From Hydrogenophaga sp. (lineage in GTDB: Bacteria; Pseudomonadota; Gammaproteobacteria; Burkholderiales; Burkholderiaceae_C): DNA of 64,000 nucleotides. Position 1 is the stretch's first letter; each line of letters begins with the position of its first letter. The translations under genes were made by a program, and so were the position numbers. The notes beneath the pieces are model-generated. The model saw nothing but the letters and a program-made list of their open reading frames with translations. It did not search any database and had not been told where the DNA came from. Positions 1-64,000 of the stretch are shown piece by piece. The DNA lies in contig JAUXNG010000102.1 of NCBI GenBank assembly GCA_030682835.1, positions 1-64,000 on the forward strand, read 5' to 3'.

Positions 1-518
1 GTGCCGGTGGCGGCGGGCACCAGGCGCCCCGCCACGGCGGCCGCGCTGCCGCCCGACGAGCCGCCCGGCACGCGGCTGGTGTCCCAGGGGTTGTGTACCG
101 GCTTGTAAGCGCTGTTGTCGTTGCCAGAGCCCATGGCGAACTCGTCGCAGTTGAGCTTGCCCAGCGTGACCATGCCCGCGCCAGCCAGTTTGCCGACCAC
201 GGTGGCGTCAAACGGGCTGCGGTAGTTCTCCAGCATCTTCGAGCCAGCGGTGCTGGGGAAATCGCGGGTGACGAACACGTCTTTGTGTGCGAGCGGCACA
301 CCGAGCAGCGGGCTGCGTTCGCCGGCAGCCAGACGCGCATCGGCCGCTTTGGCCTGGGCCAGCGACGCATCGCTGTCGGTGGCGAGAAAGGCGCCCAGGC
401 CGGCGTTTTTTTCGACGCGGGCCAGGAAATGCAGTGTCGCTTCGACGCTGGAGACTTCACGGGCGGCAAGTTTGGCCGCGAGTTCGGCGACGCTGAGGTC
501 GTGCAGGTCGGTGCTCAT
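1..518 (-). CDS. gatA: Asp-tRNA(Asn)/Glu-tRNA(Gln) amidotransferase subunit A, N-terminal part (runs off window)
   Basis: Reverse strand reads [24 protein letters not shown]...[24 protein letters not shown]...[23 protein letters not shown]; amidase signature [11 protein letters not shown]; adjacent gatC. Confidence 0.93.
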
Positions 519-521
519 GGC

Positions 522-821
522 TTACTCGATCACGCGGGGAACCAGGAACAAACCGCGTTCGACGGCGGGCGCGCTCTCCTGGCTTTCATCGCGCTGGTTC
601 GGCTCGCTGGCAATGTCGTCACGCAGGCGCAGCGCGACCTGGCCCAGCACGGCGGCCGGGTGGGCCAGCGGCTCGACGCCCTCGGTGTTGACGGCGTCCA
701 TTTGCGCCACCAGCGCAAAAAAGCCGTTGAGCTGACCGAGCACGCGGTCTGTCTCGTCAGGGCGCAATTCCAGCCTGGCCAGGTTGGCGACGCGAGTTAT
801 GTCTTGGGATGTCAATGCCAT
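522..821 (-). CDS. gatC: Asp-tRNA(Asn)/Glu-tRNA(Gln) amidotransferase subunit C
   Basis: 99 aa [24 protein letters not shown]... typical GatC, directly upstream of gatA. Confidence 0.93.
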
Positions 822-1008
822 GGGGGTAAAAACTGCAGCTGAAACCGGGTGTAAAGGTGAAATAATCGGCCGGGTGCCGGCCAGTGACTCACAGGGGATG
901 CGTTATTATCCCGCCTTTGGTGTGCAATCGGGGTTGGATGCACGCTTCAGGCGTTATTTGTCGAGGTCCAAGACCGTGTCGTCCTTCCACTTTTCACGCG
1001 CTCATTGA

Positions 1009-2118
<1,110 letters not shown>

Positions 2119-2172
2119 GGCCCTGCAGAGCCGGACCCCGGCACACCCGCCGCCACGCGAGCCCGCTCCTCC

Positions 2173-3120
2173 ATGCCACTGGGCACCCTGGACCGCGCGC
2201 CGCCCCCGTTTTTCAAACAGGGGCCGTCGGCCCTGTCCAAGTTGATCGTGTTCAGTGCCCTGGCGCTGTTCCTGATGGTGGCGGACGCTCGCTTTCGGAT
2301 CACCGTACCGCTGCGCTCGGCCCTGGCCACCGTGCTCTACCCGGTGCAGTGGCTGGTGCTGCAGCCGCTGGAAGCCGCGCGCCAGGCGGGCGGCTACTTC
2401 ACCTCGCTGCACCAGGCGCAGCAGAGCGAAAACGAAACCCTCAAGCGCCTGGCCACCCAGGCCGAGCGCACCCTGCAGCTGGAGCAGATGGCGCTGGAAA
2501 ACCAGCGGCTGCGCGAACTGCTGGAAATGCGCAACCGCATCAGCACGCCGTCCACCGGGGCGCAGGTGCTGTACGACGCCGCCGACCCTTACTCGCGCAA
2601 GGTGGTGATCGACCGCGGCCAGACGCACGGCATCGTGGCCGGATCACCGGTGATCGACGAGAGCGGCGTGCTCGGCCAGGTGACGCGCGTCTACCCCCTG
2701 GTGTCGGAGGTGACGCTGCTGGTGGACCGCGACCAGGCCCTGCCGGTGCTCAACACCCGCACCGGCGTGCGCAGCGTGGCCTACGGCCAGCCCACCGCCG
2801 GCGGCGACGGACTGGAACTGCGCTACACGCTGGCCAGCGCAGACATCAACCAGGGTGACCTGCTGACCACAAGTGGCGTGGACGGGGTCTACCCGCCCGG
2901 GCTGCCGGTGGCTCGCGTGACCCTGGTCGAGCGCCGCGCCGAATCGTCCTTTGCCCGCGTGCACTGCGAGCCGCTGTCTCGCGTGGGCGGCGCTCTGCAC
3001 GTGCTGGTGCTGGCCCCGGTGGGGGCGGCTCTGCCACCGTCGCCGCTGCCCGAGGCCACCGCGCCCAAGGCGCGCAAGGCCGCCACACGTCCCACCTCGT
3101 CGGCCAGGAGCGATCCATGA
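2173..3120 (+). CDS. mreC: Rod-shape determining protein MreC
   Basis: 315 aa, position between mreB and mreD, MreC-like coiled coil and core. Confidence 0.95.
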   Translation: MPLGTLDRAPPPFFKQGPSALSKLIVFSALALFLMVADARFRITVPLRSALATVLYPVQWLVLQPLEAARQAGGYFTSLHQAQQSENETLKRLATQAERTLQLEQMALENQRLRELLEMRNRISTPSTGAQVLYDAADPYSRKVVIDRGQTHGIVAGSPVIDESGVLGQVTRVYPLVSEVTLLVDRDQALPVLNTRTGVRSVAYGQPTAGGDGLELRYTLASADINQGDLLTTSGVDGVYPPGLPVARVTLVERRAESSFARVHCEPLSRVGGALHVLVLAPVGAALPPSPLPEATAPKARKAATRPTSSARSDP

Positions 3121-3647
3121 TCATGCGCCCCGGCCAGCAGCTGCTGCTGCCCGCCAGCCCCCTCTTCATCTGGTTCAGTCTGCTGGGCGCTCTGTCCGTC
3201 AACATGGCGATGAACATGGGCCTGTGGGGCCGCGCGGCCTGGACGCCGGACCTGCTGGCCATCGTGCTGGTGTTCTGGAGCGTGCACCAGCCGCTGCGCA
3301 TCGGCGTGGGCGTGGCCTTCGCCTTCGGCCTGGCCATGGACATGCACCAGGGCGCCCTGCTGGGCCAGCACGCACTGGCCTACACGGTGCTGGGCTTCTT
3401 CGCCATTTCCATGCACCGGCGCCTGCTGTGGTTCCCGGTGCCCACCCAGGCGGTGCAGGTGCTGCCGCTGTTCGCGGCGGCGCAGTTGCTGGAGCTGCTG
3501 GTGCGCATGCTCGCCGGCGGCACCTTCCCCGGCTGGTCGTTCTTCATGGCGCCACTCATCCAGGCTGCGCTCTGGCCGGTGGCCAGCGTGCTGCTGCTGG
3601 CACCGCAGCGGCGGGCGCCCAATCCTGACGACAACCGGCCGCTCTAG
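3117..3647 (+). CDS. mreD: Rod-shape determining protein MreD
   Basis: 176 aa hydrophobic, overlaps mreC stop. Confidence 0.93.
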   Translation: MIMRPGQQLLLPASPLFIWFSLLGALSVNMAMNMGLWGRAAWTPDLLAIVLVFWSVHQPLRIGVGVAFAFGLAMDMHQGALLGQHALAYTVLGFFAISMHRRLLWFPVPTQAVQVLPLFAAAQLLELLVRMLAGGTFPGWSFFMAPLIQAALWPVASVLLLAPQRRAPNPDDNRPL

Positions 3648-3649
3648 AT

Positions 3650-3860
3650 GGACACCCCCCGCGCCGCCTTCGGCGTCACCCCCCTAGGGGGGGCGATGCG
3701 AGTGGCCCGGCAGAGCCGGTTCCACCGCATCCTGGCATGCAGACAGTTCGCGCCGACGGGACGGTCGCATGCCGCGTCCCGCGTCACCCCCAAGGGGGCG
3801 GCACTGGCGGCCCGGCAAAGCCGGTTCTGCGGCGCCCTGAGCACCGGCATCTCGCGCCGG
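3650..3860. repeat. Dispersed intergenic repeat, module A (two copies)
   Basis: ccgcgccgccttcggcgtcaccccc...gcgatgcgagtggcccggcagagccggttccaccgcatcctg; repeated as ...cccaagggggcggcactggcggcccggcaaagccggttc. Confidence 0.75.
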
Positions 3861-3993
3861 GCCTTGGTGTGCGAGGCCAATGGTCTGGCGGCATCGGTTC
3901 CACGGAAGCTGAACGGGAGCTTGTCTGCCGGCCGGGGGGAACTCGTCTGCTTCGGAGGGCGTCCGAGGCCTGTGGGAACGAGGAAATGGCGCC

Positions 3994-5967
3994 ATGACTG
4001 AACTGCGCAACGTCGAAGCGGACCTGGCGCGCTTCCGCCTGCGGGTGCTGATCGCCGGGCTGGCGGTGGTGTTTGCGTTTGGGCTGGTGGCCGCGCGCAT
4101 GGTGTACCTGCAGGTGGTGCGCCACGACGATCTGCTGGCACAAGCCGAGAGCAACCGCACGGCCGTGCTGCCGGTGGTGCCCAACCGCGGGCAGATCCTG
4201 GACCGGTACGGGCGTGTGCTGGCCACCAATTACTCGGCGTACACGCTGGAGATCACGCCCTCCAAGGTAAGCGACCTGGACGCGACCATCGAGGCGCTGG
4301 GCGAGCTGGTCGACATCCAGCCGCGCGACAAACGGCGTTTTCGCAAGCTCATGGAAGAGTCGCGCAGCTTCGATTCCCTGCCGATCCGCACGCGCCTTTC
4401 TGACGAGGAGGTGGCGCGCTTCACGGTGCAGCGCTACCGTTTCCCCGGCGTGGACGTGCGGGCGCGGCTGTTCCGCCAGTACCCGCACGGCGAGGTGGCG
4501 AGCCACGTGGTGGGCTACATCGGGCGCATCAACCAGCGCGAGAAGGCGGCCATGGAAGACTGGCCGGAAGAAGACATCGCCAACTACCGCGGCACCGACT
4601 ACATCGGCAAGCTGGGCGCCGAGCAGAGCTACGAGCGCGAACTGCACGGCCTGACCGGCTTTGACCGGGTGGAAACATCGGCGGGTGGACGCGCCGTGCG
4701 CTCGCTGGCCAACACGCCGGCCACGCCGGGCAACACGGTGGTGCTGAGCATCGACGTGCAGCTGCAGAAGCTGGTGGAAGACATGTTCGGGCAGCGCCGT
4801 GGCGCGCTGGTGGCGATCGACCCGCGCAACGGCGAGGTGCTGGCCTTCGTGAGCAAGCCCACCTTTGACCCGAACCTGTTCGTCGAAGGCATCGACGTGG
4901 AGAACTGGAAGGCGCTGAACGAATCGGTCGACAAGCCCTTGCTCAACCGGGCCCTGCGTGGCACCTACCCACCCGGCTCCACCTACAAGCCCTTCATGGC
5001 GCTGGCCGCACTGGAAACCGGCACCCGCAGCGCCAGCACCGCCATCAACGACCCGGGCTTCTGGATGTTCGGCAACCACCGCTTCCGCAGCCACGGCGAC
5101 AACAGCCTGGGTGCGGTGGATCTGCACCGAAGCATCGTCAAGTCAAGCAACACCTACTACTACTCGCTGGCCAACGAGATGGGCGTGGACGCCATGCACG
5201 ACTTCATGGAGCCGCTGGGCTTTGGCCAGATCACCGGCATCGACCTGAAGGGCGAGGTGCGCGGCGTGCTGCCCAACCAGGCCTGGAAACGCCGCACCTA
5301 CAAACGGCCCGAGCAGCAGAAGTGGTACGCCGGCGAAACCATTTCGCTAGGCATCGGGCAGGGCTACAACACCTTCACCATGCTTCAGGTGGCGCACGCC
5401 ATGGCCACGCTGGCCAATGGGGGCGTGAAGTACCGGCCACACCTCACGCTGGCCACCGAGGACGTGGTGACACGCGAGCGCACGCCCACGGTGCCGAACG
5501 AGCCCGTTTCCCTGGGCTACAAACCCGAACACGTGCAGGCGGTGCTGCGCGCCATGCAGGCCGTGACCACCGAGGGCACATCGGCCCGGGTGTTCGCCGG
5601 TGCCGGCTACGCCAGCGGCGGCAAGACCGGCACCGCCCAGGCCGTGACGATCGGCCAGAAAGACCGCTACGACGCGCGCAAGCTGGAAGAGCACCAGCGC
5701 GACCATTCGCTCTACGTCGCCTTTGCACCCATCAACGCCCCGCAGGTGGCCCTGGCGGTGGTGGTGGAAAACGCCGGCTTCGGCTCTGCACACGCCGCCC
5801 CGATCGCGCGGCGCGTGTTCGACTACCTGCTGCTGGACCAGTACCCCAACCCCCAGGACCTGGCGGCCGTGCAGAAGGGCCTCGCGGCCTCGCCCATCGG
5901 CACGCCCCTCAAAGCCAGCACCATGCCGTGGCCACCGGTGGCGGAGGCCACCCCAGTGCAGGAATAG
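3994..5967 (+). CDS. mrdA: Penicillin-binding protein 2 (peptidoglycan D,D-transpeptidase)
   Basis: 657 aa; GSTYKPFMALAALE, SSNTYYYSLA, SGGKTGTAQ transpeptidase motifs; downstream of mreBCD. Confidence 0.97.
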   Translation: MTELRNVEADLARFRLRVLIAGLAVVFAFGLVAARMVYLQVVRHDDLLAQAESNRTAVLPVVPNRGQILDRYGRVLATNYSAYTLEITPSKVSDLDATIEALGELVDIQPRDKRRFRKLMEESRSFDSLPIRTRLSDEEVARFTVQRYRFPGVDVRARLFRQYPHGEVASHVVGYIGRINQREKAAMEDWPEEDIANYRGTDYIGKLGAEQSYERELHGLTGFDRVETSAGGRAVRSLANTPATPGNTVVLSIDVQLQKLVEDMFGQRRGALVAIDPRNGEVLAFVSKPTFDPNLFVEGIDVENWKALNESVDKPLLNRALRGTYPPGSTYKPFMALAALETGTRSASTAINDPGFWMFGNHRFRSHGDNSLGAVDLHRSIVKSSNTYYYSLANEMGVDAMHDFMEPLGFGQITGIDLKGEVRGVLPNQAWKRRTYKRPEQQKWYAGETISLGIGQGYNTFTMLQVAHAMATLANGGVKYRPHLTLATEDVVTRERTPTVPNEPVSLGYKPEHVQAVLRAMQAVTTEGTSARVFAGAGYASGGKTGTAQAVTIGQKDRYDARKLEEHQRDHSLYVAFAPINAPQVALAVVVENAGFGSAHAAPIARRVFDYLLLDQYPNPQDLAAVQKGLAASPIGTPLKASTMPWPPVAEATPVQE

Positions 5968-6165
5968 GTTCACCCCCGCCACACTGCGTGCGACCCCCTC
6001 AAGGGGGCGATGCGAGTGGCCCGGCAAAGCCGGTTCCACCGCATCCTCAGCTGGAGGCCCGTCGCGCCGAAGGGGGAGTTGATCCCAGGGCACCGCGGAA
6101 CCGGCTTCGCCGGGCCGCCAGTGCCGCCCCCTTGAGGGGGTCGCGCGCAGCGCGGCGGGGTTGTA
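5968..6165. repeat. Dispersed intergenic repeat, module A (inverted pair)
   Basis: gtgcgaccccctcaagggggcgatgcgagtggcccggcaaagccggttccaccgcatcctc...caccgcggaaccggcttcgccgggccgccagtgccgcccccttgagggggtcgcgcgcagcgcggcgggg. Confidence 0.8.
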
Positions 6166-6166
6166 C

Positions 6167-6925
6167 TTACCTCCACCAGGCGTCGTAAGACGTCTTTAGG
6201 ATCAGAGCGCTCACCACCACGATGAAGGCCATGCGCACGAAGCCGCTGCCGTGCTTCAGGGCCAGCCGGGTGCCGAGCAGGCTGCCGGCCACATTGGCCA
6301 CGGCCATCACGAGAGCGAAGTGCCACCAGACGTGGCCCTTCCAGGCGAACAGCATCCGGGCCGCCAGGTTCGAGGTGGTGTTGAGCAGCTTGGCGCGGGC
6401 GCTGGCGTGCAGGAAGTCGTAGCCCAGCCACCGCACGAACAGGAACACGAAGAAGCTGCCGGTGCCGGGGCCGAAAAATCCGTCGTAGAAACCGATGGTG
6501 GCGCCCAGCACGGCGGCGGCCATGGCTTCAGACCGACCGCTGAAGTGCGGCGTGTGGTGCCGCCCCAGGTCTTTTCGCGCCAGCGTGTAAGCCAGCACGC
6601 CTAGCAGCACCAGCGGCAGACCCCGACGCAGGAAGTCGGGAGAAATCATGGTCACGGTCCACGCCCCCAGCATGGATCCCGCGAAACACACCGCTGCGGC
6701 CGGCAGCAGCGCGCGCCAGGGCATCTGAACCCGTCGCGCGTACTGCCAGGTGGCCACGCCCGTGCCCCAGATGGAGGCGCCCTTGTTGACGCCAAACAGA
6801 GTGGCCGGGTGGGTGTTGGGGAAGACGGCAAACAGGGCCGGCACGAGGATCAGCCCGCCGCCCCCGACGATCGAATCGACAAAACCCGCGAACAGCGACG
6901 CAACAGAGACCAGCAGCAATTCCAT
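6167..6925 (-). CDS. TauE/SafE-family membrane permease (sulfite exporter-like)
   Basis: MELLLVSVASLFAGFVDSIVGGGGLILVPALF... TauE/SafE pattern; start placed at MELLL because the upstream ORF extension is repeat sequence. Confidence 0.85.
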   Translation of the reverse strand: MELLLVSVASLFAGFVDSIVGGGGLILVPALFAVFPNTHPATLFGVNKGASIWGTGVATWQYARRVQMPWRALLPAAAVCFAGSMLGAWTVTMISPDFLRRGLPLVLLGVLAYTLARKDLGRHHTPHFSGRSEAMAAAVLGATIGFYDGFFGPGTGSFFVFLFVRWLGYDFLHASARAKLLNTTSNLAARMLFAWKGHVWWHFALVMAVANVAGSLLGTRLALKHGSGFVRMAFIVVVSALILKTSYDAWWR

Positions 6926-7061
6926 CCAAGGATTGTCGGGGATGGCTCCCCCCTGCGCCGCTGCGCGGCTTCCCCCAGGGGGACCACGCCCTTCGACCGG
7001 CAGAGCCGGATCGTCGGCGTGCGCTGGGATCAGACACGCGCTCCGGTTTACCGAGCGCGCT

Positions 7062-8405
7062 TCATGCCGTTGTGGGCAGTTCGAGGATGAACTCGGCGCC
7101 ACCGCCCTCGGCGTTGTGGGCGCTCAGGCGGCCGCCGTGCCGCTCGACGATGCCGTAGCTGATCGACAGGCCCAGGCCCGTGCCCTTTCCCACCGGCTTG
7201 GTGGTGAAGAAGGGGTCAAAGATGCGCAGCAGATGCTCGGGCGGGACGCCGGGGCCGTTGTCGCGCACGCTCACGCACACCCGCCCCGCGTCAACCCGCA
7301 GGCCTACCCACACGCAGGGTGGCGCGGCGCCGCCGCTGCCAATGGCGTCAAATGCGTTCTGCAGCAGGTTCATCATCACCTGCTGAAGCTGGCCGGCACT
7401 GCCCATGACGGTGCAGGGCTCGCCCGGCTGCCAGCGCACGTCCACCGGCGCCGAACGCCCCTTCTGCACCCAGTGGATGGCGCGTTCGATCACCTCGACC
7501 AGGTTCACCGGCGTGCGTTCTTCCGAGTCCATGGCCGAGAAGCGCTTGAGTCCGTGCACGATGTCGGCGGTGCGCTGCGCGCCCTCGATCGTGCCCTCGA
7601 TGAGCGAGGGCAGATCACCCAGCAGGTGCTCGATGCGCAGCTTCTGGCGCAGCGCCTGCAGCTCGGCCTCGGGCTGGTGCGCGTGCAGCGCGCCCATGTA
7701 GGTCTGCAGGCGGTCGCAGTACTTGCGCAGCGCGTGCACATTGCCCAGCACGAAGCTGATGGGGTTGTTCAGCTCGTGCGCCACGCCGGCCACCAGCTGG
7801 CCCAGCGAGGCCATTTTTTCCGAATGCAGCAGCTGCTGCTGGGTGCGCTTCAGCGCCTCGTGGGCGGCCCGCATCTCGTGGTACGCCCGCTTGATCTCGG
7901 CCGTGGGCCGGCCCACCCACACCGTACCCATGCGCCGGCCATTGCTGCCGATGCGCGGCGTGCCGCTGGCGTCGACCGACACCGCCTGGCCCTGGTGGTC
8001 CAGCAGGTTGAGTTCGATGGCCTGCCCGGCCCGGGTGGCATCGGCCTTGTCCATGGCCGCGCGGGCCAGGGCCACGCTCTGCGCGTCGGCTAGCAGGTCC
8101 ACCAGCGGCGTGCCGCTGAGCTGCGCCTCGCTGCGCCCGACCAGCTCGCACAGCGCCGCATTGGCCTGCTCGATCAGGCCGCGCTCGTCGCACACCACCA
8201 GCACGTCCGACATGGAGGTGAGCACGCTGACGATGAACTGCTGCGACTGCTCCAGTTCGGCGTTCTTCTTCTCCAGCTCCACCTCGTCGTCGATCAGCCG
8301 GGTGTACACCTCGTCCATCTTCTGGATCACGTCCAGCCAGGTCGACTCGTCCACACCCTCCATCGGCAGGCTCGGTAACGGACTGGGCGCGCGGTCTTTG
8401 CTCAC
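7062..8405 (-). CDS. hoxJ: Hydrogenase-associated sensor histidine kinase HoxJ-like (PAS + HisKA/HATPase)
   Basis: PAS region, H-box [58 protein letters not shown]; directly downstream of hoxBC; GTG start inferred. Confidence 0.88.
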
Positions 8406-8433
8406 CAGGACACCCTTGCGAGAGGGATGACTT

Positions 8434-8520
8434 CGGCCAGGGCACCGCCGGGCTGGCTTTGCCAGACGGCCAGTGCCGCCCCCTTGATGGGGTGACGCGA
8501 AGCGGCGCGGGGGTGGGCCA
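8434..8520. repeat. Dispersed intergenic repeat, module A
   Basis: gggcaccgccgggctggctttgccagacggccagtgccgcccccttgatggggtgacgcgaagcggcgcgggggtg. Confidence 0.75.
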
Positions 8521-9978
8521 TCAGTGCACCGTGCAGACCATACACGGGTCAAACGATCGCACGATGTGCTGCACCGCCACCGGCGTGGTCTCGCCGTCCA
8601 GCACGGGCGCGTCCACCAGCGCCTGCTCCAGCGCTCCGGGCGTGCCCTGCGCATCGCGCGGTGAGAAATTCCAGCTGGTGGGCGCCACGATCTGGTAGTT
8701 GCCGATGCGCCCGCGCTGCACCACCAGCCAGTGCCCCAGGCTGCCGCGCGCGGCCTCGCTCAGGCCCACGCCGCTGCCTTCCTCCGGCAGTTCGGTGGGC
8801 ACGCAGAAGGCCTCGGTCGGGCGGATCGCCTGCAGCCAGTCTTCCATCTTCGGCACCACACGGGCCAGCTCGATCAGCCGTGCCAGCACGCGTGTGTACA
8901 CCGTGCCACCATGGCGAGCCACCGCGTCGCGCACCAGCGGCTGGCCGCTGGCGAGCTGGCGCGCGATGGCGCCGGTCTCGACCACCTCGCCACCCAGGCG
9001 CGGCGCCTTGTTCCAGGTGTAGGCGCCCGCCTTGTCGGGCTCGGGGCGGGTGAGGCCGTGCAGCGGGTGCAGCGGCTCGCGGGCGTGGGCCAGCCAGGCG
9101 TGGGTGGCGTCTTCGGTGATGGCGTGCGGGTTCAGCGGCTCCAGCGCGCCGCTCTGCGCGCGCCACACGCCCCCCGGCAAGGCCCAGCCACCGCCCGGCT
9201 GCGCATAGGCGCCGTAGCTCAGGTAGCGGCCCGGGCCGGGGCCCAGCGTGTCCAGCCCCAGGTCGCGCACCAGCGTAAGGAAGAAGCGCAGGTCGCCGCC
9301 CAGCGGGTCCTGCGCGTGCCAGTTCCAGAGCGCGGCTTCGCTGTCGAGCGCGGCCACGGTATCGAGCGATGCACCGAACAGCTGGCGCTCCAGGAAGCTG
9401 CGGAACTCGCGCACCTTGGCCAGCAGGCGCACGCGCTCGGCCGCGTCGATGGCGCGGGTGGACCCGCCCGGCTCGACCGACTGCGTGTGCGGCCATTTGC
9501 CGCCCAGCGTGCCCAGCAGCGTGAGCCAGCGCTGGCGCGCCGCCGTCGCCGCGCGCACCTGCTCGCCCGTGTCGGGTGCGAAACGGCGCAGGGCCTCGGC
9601 GTGCCACCGGTGCCGTGCGTACACCGGCCGCACGAAGTCCGGCATGAAGAACAGGTAGAAGTGCGTGAGGTGGTCGGCCAGGTTCTCGGTGGCCAGCATC
9701 AGGTTGGTGGCGTGCTGCCCATTGGCCGGCATGGTGACGCCGGCCAGGTCGGCCAGCGCGCGCGCACTCGCCACCGACTGCGAGACCGAGCAGATGCCGC
9801 AGATGCGCGGCACGTACACCAGCGCGTCCAGCGGCGCCTTGCCCTGCAGTATCTGCTCGAAGCCGCGGTACATGGTCGCGTTGACCTGGGCCGAGCGCAC
9901 GCGGTTGCCCTCGATCTCCAGCGCGACTTCGAGATCGCCTTCGACACGGTTGAATGGGCCGACGAGCAACCTGCTCAT
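8521..9978 (-). CDS. hoxC: Regulatory (H2-sensing) [NiFe]-hydrogenase large subunit
   Basis: RICGICSVSQSVAS and C-terminal FDPCMVCTVH with no cleavable extension after the last His. Confidence 0.93.
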   Translation of the reverse strand: MSRLLVGPFNRVEGDLEVALEIEGNRVRSAQVNATMYRGFEQILQGKAPLDALVYVPRICGICSVSQSVASARALADLAGVTMPANGQHATNLMLATENLADHLTHFYLFFMPDFVRPVYARHRWHAEALRRFAPDTGEQVRAATAARQRWLTLLGTLGGKWPHTQSVEPGGSTRAIDAAERVRLLAKVREFRSFLERQLFGASLDTVAALDSEAALWNWHAQDPLGGDLRFFLTLVRDLGLDTLGPGPGRYLSYGAYAQPGGGWALPGGVWRAQSGALEPLNPHAITEDATHAWLAHAREPLHPLHGLTRPEPDKAGAYTWNKAPRLGGEVVETGAIARQLASGQPLVRDAVARHGGTVYTRVLARLIELARVVPKMEDWLQAIRPTEAFCVPTELPEEGSGVGLSEAARGSLGHWLVVQRGRIGNYQIVAPTSWNFSPRDAQGTPGALEQALVDAPVLDGETTPVAVQHIVRSFDPCMVCTVH

Positions 9979-10006
9979 ACGACGACTCGCCAGAAGTGGC
10001 GCCATC

Positions 10007-10172
10007 CAGGAACACCGCGGAACTGGCTTTGCCAAGCCGCTGGTGTGCCTTGCAGGCCGCACCAGCGTCGCAGCCGCTGGTTCTTCGTCCCGTCCAAGCC
10101 TGCGCAGGCACGCTTGGAGCCGCGGTCCTCAGCCCCCTTGAGGGGGTCGCGCGAAGCGCGGCGGGGGTGTCT
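10007..10172. repeat. Dispersed intergenic repeat, composite module A/B
   Basis: caccgcggaactggctttgccaagccgctgg...cttcgtcccgtccaagcctgcgcaggcacgcttggagccgcggtcctcagcccccttgagggggtcgcgcgaagcgcggcggggg. Confidence 0.75.
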
Positions 10173-10183
10173 CGCCGAGCTTT

Positions 10184-11197
10184 TCATTTCAACCTCGTTT
10201 TTCGAACTGCGGGTTTCACCACCAGGTGGTCCGCCACCGCGTTCTGCTTCACCCGCTTGGGCGTGGCGCTCTTGGAAAGCGAGGCGAGCGCCACGAACCA
10301 GGCCTTGGGCATGTCGGTGGGCAGGCCGACCGGAATGCCGGCGATCTTGGGGGTCTGGTGGAAGGGATGGCCCGGTTCCTGGAAGCCCGGCTCGGTGCAG
10401 GCAATGCAAGCATAGCCGCCGCGGGTGCAGCTGCCTTCGCCGTTCCAGAGCCGGGTGTTGCAGTCGGCGTGCACCTGCGTGCCCTTGCAGCCCATGTGTT
10501 CCATCATGCAGCCGAGGTCGGACGGCTTCTCGGCACTGGCCTTGAACTCGTAGTATTCGTTGCGCGTGCAGCCGTGGTGCACCAGCTGGTCGGCGTAGAA
10601 ACGCGGCCGGTTCAGCGGGTCGAGGTCGTCGGCGCTGAAGCCTTCGGCCGCCAGTGCCATGAGCGTGTCGATCACCCAGCTGGGGTGCGTGGGACAGCCG
10701 GCGATGTTGACCACCGGCAGGCCGCTGCCACTTCGAAAATCGGCACCTAGCAGGCCGCCCGGGCGGTCGTCTTCGTATTGCAGGCCGCAGGCATCGGTGG
10801 GGTTGTCGCCCCCCGCGGTGATGCCGCCCCACGCCGCGCAGCTGCCAATGGCCAGCACGTGGTGCGCCCGGGCCGCCAGTTCGCGCACCCAGTGGACCAT
10901 GGGCAGGCCGGTGCCGGCCAGCATGTGGAAGCGCCCGGTGCCGTTGGGCCCGCGCAGCAGGGAGCCCTCGATACACAGCGCATCCAGCCGCGTGCCGCCC
11001 GCCAGCACCGACTGCAGCAGCGCAATGACGGCATCACCGCTGGCCAGCGAGAGCGAGGGATGCCAGAGCAGGTTCACCCCGCCGTCGCGCAAATGGCCCT
11101 GCAGGTCGGGCGTGTCGGCGCACAGCAGCGACATGCTGCAGCCGCCGCAGCCACCCGACTGCAACCACAACACATTGAGCGGAGTCACGCCCACCAT
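10184..11197 (-). CDS. hoxB: Regulatory (H2-sensing) [NiFe]-hydrogenase small subunit
   Basis: MVGVTPLNVLWLQSGGCGGCSMSLLCAD..., Fe-S cysteine motifs, no Tat leader. Confidence 0.93.
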   Translation of the reverse strand: MVGVTPLNVLWLQSGGCGGCSMSLLCADTPDLQGHLRDGGVNLLWHPSLSLASGDAVIALLQSVLAGGTRLDALCIEGSLLRGPNGTGRFHMLAGTGLPMVHWVRELAARAHHVLAIGSCAAWGGITAGGDNPTDACGLQYEDDRPGGLLGADFRSGSGLPVVNIAGCPTHPSWVIDTLMALAAEGFSADDLDPLNRPRFYADQLVHHGCTRNEYYEFKASAEKPSDLGCMMEHMGCKGTQVHADCNTRLWNGEGSCTRGGYACIACTEPGFQEPGHPFHQTPKIAGIPVGLPTDMPKAWFVALASLSKSATPKRVKQNAVADHLVVKPAVRKTRLK

Positions 11198-11235
11198 CTC
11201 AGTGCCCCAACGCGTTCGGCGCGAAGTGTCTGAAC

Positions 11236-11330
11236 CAAGGAACACTGCGGAACGGGCTTGGCCCGGCCGCTGGTGTTGCCCCCTTGAGGGGGGATGCGGC
11301 CACGCGCAGCGAGCAAGCGACGGGGGTGGG
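11236..11330. repeat. Dispersed intergenic repeat, module A
   Basis: aggaacactgcggaacgggcttggcccggccgctggtgttgcccccttgaggggggatgcggccacgcgcagcgagcaagcgacgggggtg; near-identical to 12836-12927. Confidence 0.75.
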
Positions 11331-12812
11331 TCATTTCTCGAGTCCGAAACGCTGCATCTTGGCACGAAGGCCCACACGCGAGAGGCCCAGCTCCTGCGCG
11401 GCGCGGGTCTTGTTCCAGCGGTGCCGCAGCAGGGTCTCGCGCAGCACCATGGCCTCGATCACGTCGAGCCGCTCGCCGAGTGTCCCGCTCTGCGGCACGG
11501 CCGCGCCGAGGTCGTCGGCGCCGCCGCCGGCGGCGCGCCCCTGCAGCACGCGGCCGGAGAAAGCGGCGGCGCTGAGTTCATGCCCGTCGTGCAGGGCCAG
11601 CGCCCGGGCGATTTCGTTGCGCAGTTCGCGGATGTTGCCGGGCCAGGGATAGGCCACCAGACAGGCCAGGGCGTCGTCGGGCAGCGTCGCACCGGGGTGG
11701 CCGAGTTCCTGCGCCACGTCCACCAGCAGCTGGCGGGCGATGGGGGCGATGTCGGCCACGCGGTCGCGCAGCGGCGGCACGGTGATGCTGATGCCGGCCA
11801 GGCGGTAGTACAGGTCTTCGCGGAACAGGCCTTCGCGCACGCGCTGCTCCAGCTGGCGGTGGGTCGCGGCAATCACGCGTACGTCCACCGGCACCGGGCG
11901 GGCGCCGCCCACGGGGCGCACCTCGCCTTCCTGCAGCACGCGCAGCAGCTTCACCTGGAAGGCGGGGGTGGTCTCGCCGATCTCGTCGAGGAACACGGTG
12001 CCACCGCTGGCGCGCTGGAACAGGCCGGGGTGGTCTTCAAAGGCGCCGGTGAAGGCGCCGCGCTTGTGGCCGAACAGCTCGGATTCGAGCAACGAGTCGG
12101 GAATGGCGGCGCAGTTCTCCACCACGAAGGGGCCGGTGTGGCGCGGCGAGGCGTAGTGGATGGCACGCGCCAGCAGTTCCTTGCCGGTGCCCGATTCGCC
12201 GAGCACCAGCACCGGGATGTCGTAGCGCGCCGTGCGCTCGGCCATGGCGCACACCAGGTCCAGCGGGCTGCCCGGCGCGCGCACCATGCGGTCGAAGCCG
12301 AAGTGGCTGCGGGCCTGCGCCATCTGCGCGGCGGTGCGCTGGCGCAGCACGCGGGTGCTGGTGCGCAGCTCCAGATCGAGCCGGCTGGTCTGCCGCTGCA
12401 GGGTCTGGGTTTCCACCGCGTTGCGCACCGATTCCAGCAGGTGGTCGGGCGCCCAGGGCTTGAGGATGTACTGGTAGATGCCGGCCTCGTTGATGCCGGC
12501 AATGATGTCTTCCGAATCGGTATAACCCGAGATGACGATGCGCACCGTGTCGGGCCAGTGCTCGCGCACTTCCTTCAGGAAGGCCACGCCGCTCATGCCC
12601 GGCATGCGCTGGTCGCACAGGATCACGCTGACCGGCTGGCGCTCCAGCAGGCCCCGCGCCTCTTCCGCGCTGCTCGCGGTGAAGACGGTGAAATCTTCGT
12701 CGAGCGTGCGCCGCATCGCGTCCTGCGAACGCACCTCGTCATCCACCACGAGCACGGTGGGCAGGTCATCGGACAGGGTGGAAGGGGTCACGGCAGATTC
12801 AGGAAAGGACAT
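11331..12812 (-). CDS. hoxA: NtrC-family sigma54-dependent response regulator HoxA-like
   Basis: Receiver VLVVDDE...ILCDQRMPGMSG, AAA+ GESGTGKELLARAIH, FFxR/GAFTGA (GAFTGAFEDHPG), C-terminal Fis-type HTH. Confidence 0.94.
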   Translation of the reverse strand: MSFPESAVTPSTLSDDLPTVLVVDDEVRSQDAMRRTLDEDFTVFTASSAEEARGLLERQPVSVILCDQRMPGMSGVAFLKEVREHWPDTVRIVISGYTDSEDIIAGINEAGIYQYILKPWAPDHLLESVRNAVETQTLQRQTSRLDLELRTSTRVLRQRTAAQMAQARSHFGFDRMVRAPGSPLDLVCAMAERTARYDIPVLVLGESGTGKELLARAIHYASPRHTGPFVVENCAAIPDSLLESELFGHKRGAFTGAFEDHPGLFQRASGGTVFLDEIGETTPAFQVKLLRVLQEGEVRPVGGARPVPVDVRVIAATHRQLEQRVREGLFREDLYYRLAGISITVPPLRDRVADIAPIARQLLVDVAQELGHPGATLPDDALACLVAYPWPGNIRELRNEIARALALHDGHELSAAAFSGRVLQGRAAGGGADDLGAAVPQSGTLGERLDVIEAMVLRETLLRHRWNKTRAAQELGLSRVGLRAKMQRFGLEK

Positions 12813-12835
12813 GGCAGGCACGAAGGGGAGCAGAT

Positions 12836-12927
12836 CCCAGAACACCGCGGAACGGGCTTGGCCCGGCCGTTGGCGTTGCCCCCTTGAGTGGGGATGCGGC
12901 TACGCGCAGCGAGCAAGCGACGGGGGT
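12836..12927. repeat. Dispersed intergenic repeat, module A
   Basis: cccagaacaccgcggaacgggcttggcccggccgttggcgttgcccccttgagtggggatgcggctacgcgcagcgagcaagcgacgggggtg. Confidence 0.75.
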
Positions 12928-12929
12928 GG

Positions 12930-14741
12930 TCATCTGTGCACTCCCAGATGCCGCGGCGTCCACGCGTGTGGCAGCTTGTGCACGAAGTGGTGGCGCGCCA
13001 CGTGGTAGCTGGGATCGAAGCCGTAGAAGTTGCGGTGCATGCGCGCCAGTTCCTGTTCGCGGTAGTGGGCCAGCGGACGATGGGCTTCGTCCTGCTCGCG
13101 CCGGGCCTGCTTGGCCTCCAGTTCACCCGTCGCATTGTAGGAGCCGGCCAGTGCCAGGGCACGCTCCAGACAGCGGGATTCGAAGCCTTCGCGCGGTCCT
13201 TCGTCACAGTGGTCGACCAGACCGATGCGCCGGGCTTCGGCCGCCAGCAGAGGCAGGCGCTGCGCCATCAGGTCCCTGGCACCGGCTTTGCCCAGGCGAC
13301 GCGGCAGCGTGTAGGTCCAGTACTCGGAGCCGTAGAGGTTGCCCATGTTCTTGTAGTGCGGGTTGAGCACCACGCCACCGTGCGCCCACACCTGATCGGC
13401 CGCGAGCGCCAGGAAGGCGCCGCCGGCCCCGGCGTTGCCGCGCAGCACGCTCACCATGAGACGGTCGGCGGTCTGCAACACGGCGAGCGCCAGGTCGTTC
13501 ATGGCGTTGATGCTGCGCCACGAGGCGTCGGCCGCGCTGTCGCCCGGGCGGTGGGCCGCGGCCTCGATGCTGTTGAGGTCGATGCCGTTGCTGAAGAAAC
13601 CTTCGCCCCCCATCAGCAGCAGCACGCGCGTGGGCCGCTCGCGCACCTGCAGCAGGGCCGCGCGCAGACGCTCGCAGCGCGCGGTGCTCATGGCGCCGTT
13701 GTAGAAGTCGAAACCCAGGCAGCCCACGCGGGCGCCGGCCAGGCCATGCTCGGTGTAGCGCAGCTCGCCCCACTCGTCGGCGGCCCGCTCCAGCGGAACC
13801 GGTCGTTCTGGCAAGGCCGCGGCCTCGCGTGCAAACAGCTCGGCCGCCACCTGCTTGAAGCTGCCCTGCCCGCCCGGCGTGCCCGGCGGGTCGGCGCGTC
13901 GGGCCTGGCCGATCCACACCCCGCCGTCCACCGTGCGGCGCAGCAGCGCACCGTCTCGCACCGCCAGCAGCTCGCCGGGTACCGCCGCCGCAAACTCGGC
14001 CATGGTGGGGGCGCTGGCCGCGTGGGCGTCGCCCAGGTAGCAGGGCTGGCCCCAGAGCGCGTCGAGCACGCCGGGCTGGCCGTCGGCGCTGCGGATGCGG
14101 GCCAGCACGTCAGCGGTGCCGTGCGTGGCCCAGTCGATGGCGCGTTCGCTCTGGCGCAGCAGCGGGTTCCAGCCACGCCCCCACGCTCCGCCGCTGCGCG
14201 GGTCGCTGCCCCCCGAGGGGGCTGATTCGCCTTGGGGCGGCCCGGCGGCGAATCGTTCCGCAGGGGCCTCGCGCTCGCCTGCTGCGAAGCGCTCCACCGC
14301 TTCGCGCGTGGCCTGCAGCGCAGCCTGCGTCACCTCGCGCCGGTACAGGCTGCCCTTGGTGGCCTCGCGCAACGCGAACAAGGCATGGGCCCAGACCGCG
14401 CCGGCGTCGAACTCGCCGTTCGCCTGCAGCACGGTCACACCCCACTGTGGCTCGCCGCGCAAGACCGCCCAGTCCAGCGCGCTGGGGCCCTGGTCGCCGG
14501 GTGGGCCGGGGTGCACCACGAAACAGGGCAGGCGCTGCCACACACTGGCCGGGATACGGCGCTTGAGGAAAGGGGCCAGCAACAGGTCGGGCTGGAACAG
14601 GGCCACCGCTTCCTCGGTCACGCTGTCGGCAATGTCCAGCTCCACGCTCAGGGTGTGCCCCGCCGCGCGCAGCTCGGCAAACAGGCGCTGGCTGAGGCTG
14701 TTGAAGCTGTGGCAGAGCAGCAGGATGCGCAGGGGTGTCAT
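12930..14741 (-). CDS. hypX: Hydrogenase maturation protein HypX/HoxX (formyltransferase-like + crotonase-like)
   Basis: 603 aa; MTPLRILLLCHSFNSLSQRLFAEL..., FVVHPGPPGDQGPSALDWAVL, crotonase-like half VLLLMGGEGFFSNGIDLNSIEAA. Confidence 0.93.
   Translation of the reverse strand: MTPLRILLLCHSFNSLSQRLFAELRAAGHTLSVELDIADSVTEEAVALFQPDLLLAPFLKRRIPASVWQRLPCFVVHPGPPGDQGPSALDWAVLRGEPQWGVTVLQANGEFDAGAVWAHALFALREATKGSLYRREVTQAALQATREAVERFAAGEREAPAERFAAGPPQGESAPSGGSDPRSGGAWGRGWNPLLRQSERAIDWATHGTADVLARIRSADGQPGVLDALWGQPCYLGDAHAASAPTMAEFAAAVPGELLAVRDGALLRRTVDGGVWIGQARRADPPGTPGGQGSFKQVAAELFAREAAALPERPVPLERAADEWGELRYTEHGLAGARVGCLGFDFYNGAMSTARCERLRAALLQVRERPTRVLLLMGGEGFFSNGIDLNSIEAAAHRPGDSAADASWRSINAMNDLALAVLQTADRLMVSVLRGNAGAGGAFLALAADQVWAHGGVVLNPHYKNMGNLYGSEYWTYTLPRRLGKAGARDLMAQRLPLLAAEARRIGLVDHCDEGPREGFESRCLERALALAGSYNATGELEAKQARREQDEAHRPLAHYREQELARMHRNFYGFDPSYHVARHHFVHKLPHAWTPRHLGVHR
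14166..14275. repeat. Module-B repeat copy lying inside the hypX reading frame
   Basis: Reverse complement contains gcgacccgcgcagcggcggagcgtgggggcg, exact 31-mer also present twice in 61930-62142. Confidence 0.75.
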
Positions 14742-15289
14742 GAAGAGGCGGCGGGTGGGGCCGTGGGTGGGGTGGCGCGCAGGGCCTGCAGTTCACGGGC
14801 GGCCTGCTTGCGTCCCATGTAGATGGCCAGCTTGGACTCGATGCCGTCCAGCGCGGCATGGAACTCGGTCAGTGTGCGCGCGCGCAGCAGCGCCTGCGCC
14901 ACCAGCGGCGTGTCGGGCCCGAAATGGCTGCCCAGATGGGCCAGCGCCTGGCGGCGCAGCGCGTCGAGCTGGGGCCCGGTGGCGGTCGGCGCAGCGGCCG
15001 TCGGCACGGCGCTGGCAGCCGGTGACGCCACCGGCGCACGGGTGACCAACGGGGCCGGCGGTTCTGCCGGGGGCAGCGCGCGCGCGGCGACCGGCTCGAT
15101 CAGGCCCAGCGTCAGCAGGCTGTCCAGATGCGCCTGCAGCTGCGGCAGACCGCGTGCCATCAGCGCCGAGACCGCGTCGATGCCGTTGACCATGATCAAC
15201 ACCGAGCGGGCGGCGGGAGACAGCCCCGCCTGCCGCCGGGCAATCTCGGCCTTGCCGCTTTCGGTCTTCTGAAACATCAGACTCGACAT
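14738..15289 (-). CDS. Uncharacterised protein encoded between hypE and hypX
   Basis: MSSLMFQKTESGKAEIARRQAGLSPAARSVLIMVNGIDAVSALMARGLPQLQAHLDSLLTLGLIEP...; ATGA-type overlap with hypX start. Confidence 0.8.
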   Translation of the reverse strand: MSSLMFQKTESGKAEIARRQAGLSPAARSVLIMVNGIDAVSALMARGLPQLQAHLDSLLTLGLIEPVAARALPPAEPPAPLVTRAPVASPAASAVPTAAAPTATGPQLDALRRQALAHLGSHFGPDTPLVAQALLRARTLTEFHAALDGIESKLAIYMGRKQAARELQALRATPPTAPPAASS

Positions 15290-15359
15290 GCCCGTCTCCT
15301 CCTGTTTTTTTCGAAGCCTCCTGTTGACTCCATCGCACTGACCCCACGCCAACGACGTG

Positions 15360-15442
15360 CCCCTGCCAGAACGCCGCGGAACCGGCTTCGCCGGGCCGCC
15401 AGCGTTGCCCCCTGGGGGGTGACGCCGTAGGCGGCGCGGGGG
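15360..15442. repeat. Dispersed intergenic repeat, module A
   Basis: agaacgccgcggaaccggcttcgccgggccgccagcgttgccccctggggggtgacgccgtaggcggcgcggggggtg. Confidence 0.75.
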
Positions 15443-15445
15443 GTG

Positions 15446-16558
15446 CTAACAGATCCTCGGCAGCTGCTCCCCGCTCAGCCAGTCCACCACCCGCCGCCCG
15501 CCGAAGCGCGTGGCCATCTGCACGAAGTGGTGCGGGTCGGCCGTGACCTCGCCAATGCGCGCGGCTTCCAGACCCAGCGGGTGGGCACGCATCGCAGCGA
15601 GCACCGCCTCGGCCGCCTCGGGCGCCACCACGGCAATGAGCTTGCCCTCGTTGGCAACATACAGCGGGTCCAGGCCGAGCAGTTCGCAGGCGGCGTCCAC
15701 CTGCGGCTTCACGGGAATGGCCGCCTCCTGCAGCACCATGCCCACGCCCGACTGGCGGGCCACCTCGTTGAGCGTGGTGGCGAGACCTCCGCGCGTAGGG
15801 TCGCGCAGCACGCGCACGGCGCCCGGCGCGGCCGCGAGCATGGCGGCCACCAGCGTGTGCAGCGCGGCGGTGTCGCTCTCGATCGTGGTCTCGAAGGCCA
15901 GCGACTCGCGCTGCGAGAGCACGGCCACGCCGTGGTCGCCGATGCTGCCCGAGAGCAGCAGCACGTCGCCAGGCCGGGCATTGCGCCCGCTGATCCTCAC
16001 GCCCGGTGGCAGCACCCCCACCCCGGTGGTGCTGATGAACACGCCGTCGCCCTTGCCCTGCTCCACCACCTTGGTGTCGCCGGTGACCACCGGCACGCCG
16101 GCCTCGCGCGACGCCGCGGCCATGGACTTCACGATGCGCTGCAGCTCGATCAGCGGAAAGCCTTCTTCGATGATGAAACTGGCGCTCAGGTAGAGCGGCT
16201 TCGCACCGCTCATGACCACGTCGTTCACCGTGCCGTGCACCGAGAGGCAGCCGATGTCGCCGCCGGGGAAGAACAGGGGCGAGATCACGTGCCCGTCGGT
16301 CGCCATCACCAGCCGGCCCTGCGCCGGGTCGAAGGTGGGCAAGGCCAGCACCGCGCCGTCGTCGCCCTGGCGCAGGAACTCGTTGTCAAACGCCGCGAGG
16401 AACAATTCTTCGATCAGCTGCGCCGCGGCCTTGCCGCCCGCGCCGTGGCTCATGTCGATGCGGCCGTGCCTGATGTCCAGCGGGCGGATGTAGTTTTTCT
16501 TGACGGGCCGGGGCGCGGGCGCTTCGCCGCCGGCGGCCTGTTCGGTTTCGGTTCTCAT
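15446..16558 (-). CDS. hypE: Hydrogenase maturation protein HypE
   Basis: MRTETEQ...DIRHGRIDMSHGAGGKAAAQLIEELF...ending LPRIC* (conserved C-terminal cysteine). Confidence 0.97.
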   Translation of the reverse strand: MRTETEQAAGGEAPAPRPVKKNYIRPLDIRHGRIDMSHGAGGKAAAQLIEELFLAAFDNEFLRQGDDGAVLALPTFDPAQGRLVMATDGHVISPLFFPGGDIGCLSVHGTVNDVVMSGAKPLYLSASFIIEEGFPLIELQRIVKSMAAASREAGVPVVTGDTKVVEQGKGDGVFISTTGVGVLPPGVRISGRNARPGDVLLLSGSIGDHGVAVLSQRESLAFETTIESDTAALHTLVAAMLAAAPGAVRVLRDPTRGGLATTLNEVARQSGVGMVLQEAAIPVKPQVDAACELLGLDPLYVANEGKLIAVVAPEAAEAVLAAMRAHPLGLEAARIGEVTADPHHFVQMATRFGGRRVVDWLSGEQLPRIC

Positions 16559-17727
16559 GGGGTGGTTTCCTCGGCGGCAGGCGCGGTGGTGGCGGGCACG
16601 ATCGGGATGTCGCGGAAGCGGCCGTAGGTGTAGTGCGCGGCACAGGCGCCTTCGCTGGACACCATGCAGGAACCGACCGGGTTCTCGGGCGTGCACACGG
16701 TGCCAAAGATCTTGCAATCGGTCGGGCGCTTCACGCCGCGCAGGATGGCGCCGCACTCGCAGGCCTTGTTGTCGGGCACGGGCGTGTAGTGCAGGTCGAA
16801 ACGGCGCTCGGCATCGAAGGCGGCAAAGGGTTCGCAGATCTTGAGCGCGCTGTAGGGCACCTCGCCCAGACCGCGCCACTCGAAACTGGGCCGCAGCTCG
16901 AACACCTCGGACACCAGCGCCTGCGCCTTGAGGTTGCCCTCGGGTGTGACGGCGCGGGTGAACTCGTTTTCGACATGGGCGCGGCCTTCGTTGACCTGGC
17001 GCACCAGCATCAGGATGGCCTGCATCACGTCCAGCGGCTCGAAGCCGGCGATCACCACCGGCTTGCGGTATTCCTCGGCGAAGTGCTCATAGGGCGCAGA
17101 ACCGATGACGATGCTCACGTGCGCCGGGCCAATGAAGCCATCGATGGGCACGGTGCCGAACTGGCGCACCTGGGGCGATTCGAGGATGTGGGTGATGGCC
17201 GAGGGCGTGAGCACGTGGCAGCACAACACGCTGAAGTTGGCCAGGCCTTCGCGCGCCGCGTCGCGGATGGCCAGCGCCGTGGGCGGCGTGGTGGTCTCGA
17301 AGCCGATGGCGAAAAACACCACCTCGCGCAGCGGGTTCGCGCGGGCAATGGTCATCGCATCGGCCGCCGAATACACCATTCGGATGTCACCGCCGCGGGC
17401 TTTCGCTTTGATCAGGGAAAGGCTGTCCGACGCCGGCACGCGCATGGTGTCGCCGTAGGTGCAGACAATGGCGCCGCGCTCCAGCGCGAGACGGATCGCC
17501 AGGTCAATGCGGCCGATGGGCAGCACACAGACCGGGCAGCCCGGGCCGTGCACCATGCGCACGTTGGGCGGCAGCAGTTCGAGCACGCCGTAGCGGCTGA
17601 TGGCGTGCGTGTGGCCGCCGCAGAACTCCATGAAGCTGTAGCTGCGGTCCGGGTGCACCTCGGCGGCGATGCGTGCGCCGATCTGGCGGGCGAGGTCGCC
17701 GTCGCGGAATTCGTCGATGTATTTCAT
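16555..17727 (-). CDS. hypD: Hydrogenase maturation protein HypD
   Basis: MKYIDEFRDGDLARQI...FMEFCGGHTHAISRYG...VHGPGCPVCVLP; C-terminal Cys cluster. Confidence 0.97.
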   Translation of the reverse strand: MKYIDEFRDGDLARQIGARIAAEVHPDRSYSFMEFCGGHTHAISRYGVLELLPPNVRMVHGPGCPVCVLPIGRIDLAIRLALERGAIVCTYGDTMRVPASDSLSLIKAKARGGDIRMVYSAADAMTIARANPLREVVFFAIGFETTTPPTALAIRDAAREGLANFSVLCCHVLTPSAITHILESPQVRQFGTVPIDGFIGPAHVSIVIGSAPYEHFAEEYRKPVVIAGFEPLDVMQAILMLVRQVNEGRAHVENEFTRAVTPEGNLKAQALVSEVFELRPSFEWRGLGEVPYSALKICEPFAAFDAERRFDLHYTPVPDNKACECGAILRGVKRPTDCKIFGTVCTPENPVGSCMVSSEGACAAHYTYGRFRDIPIVPATTAPAAEETTP

Positions 17728-18062
17728 AGAACCCCCACGCTCGCCACTGCGGGTGCTTCGCTGCCCTGAGACCGGGAAAGGCCCCGGTCTTCGCCGAGTC
17801 CGGGGGCTGACCCAGCTGGGGGCGGCCCGGCGCTGGGTCCCTGCTCTGCCGCCTGCATCTCGGCGAACAGCGCCAGCGTGCGTGCCGCCTCTTCGGGGTC
17901 GATCACGCCAATGGCGTGGCCCACATGCACGATCACGTAGTCGCCCACCTGCACACCATCCACCAGCGCAATGGAAATTTCCTTGCGGATGCCCCCGAGG
18001 TTGACCACCGCCTGGTCGTGGGGGCGCAGCTCCACCAGCTGCGCGGGAATGGCTAGGCACAT
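17724..18062 (-). CDS. hypC: Hydrogenase maturation chaperone HypC with C-terminal extension
   Basis: MCLAIPAQLVELRPHDQAVVNLGGIRKEISIALV...GVIDPEEAARTLALFAEM, then low-complexity tail. Confidence 0.94.
   Translation of the reverse strand: MCLAIPAQLVELRPHDQAVVNLGGIRKEISIALVDGVQVGDYVIVHVGHAIGVIDPEEAARTLALFAEMQAAEQGPSAGPPPAGSAPGLGEDRGLSRSQGSEAPAVASVGVL
17744..17860. repeat. Degenerate module-B-like repeat forming the hypC 3' coding end
   Basis: Reverse complement cgccgggccgcccccagctgggtcagcccccggac...gcagtggcgagcgtgggggttc resembles module B ccgccgggacgccccaaggcgggtcagccccctt...gcagcggcggagcgtgggggcg. Confidence 0.55.
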
Positions 18063-19213
18063 GGTTCTGTTTCCTTCACGGGTGAATCTTGTCGGGCGCT
18101 TGCCGCCAGTTGCTGGGCCGCGGCCCAGGCCTGACCCAGCGCGACGCCTGCGTCGCCACAACCTTTGTCGATCGGTCGGTGCACACGCATTTGCGCTGCC
18201 AGCAGGCGATCGGTGATGCGCTCACGCAGGATGCGGTTGAAGAAGCATCCGCCACCGAGGCACACGTCTCGGCTGCCGTGTTCGCGGGCCGCCCATGTGG
18301 CCCATTCGGCCAGCGCGTCGGCCAGCGCGAGGTGGAAGCCCGCGGCGGCTGCGTCGACGGCATCCGCCGCGGCGTCGAACAGCGCGGGCATGAGGCCGCA
18401 CACGTCGAGGCGGTTCTGTGCATCGATGACCGCGCCGGGCGGCGCGGCGGTCTGTGGGTGTGCAGCGAGCCAGCGCGCTGCCGCCGCCTCCAGCGCCATG
18501 GCGGCTTGCGCTTCATCGGCCTGGCGAACGCACAGGCCCAGCGCACCGGCAGCGGCGTCGAACCAGCGGCCGGTGCTGCTGGTGGGTGGGCAGTTCAGCC
18601 CGCGCGCCAGCATCTGCTGCACGCCAGCGGCCACTCCCTCGCCGACTTGCAGCGCAAAACGCTCGGTGATGTCTGGCCCTTGGCCGAGCGCGTGCAAGGC
18701 GCTCGCCGCCATGCGCCAGGGCTCGCGCGCGGCGCGGTCGCCGCCGGGCAAGGCGAGTGTCGACAGGTGGCCCAGGCGCTGCCACGCCGCGCCATGCAGC
18801 CAGACCAGTTCACCGCCCCAGGCCTGCCCGTCTGTGCCCAGACCCACCCCGTCAAGGGCGAGACCGATGACAGGACCTTCGATGCGCTGCTCGGCCACCA
18901 CGGCCGCGATGTGCGCGTGGTGGTGCTGCACGCCGATGGCGGGCACGCCGAGCGTGGCGGCGAGCTGCACCGAGAGCTGGGTGCTGAAGAAGTCGGGGTG
19001 CAGGTCGTGTGCAATGGCCTGCACCGGCGTGCCCGCCGCTGCGGCCTGCGCCAGCATCGCCGTCACCGAACGCGCCAACGACTCGCAGGCCGCCGGGTCG
19101 CTCAGGTCGCCATGCACCGCCGACCACACGGGCTCACCGTCCACCAGCAGGCAGGCGGTGTTCTTCAGCCAGGCGCCGCAGGCAAGCACGGTGGGCAAAG
19201 GCGCGGTGCTCAT
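18053..19213 (-). CDS. hypF: Truncated HypF carbamoyltransferase (Kae1-like domain only)
   Basis: MSTAPLPTVLACGAWLKNTACLL...VQHHHAHIAAVVAE...LALDGVGLGTDGQAWGGE...LGGGCFFNRIL; no acylphosphatase, zinc-finger or YrdC-like segment. Confidence 0.92.
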   Translation of the reverse strand: MSTAPLPTVLACGAWLKNTACLLVDGEPVWSAVHGDLSDPAACESLARSVTAMLAQAAAAGTPVQAIAHDLHPDFFSTQLSVQLAATLGVPAIGVQHHHAHIAAVVAEQRIEGPVIGLALDGVGLGTDGQAWGGELVWLHGAAWQRLGHLSTLALPGGDRAAREPWRMAASALHALGQGPDITERFALQVGEGVAAGVQQMLARGLNCPPTSSTGRWFDAAAGALGLCVRQADEAQAAMALEAAAARWLAAHPQTAAPPGAVIDAQNRLDVCGLMPALFDAAADAVDAAAAGFHLALADALAEWATWAAREHGSRDVCLGGGCFFNRILRERITDRLLAAQMRVHRPIDKGCGDAGVALGQAWAAAQQLAASARQDSPVKETEPCA

Positions 19214-19239
19214 GGTGCGGTGTTCAGCGTGTGAACGGG

Positions 19240-20286
19240 TCAGAGCGCGGTGTCGGCCGACAGCGCTGCCCGGGCTTTCAACAGCTCGGCTTCGAGCTGC
19301 GTCACGCGTTCGCGCAGCGCGGTTTCGGCCTGGCACGCCGCGGGTTCGTCGTGGTGGTGGTGGCCATGCCCCAGCGCGTGGTCCAGCCAGTGCAGCCAGG
19401 CGTCCATGCCCTCGCCGGTGGTGGCGGAGAGCTGGATGACCTCGATGGCTGGGTTCACGCGGCGCGCCAGCTCGATGCAGCGCGCCACGTCGAACTGCAC
19501 ATGCGGCAACAGGTCGGTCTTGTTGAGGACCATCAGCTTGGAAGCCGCGAACATGTCGGGGTACTTGAGCGGCTTGTCCTCGCCCTCGGTCACCGAAAGG
19601 ATGGCCACCTTGGCGGCTTCGCCCAGGTCCCACATGGCGGGGCAGACCAGGTTGCCCACGTTCTCGATGAACAGCAGGCTGCGGGCGCTGTCGGGGTGAT
19701 GGTGGTCATGCCCATGCGCGTGGTTGTGGTTGTGGTTGTGGTTGTGGTTGTGGTTGTGGTTGTGGTCGTGATGGTCGTGCGCGTGGTGGTCGTGGCTGTG
19801 CAGCTGCGCGAAGGCCTCGGCCACCATGGGCGCATCGAGGTGGCAGCCTTTGCCTGTGTTGACCTGGATGGCGGGTGCACCGGTGGCGCGGATGCGGTCG
19901 GCGTCGAAGCTGGTTTGCTGGTCGCCCTCGATCACCGCCACGTGCAGGCGGGGTGCGTGGGTCTTGAGTGCCTCGATGGTGGCGCACAGCAGCGTGGTCT
20001 TGCCCGAGCCGGGGCTGGACACGAGGTTGAGCGCGGTGACGCCGTGGCCCTCGAAGTGCGCGCGGTTCTGCTGCGCCACCCGATTGTTGGCTCCGAGGAT
20101 GTCGGTCTCCAGCTTGATGGCGCGGGCCTGGCTCATGCCGGGCACCGAGACACGCGCCGCCCCGGCTCCGAAATGCAGGTCGCCATTGGCGGGGTTCATC
20201 TGCACCACGCCGACCTCGGCTGAGGGGCCTTGCAGGTGCCGGGCATGGCCCGGGCTGTTGTCACTGCATCCACAAACGACACACAT
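19240..20286 (-). CDS. hypB: Hydrogenase nickel incorporation GTPase HypB with His-rich insert
   Basis: N-terminal MCVVCGC, His-rich [11 protein letters not shown](NH)7AHGHDHHH, GTPase [22 protein letters not shown]. Confidence 0.96.
19720..19767. repeat. Hexanucleotide microsatellite (gtggtt)7-gtggtc inside hypB
   Basis: Perfect tandem units read directly; encodes alternating Asn-His. Confidence 0.95.
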
Positions 20287-20343
20287 GTTCTGTCTCCTGA
20301 TCAATATTGAGGGGCGGCAAGCGGCGCAGGGGGTGCTTCATCT

Positions 20344-20685
20344 TCACTCCACCCGCATCTCGAGCACGCGCAGTTCCAGGCCGGCGGTGGGCTGGAGCTG
20401 GTAGCTGCCGCAGGATGGGCAGGCGTCGCCGCGCTGGCCGATGGGCACGGTCTGGCAGCAGCCCATGCACCAGGCCTGGCCCGGCGGGGTTTCGATGTCG
20501 ATCACCGCACCGTCCAGCACCGTGCCGGGCGCCAGGCTTTCCAGCGCAAAGCGCAGCGCCCGCACGTCCACGCCGGCCAGTTGCCCGGCCTCCAGCCGCA
20601 AACTGAGCAGGTGGGTGAATGATTCGCGGGCGGCGGTGGCCTCCACCAGTTGCAGCACCCCGCCGGCGAGGCTGGCTTCATGCAT
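20344..20685 (-). CDS. hypA: Hydrogenase nickel metallochaperone HypA
   Basis: 113 aa MHEASLAGGVLQLVE...zinc site WCMGCCQ...CPSCGSYQL. Confidence 0.96.
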   Translation of the reverse strand: MHEASLAGGVLQLVEATAARESFTHLLSLRLEAGQLAGVDVRALRFALESLAPGTVLDGAVIDIETPPGQAWCMGCCQTVPIGQRGDACPSCGSYQLQPTAGLELRVLEMRVE

Positions 20686-21844
20686 GGTCGGCCTCCGGTT
20701 CGGTAGACGCGGAGGTGGCTGCCTCGGCGTCCAGGTGAAAAGGCACGCAGGGGTCGAACGCGGCCATCAGCAGCCCGACCGCGCCGGCCTGCGGCTGCTG
20801 CGGATCGAGCGCGCCCAGACGCTGCGCTACCTCGCCCGCGGGGTGGAAGTTCCATTCGGTGGGCGCCAGCACGCGGCAGGCCCGCACCCGCGGCACCACC
20901 CCCACAGCCCCGGCATCGTCGGGCGCCACCTCGAGCTGGTGCACCAGCAGGCCCCGCGCCATCTCGACCCAGGCTAGACCCTGCCGGGGCCCGCTGGCAC
21001 ACGCGCCCCAGGACAACCACTGCGACCCTTGGCCCGGCGCGTCGGGCAGGCACAGGCGCACCAGCTCGGCCAGGCGGCTGCCCAGCAGCGACCAGGGAGT
21101 CAGCGGCAGGTCCATCGGGTCGTGCAGACGGCTCCAGCTGCCGGTGTGGGCGCAGGTGCCGTCGACCTGCGGCGCCAGCCCAAAGCCGGCCTGGGCCGTC
21201 AGGCTGGTGGCCAGGCGGCGCAGGGCGGGCGCGCTGGCGTGGGGGCGCAGGGCGCGGCCGGGGTCGAGCGCCGGCCCGCCATCGAGGCTACGCGCCGCCC
21301 GCACCAGCGCGGGCAGCCAGCCGGCCTGGCGGCGGCTCCAGTCGTCGAGCCAGTCGGCGCCGCAGGCCTGCCAGGCGTGCAGCCAGCGGGCCGGCGGCAT
21401 GTGCAGCCATTCGCGCTCCAGCCAGTCGGCCGTGGCGGGCCAGGGGGCCTCCATCGGCGGCGTCAGCACGGGGCAGCCGGGCAGCGCAGCGCAGGCGGCA
21501 GCCACCACGGCCGTGTCGCCTGGCGCGAGCAGGCGCGGCCAGTCCAGCCCGATGCGACGCACATGTTCCTGCGCGGTTTCCAGGCGCAGGCGCTCGGCGG
21601 TTTCGGCCGGCACCGGCATGAGGCCGGGCATGGCGGCGTCGATGGCGAGCTGGCTGCACAGGCGGTGGGCCTGCCCGCACAGGCTGAACAGGCTGCCCAC
21701 CAGGCCGGGCAGGGCCGACACCGGCTGTCCAGGGGCCAGGCGTGCCGACCAGTCCCGCCGCGTGCTGAGCAGGCTCCCGGGCACGGCTGTGCCGGGGCGC
21801 ACCCGCAGGCTGCCCGCCAGATCGTCCAGCGCCACGGCGCTCAT
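20678..21844 (-). CDS. hoxV: Hydrogenase assembly protein HoxV/HupK-like
   Basis: Large-subunit-like protein of 388 aa; FDPCVPF near C-terminus; locus position. Confidence 0.85.
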   Translation of the reverse strand: MSAVALDDLAGSLRVRPGTAVPGSLLSTRRDWSARLAPGQPVSALPGLVGSLFSLCGQAHRLCSQLAIDAAMPGLMPVPAETAERLRLETAQEHVRRIGLDWPRLLAPGDTAVVAAACAALPGCPVLTPPMEAPWPATADWLEREWLHMPPARWLHAWQACGADWLDDWSRRQAGWLPALVRAARSLDGGPALDPGRALRPHASAPALRRLATSLTAQAGFGLAPQVDGTCAHTGSWSRLHDPMDLPLTPWSLLGSRLAELVRLCLPDAPGQGSQWLSWGACASGPRQGLAWVEMARGLLVHQLEVAPDDAGAVGVVPRVRACRVLAPTEWNFHPAGEVAQRLGALDPQQPQAGAVGLLMAAFDPCVPFHLDAEAATSASTEPEADHA

Positions 21845-22386
21845 GCGGGCGATCCGGTGGGGGCCGGGCGGCCCATGAAGAAGGCACGACGCGCCGGAAC
21901 GGCCTCGGTCGCAGGCACCACGGGCTGCGCCGCGCGCACCAGCGCCAGCGAGGCTTCGGCGGTCTCCCGTGCCAGCGCCTGGCTGGTGAAACCGTTCATG
22001 GGGGAAAACAGGGCACAGGTCTCGTGGTAGCCCAGGGCCGGGTCAAACGCGCCGATGAACTCGAAGCGCTCGATACCGAAGTCCCGGATGCTCTTGCGCC
22101 CGACGCGGTCGCCGTGTGGCAGCAGCGGCGCCGGCAGGCGCAGCAGGCTCATGAACCACGGCGTGATCAGCACGCCCTCCGCCACCGCATGGATGGGGTC
22201 GCCAGCGGGCGCGTCGGCCCACTCGAACCCGACCGCCTCGACCGACAGCGCCGGGTTGAGCAGCGCCACACCCTGCATGCGCTCGGCCTGGACCCGGCGG
22301 AAATGCACCGCCAGCGCGGCCACGCGCAAGGCCAGCAGCGCGGGTGTGGGGACCGCCGGCGGGGCGGATGCGTCAGGCGTGTTCAT
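21841..22386 (-). CDS. hoxT: [NiFe]-hydrogenase assembly chaperone HoxT (HybE-like)
   Basis: GVLITPWFMSLLRLP, FGIERFEFIGAFDPALGYHETCALFSPM. Confidence 0.88.
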   Translation of the reverse strand: MNTPDASAPPAVPTPALLALRVAALAVHFRRVQAERMQGVALLNPALSVEAVGFEWADAPAGDPIHAVAEGVLITPWFMSLLRLPAPLLPHGDRVGRKSIRDFGIERFEFIGAFDPALGYHETCALFSPMNGFTSQALARETAEASLALVRAAQPVVPATEAVPARRAFFMGRPAPTGSPA

Positions 22387-22621
22387 CGGGCAGCAGCAGG
22401 AACTGGTCGGGTTCGCAGTCGCAGTTGGGGCAGCGCCAGTGCGCCGGCAGAGCCGAGAACGGGGTGCCCGGCGCAATCTGCCACTGCGGGTCGCCGGTGG
22501 CGGGATCGTAGACCCACCAGCAGATCTTGCATTCGAGGCGCGAGCCGGGTTTGAGCACGTCCCGGTTGCCCAGGTACGAGCCTTCAAAACCCTCGAAGTG
22601 GTCGGCGCCGCCCATGGTCAC
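22373..22621 (-). CDS. hoxR: Rubredoxin HoxR
   Basis: 82 aa; LECKICWWVYDPATGDP...CPNCDCEPDQF. Confidence 0.94.
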   Translation of the reverse strand: MTMGGADHFEGFEGSYLGNRDVLKPGSRLECKICWWVYDPATGDPQWQIAPGTPFSALPAHWRCPNCDCEPDQFLLLPDEHA

Positions 22622-23499
22622 GCGCTTTCAAGGTAGTTCATCACATCGGCCAGCCGCTCGTGCGAGTCGCGCAGGTCTTCGGGTGCGGCCATGGCCACTT
22701 CGGGCATGTCCACCACCTCGACCGTGTTGAGGATCACCTTGTCCATGGAGTTGTAGTACACCACGCGCCAGCAGTTCGGCAGGCGGGTATTGGAGATGCG
22801 GCAGTTGCCATATCCACGCGAGAGCATGAGCACGCGCCCCGTTCCCAGGTGGTGGTCGAGGAAGCCGATGTCTTCGGGCGTGACCAGCAGCAGCGTGAGG
22901 TTGACCACGTGCGGCGTCTGGCCCGGTTTCCAGCCGGCCACCTGGTCGCGGATTTCCTCCACCAGCAGCGGCGCGTTCTGCACATTCGGTGGCAGCGGGC
23001 CCGCCCACTGGGGCATGGCGCCCAGCGGCCAGACATCGTCCTGCGCAATGGCGCGCAGCAGGGCCGGCACGGGGCCGACCTCGATCACGTCGTCGATCAG
23101 CGCGCGCTCGCCATCCACGGTTCGGAAGGTGATGAGTCGCCACACGCCGGCCAGCACCGATTCCTGGATGCGGACTTCCAGCGCACCGTCTTCCTCGCGC
23201 ACCAGCGCGCTGGCCTCGCCCTCACCCAGGATCTGGTTGACCAGGCGCAGGTCGGCCGCGGGCAGTGTGGTGAGCGACACCTGGCCGCCCGGGCCGCGCC
23301 CGGCCGTGCGGTCCAGCAAGGCCAGCACCTGGGCCAGCACCGCGCGGGCGGCGTCGTGACCGGCCAGCTCTTCAGGCTCGGGCAGCACGGGCGGGCGGTA
23401 GGTGTCCATGTCTTTGGGCATGGGCAGGTAGTCCAGCGACTCGTCTTCGCTCTGCGTGCCGGGGCCCAGGGCCACGAGGGGAATGGGGAAATCTTTCAT
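22618..23499 (-). CDS. hoxQ: Hydrogenase assembly protein HoxQ (HupH-like)
   Basis: MKDFPIPLVALGPGTQSEDESLDYLPMPKDMDTYRPP...MLSRGYGNCRISNT. Confidence 0.92.
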   Translation of the reverse strand: MKDFPIPLVALGPGTQSEDESLDYLPMPKDMDTYRPPVLPEPEELAGHDAARAVLAQVLALLDRTAGRGPGGQVSLTTLPAADLRLVNQILGEGEASALVREEDGALEVRIQESVLAGVWRLITFRTVDGERALIDDVIEVGPVPALLRAIAQDDVWPLGAMPQWAGPLPPNVQNAPLLVEEIRDQVAGWKPGQTPHVVNLTLLLVTPEDIGFLDHHLGTGRVLMLSRGYGNCRISNTRLPNCWRVVYYNSMDKVILNTVEVVDMPEVAMAAPEDLRDSHERLADVMNYLESA

Positions 23500-23554
23500 G
23501 CGGCGTCCTTGGGCGTGGGGTTCGTCTGGCGCGGGTCGGCGTTGGTCGGGCGGT

Positions 23555-24067
23555 TCAGTGGCAGCTGCTGTCGCTGCCGGCGGCACTGGCTCCCTGGCTC
23601 ACCACCGGGATGCCGATGGTAGGCGCACGCGAGGGCGGCATGGCCAGTGCGGCGGCCACACCGCTCAGGTACACGTCCCAGTCCTGCATGCCGGCGATAC
23701 CGGTGACGTACTGGCCGTCGCGCAGGAAGATGAGGGTGGGCCAGCGCTGCGAGCCGTAGCGGCGCGCCACCGCGTCTTCGCGCTCGCGCGGCACCACGGC
23801 GATCTGGAACCGGTTGGGGAAACTCTTCATCAGCTCGGGCAGCACGGCGGCCACGTCCTGGCCTTCGGGAAAACGCACCGGGTCGCCGGCGAGCAGCACC
23901 ACCCGGTCGCCACCGCCCGCGCCCCAGGCGGCCACGCTGGTTTCATCGACCCAGGCCGCGCCGAAGTCGCGCGCAAGGCGCATCACCAGCGGGGGCGCGG
24001 GGTTGGTATCGGGCTCCGGCAGGGCAAAGGCACGGCTGGGGGTGGCGGTGTCGGTGTCGGTGTTCAT
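23555..24067 (-). CDS. hoxO: Hydrogenase chaperone HoxO (HupG/HyaE-like, thioredoxin fold)
   Basis: MNTDTD...VVLLAGDPVRFPEGQDVAAVLPELMKSFPNRFQIAVV...WPTLIFLRDGQYV. Confidence 0.9.
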   Translation of the reverse strand: MNTDTDTATPSRAFALPEPDTNPAPPLVMRLARDFGAAWVDETSVAAWGAGGGDRVVLLAGDPVRFPEGQDVAAVLPELMKSFPNRFQIAVVPREREDAVARRYGSQRWPTLIFLRDGQYVTGIAGMQDWDVYLSGVAAALAMPPSRAPTIGIPVVSQGASAAGSDSSCH

Positions 24068-24090
24068 GGGGTCTCCGTTGGAATGGGATG

Positions 24091-24396
24091 TCAGGTCTGG
24101 CCCGCCAGCTGCTTCAGCTGCTCGGCGGTCATGTGGGAGGGCAACACAAAGCTGGCGTCGCCGCTGGCGTCCAGGCCCTGCATGGCGCCCAGCACGAGGT
24201 CGAGCGCGCCATTGACTTCGGCCGCCCGGCCGGCGTCGATGCGCTCGCGGGCATCGCCCAGGAACACCAGCAGCCAGTCGCCCGGCTGCACCGTGCCGAC
24301 CAGCGCGATGTTGACGCGGCGGCGCTCGCCGCGGCCTTCGCACCAGGCGTGGCCGGGCTCGATCGCCGTCACTTGCATGGGCATGCCGATGCACAT
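24091..24396 (-). CDS. hoxL: HypC/HupF-family chaperone HoxL
   Basis: MCIGMPMQVTAIEPGHAWCEGRGERRRVNIALVG. Confidence 0.92.
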   Translation of the reverse strand: MCIGMPMQVTAIEPGHAWCEGRGERRRVNIALVGTVQPGDWLLVFLGDARERIDAGRAAEVNGALDLVLGAMQGLDASGDASFVLPSHMTAEQLKQLAGQT

Positions 24397-24399
24397 GGT

Positions 24400-25077
24400 T
24401 CAGCTCCCCACCGTTGCCGGGAAGAAGCGTTCATCGCCTTCCCTGCAGGCAGCGTCAGGCGCCGGGCGCTGCGTCTCATAGGCGGCCAGCGCGAGCTCGT
24501 CCATCGTCACGGCTTCGCGTTCGCCCAGCGGCGTGCGGCGCGGGGCGGGCTCGCCGCCCCAGCGCGCGATCTGTTCGACGCCACGCGCCAGCGCCTCTTC
24601 CATCGCGGCTTTCACCACCGGGCGCAGGCTGCCGCCGTAGTCGTCCAGTTCCTGCGGCTGGCAGCCGACCAGCAGCACCTGGGCGGGAAACTTGCCGGTG
24701 AGCTGCGCGAGCGAGAGCACTTCCTGGAAACCGGTCTGGTGCAGGCTCATTTTCTTGGCGCCCATGAAGCGGGGCACGGCGTCGTCGCGCACCTCTTTCA
24801 GGGTGCCGGGTTCCAGGCCGTAATCGATGGCGTCGAAGATGAGCAGCGCGTCGGCCGCCTGCACATGCTGGATGAGGTACAGGCCCTGCGTGCCCCCGTC
24901 GATCAGGCTCACGTGCTCGGCGAACTCGTAACGGCGCTGCAGCGCCTCGATGCATCGCACGCCAAAGCCTTCATCGGCCCAGAGCAGGTTGCCAATGCCC
25001 AGCACCACGATGGTCTGGGGCCGCGCGGTGGTGTCACCCGAGGGGTGACAGGTGGATTCGGACGGATGGGCGCTCAT
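24400..25077 (-). CDS. hoxM: Hydrogenase large-subunit maturation endopeptidase HoxM
   Basis: VVLGIGNLLWADEGFGVRCIEAL, LLIFDAIDYGLEPGTL; HyaD/HupD family pattern. Confidence 0.94.
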   Translation of the reverse strand: MSAHPSESTCHPSGDTTARPQTIVVLGIGNLLWADEGFGVRCIEALQRRYEFAEHVSLIDGGTQGLYLIQHVQAADALLIFDAIDYGLEPGTLKEVRDDAVPRFMGAKKMSLHQTGFQEVLSLAQLTGKFPAQVLLVGCQPQELDDYGGSLRPVVKAAMEEALARGVEQIARWGGEPAPRRTPLGEREAVTMDELALAAYETQRPAPDAACREGDERFFPATVGS

Positions 25078-25099
25078 GTTGGGTGGTCCCGTCAAACGG

Positions 25100-25435
25100 T
25101 CAGTGGGAAGAAGCGGAAAGGTCGGCCGGCGTGGCCGCGCACAGGCGCTTCCAGGCATGGAAGCTGTCCCACGCGGCCTGGTGCGCCAGCCAGAAGCCGG
25201 CGTCGATGCCGAATTGCCGGGCGCAGCGAATCGCGGTGTCGGGCGACATGGCCCGCTGGCCATGCACCAGCTCATGCAGCCGGCGGCGCGACAAGCCCAG
25301 CACCCGCGCCGCCTCACTCTGGCTCAGCCCCAGCGGCGCCAGACAGGTGCGCGCCAGCAGCCGCCCCGGGTGCATGGGCGTGCGCACTGGCACGCCACGC
25401 GGCGGGATGGACCAACTGGCGGCTACCGGCTTCAT
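25100..25435 (-). CDS. HigA-like XRE-family HTH protein (solo antitoxin-like)
   Basis: MKPVAASWSIPPRGVPVRTPMHPGRLLARTCLAPLGLSQSEAARVLGLSRRRLHELVHGQRAMSPDTAIRCARQFGIDAGFWLAHQAAWD; 'HPG..L' + HTH + 'W...Q..WD' as in HigA. Confidence 0.85.
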   Translation of the reverse strand: MKPVAASWSIPPRGVPVRTPMHPGRLLARTCLAPLGLSQSEAARVLGLSRRRLHELVHGQRAMSPDTAIRCARQFGIDAGFWLAHQAAWDSFHAWKRLCAATPADLSASSH

Positions 25436-25440
25436 GGCGT

Positions 25441-26172
25441 TCAGTCTTTGAAAGTGCGGCTGCCCGAAATCATCGTGGAGACGATGCTCTGGCGGCCCAT
25501 GATGTCCTCGCGGATCGCGGCGTAGACGTGCAGGATCACGAAGATGATCAGCGCCCACATGCCCATGCGGTGCCAGGTGTGCACGTCCTGGCTCTGGCCC
25601 ATCAGCGGGATCACCCAGCCAAACATCCGCTCCTGCCACGAACCCATCTGCGAGCCCTCGCCGTACAGCGCAAAGCCGGTGACGATCATGAACAGCGTGA
25701 GCATCAGAAAGCCCGAGAACATGGCGAAGCGCGCCAGGGGGTTGTGACCCACATAGCGGCCCGGCCGCGGGATCAGGAAGGCGTACCACTTGAGCATGGT
25801 CAGCACCTCCAGCCAATAGGCCTTCTGGAACACCGGCACCCAGAACATTTCGCGTGCATGGTGGTTGCCCACGATGGCCCAGTACGCGCGGCCCAGCAGG
25901 CCCACCGCCAGCAGGTAGCCGGCCGTGAAGTGGGCAAACCGGATGTAGCCCATCAAATAGTGGTCGCTGGCCTCGCCCGGCATGGTCGGCAGCGGCACGC
26001 CGATGAAGTAGCCCGTAATGGCCAGCACCGTGATGCAGGCGGCGTTGATCCAGTGCCACAGGCGCACCGGCGCCTCGTACACGTAGACCGACTTGGTGTT
26101 CAGACCGTGCGAGACGGCACGCTCGTCGATACCGGTGGCCTCGATGAGTGGATCGTGGGATGTGGTGGACAT
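25441..26172 (-). CDS. hoxZ: Ni/Fe-hydrogenase b-type cytochrome
   Basis: VYEAPVRLWHWINAACITVLAITGYFIG, multiple TM, heme-ligand histidines. Confidence 0.95.
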   Translation of the reverse strand: MSTTSHDPLIEATGIDERAVSHGLNTKSVYVYEAPVRLWHWINAACITVLAITGYFIGVPLPTMPGEASDHYLMGYIRFAHFTAGYLLAVGLLGRAYWAIVGNHHAREMFWVPVFQKAYWLEVLTMLKWYAFLIPRPGRYVGHNPLARFAMFSGFLMLTLFMIVTGFALYGEGSQMGSWQERMFGWVIPLMGQSQDVHTWHRMGMWALIIFVILHVYAAIREDIMGRQSIVSTMISGSRTFKD

Positions 26173-26214
26173 GCAGACCTCCTGAAAACCGTTGCCGTTG
26201 ATCGGGGATGGCGC

Positions 26215-26817
26215 TCAGGCCGCCAGTTGGCCAAACAGGTACAGGCCGGACGCACCCAGCGCCGTGCCAAGGCCGCCCAGCGCCAGGCCGCTGCGCTCGG
26301 CCAGCCAGCGACGGATACCCAGCCCGGCAAGCACGCCGCCGGCGTGCAGCGCGGCCGTGGTCAGCAGGAAACCCAGGGCATAGCCCGCGAAGCCGTTGGC
26401 CGGTGCCTCGCCACCGTGGGCCAGCCCGTGCAGCGCCGCTGCAGCCGCCACCAGACCCAGCCCGGCCGCCGCCGGCACGCGCTGGCGAGCCAGCAGCAGC
26501 AAGGCCCCGAACAGCGCCACCGACAGGGCCACACCCTGCTCCAGGAAGGGCAGGCTCAGACCGGCGGCGCCCAGCACCGCGCCCAGCAGCAGCGCCAGCA
26601 GGAATGCGGCAGGACCTTGCCAGGCCTTGTCTTTCGGCAGCGCCGAGACCGACCACACCCCCACCGCCACCATGGCCAGCAGGTGGTCCAGGCCGAAGGG
26701 ATGCACCAGGCCTTCCATGAGGCTGTGGGTGCCGTGGCCGGGGTGCGCCTGCGCGGCGCCGGCCAGGCCGGCGAGCAGTGTGGCCGCGGCGACGCGACGG
26801 ATGTTCTTCGATTGCAT
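26215..26817 (-). CDS. hupE: HupE/UreJ-family membrane protein
   Basis: Signal-like N-term then HPGHGTHSLMEGLVHPFGLDHLLAMVAVGVWS. Confidence 0.9.
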   Translation of the reverse strand: MQSKNIRRVAAATLLAGLAGAAQAHPGHGTHSLMEGLVHPFGLDHLLAMVAVGVWSVSALPKDKAWQGPAAFLLALLLGAVLGAAGLSLPFLEQGVALSVALFGALLLLARQRVPAAAGLGLVAAAAALHGLAHGGEAPANGFAGYALGFLLTTAALHAGGVLAGLGIRRWLAERSGLALGGLGTALGASGLYLFGQLAA

Positions 26818-26872
26818 GTGTTTCTCCTCGTGTGGGTTCAATTCCGGGATGCACGCCGAGTCCGTCCCAGCA

Positions 26873-26950
26873 CACACCGAGGAACCGGCTTCGCCGGGCC
26901 TCTGGTGTGGTCCCCCTGGGGGGAAGACGCGAAGCGGCGCAGGGGGGTCA
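26873..26950. repeat. Dispersed intergenic repeat, module A
   Basis: acaccgaggaaccggcttcgccgggcctctggtgtggtccccctggggggaagacgcgaagcggcgcaggggggt. Confidence 0.7.
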
Positions 26951-28807
26951 CCTCACCGTGACCCGGGCCATCTCCTGACCCTCTTCGCTCATCACGTGCG
27001 TCGAGCAGGCCAGGCAGGGGTCGAAGCTGTGCAGGGTGCGCAGGATCTCCAGCGGCTGCTCGGGGTTGACCACGGGCGTGTTCAGCAGCGAGGCTTCGAA
27101 GGCGCCGATCTGGCCCTTGGCGTCGCGCGGCGAGCCGTTCCAGGTGGTGGGCACCACGCACTGGTAGTTCTCGATCTTCCCGTCCTTGATCTTGATCCAG
27201 TGGCCCAGCATGCCGCGCGGTGCGGCCACGGTGCCCACGCCCTTGGCCTCTTTTGGCCAGGTGCTCGGGTCCCACTTCTCGACGTTGACGGTGCTGCTGT
27301 CGCCGTTCTTGATGTTCTGCACCATCTGGCGGAAGTCGTCCATCATCATCTCGCCGCAGTACTGGCTTTCCAGCGCGCGGGCCAGGGTGCGGCCGATGGT
27401 GGTGGGCAGCAGCTGCTTGAGCGTGTAGTTGGTCTCCGGCAGACCCAGCGCCTTCGGGATGTCGCGGTTGATGGCCACGGCAGACGCGTCCACCTGCTCC
27501 TTCACACGCTGGCAATGTTTGTTGCCCTGGGTGGCGTGCACATAGCCCAGGATGTAGCGCGAGAGCGGGCCCACCTCGACCGCGTGACCGCGCCAGCGTG
27601 GCGCCTTGATCCACGAGTACTTGGCCGATTCGTCGAGCTGTTCGATCTTGGTGCGCGTGCCCTTGAAGTTGGGGCCTTCCGGGTTGTAGTTGGCCTCGGT
27701 GATGCCGTCCCAGGGGTGCAGGCCCTTGGTCTCGTCGCCGTACTTGTACCAGCTGTGGGTCACGAACTCCTGCACCTGCTCGGGGTCGCGCGGGTCGATG
27801 GGGTGGATCTTGTCCCAGTTGCCGTCCAGGATCACGCCGCCCGGGAGCTGGTGCGTGCTGTGGTCGTAGGGCACCTTCTCATACGTGCCGTAGTCGGCCA
27901 CGTTGGTGGCGGCAAGGCCGCCGCCGTAGAGCCAGCCGGCGTTCTTGTAGATGGTGCCGATGGCCAGCACGTCCGGAATGTAGACGTTGTTGTTGAAGTC
28001 GATCATCTCCTGGATGCGGGCCTGCACGAAGTTCAGCCGCTCCATGTTGATCGGGGCGCCGGCGGCGCCGTTGCCGTCGATGTTGATGGCGCAGGGCACG
28101 CCGCCCACCAGGTAGTTGGGGTGCGGGTTCTTGCCGCCAAAGATGGTGTGCACCTTCACCCATTCCTTCTGCAGGTCCAGCGCCTCCAGGTAGTGGGTGA
28201 CAGCCATCAGGTTGGCCTCGGGCGGCAGCACGTAGGCCTTGCTGCCCCAGTAGCCGTTGGCGAACGGCCCGAGCTGACCGCTCTCCACAAACTTCTTCAG
28301 CCGGTTCTGCACATCGCGGAAGTAGCCGGGCGAAGACAACGGGTGGCTGGGCGACACCAGCTGCTGCAGTTCGCTGGTCTTCTTCGGGTCGGCCTTCAGG
28401 CACGAGATCACGTCCACCCAGTCCAGCGCGTGCAGGTGGTAGAAGTGCACCGCGTGGTCGTGCACCTGCAGGGTCTTGGCCATCATCTCGCGGATGAGGT
28501 GGGCGTTCAGCGGAATGCGGATGCCCAGCGCGTCTTCCACCGCGCGCACCGAGGTGAGCGCGTGGCAGCCCGTGCACACGCCGCAGATGCGCTCCACAAA
28601 AGCCCAGGCGTCGCGCGGGTCGCGCCCTTTCAGGATCACCTCCAGCCCGCGCCACATGGTGCCGGTGGAGACCGCGTTGCGGATGACGTTGTTGCTGTCG
28701 AGGTTCACCTCGCAGCGCATGTGGCCCTCGATGCGCGTGACCGGGTCGACGACGATGCGCCGGCCGGTGTTGTCGAGGTTGAAGCCCTGTGTGTCGTAAG
28801 CGCCCAT
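26948..28807 (-). CDS. hoxG: Membrane-bound uptake [NiFe]-hydrogenase large subunit
   Basis: 619 aa; [20 protein letters not shown]-terminal DPCLACSTH + [15 protein letters not shown] extension. Confidence 0.97.
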
Positions 28808-28828
28808 GGTGGTGGTCCTTGCTGTTCT

Positions 28829-29920
28829 TTAAACGTTCGTGGCCGGGGCTTTTTTCTCGGCCGACTTGTCACGCGCCCGCTTGGCCACGGACACAGCGGC
28901 ATGGGCCGCCACCGCCGCGCCCACCACCGCGGCGGCCGTGCCGCCGATCTGGTCGGCATTGGCTTCAATGCCGAAGGCGTGGATGTCGGTCAGGCGGTCG
29001 TAGAACGAACCCTTGTCCCAGAAGCCGTCTTCAGAGCAGCCGATGCAGCCGTGGCCGGCCTTGATCGGGAAGCTCGTGCCCTCGTTCCACTGCACGGTGG
29101 AGCAGGCGTTGTAGGTGGTCGGGCCCTTGCAGCCAACCTTGTAGAGGCAGTAGCCCTTGCGCGCCGAGTCGTCGTCCCAGGCCTCGACGAACTGGCCGGC
29201 GTCGAAGTGCGGGCGGCGGTAGCACTTGTCGTGGATGCGCTGGCTGTAGAACATCTTCGGGCGGCCCTGGCGGTCCAGCTCGGGGATCTTGTCGAAGGTC
29301 AGCATGTAGGTGATCACGCCCGTCATCACCTCGGGAATGGGCGGGCAGCCCGGCACCTTGATGATGGGCTTGTCGGTGATGACCTTGTGGATCGGCGTGG
29401 CCGCCGTCGGATTGGGCTTGGCGGCCTGCACGCAGCCCCAGCTGGCGCACGAGCCCCAGGCGATGATGGCCTTGGCATCTTTGGCCACGTGCTTGAGCTT
29501 CTCGATGAAGGGCTTGCCCGACTGGATGCAGAACATGCCGTCTTCGTTGAGCGGCGGGTTGCCTTCCACGGCCAGGATGTACTGGCCCTTGTACTTCGTC
29601 ATGATCTCTTCAAGGATGGCCTCGGCCTGGTGGCCGGCGGCGGCCATCAGCGTGTCGTCGTAGTCCAGCGAGATCATGGACAGCACCACGTCCTTGGCCA
29701 GCGGGTGCGCCGAGCGGATGAACGATTCGGTGCAGCAGGTGCACTCCAGCCCGTGCAGCCACAGTACCGGCGTGCGCGGCTTGTTCTCCATGGCGTGCGC
29801 GATCTGCGGCACAAACGAGGGGGCCAGCCCGAGCGAGGTGGCCGTGAGCGAGCAGTACTTCAGAAAGCTGCGGCGCGAGATGCCCTTGCGGCGCATCACC
29901 TCGTAAAAGGTTTCCATCAT
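28829..29920 (-). CDS. hoxK: Membrane-bound uptake [NiFe]-hydrogenase small subunit with Tat leader
   Basis: [32 protein letters not shown] (twin-Arg), [23 protein letters not shown]-terminal hydrophobic anchor. Confidence 0.97.
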
Positions 29921-30015
29921 GAGTGTCTCCGTGGGCTGGTATGAGAGGCGCCGGTCGTGCACCGGTTGCTCTGCCTGAACCCGCCCCAACAAAACAGGCA
30001 GGTGCTCTACCGTTC

Positions 30016-30030
30016 GCAAGGCCCAGGCCA
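30016..30030 (-). promoter_or_regulatory. Putative sigma54 -24/-12 promoter for hoxK operon
   Basis: Reverse strand TGGCctgggccTTGC: GG and GC separated by 10 nt; ~100 nt upstream of the hoxK start. Confidence 0.6.
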
Positions 30031-30068
30031 CCGCGCACCAATCTAGGGAAAACACCGATCAGTCTTTA

Positions 30069-30081
30069 CAACTTGTTGATT
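30069..30081 (-). promoter_or_regulatory. Putative IHF-binding site
   Basis: Reverse strand AATCAACAAGTTG matches WATCAANNNNTTR exactly, ~40 bp upstream of the -24/-12 element. Confidence 0.55.
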
Positions 30082-30229
30082 ACAAAAGGCTTTTTCAGAC
30101 CGCTCTTTCACTGCCAACACATCCAGGAAATACATCCGATAGCTATTCTTCCGATGCGACAACAGAAACGGAAGAAAATCTTCCAGTCGCTTTCCGGACG
30201 TCGGCACGCTTCAAGGGGTGCGAAGAGGC

Positions 30230-30257
30230 AAAAAAAAACCGACCCTTGTGGGGTCGG
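30230..30257 (-). terminator. Intrinsic terminator, minus strand
   Basis: Reverse strand CCGACCC-cacaa-GGGTCGG followed by nine T. Confidence 0.75.
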
Positions 30258-30455
30258 CTTTGGTGTGTCGGCATCTCTGGGGACGCTGGTACAGCATGTT
30301 GTTGTTGGACTGGGTTGTCTCCTCGGTCCCCCGCGGTCACCAGCGCGTGGCGCTGTTGCGAGTGACGAGACTGTATGCCTTGGCACCAGGAGTGTGCATC
30401 CGGACTTTCCCTTGGTGTGTGCAGGGCCTGGCACGGGACGTGCAACACACCGGGC
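30258..30455 (-). ncRNA. Candidate structured small RNA (unassigned family)
   Basis: Ends at the terminator above; nested hairpins and a possible GGTGTGT/ACACACC end-closing stem over ~190 nt; no convincing protein. Confidence 0.3.
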
Positions 30456-30477
30456 ACGTTGGGTTCAGGAAAAAATC

Positions 30478-30771
30478 ATGTCGCAAAACGATGCATTGGC
30501 CGCCGCCGCACACCTGCATGTGGTGCTGCGCCGCAAGACCGGTCGTGTCACCGACACGGAATGGATGGCCGGCAACGTGGACTACGCACGGGCCATGGTG
30601 CGCTTCGCCCGCGAAAAAGCCCATGAAGACGGCCACGCGGAACTGCTGCCGCTGGCCGACCGGCTCGAGAGCCTGGTGATGCCGCTGCCGAGCCCGCCGC
30701 TAGCCAGCCCGGCCATGGCGGCCACGCCGGTCACGGATGTGAGTGCCCGCTACATCGGTCGCCTGCGCTGA
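30478..30771 (+). CDS. Small uncharacterised protein, divergent from hoxK
   Basis: 97 aa MSQNDALAAAAHLHVVLRRKTGRVTDTEWMAGNVDYARAMVRFAREKAHED... Confidence 0.65.
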   Translation: MSQNDALAAAAHLHVVLRRKTGRVTDTEWMAGNVDYARAMVRFAREKAHEDGHAELLPLADRLESLVMPLPSPPLASPAMAATPVTDVSARYIGRLR

Positions 30772-30851
30772 GCGGGCGCTTGCCGAAGCTGGCCTCATCT
30801 ACCAGGCTTCAAAGCGGTAGCCAGTGGCCCCGCATGCGGCCCGCGGCGTGT

Positions 30852-31670
30852 TCAATCCGGCTGCGGCACCACGTGGAGTTCGCTGGGCTGGTCCAGCAGC
30901 CATTCGGTCAATGCCACGGAGCAGCGGATGTCTTCATTCAGGGGCAGGTCCTTGCCCACGACGAAGCGCAGCAGCACGTAACCCGATCGCCCGTCACGCT
31001 CGATGCGGCGAAACGCGTCGCCCCAGGTGTGGGCCGAATAGTCGAATCGTGATGCATAGCCTTCGACCCAGTCGGGTGGTCGGCACATGATGCGCGCGCC
31101 GGGGCCCCCGTGCGCCCACGGCCGCGCGTCCCGCGGATCCGGGTACAGCTCCACCTGAAAGGCCGTTGTCGAGGACTGCTGCAGCGTGATGCCGGAGATC
31201 ACGCGCGTGTCGTTGACGAAGGGCACGGACCGCGAAAAAACGGGCGCGAAGGGCTGCCCCTGCCACTGCAGCACGCGCCGGTTGGCCGCCTCAAGCGCCG
31301 CGCTGCGGCGGGCGTAGCTGGCGGCCACGCAAGCGGGTGTCTCACAGCGGTTTCGTTCACGCAACCACCGCAGCTGAGCGGCCCGCAGTGCCGCCAGCGC
31401 CGCCACCCCGTCGGGTTTGGCCTGGGCCGTGCGGTACAGCTCGTTCAGACGCTCATCGGCCCGCGCCAGCTCGGGGCCGGCACAGATCCAGTGCTCGACC
31501 GGTTTGGTGGCCCGCTGGCAGTCGAAGCCGGGGGTTGGTACAGCGGGCGTTTGCGTGGGCTGGGCCTGCACGGGCAGGGTCCCCAGCAAGCCGCACACGA
31601 GAGCGGTGAAGCGTTTGGCGGTGCGAAGGCCGATGGTCTTCTCAATCGAGCGCTTGAAAACTCCGTGCAT
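30852..31670 (-). CDS. Secreted protein with LprI-like Cys-rich N-terminal region
   Basis: Signal-like region then FDCQRATKPVEHWICAGPELARADERLNELYRTAQA (LprI-type pattern). Confidence 0.7.
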   Translation of the reverse strand: MHGVFKRSIEKTIGLRTAKRFTALVCGLLGTLPVQAQPTQTPAVPTPGFDCQRATKPVEHWICAGPELARADERLNELYRTAQAKPDGVAALAALRAAQLRWLRERNRCETPACVAASYARRSAALEAANRRVLQWQGQPFAPVFSRSVPFVNDTRVISGITLQQSSTTAFQVELYPDPRDARPWAHGGPGARIMCRPPDWVEGYASRFDYSAHTWGDAFRRIERDGRSGYVLLRFVVGKDLPLNEDIRCSVALTEWLLDQPSELHVVPQPD

Positions 31671-31897
31671 GGATAAGGCTTGAACGGAGTTCCGGCAGAC
31701 GGTGAATGGCATGTTGGATGCGAGCATGCTGCGATCCGTTGCAGATGAGAAATTCAACCGCAGGGAGCAAAGTATGGCCCCGGTTTTTCGCCCCCCCCTG
31801 CGGCTTTTCGCAGCGCGCGTGGAGCGCCCGAGCCAGACCGATGCCGATGGCAAGAGGAGCGCGTCGGCTGGCGGCACAGCAGCCCATGCCACGCAGA

Positions 31898-32515
31898 TCA
31901 GACAGCCGCAGCTCCGCGTTCACCCAGCTGCTCGGCCCGTCCCAGCCACTGCTTCAGCCGCTCGGGGCTTGCGGTGCGCACGGGGCCAAAGCTGTGCACC
32001 TTCACGGGCCGGATACCGGAGAACTCCAGGATCGCCTTCTTCATCTGGTGGTGTCCCGGCATGCGGGTCACCCAGCGAAAGTACCAGGGCGGCGAATCCA
32101 TGGTCACCAGCAACTCGGCCGAGCGACCGGCCAGCAGCCTGTCCCACAGCGATGAACCCTTGCGGTACTTGAAGGCGTATCCGGGAAGAAAGACGCGATC
32201 GATGAAGCCCTTGAGCACCGCCGGCATGGCGCCCCACCAGATGGGGTAAACCCACACGAGGTGGTGAGCCCAGGTGATGTCGGCCTGCGCCACCTGCAGG
32301 TCGGGCTCCAGCGCCTGCCCGTACCCCGCGTGGAGTGAAGGGTTGAAGGCCAGCTGCCCAAGGTCGAGAAAACGCACGTGCGCGCCAGCGCGCTGGGCGC
32401 CTTCGGCATAGGCCCGGGCCATGCCCGCACACAGACTGCCGGCCACGGGATGGCCCAGGATGACCAGGATGTGTCGCGCCACAAAAAACCTCCATTGACC
32501 GGCCAGCCTCTGCAC
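31898..32515 (-). CDS. Flavodoxin-like NAD(P)H-dependent oxidoreductase
   Basis: HILVILGHPVAGSLCAGMARAYAEGA...VYPIWWGAMPAVLKGFIDRVFLPGYAF. Confidence 0.88.
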   Translation of the reverse strand: MQRLAGQWRFFVARHILVILGHPVAGSLCAGMARAYAEGAQRAGAHVRFLDLGQLAFNPSLHAGYGQALEPDLQVAQADITWAHHLVWVYPIWWGAMPAVLKGFIDRVFLPGYAFKYRKGSSLWDRLLAGRSAELLVTMDSPPWYFRWVTRMPGHHQMKKAILEFSGIRPVKVHSFGPVRTASPERLKQWLGRAEQLGERGAAAV

Positions 32516-32628
32516 GGATCGACGGGCCCCACGTCGCCCATGCGGGGTCGGGGTGCCGGGTCTCCAGACTTGCCGGTTGTTGATGAAGGCTCGATGGTGA
32601 CCTTGCCCCGCGGGGCAGAGTCAAGCGC

Positions 32629-33120
32629 TCAGGTCGCCGGTGTGGCGGGGTGTTGTGTGATGCCCGCCGCGCTCGTGGGGGCGGTAGCGCCCTGGCTGGG
32701 AAAGGGCTGGAGCGCTGCCTGCGACCCTGCTCTCACTGGAGGAGCGATGCAGACGTGCGGGGCAGGCGCCGCGGCCTGCGCATCGCAGGTGTGCAGTTCG
32801 GCTTCCAGCAGGGCCAGTTGCGCGTCCAGGGCGGCCAGGCGCGCCCTTTCGAGCGCCACGGCAGCACGGCGCTGCGCGATCAGCTGCGCCATGCTCTCCC
32901 AGCCTGCGGTGCTGTCGATACGAGGCAAGCCCTCCAGCTCCGCCAGCCGAAAACCCAGCGCCTGGGCGTGTCGGATCAGCTGCACCCGTGCCACGTCGCC
33001 CTCACCGTACTGGCGGTAGGTGCCGCTGCGCGTGACGGTGCCGAGCAAGCCGCGGGCCTCGTACAGGCGCACGGCCTTGGGCGTGGTGCCGGTGCGGCGA
33101 GCCAGTTCTCCGATGCGCAT
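32629..33120 (-). CDS. MerR-family transcriptional regulator
   Basis: MRIGELARRTGTTPKAVRLYEARGLLG...YRQYGEGDVARVQLIRHAQALGF. Confidence 0.93.
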   Translation of the reverse strand: MRIGELARRTGTTPKAVRLYEARGLLGTVTRSGTYRQYGEGDVARVQLIRHAQALGFRLAELEGLPRIDSTAGWESMAQLIAQRRAAVALERARLAALDAQLALLEAELHTCDAQAAAPAPHVCIAPPVRAGSQAALQPFPSQGATAPTSAAGITQHPATPAT

Positions 33121-33242
33121 GAGGGACTCCGGGTGGGGGCGCGCCGCCAGGCAGCCGCTGTGGGATCAACCGCTGGGGTCACCCCCAGCCAACGAACCGT
33201 ATTCTGCGACGCCGCGCGCTGCGCACAAAAGCGAACCCCGCT

Positions 33243-34907
33243 TCACCCGCCCTGCAGAATCCAGCGCGCCGCTTTCTCCGCAATCATCAGCGTGGGGCTG
33301 TTGGTGTTGCCGCTGGTGATGGTGGGCATGACACCGGCGTCCACCACGCGCAGGCCGGCCACGCCGCGCACGCGCAGGTGGCTGTCGACCACCGCCATCG
33401 GGTCATCAGTGCGGCCCATGCGGGTGGTGCCCACGGGGTGGAAGATGGTGCTGGCGATGTCGCCGGCCAGCCGCGCGAGGTCCTCGTCGGTCTGGAACTG
33501 CACGCCGGGCTTGAATTCCTCGGGCTGGTAGCCGGCCAGTGCGGGCTGCGCCACGATGCGCCGCGTCACGCGCAGGCTGTCGGCCGCCACCTGGCGGTCC
33601 TCGGGCGTGCTGAGGTAGCACGGCGCGATGGCCGGGGCCACCGCAGCGTCCGGGCTCTTGATGCGCACAAAGCCGCGGCTGGTCGGGTTGAGGTTGCACA
33701 CGCTGGCGGTGAAGGCCGGGAAGCTGTGCAGCGGCTCGCCAAACGCGTCCAGGCTGAGCGGCTGCACGTGGTATTCGATGTTCGGATACGGCTGGTCGGG
33801 CGAGCTGCGCGTGAAAGCGCCGAGCTGGCTGGGCGCCATGCTCATGGGGCCGGTGCGCTTGAGCGCGTATTCCATGCCGATGCGCGCCTTGCCCCAGAGC
33901 GAGCTGGCCAGGGTGTTGAGCGTGGTGACGCCCGTGACCTTGTAAACCGAGCGGATCTGCAGGTGGTCCTGCAGATTGGCGCCCACGCCCGGCAGCTCGT
34001 GCTGCACCGCAATGCCGTGCTGCTGCAGCAGCGCGCCCGGGCCGATGCCCGAGACCTGCAACAGCTGCGGCGAGCCGATGCTGCCGGCGCTCAGCACCAC
34101 CTCGCGGCTGGCCTTGACCTGCAGGCGCTGGCCGTCGCGCAGCACCTCGGCGCCGGTGCAGCGCAGCGCGCCCGCCGCGTCACGCTCGAACGTGAGGCGC
34201 TGCACCGCCGCCTGCGTCCACACCGTGAGGTTGGGGCGTTTGAGCACCGGGCGCAGAAAGGCCTTGGCCGCGTTCCAGCGCCAGCCGGCTTTCTGGTTCA
34301 CCTCGAAGTAACCCACGCCTTCGTTGCTACCGCTGTTGAAGTCGGCGGTGGCGGGAATGCCGGCTTGCTGCGCCGCCTGGGCAAAGGCGTCGAGCACGTC
34401 CCAGCGCAGGCGCTGCTTTTCAATGCGCCACTCGCCCGTGCTGCCCTGGCCCTTGTGGCCGTGCAGCGCGGCAAAGGCCGGGTCGGCGGCCTGCTGCGCG
34501 TCCAGCCGGTAATGGTCTTCGTGCGCCTTGAAGTCGCGCAGGCTGCTGGCCCAGGTCCAGCTGTCGTCACCCGTGATCTGGGCCCACTGGTCGTAGTCGC
34601 GCTGCTGGCCGCGCATGTAGATCATGCCGTTGATGCTGGAACAGCCGCCCAGCGTCTTGCCGCGCGGGTAGCGCAGCTGGCGGCCGTTCAGGCCGGCGTC
34701 GGGCTCGGTCTGGTAGAGCCAGTCGGTGCGCGGGTTGCCGATGCAGTAGAGGTAGCCCACGGGGATGTGGATCCAGTGGTAGTCGTCCTTGCGGCCGGCC
34801 TCGATCAGCAGCACGCGGCGCGCCGGGTCCGCGCTCAGCCGGTTGGCAAGCAGGCAGCCAGCCGTGCCGGCACCGATGACGATGTGATCAAACTGCAGCT
34901 CGCTCAT
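33243..34907 (-). CDS. GMC-family FAD-dependent oxidoreductase
   Basis: MSELQFDHIVIGAGTAGCLLANRLSADP..., GKTLGGCSSINGMIYMRG, FHPVGTTRMG. Confidence 0.96.
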   Translation of the reverse strand: MSELQFDHIVIGAGTAGCLLANRLSADPARRVLLIEAGRKDDYHWIHIPVGYLYCIGNPRTDWLYQTEPDAGLNGRQLRYPRGKTLGGCSSINGMIYMRGQQRDYDQWAQITGDDSWTWASSLRDFKAHEDHYRLDAQQAADPAFAALHGHKGQGSTGEWRIEKQRLRWDVLDAFAQAAQQAGIPATADFNSGSNEGVGYFEVNQKAGWRWNAAKAFLRPVLKRPNLTVWTQAAVQRLTFERDAAGALRCTGAEVLRDGQRLQVKASREVVLSAGSIGSPQLLQVSGIGPGALLQQHGIAVQHELPGVGANLQDHLQIRSVYKVTGVTTLNTLASSLWGKARIGMEYALKRTGPMSMAPSQLGAFTRSSPDQPYPNIEYHVQPLSLDAFGEPLHSFPAFTASVCNLNPTSRGFVRIKSPDAAVAPAIAPCYLSTPEDRQVAADSLRVTRRIVAQPALAGYQPEEFKPGVQFQTDEDLARLAGDIASTIFHPVGTTRMGRTDDPMAVVDSHLRVRGVAGLRVVDAGVMPTITSGNTNSPTLMIAEKAARWILQGG

Positions 34908-34969
34908 GGACTTGTCTCGCTTCTTTGTTCTTGTGTGGTGGTCGGGACGCGGCACGTGGGCCAGGGCAT

Positions 34970-35254
34970 TCAGCCCGGCGGCGGCTCGTCGTCGGGCAGG
35001 GCGAAGTCGCCTCGGTGAAAGGCCGCCACCACCAGCTCGGCTTCGGCAAAGCGGCGCTCGGGCACCTGCACCCGCACCGGGATGGCGCTGGCCAGCAGGC
35101 TGTGGGTCTGCACCAGCTGCGCATCGGCCACCACCGCCGGCACGCCCGCGGCCTGCAGGCAGCCGCGCAGCAGGTAGGCCTCGGTCGGGTTGAAGAAGGT
35201 GACCAGCGTCTGCCAGTCGCCTTCATCGGGGTCGTAGGGGCTGTCGCCGTTCAT
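34970..35254 (-). CDS. DUF2007-like small protein
   Basis: TLVTFFNPTEAYLLRGCLQAAGVPAVVADAQLV. Confidence 0.7.
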   Translation of the reverse strand: MNGDSPYDPDEGDWQTLVTFFNPTEAYLLRGCLQAAGVPAVVADAQLVQTHSLLASAIPVRVQVPERRFAEAELVVAAFHRGDFALPDDEPPPG

Positions 35255-35424
35255 GGGGGTCTGCCTCATCAGGGGGGTGGATCGCCTTCGCCAAGGCCAA
35301 CCGTATTTGGATGGCTCATGGAATGGAAGGGGCAGCGGTTCGCCAGTTTGTCTTCAGCGCGCTTAAAAATCCAATGAAATCGCGCAAATGGCGATATAAG
35401 CAGAGCAAATACCCAGGTCTTCAC

Positions 35425-36342
35425 ATGCCCCGCCCTGTCCTGTCCACCGTGGACCCGAACACCCTGCGCGCCTTCGCCGCCGTGGCCCGAGAGGGCAGCG
35501 TGTCACGCGCCGCCGTGCAGCTGCACCTGAGCCAGCCCGCGGTGAGTCTGCAGCTCAAGGCGCTGAGTGAGGCCACCGGGCTGCAGCTGTTCAGCCGCAC
35601 GCCCCAGGGCATGGCGCTCACGCACGACGGGGCCGCCCTGCTACCGCTGGCCGACAAGGCGCTGGCCGCCCTGGCCGATTTCGGGCAGGCCGCCGCCGCG
35701 CTGCACACCAGCGTGCGCGGCCTGCTGCGCATCGGCACCATCCTGGACCCCGAATTCACCCGGCTCGGTGCGTTCCTGAAGCGGCTCGCCGAGTCGAGCC
35801 CGGAGGTGGGCACGGAGCTGCGCCAGAGCATGAGCGGTGATGTGCTCGCGCGCATCGGCCGCGGTGAGCTGGACGTGGGCTTTTTCCTCGACCTGCCGGA
35901 AGACCCCGCCGGCCCGCCCTACCGCCTGCGCCCGCTGGCCCGCTTCAGCTACCGCGTGCTGGCGCCGGCCGGTTGGGGCCCGCAGGTGCGCGGGAAGGAC
36001 TGGAAGGCGCTGGCGGCCCTGCCCTGGCTGGCCACGCCACCGGCCAGCGCGCACCACCGCCTGCAGCGCCGCGTGTTCGGCCCCGGCTCGCTCACCGGGC
36101 TGGAGCCCCGGCGCGTGGCGCTGGTGGATCAGGAAGCCTCCATGCTGGACCTGGTCAAAAGCGGCGTCGGCCTGAGCCTGGTTCGCGACGCGATCGCGAT
36201 GCGCGAATCACAGGCCAGCGGCCTGGTGATGGCAGACCAGGTGGCCCTGCCCTGCGACCTCAGCTTCGTCTGCCTGGCCGAGCGTGCGGGCGAGCCGGTG
36301 ATCGCGCGCGCCTGGGCGGCGCTGGACGGCGTGTGGGGCTGA
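35425..36342 (+). CDS. LysR-family transcriptional regulator
   Basis: TLRAFAAVAREGSVSRAAVQLHLSQPAVSLQLKALSEATGLQLFSR. Confidence 0.95.
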   Translation: MPRPVLSTVDPNTLRAFAAVAREGSVSRAAVQLHLSQPAVSLQLKALSEATGLQLFSRTPQGMALTHDGAALLPLADKALAALADFGQAAAALHTSVRGLLRIGTILDPEFTRLGAFLKRLAESSPEVGTELRQSMSGDVLARIGRGELDVGFFLDLPEDPAGPPYRLRPLARFSYRVLAPAGWGPQVRGKDWKALAALPWLATPPASAHHRLQRRVFGPGSLTGLEPRRVALVDQEASMLDLVKSGVGLSLVRDAIAMRESQASGLVMADQVALPCDLSFVCLAERAGEPVIARAWAALDGVWG

Positions 36343-36346
36343 GGCG

Positions 36347-36499
36347 CTACCGCAGGTTGAAGTTGCCGCCGAACAGCCCCATCACGCCGATGATGATGAG
36401 GTACAGCGCCACGATGTAGTTGAGCATGCGCGGCATGATCAGAATCAGAATGCCGGCAATGAGGGCCACCAGGGGCCCGATGCTGAGGTGCATGTTCAT
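36347..36499 (-). CDS. Small membrane protein, DUF3096-like
   Basis: MNMHLSIGPLVALIAGILILIMPRMLNYIVALYLIIIGVMGLFGGNFNLR*. Confidence 0.8.
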   Translation of the reverse strand: MNMHLSIGPLVALIAGILILIMPRMLNYIVALYLIIIGVMGLFGGNFNLR

Positions 36500-36645
36500 G
36501 AGGGGTTCGCTTTCGGTGGGGTCGGGCGCCGGCCGCCCGGCCGGCTGAAGCGCCGATGGTGTGTCCGGCGGCAGACGCCGGTCTGTGCGACGACCGACAA
36601 ACAGGCCGATGGCGCCGGGGGCGGGCTACCCCGGCGCTCGGTGGC

Positions 36646-37893
36646 TCAGCTCGACGCGCCGCCAGCGGGCTCCTGGGCGGTCGGGCGTTTGGCGCCCTGC
36701 TCCAGAAAGAAGCGCAGCATTTCGGCCGATGCGTCGGGGCCGGTCGGGTCGGTGTAGGAGCCGGTGGCGCTGCCGCCCGACCAGGCATGGCCGGCGCCGT
36801 GCAGTGTCCAGGCTTCCACGCGCGGCTGGCCGCTGTGGTCGGTGTGCACGGTGCGGGTGTAGCGCCGGCCCCCGGGCGCGGTGCCCGATTCCGTGCGGGT
36901 GTGCAGACCGGCAGGCTGGCCTGCACCGGCGCTGCGGCCCGCGTGGGCGCGGCTGGCCTGCTGCACGATGTGCTCGCCATTGCTGTGCTGCACCGTGTGG
37001 TCGCGGTCGCCGTGGAACACGATCAGCGGCACCGCCTGCAGCGTGGGGCGGCGCGGGTCATCAGCCGTGCCGGGCAGGTGCGGGCGGCCCCCCATCACGC
37101 CGCGTCCCTTCATGGCGGCCAGCGCCGACGACACATCGTGCGCCGCCGCATAGGGCAGGCCCGAGTGCGCGCCCACGGCCGCAAACACCTCGGGGTAGGT
37201 TTCGCCCAGGATGACGGCCATCGCCGCTCCGGCCGAAAGGCCGGCCACGAACACCTGCTTCGGGTTCACCGGCTGGTCGGCCAGCACCGCCTGTGCAATG
37301 CCGGCCAGGATGGCCGGCTCGCCTGCGGCGCGCACTTGATCTTCGGCGCGAAACCAGTTCCAGCAGCGCGACGAATTGGCGCCCGAGGCCTGCTCGGGGT
37401 AGGCCACCAGAAAGCCGTGTTCGTCGGCCAGGCGGTTCATCTGGGTGCCGGCGGCGAAGTCATCGGCAGTCTGGGTGCAGCCGTGCAGCATCACCACCAG
37501 CGGCAGCGACTGCGGTGTGGCGGTGGCCGCCTGGGCGGGGATGTACAGCTTGTAGACCCGGGTGCCCGCCGCCGACGTGTAGGTGCGGGTCACCGAGCGC
37601 CCCTTGCTGGCACGCGGGGCCTTGGCGGCGCGCGAGGTGCGAGCCTGGGGAACGGTGTCGTCCCCGGTCGATGGGTCGTCGCCTGTCACCAGCTCGCGGG
37701 CCACCACCTCGATGGCGTCGTCGCTGGCCGGGGAGGCATGGCCACGGGGTCCCGTTTCGGCGGGTGATGGGTTTGCCAGCCCGGCCGAAGCCAGTGCCTT
37801 TCGGATGGTTTCGGAGACCCCGCGCATGGGGCCGCTCTGGGTGTCGAGGCCGGCCGAGGCGAAGGCTCGCTCAATCGTGTCTTGAATGGTCAT
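36646..37893 (-). CDS. PHB depolymerase-family esterase
   Basis: RVYKLYIPA...LPLVVMLHGCTQTADDFAAGTQMN, GLSAGAAMA lipase box. Confidence 0.92.
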   Translation of the reverse strand: MTIQDTIERAFASAGLDTQSGPMRGVSETIRKALASAGLANPSPAETGPRGHASPASDDAIEVVARELVTGDDPSTGDDTVPQARTSRAAKAPRASKGRSVTRTYTSAAGTRVYKLYIPAQAATATPQSLPLVVMLHGCTQTADDFAAGTQMNRLADEHGFLVAYPEQASGANSSRCWNWFRAEDQVRAAGEPAILAGIAQAVLADQPVNPKQVFVAGLSAGAAMAVILGETYPEVFAAVGAHSGLPYAAAHDVSSALAAMKGRGVMGGRPHLPGTADDPRRPTLQAVPLIVFHGDRDHTVQHSNGEHIVQQASRAHAGRSAGAGQPAGLHTRTESGTAPGGRRYTRTVHTDHSGQPRVEAWTLHGAGHAWSGGSATGSYTDPTGPDASAEMLRFFLEQGAKRPTAQEPAGGASS

Positions 37894-38006
37894 GGTGTCA
37901 TGCCCTCGGTAAGGGGTTTCAGGTCCGTGGCCGGGTGGGCCACGAAGGAGGTTGTGTGTCACTGGGCAATCGGGGTGCACGGTGGACGAAAAAAGGCTCA
38001 TGGCGG

Positions 38007-38426
38007 TCAGAAGGTGCGGCTGGCGAGCGCCTGGCGAACGGCGGGTGGCGCGTGAAACGCCCCCAGCACGGACACCGACTCGATGGCGGCCTGCGCCAGC
38101 TCCGGCGACACGTCGTCGGCGATCCGGGCCAGCCCCACCACCTGAATACGCAGCCGCTCTCCCGCAGCCACGGCGCGCTCCAGATCGGCCCGGGTCAGGT
38201 GTTGCAGGCCCAGCGTGAGGGTGCGGCGTGCCACGGTCTGGCGCAGGGTGTCGGCGTGCACGGCAAGCAAATTGCGCACCGCCGTGCGAATGAGGTCGGA
38301 ACGGTTGGAATAAAAACCTTCCTGCACGAGCAGATCGACCTGCCCGAGATCCACCACGCCAAGGTTGACGGTCATCTTTTCCGTTTCACCGATACGGGTG
38401 CGGGGTTCTGCCAGTGCGCTGCTCAT
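38007..38426 (-). CDS. CopG/ribbon-helix-helix-like transcriptional regulator
   Basis: VDLLVQEGFYSNRSDLIRTAVRNLL. Confidence 0.75.
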   Translation of the reverse strand: MSSALAEPRTRIGETEKMTVNLGVVDLGQVDLLVQEGFYSNRSDLIRTAVRNLLAVHADTLRQTVARRTLTLGLQHLTRADLERAVAAGERLRIQVVGLARIADDVSPELAQAAIESVSVLGAFHAPPAVRQALASRTF

Positions 38427-38657
38427 CTATAAACCTTCCATATGGAATCCGTGTGGATTCCGCATGGATGGCATTGCACCACGGGCCGCGCGGTTTCGGC
38501 AAGGGCATACGGTAGTTCTCATGCGCTTCGTGTGGTGATGCCCTGCCCCGCCGTTCATCGATTCACCCCTGGCGAGGTGCGGGCGTGGCCCAGCCAACAG
38601 CGTGCGCTACAAAACAGACGCCCAGCGGCGGTGCACCCAGACTGCTGAGGCCCCCGC

Positions 38658-39743
38658 TTGCCACCGCCCCACCCCATGCCACTGCCACCACCGGGCCCCC
38701 CGCCTCGCCCTGACGCTTCCGCTGCCCGCCCGGACCGCAGCCGGACGCTCATGATCGGCCTCCTCACGCTGGGTCTGGCGCTGCTGGCCTGGTACCTGTC
38801 GGCGGTGCTGCTCATGCTGTTTGGCGCGGTGATCGTGGCGGTTATCCTGCACGCCATGGCCGCACCCATGCAACGCCACCTGAAGCTCAAGCCCAGGCCC
38901 GCCGTGGCCGCCTCCGTGGTGCTGGCCCTGCTGTTCGTGGCGCTGGTGAGCTGGCTGATCGGCGACCGGCTCACCAGCCAGTTTGAAGACCTGCGCGAAC
39001 GACTGCCCACGGCCCTGACGGCGCTGTTCGACTGGCTGCGGCGCTACCCCATCGGTCAGGCCCTGCTGGAGCTGTGGGACAGCGCCAGCGTGGGCGACGT
39101 GCCCTGGACGCGCGTGGCCTACGCCGCCACCCAGACGCTGAACGCGGTGGGCACCGTGCTGCTGATGGCGCTGGTGGGCGTGTACCTGGCGATCGATCCG
39201 CGCCTGTACCGCGTCGGGCTGGTCCGGCTGGTGCCGCCGGCCCACCGGGAACGCATCAACGATGCGCTGCTGGCCAGCGGCCACGCGCTCTCGCGCTGGC
39301 TGGTGGCCCAGAGCTTTTCGATGCTGTTCGTGGGCATCACCACGGCCGTGGGCCTGGCGCTGCTCGACGTGCCGCTGGCCCTCACACTGGGCGTCATCGC
39401 CGGCCTGCTGGCCTTTGTGCCCTTCTTCGGCGCGATTGCCGCCGGGGTGCTGGCGGTGCTGATGGCTTTCACCCAGGGGCCCACGCAGGCGCTGTACGTG
39501 GGCCTGCTCAGCCTGGTGATCCAGCAGGTGGAGGGCAATGTGATCATGCCCCTGGTGGAGCGCTGGGCGGTGTCGCTCGCGCCCGCCCTGGCCATCATGG
39601 CCGCGGTGATCTTCGGTGTGCTGTTCGGACTGCCAGGGCTGGTGCTGTCCACACCGCTGATGGTGGTGACGATGGTGCTGGTGAAAAAGCTCTACGTGGA
39701 AGGCTTGCTGGAAGGCGCACCCCCGTCGTCGTCCCCCCGCTGA
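38658..39743 (+). CDS. AI-2E family transporter-like permease
   Basis: 361 aa, multiple TM; NVIMPLVERWAVSLAPALAIMAAVIFGVLFGLPG. Confidence 0.88.
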   Translation: MPPPHPMPLPPPGPPPRPDASAARPDRSRTLMIGLLTLGLALLAWYLSAVLLMLFGAVIVAVILHAMAAPMQRHLKLKPRPAVAASVVLALLFVALVSWLIGDRLTSQFEDLRERLPTALTALFDWLRRYPIGQALLELWDSASVGDVPWTRVAYAATQTLNAVGTVLLMALVGVYLAIDPRLYRVGLVRLVPPAHRERINDALLASGHALSRWLVAQSFSMLFVGITTAVGLALLDVPLALTLGVIAGLLAFVPFFGAIAAGVLAVLMAFTQGPTQALYVGLLSLVIQQVEGNVIMPLVERWAVSLAPALAIMAAVIFGVLFGLPGLVLSTPLMVVTMVLVKKLYVEGLLEGAPPSSSPR

Positions 39744-39752
39744 GGGGCGTCG

Positions 39753-40481
39753 TCAGCCGGGGCCCAGGCGAATGACGGTGGCGTGGTCCGTGGACTCGGC
39801 CTTGCCTGAGGGCTCCAGCCACAGCAGCCGCACCGGATGGGCAAAACCGTGCTGGTGGGCACCCAGCCACAACAGCGCCTCGCGCACCACCTCGGGTGGC
39901 AAACCGGCCGCCACCACAAGCGTGGCGCGGCGCGGACGGAAATGCCGCAGCGCCTCGCGCCCCGCCGGGTCGCCAGCCAGGTAACCACAGTCCCAGGGGT
40001 CGGCCGGCTGCCGGGTGCGCCACCACTGCACATCGTCCCGCTTGACCCGCAGCCGCAGCCAGAGGCCGGCCCAGCGCCCGCCCGCCGTGCTCAGCAAATG
40101 GCTGCCATCCAGCTCGCGCGAAAACGCCTCGGCCAGTGCCAGATGCCGCTCGTTCGAGCCCCCTTGCAACAGCGCCACCGTCAGCCGCTGATCCACCCGC
40201 GGCAGCGCCCCCGGCCGCCACCAGGGGCGGCGCCCATCACCGGTGCCCGCGTGGCACCACGACGCCAGCGCCTCCCAGGCCGTGCGTTGCCCAGCATCCA
40301 GCGGGCCGGCCGTTGGCAATGCCGTACCGGGCGGCGGCGCCAACCGCAGGGCAGCGCCATTGAAGCGGGCCAGCAGCGTGGGCAGCACATGGCGCAGCAG
40401 CACCCAGCCCAGCACACCAGCCGGCAGCAGCGCCAGCCACCAGCCCACGCTGTTCCACAGGAGCACCAGGGTGGCGCCCAT
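39753..40481 (-). CDS. Hypothetical membrane-anchored protein
   Basis: 242 aa with N-terminal TM; coding continuous with flanking minus-strand gene. Confidence 0.65.
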   Translation of the reverse strand: MGATLVLLWNSVGWWLALLPAGVLGWVLLRHVLPTLLARFNGAALRLAPPPGTALPTAGPLDAGQRTAWEALASWCHAGTGDGRRPWWRPGALPRVDQRLTVALLQGGSNERHLALAEAFSRELDGSHLLSTAGGRWAGLWLRLRVKRDDVQWWRTRQPADPWDCGYLAGDPAGREALRHFRPRRATLVVAAGLPPEVVREALLWLGAHQHGFAHPVRLLWLEPSGKAESTDHATVIRLGPG

Positions 40482-40482
40482 G

Positions 40483-41364
40483 TCAGTGGGAGTCCAGCAT
40501 GCGCTGCACCAGCGGGTGCTGCACCTTGCGCGCGGTGCCGATGGCGTAGAAGTGTTCCTGCACGCCTTCGCAGGGCGCGAACCAGTGCAGGCCGTAGCCC
40601 TGGGTGAGCTTGTCGCGCATGCGCTCGGAGGCCGGGAACACGCCCATGCCCGAAGCGCCGAAAGTGGCCAGCAGCGCGCTGTCTTCGAACTCGCCCACCA
40701 GCCGGGGCTGTACGCCCTGGCGCTCGAACCACTGGTCGATGCGCAGCCGCACCGAGGCGTGCGCGGTGGGCAGCAGCACCGGGATGCGCGCCAGGTTGTG
40801 CGGGAAGTCCTCCCGCGCCGCGTCGATCCATTCGGCTGGCGCGTACCAGCACAGCCGTGAAGAGCCCAGCGGATGGCTGTAGAGCCGCAGGTTGGGGTTG
40901 ACGGGTGCGGCCCGGTCGGAGAGCACCACGTCCAGGCGGTGCAGCGCCAGGTCGGCCAGCAGGTTGTCGAAATCGTCTTCGTGGCAGAGCAGGCGCAGCT
41001 TGGGCTCGTTCACCACCGGGGCCAGCAGGTCGCGCACCGCCAGCTTGGGCAGGCCGTCTGAAATGCCCACCACCAGGCGCACACCCGTCTGCTCGGTGGC
41101 GTCGCGCACCGTGGCGTGCAGCTGCTCGCCCAGCTGAAAGATCTGCTCGGCCACCTTCAGCGCGGCGTGGCCCGCGTCGGTGAGCGCCAGGCCGCGCCCC
41201 GCCGGCTTGAACAGCGCGTGGCCGAGCGACTGCTCCAGCAGGCGCACCTGAGCGCTGATGGTCTGCACCGCCATGCCCAGCCGTGCGGCCGCGTGCGACA
41301 TGCCGCCCTCTTTGGCCGTGACCCAGAAGTAATACAGGTGCTTGTAGTTCAGGTCCTGCTGCAT
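40483..41364 (-). CDS. NhaR-like LysR-type activator
   Basis: MQQDLNYKHLYYFWVTAKEGGMSHAAARLGMAVQTISAQVRLLEQSLG. Confidence 0.9.
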   Translation of the reverse strand: MQQDLNYKHLYYFWVTAKEGGMSHAAARLGMAVQTISAQVRLLEQSLGHALFKPAGRGLALTDAGHAALKVAEQIFQLGEQLHATVRDATEQTGVRLVVGISDGLPKLAVRDLLAPVVNEPKLRLLCHEDDFDNLLADLALHRLDVVLSDRAAPVNPNLRLYSHPLGSSRLCWYAPAEWIDAAREDFPHNLARIPVLLPTAHASVRLRIDQWFERQGVQPRLVGEFEDSALLATFGASGMGVFPASERMRDKLTQGYGLHWFAPCEGVQEHFYAIGTARKVQHPLVQRMLDSH

Positions 41365-41465
41365 GGTTCGCTTTTAAGGAATGGACTGTTCCGTATTCTC
41401 TGCTTTTAACGGAGGTTCGAACACCCTACCGTGGAGCTCCCTGCCACTGTCTTCAGGAGTTCCGC

Positions 41466-41855
41466 ATGAAAGCGTATCCCGTCAACAGCCCCGAAGCCGC
41501 CGCCCGCGTGCTCGCCATGGCCCTGGTGGCCGACGGCCAGTACTCGACCACCGAGATCCGCGCACTCGACCGCGCGCAGGCGCCCGACCGCCTGGGCATC
41601 AGCCCGCAGGCCTTCAAGACCGTGCTCGATGGCTTCTGCATGGAACTGCTGGCCGAGGGCGGCGGGCAGTGGACCGGCTCGGTCGACCCCGCCACGCGGC
41701 AGCAGCTGATGGACGAGATCACCGACCCCCACCTGCAAGACCTCATCTTGCAGCAGTGCGAGTTGCTGATGCTGGCCGACGGGCACATTGCCGATGGCGA
41801 GGTGGAGCTGCTGGACGCGCTGGCGGCCAGCTGGCGGCGCCCGGTACGGCTCTGA
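41466..41855 (+). CDS. TerB-like protein
   Basis: 129 aa ...VLAMALVADGQYSTTEIRAL...LMLADGHIADGEVELLDAL. Confidence 0.65.
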   Translation: MKAYPVNSPEAAARVLAMALVADGQYSTTEIRALDRAQAPDRLGISPQAFKTVLDGFCMELLAEGGGQWTGSVDPATRQQLMDEITDPHLQDLILQQCELLMLADGHIADGEVELLDALAASWRRPVRL

Positions 41856-41864
41856 CCGCCGGCC

Positions 41865-42626
41865 TCAGAGCCGGTAGAAGAACAGCGCGCTCATCACCAG
41901 CCCGGTGGCGATGACGCCGCTGCGCACGGCGTGGGCCGGCAGCCGCTTCGACCAGCGCGCACCAAAGAAGCCGCCAGCCGTGGCGGCCACCATCATCATC
42001 AGACCTTCGCGCCAGGCAATGGCGCCGGCGATGACGAAAGCGCCCACCGCCAGCCACGAGAGCACCAGCGAATTGAGGTTCTTCAGCGCGTTGACGGTGT
42101 GGATGCGGCTCTCGCCAGTCACCGTGTAGAGCGCCATCAGCAATATGCCCAGCCCTCCGTTGAAGTAGCCACCGTAAATGGCCACGGCCAGCAGCGCCGG
42201 CTCGCGCCAGCGCGCCAGACCCGGCCCGTCGGCGGTGGCACCCGCGGCACGCCGCGCAATCCACGGCCCCGCGGCAAACAGCGCGGTGGCAAACAGCAGC
42301 AGCCAGGGCACGATGCCGGCGAACACACGCGCCGGCGTCACCAGCAGCAACAAAGCGCCAGCCACGCCCCCGGTGGCCGCAATGCCCATCTCCCGCCACA
42401 GCCGGCGCGTGGGCAGCGCCCGCAACTCGGGCCGAAAGCCGAGCGTGCTCCCCAGGTAGCCAGGGCTCACCGCCAGCGCACTGGTGGCGTTCGCCATGAT
42501 GGGCGGCACACCCGCGAAGACCAGGGCGGGAAAGGTGAGAAAGCTGCCGCCACCCGCGACGGCGTTGAGCACGCCGGCAGCAAAGGCAGCGGCGATCAGC
42601 AGCAGGGAGGTGGAAATCAGGTCCAT
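41865..42626 (-). CDS. TauE/SafE-family permease
   Basis: AAAFAAGVLNAVAGGGSFLTFPALVFAGVPPIMANATSALAVSPGYL. Confidence 0.93.
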   Translation of the reverse strand: MDLISTSLLLIAAAFAAGVLNAVAGGGSFLTFPALVFAGVPPIMANATSALAVSPGYLGSTLGFRPELRALPTRRLWREMGIAATGGVAGALLLLVTPARVFAGIVPWLLLFATALFAAGPWIARRAAGATADGPGLARWREPALLAVAIYGGYFNGGLGILLMALYTVTGESRIHTVNALKNLNSLVLSWLAVGAFVIAGAIAWREGLMMMVAATAGGFFGARWSKRLPAHAVRSGVIATGLVMSALFFYRL

Positions 42627-42965
42627 GAACGTCAGGTGGGCTGCCGCGAAGGCAGCATGGGTCGCATGCTTGGGTTGCGGCGATTATGGACAGCTTGCTG
42701 TTGCGCCTGCCCGGCGCGCGTGTACAACCACGCGCGGCGGGACGACCAGATGATTGACCGCCACTGCTACGACAGGCGACCACTGCGAATCATGGATTGC
42801 ACCCAGCGCGCCACGTGGTCAAGAGGGGCAGCTCATTGATACCGGTATAGGACCGCAATAGGCTGAACTGAGTCATTTGCGTTCGACGGCCTGAGCGACT
42901 GCTCCGGTCGTGACCGGCCCGTCGACGATCAGCGGCATCTGCGAGTGCCGCCACGAATGCAAGGC

Positions 42966-43709
42966 TCACGCGATCTTGTTGTCCCTGAAGCCACGCACTG
43001 CCTTGCGGATCTTCGACTCCAGCACCTGCGGGAAGTGGTGCATGACCGAATCGACAATATCGTCGTCAGGGAGGTCCTCGCGAAGAAGCTCGAGCACGAG
43101 CATGTTGACCTCTTTTATCTCCTTCAGCCGAAGCTCGCGAGCTCGAGCTTCGAGCGCTTCAATGCCGGCAAGCCTGCATGCATCAATCACTGCTGCGCCA
43201 TTGGATCCCGGCACCTCCTGGTACACGAATTCATTGAGCAGGGTGATGTGGTCAGCGAACTCGTGGTACGCCGGATGCACCCACTCAAAATCTCCAGCTG
43301 CGGCCGGGTAAGCCACAGCAGCAGCAGAGCGATCCTTCCTACAGTCGTAACTGCCCTTCCTGTGATTGCAGCGCTTGCAAGTGAGGATCAGATTCTTCGG
43401 CTCGAATCTGAAGGCTGGATAGCCTTTCGTGACGCGGCGATCGCTTTGAGAGTTGCTAACGGCACGTTGAACAGACGTTCCCAGCGCCCCTTTTGGGAGG
43501 ATGTGATCAAGCTCGCGAAGGCCAATCTCGTTTTTGATCAGCCGTTTGCAGTAGGCACACCGCGAGCCCTGTACCTCGATCAGGTATTCGACAAGAGCGT
43601 CCTTGGCTGCCGAGACAGCAGCGGCGGTCCAATCGTCACCACGTGCAAGCGCCGCCGCGAGACCGTCAATGGCTGGCTTCGGATATTTGGTGATGTCAAT
43701 CAACGGCAT
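42966..43709 (-). CDS. HNH endonuclease (PtuB-like)
   Basis: CAYCKRLIKNEIGLRELDHILPKG...NLILTCKRCNHRKGSYD; start at MPLIDITKYPKP preceded by GAAGG; adjacent to ATPase. Confidence 0.82.
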   Translation of the reverse strand: MPLIDITKYPKPAIDGLAAALARGDDWTAAAVSAAKDALVEYLIEVQGSRCAYCKRLIKNEIGLRELDHILPKGALGTSVQRAVSNSQSDRRVTKGYPAFRFEPKNLILTCKRCNHRKGSYDCRKDRSAAAVAYPAAAGDFEWVHPAYHEFADHITLLNEFVYQEVPGSNGAAVIDACRLAGIEALEARARELRLKEIKEVNMLVLELLREDLPDDDIVDSVMHHFPQVLESKIRKAVRGFRDNKIA

Positions 43710-43767
43710 GTTTAGAACCTTCAGATGCAGAGGTCTGGGGAGGGGGCTAAAAGTCCAGGCCTGCAAC

Positions 43768-45135
43768 TCAGGCTTCGCCGAGCTCAATGATTGCTTCGAT
43801 GGCGGGCACGATCACGTCGTCTGGTGGCAGCTCTTTCAGCAGTTCCTTGAGCACGGCACATGCTTGACGCAATCGAGCCTTGTCCCCTCCCTTGGTCTTG
43901 AGTAAGTCAAGAGCAGTTGCGACCGCCTTGCTTAGTTCCGGCGCACGAACCGTCTCCATGTCGAATCGCTCCTCGAGGACGGTGCTCGGGAGCCAGCCAT
44001 GGACGGCTTCGCTTGGCACGACTTCAATGCTGCCGTCGTCTTCGTTCCGTCTGAGCCCGATCAGCGAGCCTTCTGAGCTTTGCACGCCGGAAGCAACAAG
44101 CGGCGAATGAGTAGCGATGACTATGTGGCACTTCTTCGCACAAGCAAGAGAGCGTCGCAGCAGGCTGATGTAGTCCCTTTGCCACTCTGGATGAAGGCTG
44201 TTCTCCGGTTCATCGATCAGTACCAAAGAATCGTCCTTCACGCACAGCGAAAGGTTCAACAGGTTGTTCAATATTTGCAATTGACCGGAGCTGAGATCGT
44301 CCACGCTCACACCATCAGCAGCCGCAGGTTGCTTCCCTTTGGTGGAGAAAAACTTCAAGTCTGCAACGTTGAGCATGCCCGCTTTGAGGTAAGGCACCAA
44401 CCATTTGTGCTTCTTGATCTCGACTGCTCCCTTTTCGTCGAGACTTATCACGAGGTCTTGCGTGTAGAGAACTTCCTTGATTGCCGAATCAACGTCCAGG
44501 CTATTCAGGAACTGCCGCATTTCTTCAGCAAATGACGCCTCTGAGCTCCGCAGGTTCGAGAGGACCTTGTCAGCGTACAGCCGAAGGCCTTTAGCACCCT
44601 TGGTGACGTCGTCGACGCCTCGTCTGGGCGCCAATACGGCACGTACCTCGGTTGTAAATCCCAAGCACTGAAGAACAGCCGAGACGCTCTTGGCGCGCTC
44701 GGCGCCAGCGATCGGGTTCTCGAGCATGGACAGCAGGAGACCCGCAGCCATTCTTCCTCGACCGGCAACGTTGCCTGCGTAGCGAGGGCCGAAATAGGAG
44801 AAGTTGTCGAGATCAAACCCGCTCAAAGGACGAGTAATCTGCGCGCCCACGACCTGTGGAAATCGATCGCTATATGTTCCCGAAGCAGCAAGCACGTAGC
44901 GTACCGGATCAGACGAATTCAACGTGGCCGTAGACAACCATTTGCTGCTCGTTCTGTACGAAGTCCCGTTGAGCGCCGCACTCGTGATCAGTCGGAGCAG
45001 CACGCTCTTGCGGGTTCCGTTCTCCCCGCTCAGCACGGTGATCCAATTGCCGGTCTCGTTCGCACTCGGTTTCACGGCAAACGGGATAGATCTTGGTAGG
45101 CCGGGCCCTTCCAAATTTATGGTCAGAACTCTCAT
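43768..45135 (-). CDS. AAA_21/OLD-like ATPase (PtuA-like)
   Basis: MRVLTINLEGPGLP...VLSGENGTRKSVLLRLI (variant Walker A), LSSGQLQILNNLL signature, LVLIDEPENSLHPEWQ Walker B, ATHSPLVA. Confidence 0.85.
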   Translation of the reverse strand: MRVLTINLEGPGLPRSIPFAVKPSANETGNWITVLSGENGTRKSVLLRLITSAALNGTSYRTSSKWLSTATLNSSDPVRYVLAASGTYSDRFPQVVGAQITRPLSGFDLDNFSYFGPRYAGNVAGRGRMAAGLLLSMLENPIAGAERAKSVSAVLQCLGFTTEVRAVLAPRRGVDDVTKGAKGLRLYADKVLSNLRSSEASFAEEMRQFLNSLDVDSAIKEVLYTQDLVISLDEKGAVEIKKHKWLVPYLKAGMLNVADLKFFSTKGKQPAAADGVSVDDLSSGQLQILNNLLNLSLCVKDDSLVLIDEPENSLHPEWQRDYISLLRRSLACAKKCHIVIATHSPLVASGVQSSEGSLIGLRRNEDDGSIEVVPSEAVHGWLPSTVLEERFDMETVRAPELSKAVATALDLLKTKGGDKARLRQACAVLKELLKELPPDDVIVPAIEAIIELGEA

Positions 45136-45742
45136 TGTCCTTTTCGAACCTCAGGGGCTTCTTCTTCCAATATCAGCAGGCCAATAGCGCTAACGCGCTC
45201 GAACCAGTTGTCAGTGTATCGGCCACCCAAAGGCGACAACCGGTGCATTCAGTCCGCCGAGCATAGCTGCGATCAGGCTCGACTGCCCGCAGGCTCTCAG
45301 CAGCCGGAGCTCGTGAATGTAGAGCCGCGACCAAGCGCTCTTGTGCTCTCTGCCGCCCGGTGTCTGCTTAGGCGAATCAGTTGAGGCTGAAGGACGCTGG
45401 CGGGGTACGGTAGCGGTCAACTGGCCCTGGGAGGCAACTGTCCGCAGTCTCTGCACAGCCGAACTTGAATAATCGAAAGTCGCTTGAAGCGTGGGTGCGG
45501 ACCTTCAGAGCATTATCCTCGACTGACTGCGTGTGACCCTAAACTGCCCGAGTTTGTTTGCTCACAAGCGGCAGTTCGGCGCTAGCAGAGACAGTCGTAG
45601 GCGTTCAAATCAAGCTGTGTGCCGTGGAAGCGTTCGGTTGTGCTGCCGGTGGGCAAGTGCTTCGCGCTATATTAATAGTTACAAACGTGCGCAGGCTTGG
45701 CGCAGATTGGGCGGCACTCAATACGAAGGCGAAGGGGAAGAC

Positions 45743-47629
45743 TTGGTAGATTCAGTTCCGATCATTTCGGCGAGAGAGTTTGCTACCGCGTTCGCGCTTA
45801 GGCCGAACCTGGTTGCCTGGTTTCTTGGGGCGGGCGCATCAGCGGCGTCGGGTATCCCGACCGGGTACTCGATGATTCGAGACTTCAAGGCCCAAATCTT
45901 TTGCAGGGAGAAGAACCTCTCAAAGCGCGAAATTGATACCGGAGATCCGGTGTGGACTGAGAGAATAGATGCCTTCTTCCGAGGGACGTCACTACTGCCC
46001 CCGGACGGGAATCCCACGGAATACGCGAAGGCGTTCGAAGCGGTCTATCCACATGCTCGGCTGCGCCGCCAGTACATCGACGACGCCATCAAGAAGGGCA
46101 CGCCATGCTACGGCCACAAGGTTCTTGCGAGCCTGATGGCAGCCCGGAAAGTCGATTGCGTCTTCACCACGAACTTCGACCCATTGGTGGAGGATGCGGC
46201 TGTTGCGGCCAACGCGTTGCTTCCAGTGTTTGAGCAGTGCCGCCCCACGGTTGCGGCCATCGACTCTGCCGAGCGGGCTAAACGATGTCTCACGGAGTCG
46301 GACTGGCCCCTGGTGGCGAAGCTCCATGGCGACTACCAGTCGGTCGAGATCAAGAACACCAACTCCGAGCTGGAGAAGCAGGACGTGTGCATGCGCCATG
46401 TACTTGTGGAGGCGAGTCAGCGCTTTGGCATGGTGTTCGTCGGCTATAGCGGTCGAGACACCTCTGTGATGGATGCGTTGAACGCCGTCCTGAAGGAGAC
46501 CACGCCGTTCCCCAACGGGCTCTATTGGGTCGCTTCATCGGCGTCAAGACTCCTGCCCGCGGTGGTCGAGTTCCTCGAGAACGCACAACTCGCTGGTGTC
46601 GACGTCGCCGTGGTCGATTGCAAGACGTTTGACGAGTTGGCCGCAGACCTTCTGAAGCATGTAGACCTCCCCCAAGTGCTTATGGAACACTTGATGCAGG
46701 GGAGGACAGCTCCGCGCCTGGTCCCCGTGCAATTGCCGGAGAGCGAGGCACGCCCCTTTCCCGTTTTACGGTACTCGGCCTTGCTGATCGAGTCTATGCC
46801 AAGGACTGCCCGCCGGGTCACGCTCAACCAGGTCACGACCTCGCCGGCCGTTCGAACGATGCTGAAGGCGCAATCCGTAAGGGCCGCGGTCGCCGCCAAT
46901 GGCAAGGAACTCGCAGTATTCGGTAAGGACGAGGCGATCTTGGCGGCACTCGCTCCGCTGGGAGCAAAACTGGCCGGAACTGTCGAATTGGATGCCACTC
47001 GCGACAGTTGGGCCCTTGGCCTGCTCTACGACGCGCTGGTCCAGGCGCTGTCTAGGCACCGCCCGCTGGCGCCTAGGCTCCGGAGCTTTGGACACTCATT
47101 GGTCGTGGCGTCGCCTCGAGATGGGGAAGACGAGCTGCGCGCGAAGAAGCGCGCGGAGGACCTTGCAGCACTCAAGACGGCCTACGCCAGTGCGCTGACC
47201 GGCACTGAACAGAAAACCGGCCTTCCTTTCCAGGAAGGCATATTCCTGAAGCTCGAGCAGATCGATGAACGATGGTGGTGCGGCTTCGAGCCGTACACAT
47301 TCGTACAGGTCCCTCGAGAGGAGCGCACGGCGGCGCCGGAAGGCGATCAGTCCAGCGCAGAAGAGGACGGGCTTGGACTGCCGCAAGAGCGTCGTGGCGG
47401 TGATCCGGTTGGCGACTGGCGCAGGGAGCGATGGTTCAACCGACGTAACAAGGAGTGGGCGGCCATCATCGAGGGTTGGGTCCAGATGCTGACCTCGACA
47501 AGGGACGGGACGATGCGCGCTTTTGGCGTCGCTGATGGCGCGGGTATCGACGCTGTGTTCACCGTGTCGCGCATGACGGGCTGGAGTAGGCCTGGCCACC
47601 ATCACGGCTACTTCGAGAGGACCTCGTGA
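45743..47629 (+). CDS. SIR2-APAZ protein (short-pAgo partner, SPARSA-type)
   Basis: SIR2 motifs FLGAGASAASGIPTGYSMI, TTNFDPLVEDA, KLHGDY, FVGYSGRD; APAZ-like C-term GLPFQEGIFLKLEQIDERWWCGFEPYTFV...RERWFNRRNKEWAAIIEGWVQML; likely TTG start after AGGGGA. Confidence 0.88.
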   Translation: MVDSVPIISAREFATAFALRPNLVAWFLGAGASAASGIPTGYSMIRDFKAQIFCREKNLSKREIDTGDPVWTERIDAFFRGTSLLPPDGNPTEYAKAFEAVYPHARLRRQYIDDAIKKGTPCYGHKVLASLMAARKVDCVFTTNFDPLVEDAAVAANALLPVFEQCRPTVAAIDSAERAKRCLTESDWPLVAKLHGDYQSVEIKNTNSELEKQDVCMRHVLVEASQRFGMVFVGYSGRDTSVMDALNAVLKETTPFPNGLYWVASSASRLLPAVVEFLENAQLAGVDVAVVDCKTFDELAADLLKHVDLPQVLMEHLMQGRTAPRLVPVQLPESEARPFPVLRYSALLIESMPRTARRVTLNQVTTSPAVRTMLKAQSVRAAVAANGKELAVFGKDEAILAALAPLGAKLAGTVELDATRDSWALGLLYDALVQALSRHRPLAPRLRSFGHSLVVASPRDGEDELRAKKRAEDLAALKTAYASALTGTEQKTGLPFQEGIFLKLEQIDERWWCGFEPYTFVQVPREERTAAPEGDQSSAEEDGLGLPQERRGGDPVGDWRRERWFNRRNKEWAAIIEGWVQMLTSTRDGTMRAFGVADGAGIDAVFTVSRMTGWSRPGHHHGYFERTS

Positions 47630-49082
47630 TGGCGACGCCTGCACATGCGGCACAACTGGCGCCGTACACCCTTCTGGACGAGCCACTGCTCTCCTTCTCT
47701 CCTTCGGACGATTCCAAGGTTGATGTGCACCCCCTGCGGGGCCTCATCAACCATGGCCCATATTCCCAAGGCTCCTTCGGTGGCTATACGCCTCAGGTGC
47801 GCGTAGCCACAGTGGGCCCTGTGGGCGCGTTCTATCAGCGCGGCGAACTCATGAAGTTGCTGCAGTGCTCGCATCGCCCCGGAGACCGCGCCGAGTATGT
47901 GCCCCCGTACCCAGGATTCGAAGCCTTATTCCGTGTGCAGCTGGTCGGCGCGGGGAAGGGGGCCCACATCAAGTGGCCGGATTCCCTCGGTCAGCTCCCA
48001 GGTGAGGGTGATGCTCAGCAGCGGCTGTTCCAGGCTATGGACGCCGCTCTGCGAAGGCTAGAGGCGCAGCGGAACGAGTTCGACGTCGTCCTAGTCCACT
48101 TTCCTGATTCGTGGTTGCCGATGACGAAAACCAGGACGTTCGATGCCCATGACGCTCTGAAGGCACTGGGGGCCAAGTACAACATCCCCACCCAGGTTCT
48201 CAACGACCGGGTATTCACCTTCAACTACAAGGCATCCTTGGCCTGGCGTCTCGCGACTGCGCTGTATGTGAAAGCAGCAGGCACCCCTTGGAAGCTAGCT
48301 CCGCTCCCAGGTGTTCCGAAAGACACCGCATACATCGGGCTTGCGTACGCGCTTCGTGGCGACCAACGGAACGCCCACTACGTGACCTGCTGCTCTCAGG
48401 TGTTCGACATGGATGGCGGCGGGATGCAGTTCGTCGCCTTCGAGGCGCGAGACCCAGTGGCGGACGTAGCAGAGGCCCGGCGGAACCCTTTTCTGAGCCG
48501 TCATGACATGCGTGCCGTGCTTGCTCGGAGTCTGGCGCTTTACCAGGGCCGCAATGGCGGCAACCTTCCCAAGCGCCTCGTGATCCACAAGAACACAGCG
48601 TTCAAGCACGAGGAAGTCGAGGGGGCCTTCGACGCCTTGACCGGGGTGCCTGAAATCGAATGTATCGAGGTCGGCGCCGCGTCTTGCTGGCGAGGCGTCT
48701 GGCTGCTCGGGACTGGCCGGCGCACACCACCGCTGAGTAAGCCGGCCGCCTACCCAGTGCCGAGGGGAACGATGGTTGTCCGTTCGGGGAACTCTGCGCT
48801 TCTCTGGGTGGCTGGGAACGCGCCTGGCGTGTCCAACACGGGCAACTACTACCAAGGCAAGAAGAGCATCCCGAAACCGCTGCAGCTTATTCGTCATGCA
48901 GGTCGAGGGGGCTCGAACTCATTGCCCAAGAGGCACTGGCGCTATCCAAGATGGATTGGAACAACGATGCGCTGTACGACCCGGTCCCGGTCAGCATTCG
49001 TTACTCGAAGCGCTTGGCTCAAACAATCGCAAACGTGCCGGACCTTCCTAGCAGTGTTTATCCCTACAGGCTATTCATGTAA
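47629..49082 (+). CDS. Short prokaryotic Argonaute (MID-PIWI), apparent frameshift at 48907-48911
   Basis: TGATG overlap with SIR2-APAZ; VVLVHFPDSWLP, AYIGLAYALRGD..YVTCCSQVFDMDGGGMQFV, LPKRLVIHKNTAFKHEEVEGAFDAL; correct C-terminus LELIAQEALALSKMDWNNDALYDPVPVSIRYSKRLAQTIANVP...YPYRLFM* lies in another frame. Confidence 0.88.
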
Positions 49083-49105
49083 CCTGATTCTTGAGGAGCA
49101 GCCAA

Positions 49106-50087
49106 ATGGACTGGGATGACTATCTCGATGACAGCGAACTCGGTAACCTTCCCCCCTGAAGCTTGGGGCAATGTGGCTGACGTGGATGGACCGTTCGATC
49201 CGAACGACGTTTGGATGAAGAGCGCAGACGAGGACGAGCAGCGTATCGCAATGCGGGAATGGTTCACAGCCCGCTACTGCGACCCCGCACACGAGACGCC
49301 ATACAACGGTCGGGAGGGCGGACACCTTTTCATCAATGGAGGGCCGTATAACCCGTCAGATGAGCTGCACACCCGGTTTGGAACGCTCGTGCATGGGGAT
49401 GTGATCCAGGATGTTGCGAATGAACTGGTGATGGAAGTCGGAGACGAGTGGGCGCCGATCCTTCGCGAGCCCCCTCCCGACTACTACGACGAGCGCTTCG
49501 AACTGGAGTCTGTCGGACCAGACGGCCCTTTGCTTCGCGCCAGAGAGCGCATCGCGGAACTGAGCATGACGCTGGGTCTGCAGTCGAACCCGACCGCGCG
49601 ACCTCTAGTTGCGCGTCTGGTCTTCAGCGCCCACATCGGTGTCTTGGAGTCGTTTCTTTGGGAGACCGCCCAGCACTGGATCAGCACTCGCCCGGAGGTT
49701 CTCCAGCGATGCGTTGAACGGCTCCTGGTCTTCAAAGAACAGAAGTTCAATCTCAGTGAGGTGTACGAGCAGCACGCAAAGATCGAGGCTACTGTGAAAG
49801 GCTACCTCCAGAACCTCGTCTGGCATCGGTGGGACCAGGTCGGCGCCCTTTACAGGGAGGCTCTGGACGTAAAACTTCCGAGCATCAAGTCCTTCCAGAC
49901 TCCGTTAGAGATCAGGCACCACATCGTTCACCGAAGTGGCACGGACAAGGCCGGCAACAAGATTGAGATAGACGATGCGGTCATTGCCAGACTCGCCGCC
50001 GACGTCGAAGCCTTCGCGGTGCAGGTCAACAAGGAATGCTCTGACAAGTTTGAACCGCCCCAGGGGCGCGGACGTTACTTGGCTTGA
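49106..50087 (+). CDS. Third gene of the pAgo operon: uncharacterised protein with HEPN-like Rx4H motif, apparent frameshift at C6 49151-49156
   Basis: GAGGAG RBS 7 nt upstream of ATG 49106 (MDWDDYLDDSELGNLPP); after +1 shift PPEAWGNVADVDGPFDPNDVWMKS...WFTARYCDPAHETPYNGREGGHLFINGGPYNP...EIRHHIVHRSGTDKAGNKIEI. Confidence 0.75.
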
Positions 50088-50437
50088 GTTGAGGACATCG
50101 GGCAGCCTCGTTCTCGCGAATGACGGCCAAGCCCTTGTGTCCCATCGCTCAAACGGCGCCTACCAGTTCAATAATGACCGGTAGGCAGCCGAAAGCGCTA
50201 GTTCAACAAGGGCTGTCGAAGGTCAGGGAACGCTGCATAGGAGCCCATGAGCTTGAGAGTCCGGTTCTGCTGCCGATCCGCACCACGACCAATATCTGCG
50301 GACTGAATCCCCAGCCCGGACCGACCGTAAGCTCCTGTTCGGGCTCCGACAGGTTCATCCGCACCCAAGTGCTGCCCATCGCATGGCGGCTGGCCAGTTG
50401 TTGCTGGTGTTTGGCGTCATCTCCCCTGGCGTCGCTT

Positions 50438-51487
50438 TCAGCCTCCCACCGGCATGATGTTCGCCACCGGCTCGGGCGCCAGCATCGTGCCATCGCGCAG
50501 ACCGCGGACCGTGGCGAAGGACAGCCACAGCACCACCATCGAGGTTGCGGCCAGCAGCAGCACGCCCGCGTTTTGCAGCGCGCCGTGCCAGCTGCTGCCG
50601 GGCTGCAGCTCGGCCAGCCGCAGGGTGAGCGAGGTGAAGGCCGCGAGTGGGAACGACAGCGCCCAGAACGCGATGCCGAAGGGCTGGGACGCCACGCGAC
50701 GCGCCACCGGCACCAGCAGCAGCAGCGTGAACAGCGCGATGCCCCAGAGCGCCTGCACCAGCACGATGGGCGCCTGCAGTTGCACCAGCACCAGGCCGAT
50801 GACCGAGGGCGGTGCCAGCGTGATGAACCAGGCGGGCATGAGGCGTTCGGGCAGCGGACTGTGCGCCAGGCGGCGCACCAGCACCAGCGTGAACACCACC
50901 GGCCACAAAAAGGCGCCGATGCCCAGCTGCGCGGCAGACCAGCCGTCGATGCCCAGCGGCAGACCACCGAGCGGCGCCACCACGTTGCCCACCACCGGAA
51001 TCAGCAGCACGGGCGTGACGCCGGGCCACAGCCCGGTGTTGCCCGCGCCCAGGCCGGGCTGACTGATGCCGGCAGGGGCCAGCCAGCGGCCGAGCACCCA
51101 GAGCGTGGCCCACAGCTGCGTGAGGCTGCCGGCCCACCACAGCACGCGCCACAGCGGTGTGAGTGGCCCGCTGGCACCGCCCAGCGCCACACCCACCGCC
51201 GCCATCAAGAGCAGCGACACCGGCACGGCGGCCACAAAGGCGTGGCGGGCGGGGTGCTTCAGGTCGTCGGCCAGGGCCTGCGGGTAGCGCGAGGCACGCA
51301 CACCTGAGGCCACGAGCAAGACACCGAACACCAGCAGCGCGAGCGCGCCCAGCACCAGGGAGATGCCGGTGGCCATGTCGCCCAGCGGGCCGGCCGCGCG
51401 GCCCCAGGCGAGCGACAGGCCGCACAGCCCCATGACCAGGGCGAACCAGCCGGGTGCGAGGAACTTCAGGGGGGTGGGGGTTTGCAT
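50438..51487 (-). CDS. TDT/SLAC1-family transporter-like membrane protein
   Basis: 349 aa, ~10 TM; FLAPGWFALVMGLCGLSLAWGRAAGPLG. Confidence 0.82.
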   Translation of the reverse strand: MQTPTPLKFLAPGWFALVMGLCGLSLAWGRAAGPLGDMATGISLVLGALALLVFGVLLVASGVRASRYPQALADDLKHPARHAFVAAVPVSLLLMAAVGVALGGASGPLTPLWRVLWWAGSLTQLWATLWVLGRWLAPAGISQPGLGAGNTGLWPGVTPVLLIPVVGNVVAPLGGLPLGIDGWSAAQLGIGAFLWPVVFTLVLVRRLAHSPLPERLMPAWFITLAPPSVIGLVLVQLQAPIVLVQALWGIALFTLLLLVPVARRVASQPFGIAFWALSFPLAAFTSLTLRLAELQPGSSWHGALQNAGVLLLAATSMVVLWLSFATVRGLRDGTMLAPEPVANIMPVGG

Positions 51488-51499
51488 GGCTTTTCTGGT

Positions 51500-52020
51500 G
51501 GGCGCTGGGCTTCGACAGGCTCAGCCCGAACGGTGGTGGGCTCAACCTGATCGGTGTTGGGCTCCGCCCGAATGGTAGTGGGCTCTGCCCGAACGGCGTT
51601 GGGCTCCGCCCGAACGGGGGAGGGCTCAGTCTGAACGGGGGTGGGCTCAGCGCATAGGGTGGGGGACACTGCCCGGTGGGGGGGGTGGATTCAGCTTGTA
51701 GGGTATCGCAGGTCGCTGGAACGGGGTTGCGATCTGCAAGGACCGGCCCGGTATGGGGCGCATGAGATGTCTCGGCTCTGCAGGGCTTTTCGGTTGGCAC
51801 TGGGCTTCGACAAGCTCAGCCCGAACGGTGGTGGGCTCAGCCCGAACGGTTGAAGCTCGGCCCGAACGGTTGAGGCTCGGCTTGAACGGTTGGGGCTCAG
51901 CTTGAACCGGTAGGGACTTCCCCCGAGCAATGGGCACCCCGAACGGGCGGGTGCTCGGCCCGCACTTCGATCGGCTCAGCCCGTGTGGTGTGAGCCCCGG
52001 CCGAGTGGTGTTGGCCCGGG
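51500..52020. repeat. Degenerate tandem array of ~20 bp units
   Basis: gggcttcgacaggctcagcccgaacggtggtgggctcaacctgatcggtgttgggctccgcccgaatggtagtgggctctgcccgaacggcg...; further units near 51795-51915 and 51955. Confidence 0.85.
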
Positions 52021-52049
52021 CCATGCGAGGAGCGCTCGGCCCCCAGGGC

Positions 52050-52277
52050 TCAGCGCGTGCTGCAGGCGATCTTGCTTTCGGGCACGCCGAAGGCCTTGAG
52101 GATCAGCGCCAGCGGGCAGAAGTTGGTGAAGCCGAACTGGAACAGGTTCAGGCCCACGAAGGCGGTGAAGGCGAGGAACCAGGGGCTCACGAACAGCGGG
52201 CTGGCTTCAACGCCGAGCGCCAGCGAAATCATGATGAACAGGCCGGCAATCACGCGGATATAACGCTCAACGGTCAT
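52050..52277 (-). CDS. DUF2892-family (YgaP-like) inner membrane protein
   Basis: MTVERYIRVIAGLFIMISLALGV...FTNFCPLALILKAFGV. Confidence 0.9.
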   Translation of the reverse strand: MTVERYIRVIAGLFIMISLALGVEASPLFVSPWFLAFTAFVGLNLFQFGFTNFCPLALILKAFGVPESKIACSTR

Positions 52278-52345
52278 TTCAAACTCCTTGAATAGAACAA
52301 CGACAGGGGGACAAAAAGGGGTGCGTCTCGCGGGCTTTCAGGCCC

Positions 52346-55300
52346 TCAGACAGCGGCGTCTTGCAACTGGTACTTCTTGCGGTACAGCGCAAAGTAGAGA
52401 ACCGGGATCACCACCAGCGTGAGCAGGGTGGAGACGGCGATGCCGAAGATCAGCGAGACGGCCAGGCCGTTGAAGATCGGGTCGTCCAGGATGAAGAAGG
52501 CGCCCATCATGGCGGCCAGGCCGGTGAGCGCAATGGGCTGCGCGCGCACCGCGGCGGACTGCACCACGGCGTCGGCGAAGGGCACGCCGCGCGCGGTTTC
52601 CAGCTCGATGAAGTCCACCAGCAGGATGGAGTTGCGCACGATGATGCCGGCCAGCGCGATCATGCCGATCATGCTGGTGGCGGTGAACTGCGCACCCAGC
52701 AGCGCATGGCCCGGCATGACGCCGATGATGGTGAGCGGAATCGGCGCCATGATCACCAGCGGCGTGAGGTAGCTGCGGAACTGCGCCACCACCAGCAGGT
52801 AGATGAGGATCAGGCCCACACCGTAGGCGGCGCCCATGTCGCGGAAGGTCTCATACGTGATCTGCCACTCGCCGTCCCACTTGACGGCGTACTGGCGGTA
52901 GGGGTCTTGCGGCTGGCTGATCCAGTACTCGCCGAGTTCGCCGCTGTTGGGCAGCGCGGCCGCGTTCATGCGCGAGCGGATGTCGAACAGGCCGTAGAGC
53001 GGTGAGTCGAGCTTGCCCGCCATGTCGCCCATCACGTAAGTGACGGGCAGCAGGTTTTTGGTGAAGCGGGGCTGGTCGATCACGCCGCGCTCCACCGTGA
53101 CCAGCTCGGACAGCGGCACCATGGCGCCGTTCGCGGCCTTCATGGGCAGCGCCAGCAGCGCGTCCAGCCCCACCTGCGCTTCTCGCGGCAGCTGCAGGCG
53201 CACCGGCACCGCGAACTTGGCGTGGCCGTCGTGCAGCCAGGCGGCGTCGGCGCCCGAGAGGGCGGCATGCACGGTCTGCGCGATCACCTGCACCGGAATG
53301 CCCAGCGACTCGGCGCGCTGGCGCTGGATGCGCAGGAAGGCGCGCGGCGCGGCTTCTTTCAGCGTGGTGTCGATGCCCACGATGTCGGGGGTGTCGGCAA
53401 AGGCCTGCGCCACGCGTTGGGCCAGCTCGGCGCGGCCCGCTTCGTCGGGCCCGTAGACCTCGGCCACGATGGGTGAGAGCACCGGCGGGCCGGGCGGCAC
53501 TTCCACCACCTTGAGGCGCGCGCCGTGCGCAGCGGCGATGCGCTCCAGCTCGGGCCGGTGGCGCTGGGCGATGGCGTGGCTCTTCTCGCTGCGGTCTTTG
53601 GCGCCGGCCAGGTTCACCTGCAGGTCGCCGCCCTCGGCGTCGGCGCGCAGGTAGTATTGGCGCACCAGGCCGTTGAAGGTGATCGGGCTGGCGGTGCCGG
53701 CGTAGCCCTGCACGTTGGCCACCTCGGGCTGCACCGCGATCCAGGCGGTGAGGTCCTGCAGGGCGGCGGCGGTGTCTTCCAGCGGCGTGCCGGCGGGCAT
53801 GTCGAGCACCACCTGGTACTCGCTTTTGTTGTCGAAGGGCAGCATCTTCAGCACCACCCACTGCACCAGCGTGAGCCCCACCGACAGCAGCAGCGCCACC
53901 ACGATTCCGGCCAGCAGCAGCCAGCGCTTGCGCGCGCTCTGCAGCAGCGGCGTGAGCACGCGGGTGAAGGTGTTCTGCAGGCCGCGTGTGAGCTTGCCGG
54001 GGCCATGGTCGGCGTGGCCCGGCCCGGTCTTGATGAGTTTCAGCGCCAGCCAGGGCGTGACCGTGAACGCGATGGCGAGCGAGATCGCCATGCCCATGCT
54101 GGCGTTGATCGGGATCGGGCTCATGTACGGCCCCATCAGGCCACTCACGAAGGCCATGGGCAGCAGCGCGGCGATGACGGTGAATGTAGCCAGAATGGTG
54201 GGGCCACCCACCTCGTCCACCGCACGCGGGATGATGACCGCCAGCGGCACGTCGGGCGTCAGGCTGCGGTGGCGGTGGATGTTTTCCACCACCACGATCG
54301 CGTCGTCCACCAGGATGCCGATGGAGAAGATGAGCGCGAACAGCGACACGCGGTTGAGCGTGAAGCCCCAGGCCCAGGACGCGAACAGCGTGGCGGTGAG
54401 CGTGAGCACCACCGCCGCGCCGACGATGATGGCTTCGCGCCGGCCCAGCGCCAGCCCCACCAGGATGATCACGCTGCCGGTGGCGAAGATGAGCTTCTGG
54501 ATCAGCTGGTTGGCCTTGTCGGCGGCGGTCTGGCCGTAGTCGCGCGTGATGCTGACTTCCACACCGTCGGGAATCACCGTGTTCTTCAGCTGCTCCAGGC
54601 GCTCGCGTGCGCCGCGAGCCACGTCCACCGCGTTCTCGCCGGGTTTCTTGCTCACGGTGAGGGTGACGGCGGGGTGGTTCTGGCCGGTCTGACCACCGGC
54701 TGCGGTGGCGGCACCGCCGGGCGTGAACCACACGTAGCGCTTCGGCAGCTGGGCGCCCATTTCCACCCGTGCGACCTCGCGCAGGAAGATGGGGCGGCCG
54801 TTGTTGACGCCCACCACGATGTCGCCCACGTCCTGCTCGTTGCGCAGGAACTCGCCGGTCTCCACGCTGAGCATGCCGGGTTCGCCCGCGGCGGGCGCGG
54901 GGTTGACCACGGTGCCCGATGGCATGGCCTGGTTGGCCGAGGCAATGGCGCCGTGAAGCGCCTGCACGCTGATGCCGCGCTCGCGCAGGCGGCCGGGCTC
55001 CAGCCACACCTGCACCGCCCGGCCAGGGCCGCCGATGGTGACCACCTCGCGTGTGCCCGGCACGCGCTTGAGCTCGGTCTCCACCGCATGCGCCACGCGC
55101 TCCAGGTCGAGCGCACTCTGCGCGTCCTGGGTCCACAGCGTGGCGGCGAGCACCGGCACGTCGTCGATGCCCTTGGGCTTGACGATGGGGGGCAACACGC
55201 CCAGGCCGGCGGGCAGCCAGTCCTGGTTGGCGTTGAGCACGTCGTACAGACGCACCAGCGCCTCGGTGCGCGGCACGCCCACCTGGAACTGCACGGTGAG

Positions 55301-55624
55301 CACGGCCACGCCGGGGCGCGAGACCGAGTAGGTGTGCTCGATGCCCTGTATCTGCGAGAGCACATGCTCGGCCGGCGCCGCCACCATCTTCTCCACGTCG
55401 GCACTGGACGCACCGGGGAAGGGGATGAGCACGTTGGCCATGGTCACGTTGATCTGCGGCTCTTCTTCGCGCGGCGTCACCAGCACGGCGAACAGGCCGA
55501 GCAGCAGGGCCACCAGCGCCAGCAGCGGCGTGATGGCATTGGCCTGGAAGGCGCGCGCCACGGCGCCGGAGAAGCCGAGCTTCTCGGGCGTATGCGGCGG
55601 GGTGTGGGAAGCGGGATGTGTCAT
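52346..55624 (-). CDS. RND (AcrB-type) efflux permease
   Basis: >1000 aa; PFPGASSADVEKMVAAPAE, ILVDDAIVVVENIHRH. Confidence 0.96.
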   Translation of the reverse strand: MTHPASHTPPHTPEKLGFSGAVARAFQANAITPLLALVALLLGLFAVLVTPREEEPQINVTMANVLIPFPGASSADVEKMVAAPAEHVLSQIQGIEHTYSVSRPGVAVLTVQFQVGVPRTEALVRLYDVLNANQDWLPAGLGVLPPIVKPKGIDDVPVLAATLWTQDAQSALDLERVAHAVETELKRVPGTREVVTIGGPGRAVQVWLEPGRLRERGISVQALHGAIASANQAMPSGTVVNPAPAAGEPGMLSVETGEFLRNEQDVGDIVVGVNNGRPIFLREVARVEMGAQLPKRYVWFTPGGAATAAGGQTGQNHPAVTLTVSKKPGENAVDVARGARERLEQLKNTVIPDGVEVSITRDYGQTAADKANQLIQKLIFATGSVIILVGLALGRREAIIVGAAVVLTLTATLFASWAWGFTLNRVSLFALIFSIGILVDDAIVVVENIHRHRSLTPDVPLAVIIPRAVDEVGGPTILATFTVIAALLPMAFVSGLMGPYMSPIPINASMGMAISLAIAFTVTPWLALKLIKTGPGHADHGPGKLTRGLQNTFTRVLTPLLQSARKRWLLLAGIVVALLLSVGLTLVQWVVLKMLPFDNKSEYQVVLDMPAGTPLEDTAAALQDLTAWIAVQPEVANVQGYAGTASPITFNGLVRQYYLRADAEGGDLQVNLAGAKDRSEKSHAIAQRHRPELERIAAAHGARLKVVEVPPGPPVLSPIVAEVYGPDEAGRAELAQRVAQAFADTPDIVGIDTTLKEAAPRAFLRIQRQRAESLGIPVQVIAQTVHAALSGADAAWLHDGHAKFAVPVRLQLPREAQVGLDALLALPMKAANGAMVPLSELVTVERGVIDQPRFTKNLLPVTYVMGDMAGKLDSPLYGLFDIRSRMNAAALPNSGELGEYWISQPQDPYRQYAVKWDGEWQITYETFRDMGAAYGVGLILIYLLVVAQFRSYLTPLVIMAPIPLTIIGVMPGHALLGAQFTATSMIGMIALAGIIVRNSILLVDFIELETARGVPFADAVVQSAAVRAQPIALTGLAAMMGAFFILDDPIFNGLAVSLIFGIAVSTLLTLVVIPVLYFALYRKKYQLQDAAV

Positions 55625-55634
55625 GGCGCCGTCC

Positions 55635-56819
55635 TCACTGTGCGGCCGCTGCGGGCACGGCACCCGCGAGGCCGGCGCGCACCGGGTCCAGCGCCACGCG
55701 GTCACCGGCCTTCAGGCCGGCCAGCACTTCCACGCCCTCGCCCAGCGCGGCGCCGGTGCGCACGGCACGCAAGGCAAAGCCGGCGGGCTGGCCTTCGCCG
55801 CGCGAGGCCACCACATACACCGCCGTGAGTTCGCCCCGGCGCAACACGGCCGAGGCCGGCACCACCAGCCGCTGGGCGCCGGACTCGGCTGCTGCCGTGG
55901 CCGGCGCGCCGACGAAACGCACGCGCACGCTGCGCCCCGGCACCTGCTCGGCGCCGTCGGCCGCGCTGAGGTCCAGGCGCCATTCCACGGTCTGCGACAC
56001 CGGGTCGGCCGCCGGCAGGCTGGCCTGCGCGGCGGGGCGCACCCAGCGGTCGGTGCCAGGCAGCTGGATCTCGATCTGCTGCGCCTGCCGCGCGAGTGCC
56101 TGCAGGGAAGCGGGCACGTGCACCACGGCACGGATGGGCTGCGGCGCGTACACCGTGAGCACCGGCGAGCCGGGCATGGCCAGCGTGCCGGCTTCGGCGT
56201 GCGTCTGCAGCACCCAGCCGTCATAGGGCGCGGTCAGGCGCGTGAAGCCCTGCGCCAGGGAAGACTGCGTCTGCCCCGCACGGGCGGCGGCAGCACCGGC
56301 CTGCGCGGCCTTGAACTGGGCCTGCGCGGTGTCCAGCGCCGCCTGTGCCACGAAGCCCTGCGCGCGCAGGTCGCGCGTGCGCTCGAAATGGGCCTGGGCG
56401 TTGGCCAGCTGCGCGTCGGCCTGCGCCACCCCCGCCTGCGCCTGCGCCACGCCGGCCTGCGTCGCCCGGTCGTCGATCACCGCCAGCACCTGCCCGGCCT
56501 TGACGCGGTCACCCGCCTTCACCGACAAGCTGGCGATGCGACCGCTGGCCTGCGCGGAGAGCGTGCTCTGGCGCACCGCCTGCAAGCTGCCATCAAAAGC
56601 CAGCGAAGATCCCGCGGTGTGAGCCCCCACGCTGACCACTGGCACCTGCGGGCCAGCCGGCGGCGCTTCGCCCGCTGCGCGCACGCCGCTCGCCATCAAC
56701 GACACCGCGGCCAGCACGGCGATCGACAGACCACCAGCCGCCAGAAGGCGACGGGGCGCCTGGCCCAACGCGAGAGCGCGAGTAAGCCCGATGGCGAGAG
56801 GTGTTTTTGATTGCGTCAT
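55635..56819 (-). CDS. RND efflux periplasmic adaptor (membrane fusion protein)
   Basis: SLSVKAGDRVKAGQVLAVIDDRATQA, barrel-sandwich/hairpin pattern; adjacent to RND permease. Confidence 0.94.
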   Translation of the reverse strand: MTQSKTPLAIGLTRALALGQAPRRLLAAGGLSIAVLAAVSLMASGVRAAGEAPPAGPQVPVVSVGAHTAGSSLAFDGSLQAVRQSTLSAQASGRIASLSVKAGDRVKAGQVLAVIDDRATQAGVAQAQAGVAQADAQLANAQAHFERTRDLRAQGFVAQAALDTAQAQFKAAQAGAAAARAGQTQSSLAQGFTRLTAPYDGWVLQTHAEAGTLAMPGSPVLTVYAPQPIRAVVHVPASLQALARQAQQIEIQLPGTDRWVRPAAQASLPAADPVSQTVEWRLDLSAADGAEQVPGRSVRVRFVGAPATAAAESGAQRLVVPASAVLRRGELTAVYVVASRGEGQPAGFALRAVRTGAALGEGVEVLAGLKAGDRVALDPVRAGLAGAVPAAAAQ

Positions 56820-56922
56820 GGCCGTGTTCTCCTGTACAGCCCCGAGTATAGACGTATACCCCTGGGAGTACAAGAAGGGCTTGCCTTTAGAGGGGGGGAC
56901 CCGTGCGCGGAAGCAGCCCTCA

Positions 56923-57290
56923 CCCCTGCCCTCTCCCAGAGGGAGAGGGGGTCAGACACTGCTTCTGGGCCAGGAATGAACGCGCGCGGCAGACGGTGAC
57001 TGTGGCGAGCGCCGACAGCCAGCGAATGGCTCCCGCAGGTGCTTCCCCTCCCTCTGAAAGATGGCCGACGAAAGGGCTCCCGCTTCGCCCCCTCTCCCTC
57101 TGGGAGAGGGCGGGGGTGAGGGCTCGCAGCCGAGAAGGCCCGCACTCGGCAGACGATGGCGTCGGCTCACGCAGCCAGCCAGCGAAAGGGTTCCCGCATG
57201 GGCTCCCTCCTCCTCCGAAAGACGGCCGGCGAAAGCGCTCCCGCTTCGCTCCCTCTCCCTCTGGGAGAGGGCTGGGGTGAGGGCTCTCCC
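56923..57290. repeat. Intergenic repeat block with three ccctctccctctgggagagggc-type units
   Basis: 56923-56955 (inverted), ~57090-57124, ~57254-57287; spacers also share cgaaagatggccg(a/g)cgaaag(g/c)gctcccgcttcgc. Confidence 0.85.
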
Positions 57291-57304
57291 CGGCGGTGCG
57301 CTGA

Positions 57305-58429
57305 TCAGGCGGCGAAGGGCACACGGGGGGCCACCGCGCAGAACAGTTCGTAGGAAATGGTGCCGGCCGCGGCGGCGACCTCGTCGGCCGTGAGCACGGC
57401 GCCGCTGGCGGAGCGGCCCCACAGCACCACCTCGGACCCGAAGCCCGCGGCGTCCAGCCCCGTCAGGTCGACCATGAGCATGTCCATGCTGACGCGGCCC
57501 ACCACCCGCGTGCGAACGCCGTCCACCAGCACAGGGGTACCCGTGGGGGCATGGCGCGGGTAGCCGTCGGCATAGCCGCAGGCGACCACGCCGATGCGCA
57601 TGGGCCCATCGGCGGTGAAGGTGGAGCCGTAGCCCACGGTGTCGCCGGCCTGCAGCTGCTGCACGGCGATCAGGCGGCTGGACAGCGTCATGGCGGGCTG
57701 CAGGTCCCAGTCGGCCGCGGTGCGCTGCGGGTGGTCGGGGGCGCCGCCGTAGGTGGCGATGCCCGAGCGCACCCAGTCGGCGCTCAGATGCTCGGTGGCC
57801 TGCTCGCCCGCCTCCACGCGCAGGGCTTGTGCGGCGTGGCGCAGGATGGCCGCACTGTTGCACAGCGTGCGCTCGCCCGGCAGATCGGCGGTGGCGGCCT
57901 CGAAGGCGGCCACCTGGTGGGCGATGCCGCGCGCGCCGTCGGCGTCGCTGAAGTGGGTCATGAGCGAGATTTCTTCCACCTGCGGCAGCGCGTTCAGCCG
58001 CGCCCAGGCGGCACGGAAGGCGGTGGGCGTGAAACCCAGCCGGTTCATGCCGCTGTTGAGCTTGAGGAAGACGCGGTGCGGCAGCTGGGTCTTGTGGGCG
58101 GCCAGCCAGTCGATCTGCTCGGTGCAGTGCACCGTGTGCCACAGGTGCAGGCGCGAGCACAGCTCCAGGTCGCGCGGCTCGAACACGCCTTCGAGCAACA
58201 GCACGGGGCCCCGCCAGTCGAGCGCGCGGATGCGCTGCGCTTCCTCCAGGTCCAGCAGCGCAAAGCCGTCCGCCGAGCGCAGCGCGTCGAAACAGCGCTC
58301 GATGCCGTGGCCGTAGGCGTTGGCCTTGACGACGGCCCAGACGCGGGCATCGGGCGCACGCTCTCTGGCGCGCTGGAGGTTGTGGCGGAGTGCATCGGCG
58401 TGCACGGTGGCGAGAATGGGGCGGGGCAT
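57305..58429 (-). CDS. alr: Alanine racemase
   Basis: [42 protein letters not shown] (PLP Lys motif). Confidence 0.96.
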
Positions 58430-58617
58430 GGCGAACTCGACGTCGGCGTGGACATTCGGCACCCGGCGCAAACGCTTAAGACGCCGGGCGATGCCCCCGG
58501 AAACGCCGTGCTATAACCCGGCATCCTTGGAGACACCCGCTGACTTTCGCATAAAAAAGTCGACCCCAATTCTGCCCAGCGCCGGCTGGTGGGGACCGAC
58601 GTACAACAATCATCTCC

Positions 58618-59901
58618 ATGAAGCGCGGCTTCTACACCATCATGACGGCGCAGTTCTTCAGCTCGCTGGCGGACAACGCGCTGTTTGTGGCCGCCATCGA
58701 ACTGTTGCGAACCCGGGGGGCGCCTGAATGGCAAAGCGCCGCACTCGTCCCACTCTTTGCCCTGTTTTATGTGGTGCTGGCTCCCTTCGTGGGGGCTTTT
58801 GCCGACGCCCGGCCCAAAGGCCAGGTGATGTTCATCAGCAATGCCATCAAGGTGGTGGGCTGCCTGCTCATGCTCTGGGGCGTGCACCCGCTGCTGGCCT
58901 ACACGCTGGTGGGTCTGGGTGCTGCGGCCTACTCGCCCGCCAAGTACGGCATCCTCACCGAGCTCCTACCGCCCTCACAGCTGGTGAAGGCCAATGGCTG
59001 GATCGAGGGCCTCACGATTGCGTCGATCATCCTCGGGGTCTTGCTCGGCGGCCAGCTGGTGGGCCCGCTGCTCTCCGGGTGGCTGCTGGCGATCGACCTG
59101 CCGTTCTTCACCACCGGCGTCGACAACAAGGCCGAGGCAGCGATCACGGTGCTGGTGTTCATCTACGTGGTGGCCGCCTGGTTCAACACCCGCATTCCGC
59201 TCACCGGCGTGACGCCGCGCCCCATGCCGGCCAACCCGCTCGCCCTGCTGCCCGACTTCTGGCGCTGCAACAGCCGCCTGTGGCGCGACCGGCTGGGCCA
59301 GATCTCGCTGGCCACCACCACGCTGTTCTGGGGTGTGTCGGGCAACCTGCGCTACATCGTGCTGGCCTGGGCCGGCGCCGCGCTGGGCTATACGACCACG
59401 CAGGCGTCTTCGCTGGTGGGCGTGGTGGCGCTGGGCACCGCCGTGGGCGCCGTGGTGGCGTCGATGCGCATGCGCCTGGACCAGGCCACCCGCGTGATGC
59501 CGCTGGGCATTGCCATGGGCTTGCTGGTAATCGCGATGAACTTCATCGACAACGTGTGGGTGGCCGCGCCCTTCCTGGTGCTGCTGGGCGGCCTGGGCGG
59601 CTTCCTGGTGGTGCCGATGAACGCCCTGCTGCAGCACCGGGGCCACAACCTCATGGGCGCCGGCCGCTCGATCGCGGTGCAGAACTTCAATGAACAGGCC
59701 TGCATCCTGATCCTGGGCGCGGCGTACAGCTTCTCCACCGCAGCGGGCTGGTCGGCCTTCATGGCCATCACCGCCTTCGGCGTGATCGTGGCCGGCTTCA
59801 TGTGGATCATCGCCCTGTGGCACCGCCACAACCAGCGCACCCACCCCCACGAGCTGGAACGCCTGATGGAGATTGCCCGGCGCGACGACCTTCACGGGTA
59901 G
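58618..59901 (+). CDS. lplT: Lysophospholipid transporter LplT
   Basis: MKRGFYTIMTAQFFSSLADNALFVAAIELL, MFS. Confidence 0.95.
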   Translation: MKRGFYTIMTAQFFSSLADNALFVAAIELLRTRGAPEWQSAALVPLFALFYVVLAPFVGAFADARPKGQVMFISNAIKVVGCLLMLWGVHPLLAYTLVGLGAAAYSPAKYGILTELLPPSQLVKANGWIEGLTIASIILGVLLGGQLVGPLLSGWLLAIDLPFFTTGVDNKAEAAITVLVFIYVVAAWFNTRIPLTGVTPRPMPANPLALLPDFWRCNSRLWRDRLGQISLATTTLFWGVSGNLRYIVLAWAGAALGYTTTQASSLVGVVALGTAVGAVVASMRMRLDQATRVMPLGIAMGLLVIAMNFIDNVWVAAPFLVLLGGLGGFLVVPMNALLQHRGHNLMGAGRSIAVQNFNEQACILILGAAYSFSTAAGWSAFMAITAFGVIVAGFMWIIALWHRHNQRTHPHELERLMEIARRDDLHG

Positions 59902-60105
59902 CCCCCCGCGCCGCGCCTAAGGGCGCGTCACCCCCCAGGGGGCGATGCGAGTGGCCCGGCAAAGCCGGTTCCACCGCATCCTGAGTGAAGACACCTCACG
60001 CCGGAAGGGAAGTTGACCCGAGGGCACCGCGGAACCGGCTTTGCCGGGCAGCCAGTGCCGCCCCCCTCCGGGGGGGTGACGCCGCAGGCGGCGCGGGGGG
60101 AATCC
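59900..60105. repeat. Dispersed intergenic repeat, module A (inverted pair)
   Basis: ccccccgcgccgcgcctaagggcgcgtcaccccccagggggcgatgcgagtggcccggcaaagccggttccaccgcatcctg...caccgcggaaccggctttgccgggcagccagtgccgcccccctccgggggggtgacgccgcaggcggcgcgggggg. Confidence 0.85.
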
Positions 60106-60110
60106 AGATG

Positions 60111-61277
60111 TCAGAAACCGATGTTTGTTTTCTCGAAGCCGTCCAGGCTCACCAGCCGGTGCTGGGCCAGCACCTTGTAAAGCTCGGCTTCGCCCACCGA
60201 GCGCGAAAGGTACGCGTCGCTGCCGGCCAGGCCGGCTTTCATGCGGTCCATGCTGCCGGCGGTGGGCGCAAACATCACCACCACCGGGGCCTGACCGTTG
60301 GGCAGGCGGCACTGCTTGGCGCTGCGGCACACCTGCCAGGCATCGGGCTCGCCGTTGAGCCGGTCGATCACCACGAGGCGGTAGGCGTGGGCCTTGAGCA
60401 TCACCAGTGCCTGTGGCGCCTCGCGCGACCAGTCGATCGACAGGCCATAGCGGCGGAAGCGCTTGTGCAGGATGCGGCCTTCCACCAGGCTCTCGGCCAC
60501 CAGCAGCATGTCGCCCCGCGGCACCTCGGGCAACGTGGCCTTGGCGCCGCCGGTCTGGGAGCGGGTGGAACGCGAGGAACGCCCGCTGCGCGACGCGGGC
60601 GGCGGGGCCACCGGAGGCAAGGGCAGCTCGTCCAGACCACCGAAATCGGTCAGGCGCAGCACCCCCGGCCGGCGCGTGGACGCTGGTGCCAGGGGCTTCA
60701 CCGGCCGCTGCACGACCGGCGCTGCCGTTGCCGCGGCGGCCACGCGGCGTGGCTCGCGCTGCATGGGGCGGGTGGGCGGGAACTCCGATTCCGGGTCACG
60801 GCGCCGCGGCGACACGGCAGGTGCCATGGGAGCAGCGGGGGAGGCTGGCCGGCTGCTGCCGACCTTGCGCATGCTCGCGTCAAGACCCTTTACCTGCGAG
60901 ACCTGGAACGGTTCGGTCGCAGCGAAGGCCGGGGCCTGCTCCACGCGCTTGCGCGGTGCCACCGGCTTGCTCACACCCACCAGCGCGTCTAGCGCGGCCA
61001 GCACACCCACCAGCTTCACCGGCTTGCGCTGCAGCGGCCAGCCGGTGCCGCCGTCGTTGCTGCCCAGCAGCAGCACGCGGCCCGGCAGCTCGGCGTGGCG
61101 CACCAGGTGCAGGGCCTGCAGGTTGTCGGCGTTGACGATCAGGAGCTGCGCGTCCATCACCTCGTCCTGCACCTGGTACGCGGGCGGACGCCGCGACGCC
61201 AGGCGCAGAAACGACTCGATCGTGGACGACTCGTTCTGGGCAAAACCCACCAGCGCCACCGTGTAAGCACCCACCAT
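60111..61277 (-). CDS. Response-regulator-like protein with two degenerate receiver-like regions
   Basis: MVGAYTVALVGFAQNESSTIESFLRLASRR... and DMLLVAESLVEGRILHKRFRRYGLSIDWSREAPQALVMLKAHAYRLVVIDRL. Confidence 0.65.
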   Translation of the reverse strand: MVGAYTVALVGFAQNESSTIESFLRLASRRPPAYQVQDEVMDAQLLIVNADNLQALHLVRHAELPGRVLLLGSNDGGTGWPLQRKPVKLVGVLAALDALVGVSKPVAPRKRVEQAPAFAATEPFQVSQVKGLDASMRKVGSSRPASPAAPMAPAVSPRRRDPESEFPPTRPMQREPRRVAAAATAAPVVQRPVKPLAPASTRRPGVLRLTDFGGLDELPLPPVAPPPASRSGRSSRSTRSQTGGAKATLPEVPRGDMLLVAESLVEGRILHKRFRRYGLSIDWSREAPQALVMLKAHAYRLVVIDRLNGEPDAWQVCRSAKQCRLPNGQAPVVVMFAPTAGSMDRMKAGLAGSDAYLSRSVGEAELYKVLAQHRLVSLDGFEKTNIGF

Positions 61278-61443
61278 GAAAGCCCCTGACGTGTACCAAT
61301 GCGTTAATCTGCAAATGAGTATGCCGGTTTTTGGGTACGCGCCCGGGGCTTGCCTGCACGCAGCAGGGACAAGCGTGACCGTTTCCCGCCCGCCGCCTTC
61401 CGGCGACACAATGCAGCCTCCCCACGGCCCTCAGGAGACCCGC

Positions 61444-61929
61444 ATGCCCAGCATTTACGACTTCGAAGCCCAGTCCATCGACGGCAGGCCCGTGGCCCTC
61501 TCCCAGTTCAGGGGACAGGTGCTGCTGATCGTGAACACGGCCAGCGCCTGCGGTTTCACCCCCCAGTTCGGCGGACTGGAAAAGCTGCACCAGCGCTATG
61601 CAGACAAGGGGCTCGTGGTGCTGGGCTTCCCGTGCAACCAGTTCGGCAGCCAGGACCCGGGCAGCAACGAGGAGATCGGCGCTTTCTGCCAGAAGAACTA
61701 CGGCGTGAGCTTTCCCATGATGGCCAAGGTCGACGTGAACGGCGGCGCCGCCCACCCGCTCTACCAGTGGCTCACGGCCGAAGCCCCCGGTCTGCTGGGC
61801 AGCAAGGCCATCAAGTGGAACTTCACCAAGTTTCTGGTGGGCAAAGACGGCCGGGTGCTACGGCGTTATGCACCTCAGGACGCGCCCGAGAAACTGTCCA
61901 AGGACATCGAAGCCGCGCTGGCCGCCTGA
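61444..61929 (+). CDS. Glutathione peroxidase family protein
   Basis: MPSIYDFEAQSIDGRPVALSQFRGQVLLIVNTASACGFTPQFGGLEKLH...FPCNQFGSQDPGSN (Cys form). Confidence 0.96.
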   Translation: MPSIYDFEAQSIDGRPVALSQFRGQVLLIVNTASACGFTPQFGGLEKLHQRYADKGLVVLGFPCNQFGSQDPGSNEEIGAFCQKNYGVSFPMMAKVDVNGGAAHPLYQWLTAEAPGLLGSKAIKWNFTKFLVGKDGRVLRRYAPQDAPEKLSKDIEAALAA

Positions 61930-62142
61930 ACGCAGGGCGCGACCCGCGCAGCGGCGGAGCGTGGGGGCGACAGACCCGCCGCCGGGACGCCCCAAGGCGG
62001 GTCAGCCCCCTTGGGGGGCTGAGGACCGCGGCTCACGGCCTGCCTGCGCAGGCCGGGACGGGACGAAGAGGTGGCGACTCCGGCGCCGCCGCGGCCTGCA
62101 AGGCGCGACCCGCGCAGCGGCGGAGCGTGGGGGCGACACCTT
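61930..62142. repeat. Dispersed intergenic repeat, module B (two copies of a 31-mer)
   Basis: gcgacccgcgcagcggcggagcgtgggggcg occurs at both ends; ccgccgggacgccccaaggcgggtcagcccccttggggggctgaggaccgcgg between. Confidence 0.85.
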
Positions 62143-62587
62143 AGCGCTCGAACTCGGTGTTCAGCACCACCGTGCTGGTGGTGCGCTGCACGCCGGGAAT
62201 GGCCTTGATGGCGTAGAGCACGTCTTCCAGCGCGCGGGCGTGCACGCAGCGCACCTTGATCAGCGTGTCGTGCTCGCCCGCCACGCTGTGCACCTCCACC
62301 ACCTCAGGCAGCTCGCCCAGCCGCGCGGCGATGTCGCGGCAGTGCACGCCGCCGTCGTTGCGGATGGCAACGAACGCGGTCAGGTGCAGGCCCAGCGCTT
62401 CGGGCGCCACCCTGATCGAGAAGCGCTCGATCACGCCACGCTCCACCATCTTGCGCACCCGCTCGTGCACGGCGGCGGTGGACATGCCCACCTCAGCGGC
62501 CAGATCAGCGTACGAACGACGGCTGTCCACCGCCAGGGCCGTAAGAATTCTTTTGTCGAGGTCGTCAGTCTGGAAATTATCTTGCAT
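62141..62587 (-). CDS. Lrp/AsnC-family transcriptional regulator
   Basis: LDKRILTALAVDSRRSYADLAAEVGMSTAAVHERVRKMVERGVI. Confidence 0.96.
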   Translation of the reverse strand: MQDNFQTDDLDKRILTALAVDSRRSYADLAAEVGMSTAAVHERVRKMVERGVIERFSIRVAPEALGLHLTAFVAIRNDGGVHCRDIAARLGELPEVVEVHSVAGEHDTLIKVRCVHARALEDVLYAIKAIPGVQRTTSTVVLNTEFER

Positions 62588-62657
62588 CGGGTGAAATCGT
62601 CGGATATATTCGGCCGCAACTACTAGGCACCGAACATTTTCCGCCCTGAGGCCTCAA

Positions 62658-63611
62658 ATGCCAATCTTTTTCCGTCTGCCCGGCGCCAGCGATGCGCGCA
62701 TGCGCCTGATCACCGCGCTGCTGATCGTCTACATCGTCTGGGGCACGACTTACCACGCGCTGAACATCGCCATGCAGACCATGCCGCCGCTGCTCATGAA
62801 CGGCACGCGCTTCCTGGTGGCGGGCGCGGTGATGCTGGCGATTGCCCGTTGGCAGCGCCTGCCCTGGCCGAGCGCGGCGCAGTGGCGGCACTCGGCGATG
62901 ATCGGTGCGCTGATGGTGTGCGGCGCCATGGGCATGGTGGTAATGGCGCAGAAGATGGGCATCGGCTCGGGCCTCATGGCCACCGTGGTGACCACCATGC
63001 CGATGTGGCTGGCGCTGTGGACGCGCTGGGGCTGCGAGCGTGTGCCGGTCACGAGCTGGATCGGCCTGGCGCTGGGCGTGGTGGGCGCGGCCGTGCTGGC
63101 GCGCGAAGGCGATTTCTCGGCCACCGGTCTGGGCGCCCTGCTGGCCTTTGGCGCGCCGCTGTGCTGGAGCATCGGCTCCTACGCCTCGCGCAAGCTCGAC
63201 CTGCCCGCGCCCGCCATGGCCTCGGCAGCGCAGTGGCTGCTCGGTGGCCTCATGGGCACGGCGGCTGCGTGGTGGCTGGAGCCGGCGGCGCACAGCTGGA
63301 GCCCCGCGCAGATGAGCCTGAGCGCGTCGCTGGCCTGGCTCTACCTGGTGGTCATGGGCACGCTGGTCACGCTCAACGCCTACCTGTGGCTGCTGAAGAA
63401 CGCGTCGCCCGCGCTGGCCGGCAGCTACTCGTTCGTGAACCCGGTGGTGGCGCTGTGGGTGGGCGTGGCGCTGGGGGGCGAGGTGCTGACCGGGCAGGTG
63501 TTCGTTGCCCTGCCGCTGATTTTGCTGGCGCTGGCCTGCATCATTTACGGCCAGCCGCTGTGGCGCTGGCTGCAGCCCCGCCTGCGCCTGGGCGGCCTGC
63601 GGCGCGCGTGA
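62658..63611 (+). CDS. EamA/DMT-family transporter (YedA-like)
   Basis: 10-TM; LLIVYIVWGTTYHALNIAMQTMPPLLMNGTRFLVAG. Confidence 0.92.
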   Translation: MPIFFRLPGASDARMRLITALLIVYIVWGTTYHALNIAMQTMPPLLMNGTRFLVAGAVMLAIARWQRLPWPSAAQWRHSAMIGALMVCGAMGMVVMAQKMGIGSGLMATVVTTMPMWLALWTRWGCERVPVTSWIGLALGVVGAAVLAREGDFSATGLGALLAFGAPLCWSIGSYASRKLDLPAPAMASAAQWLLGGLMGTAAAWWLEPAAHSWSPAQMSLSASLAWLYLVVMGTLVTLNAYLWLLKNASPALAGSYSFVNPVVALWVGVALGGEVLTGQVFVALPLILLALACIIYGQPLWRWLQPRLRLGGLRRA

Positions 63612-63617
63612 AGCGCC

Positions 63618-64000
63618 TCAGACCCAGCGCAGCAGCAGGCCCGCCACCGCCGGCAACACGAGCGCACTGAACAGGGCCGACAGGCCCATGGCCAGGCCGG
63701 CAAACGCGCCCATTTCCTCGCTCACCTGGAAGGCACGGGCGGTGCCGATGCCGTGCGCCGCCGTGCCCAGCGCGAAGCCGCGCACCGCCGGGTCGGTGAT
63801 GCGCAGGGCGTCGAACAGGTAGCGCGCCGTGGCCGCGCCGAGAATGCCGGTGCTCACCACCAGCACCGCGGTGAGCGAAGGCAGGCCGCCGATCTGCTCG
63901 GCAATGCCCATGGCCACCGGCGTGGTGACCGACTTCGGCGCCAGCGAAGCCAGCGTGGCCTTGGATGCACCCAGGAGCCAGCCAATGCCGATGGCGCTCG
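63618..64000 (-). CDS. LrgB-family protein, C-terminal part (runs off window)
   Basis: ...LTAVLVVSTGILGAATARYLFDALRITDPAVRGFALGTAAHGIGTARAFQ. Confidence 0.92.
   Translation of the reverse strand, partial: SAIGIGWLLGASKATLASLAPKSVTTPVAMGIAEQIGGLPSLTAVLVVSTGILGAATARYLFDALRITDPAVRGFALGTAAHGIGTARAFQVSEEMGAFAGLAMGLSALFSALVLPAVAGLLLRWV

Follow-up and report, generated by a model that had tools for sequence, protein, structure and literature searches.

Short Argonaute (pAgo) systems are usually treated as one sensor joined to one effector, and SPARSA has been described as a two-gene operon whose two proteins form a heterodimer (PMC10781750). The locus considered here raises the question of whether a SPARSA operon can carry a further effector. 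Within the window, by which we mean the whole 64,000-nt stretch of the Hydrogenophaga sp. contig, three genes lie on the + strand at positions 45743-50087, encoding a SIR2-APAZ protein, a short pAgo, and a HEPN-type protein to which we refer as gene 3. A previous sequence-only reading had singled out this arrangement as a candidate three-gene pAgo system, and we evaluated its components, its distribution, and its likely history.

The first two genes are, judged by their sequences, an ordinary SPARSA. The gene for SIR2-APAZ (45743..47629, + strand; 628 aa, TTG start) was assigned to the NADase effector subunit through PADLOC, phmmer, and motifs: its product matches the PADLOC model Aga_SIR2-PNTD1-PNTD2 with 724 bits, residues 8-529 match the SIR2 subunit of the SPARSA whose structure is solved (phmmer, E 1.6e-53), and the GAGAS, TTNFD, KLHGDY, and GYSGRD motifs are retained. 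The start of the short pAgo gene (MID-PIWI; 47629..49082, + strand) overlaps the SIR2-APAZ stop (TGATG); PADLOC identifies its product as pAgo_I with 584 bits, and the family profile matches the pAgo chain of the solved SPARSA structure (8in8_C, E 5.8e-191). The pair therefore shows the features by which SPARSA is recognized, a SIR2 domain fused to APAZ and, immediately downstream, a gene for a short MID-PIWI pAgo, and a role as a NADase heterodimer activated by guide RNA and target DNA is predicted. The SPARSA of Geobacter sulfurreducens (GsSir2/Ago) has the same gene order and overlap, and both of its core proteins match those of the window over nearly their full length. The sequence-only reading had named this pair as SIR2-APAZ and short pAgo, which the PADLOC matches bear out.

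Gene 3 follows closely. The pAgo stop codon lies at 49080-49082 and the native gene 3 start codon (ATG) at 49106, leaving a gap of 23 nt that contains a GAGGAG ribosome-binding site (49093..49098, + strand, identified in the sequence); neither a sigma-70-like promoter nor a + strand terminator-like site was present in this interval. The coordinates, spacing, and ribosome-binding site given in the sequence-only reading were all found as described, as were the W..RYCDP..ETPYNGREGG..GGPY region and the R267-HHIV-H272 motif of the product, and the single frame correction that it had applied to obtain a 326-aa protein was likewise upheld by the sequence.

Family profiles, the Rx4H motif, and a structure model together led us to annotate gene 3 (49106..50087, + strand; main open frame 49116-50087) as a HEPN/RES-NTD1 + HEPN protein. 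The N-terminal ~100 aa form an NTD1 domain with an EGG..GGPY core, and the predicted HEPN catalytic motif, RHHIVH, occupies residues 267-272 of the 323-aa frame (49914..49931, + strand, located by alignment). Two alignments of gene 3 relatives (n = 44 and n = 36) show no variation at R267, H272, or R273, so the motif is no chance occurrence. Among the 36 aligned relatives, 28 match HEPN/RES-NTD1 (PF18870) at E < 0.01 and 19 match the HEPN profile PF18735 (best E 1.1e-11). Taken alone, the window protein falls below the Pfam cut-offs, matching HEPN_RES_NTD1 weakly (E 0.044) and not reaching PF18735, and profile support is accordingly support for the family. The structure model is all-alpha or mostly helical (pLDDT 89); a Foldseek search of it against the PDB returned no significant HEPN match, and in a comparison with viral models the second match was a MAE-28990-like HEPN protein with a probability of 0.93 but an E-value of 0.23. 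A PDB sequence search using the gene 3 family profile returned chance-like matches only, and gene 3 itself had no PADLOC or NCBIfam match. One distant relative matched PADLOC Aga_Nuclease at E 6e-5, which is too weak to be used for classification. Gene 3 is therefore HEPN-type at the level of its family; because the PDB fold search was insignificant and the profile matches are those of the family, RNA cleavage by R267 and H272 is something that we infer. The HEPN assignment of the sequence-only reading thus stands at family level.

A complete cassette with intact frames was identified in Achromobacter mucicolens (L018), where the gap between pAgo and gene 3 is 22 nt. Amino acid identity between the window and this genome is 83% for SIR2-APAZ, 90% for pAgo, and 75% for gene 3. 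Nucleotide similarity (blastn) is confined to a single block at 45742-50046 with sharp boundaries at both ends and unrelated flanks. The three genes have similar dS (1.48, 1.23, and 1.19 for SIR2-APAZ, pAgo, and gene 3, respectively) and dN/dS values of 0.07, 0.05, and 0.12, and the NTD1 and HEPN halves of gene 3 are alike in their substitution rates. Similarity limited to the cassette, comparable dS, and dN/dS of 0.05-0.12 together indicate that gene 3 and SPARSA have been inherited jointly and kept by purifying selection. In the gene 3 tree, the window and Achromobacter sequences form a clade with 100/100 support that is nested among genes without pAgo, which points to one recruitment of gene 3. 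The three genes have thus travelled and diverged together, for which one initial recruitment of gene 3 is the simplest origin. The cassette also has a G+C content of 0.59-0.61, compared to ~0.69 in its surroundings, so that it was probably acquired; comparison with a genome of the same genus did not locate an empty cassette site. Among 43 Achromobacter species genomes searched, A. mucicolens alone carried gene 3.

We then considered how gene 3 and SPARSA are distributed apart from one another. Scanning 84,980 species genomes recovered 80 gene 3 relatives, 35 of which matched across both domains, and no pAgo was detected beside 34 of these 35 full-length relatives. The same held for gene 3 relatives on plasmids, in same-order genomes, and on viral contigs, although some of all these contigs are short and may hide a few. 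Phages, plasmids, and IMG/VR yielded no further cassette: the relatives of gene 3 recovered there had no pAgo, and the SPARSAs had no gene 3. Other defence genes are found beside some relatives, including Gabija (L022), E1-E2 (L013, L023), and dCTP deaminase (L013). The occurrence of relatives without pAgo in dozens of genomes suggests that the family can work without it. Conversely, SPARSAs with pAgo identities of 77-79% in Rhizobium and on IMG/VR contigs L169 and L170 lack gene 3, as do more distant SPARSAs. As gene 3 resides mostly elsewhere and close SPARSAs do without it, it appears to be an add-on of one lineage and no established core component. The sequence-only reading had presented gene 3 as a pAgo-linked component and had proposed looking for its recurrence; an intact cassette did turn up in Achromobacter, but nearly all relatives stand without pAgo, a distribution that the reading itself had named as speaking against its interpretation. 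Separately, a Duganella genome carries two diverged NTD1-HEPN genes in tandem (L026, 6704-9008).

Several described systems resemble parts of this cassette. The pairing of HEPN/RES-NTD1 with HEPN was described in 2013 in the HEPN survey of Anantharaman et al. (PMC3710099), and the MAE_28990/MAE_18760 proteins reported there share the two-domain architecture of gene 3; these were described without an Argonaute, whereas here the gene belongs to a pAgo operon. Proteins that combine an alpha-helical domain with a TM, TIR, HEPN, or PD-(D/E)XK domain are known from downstream of long-B pAgos (PMC10954474), and the BPAN, BPAS, and BPAM systems and those of the AfAgo-Af1317 type, HEPN included, likewise have a downstream gene of the alpha-helical plus toxin type (PMC10620215, PMC10954474). 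Those systems employ a long-B pAgo and no APAZ effector, whereas PADLOC places the window pAgo in class I of the short pAgos and it is accompanied by a NADase; with this partner already present, the effector contributed by gene 3 would be the second. A short pAgo system of three genes has also been described (PMC10781750), but it targets the cell membrane and does not combine a SIR2-APAZ NADase with HEPN. The cassette departs from two-gene SPARSA in its co-inherited, HEPN-type third gene. The open-access literature that we searched yielded no account of SPARSA with a HEPN gene, in agreement with the sequence-only reading, and the combination is provisionally new.

Other genes were found in the position behind pAgo. 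In Hyphomonas atlantica (L071, 2916-8245; also L073-L075), a RES toxin gene, TIR-APAZ, a short pAgo, and an NTD1 protein are encoded consecutively. The NTD1 protein (505 aa) begins 12 nt downstream of the short pAgo and has a helical C-terminal part, with hydrophobic segments in several relatives; we consider this run a candidate SPARTA variant in which the C-terminus of the NTD1 protein is possibly membrane-active. A PIN-domain gene overlaps a SPARSA pAgo by 4 nt in genome G387 (L109, 5489-6697), a second candidate for an arrangement of SPARSA with an RNase, and a HamA gene lies 75 nt downstream of a SPARSA pAgo in G402 (L115). An NTD1-RES toxin gene is divergent from a long-B pAgo in G978 (L148, 643-3366). 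The position downstream of pAgo thus resembles a slot that different accessory genes can fill, although the small numbers and the tendency of defence islands to bring together chance neighbours make this idea only a lead. Two further observations concern genes downstream of pAgo. In G536 (L120, 2984-3469), the gene that follows a SPARSA pAgo after 37 nt encodes a protein of 161 aa that has a RHIM-like motif (SIQIGDHNTQN) and ends in a hydrophobic, glycine-rich stretch. On a Rhizobium ruizarguesonis plasmid (L104, 9676-10332), a SPARSA neighbours QatABCD, and an Abi_2-like HEPN gene lies 1.2 kb downstream of its pAgo.

The copy in the window is itself interrupted. Relative to the intact Achromobacter copy, the pAgo gene lacks one base near 48909, which shifts the reading frame of its final 56 codons (48915-49082), and a surplus T follows C6 at 49157 in gene 3. 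The sequence-only reading had listed neither the missing pAgo base nor the site of the insertion. The two shifted ORFs, 47626-49119 and 49116-50087, share an ATGA overlap, and an automatic annotation would therefore present them as two seemingly intact genes. These two single-nucleotide changes mean that the window copy may be decaying or mis-sequenced. One may postulate that it is a decaying pseudogene in which pAgo is truncated, the native start of gene 3 is cut off, and the products are inactive, a scenario that is compatible with the other readings. Both indels are visible against the intact Achromobacter sequence, and neighbouring long ORFs (hydrogenase genes, an RND pump) are open, both of which favour decay; coding conservation is as high downstream of each break as upstream, however, with the last part of pAgo 93% identical to Achromobacter, which fits sequencing error or very recent inactivation. 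Both breaks also adjoin runs of G or C in a draft assembly (104 contigs, 87% complete), consistent with sequencing or assembly error, and an in-frame start for gene 3 is still possible at 49116. We regard decay as plausible but on balance doubtful.

The explanation of the cassette as a whole that we favour, although we judge it to be about evenly poised between right and wrong, is that a single lineage of SPARSA took up, directly downstream, a mobile abortive-infection RNase of the NTD1-HEPN type as a second, layered effector. The cassette would be transcribed as one unit; the guide-directed short pAgo and SIR2-APAZ NADase would deplete NAD+, and the HEPN domain, activated during infection by its own NTD1 domain, would cleave RNA beside this depletion without being an obligate SPARSA subunit. 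Gene 3 is probably layered and self-triggered in this manner, with direct coupling to pAgo possible; no demonstration of an autonomous NTD1 trigger was found in the literature for any member. The intact Achromobacter cassette with its unrelated flanks, the purifying selection, the nested gene 3 clade, the relatives without pAgo, the close SPARSAs without gene 3, and the other third genes all count for this explanation, while the occurrence of the cassette in only two genomes, the two frame breaks, the insignificant PDB fold match, and the sub-threshold Pfam scores count against it. The sequence-only reading had proposed a second RNase effector or regulator coupled to the NADase/pAgo module; the HEPN-type family of gene 3 and the recurrence of the three genes are borne out, and the coupling to pAgo is conjectural.

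Alternatively, gene 3 may be a true third component of SPARSA, in which the activated complex or NAD+ depletion switches HEPN on through NTD1, giving one sensor and two effectors. The tight operon position, co-inheritance in two genera, the NTD1 proteins beside the Hyphomonas and long-B pAgos, and the downstream helical effector proteins of long-B systems (PMC10954474) would fit such a scheme, but nearly all NTD1-HEPN relatives have no pAgo nearby, closely related SPARSAs lack gene 3, and SPARSA works as a two-protein heterodimer (PMC10781750); we consider it possible but rather unlikely. Less likely still is the broader proposal that a guide-directed short Argonaute drives both SIR2 NAD+ depletion and HEPN RNA cleavage, with NTD1 an adaptor recruited to pAgo loci more than once, joined to HEPN in this cassette, to a membrane-type protein in Hyphomonas SPARTA, and to RES beside a long-B pAgo. 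That the two are mere neighbours, gene 3 having come to lie next to SPARSA within a defence island and been carried along with no functional link, seems improbable: its relatives are defence-island genes, the window cassette adjoins Septu, and only two instances are known, but the similarity ends where the cassette ends, all three genes have been under purifying selection over dS >1, and the 22-23 nt spacing has been kept. Other defence genes are known to work in layers or as guards, and the tight linkage to SPARSA would also suit a guard or regulator that is triggered only when a phage inhibits SPARSA or replenishes NAD+, or one that keeps SPARSA in check; the invariant catalytic motif argues for an enzyme over a pure regulator, and we hold this to be very improbable.

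The co-inherited RNase-type gene, together with the PIN and NTD1-protein parallels, suggests a slot for extra effectors behind pAgo. Under the layered explanation, a phage could not win by blocking or reversing NAD+ depletion alone, and the intact Achromobacter cassette makes the proposal directly testable. Directly upstream of the SPARSA cassette and divergent from it, in the same defence island but outside the cassette, lies a Septu-like pair (42966..45135, − strand) consisting of PtuA (43768-45135; PADLOC E 1e-51) and PtuB (42966-43787; PADLOC E 1e-25). On the other side lies a short dispersed repeat (window positions 51495-51850), for which a genome of the same genus has dozens of matching sites.
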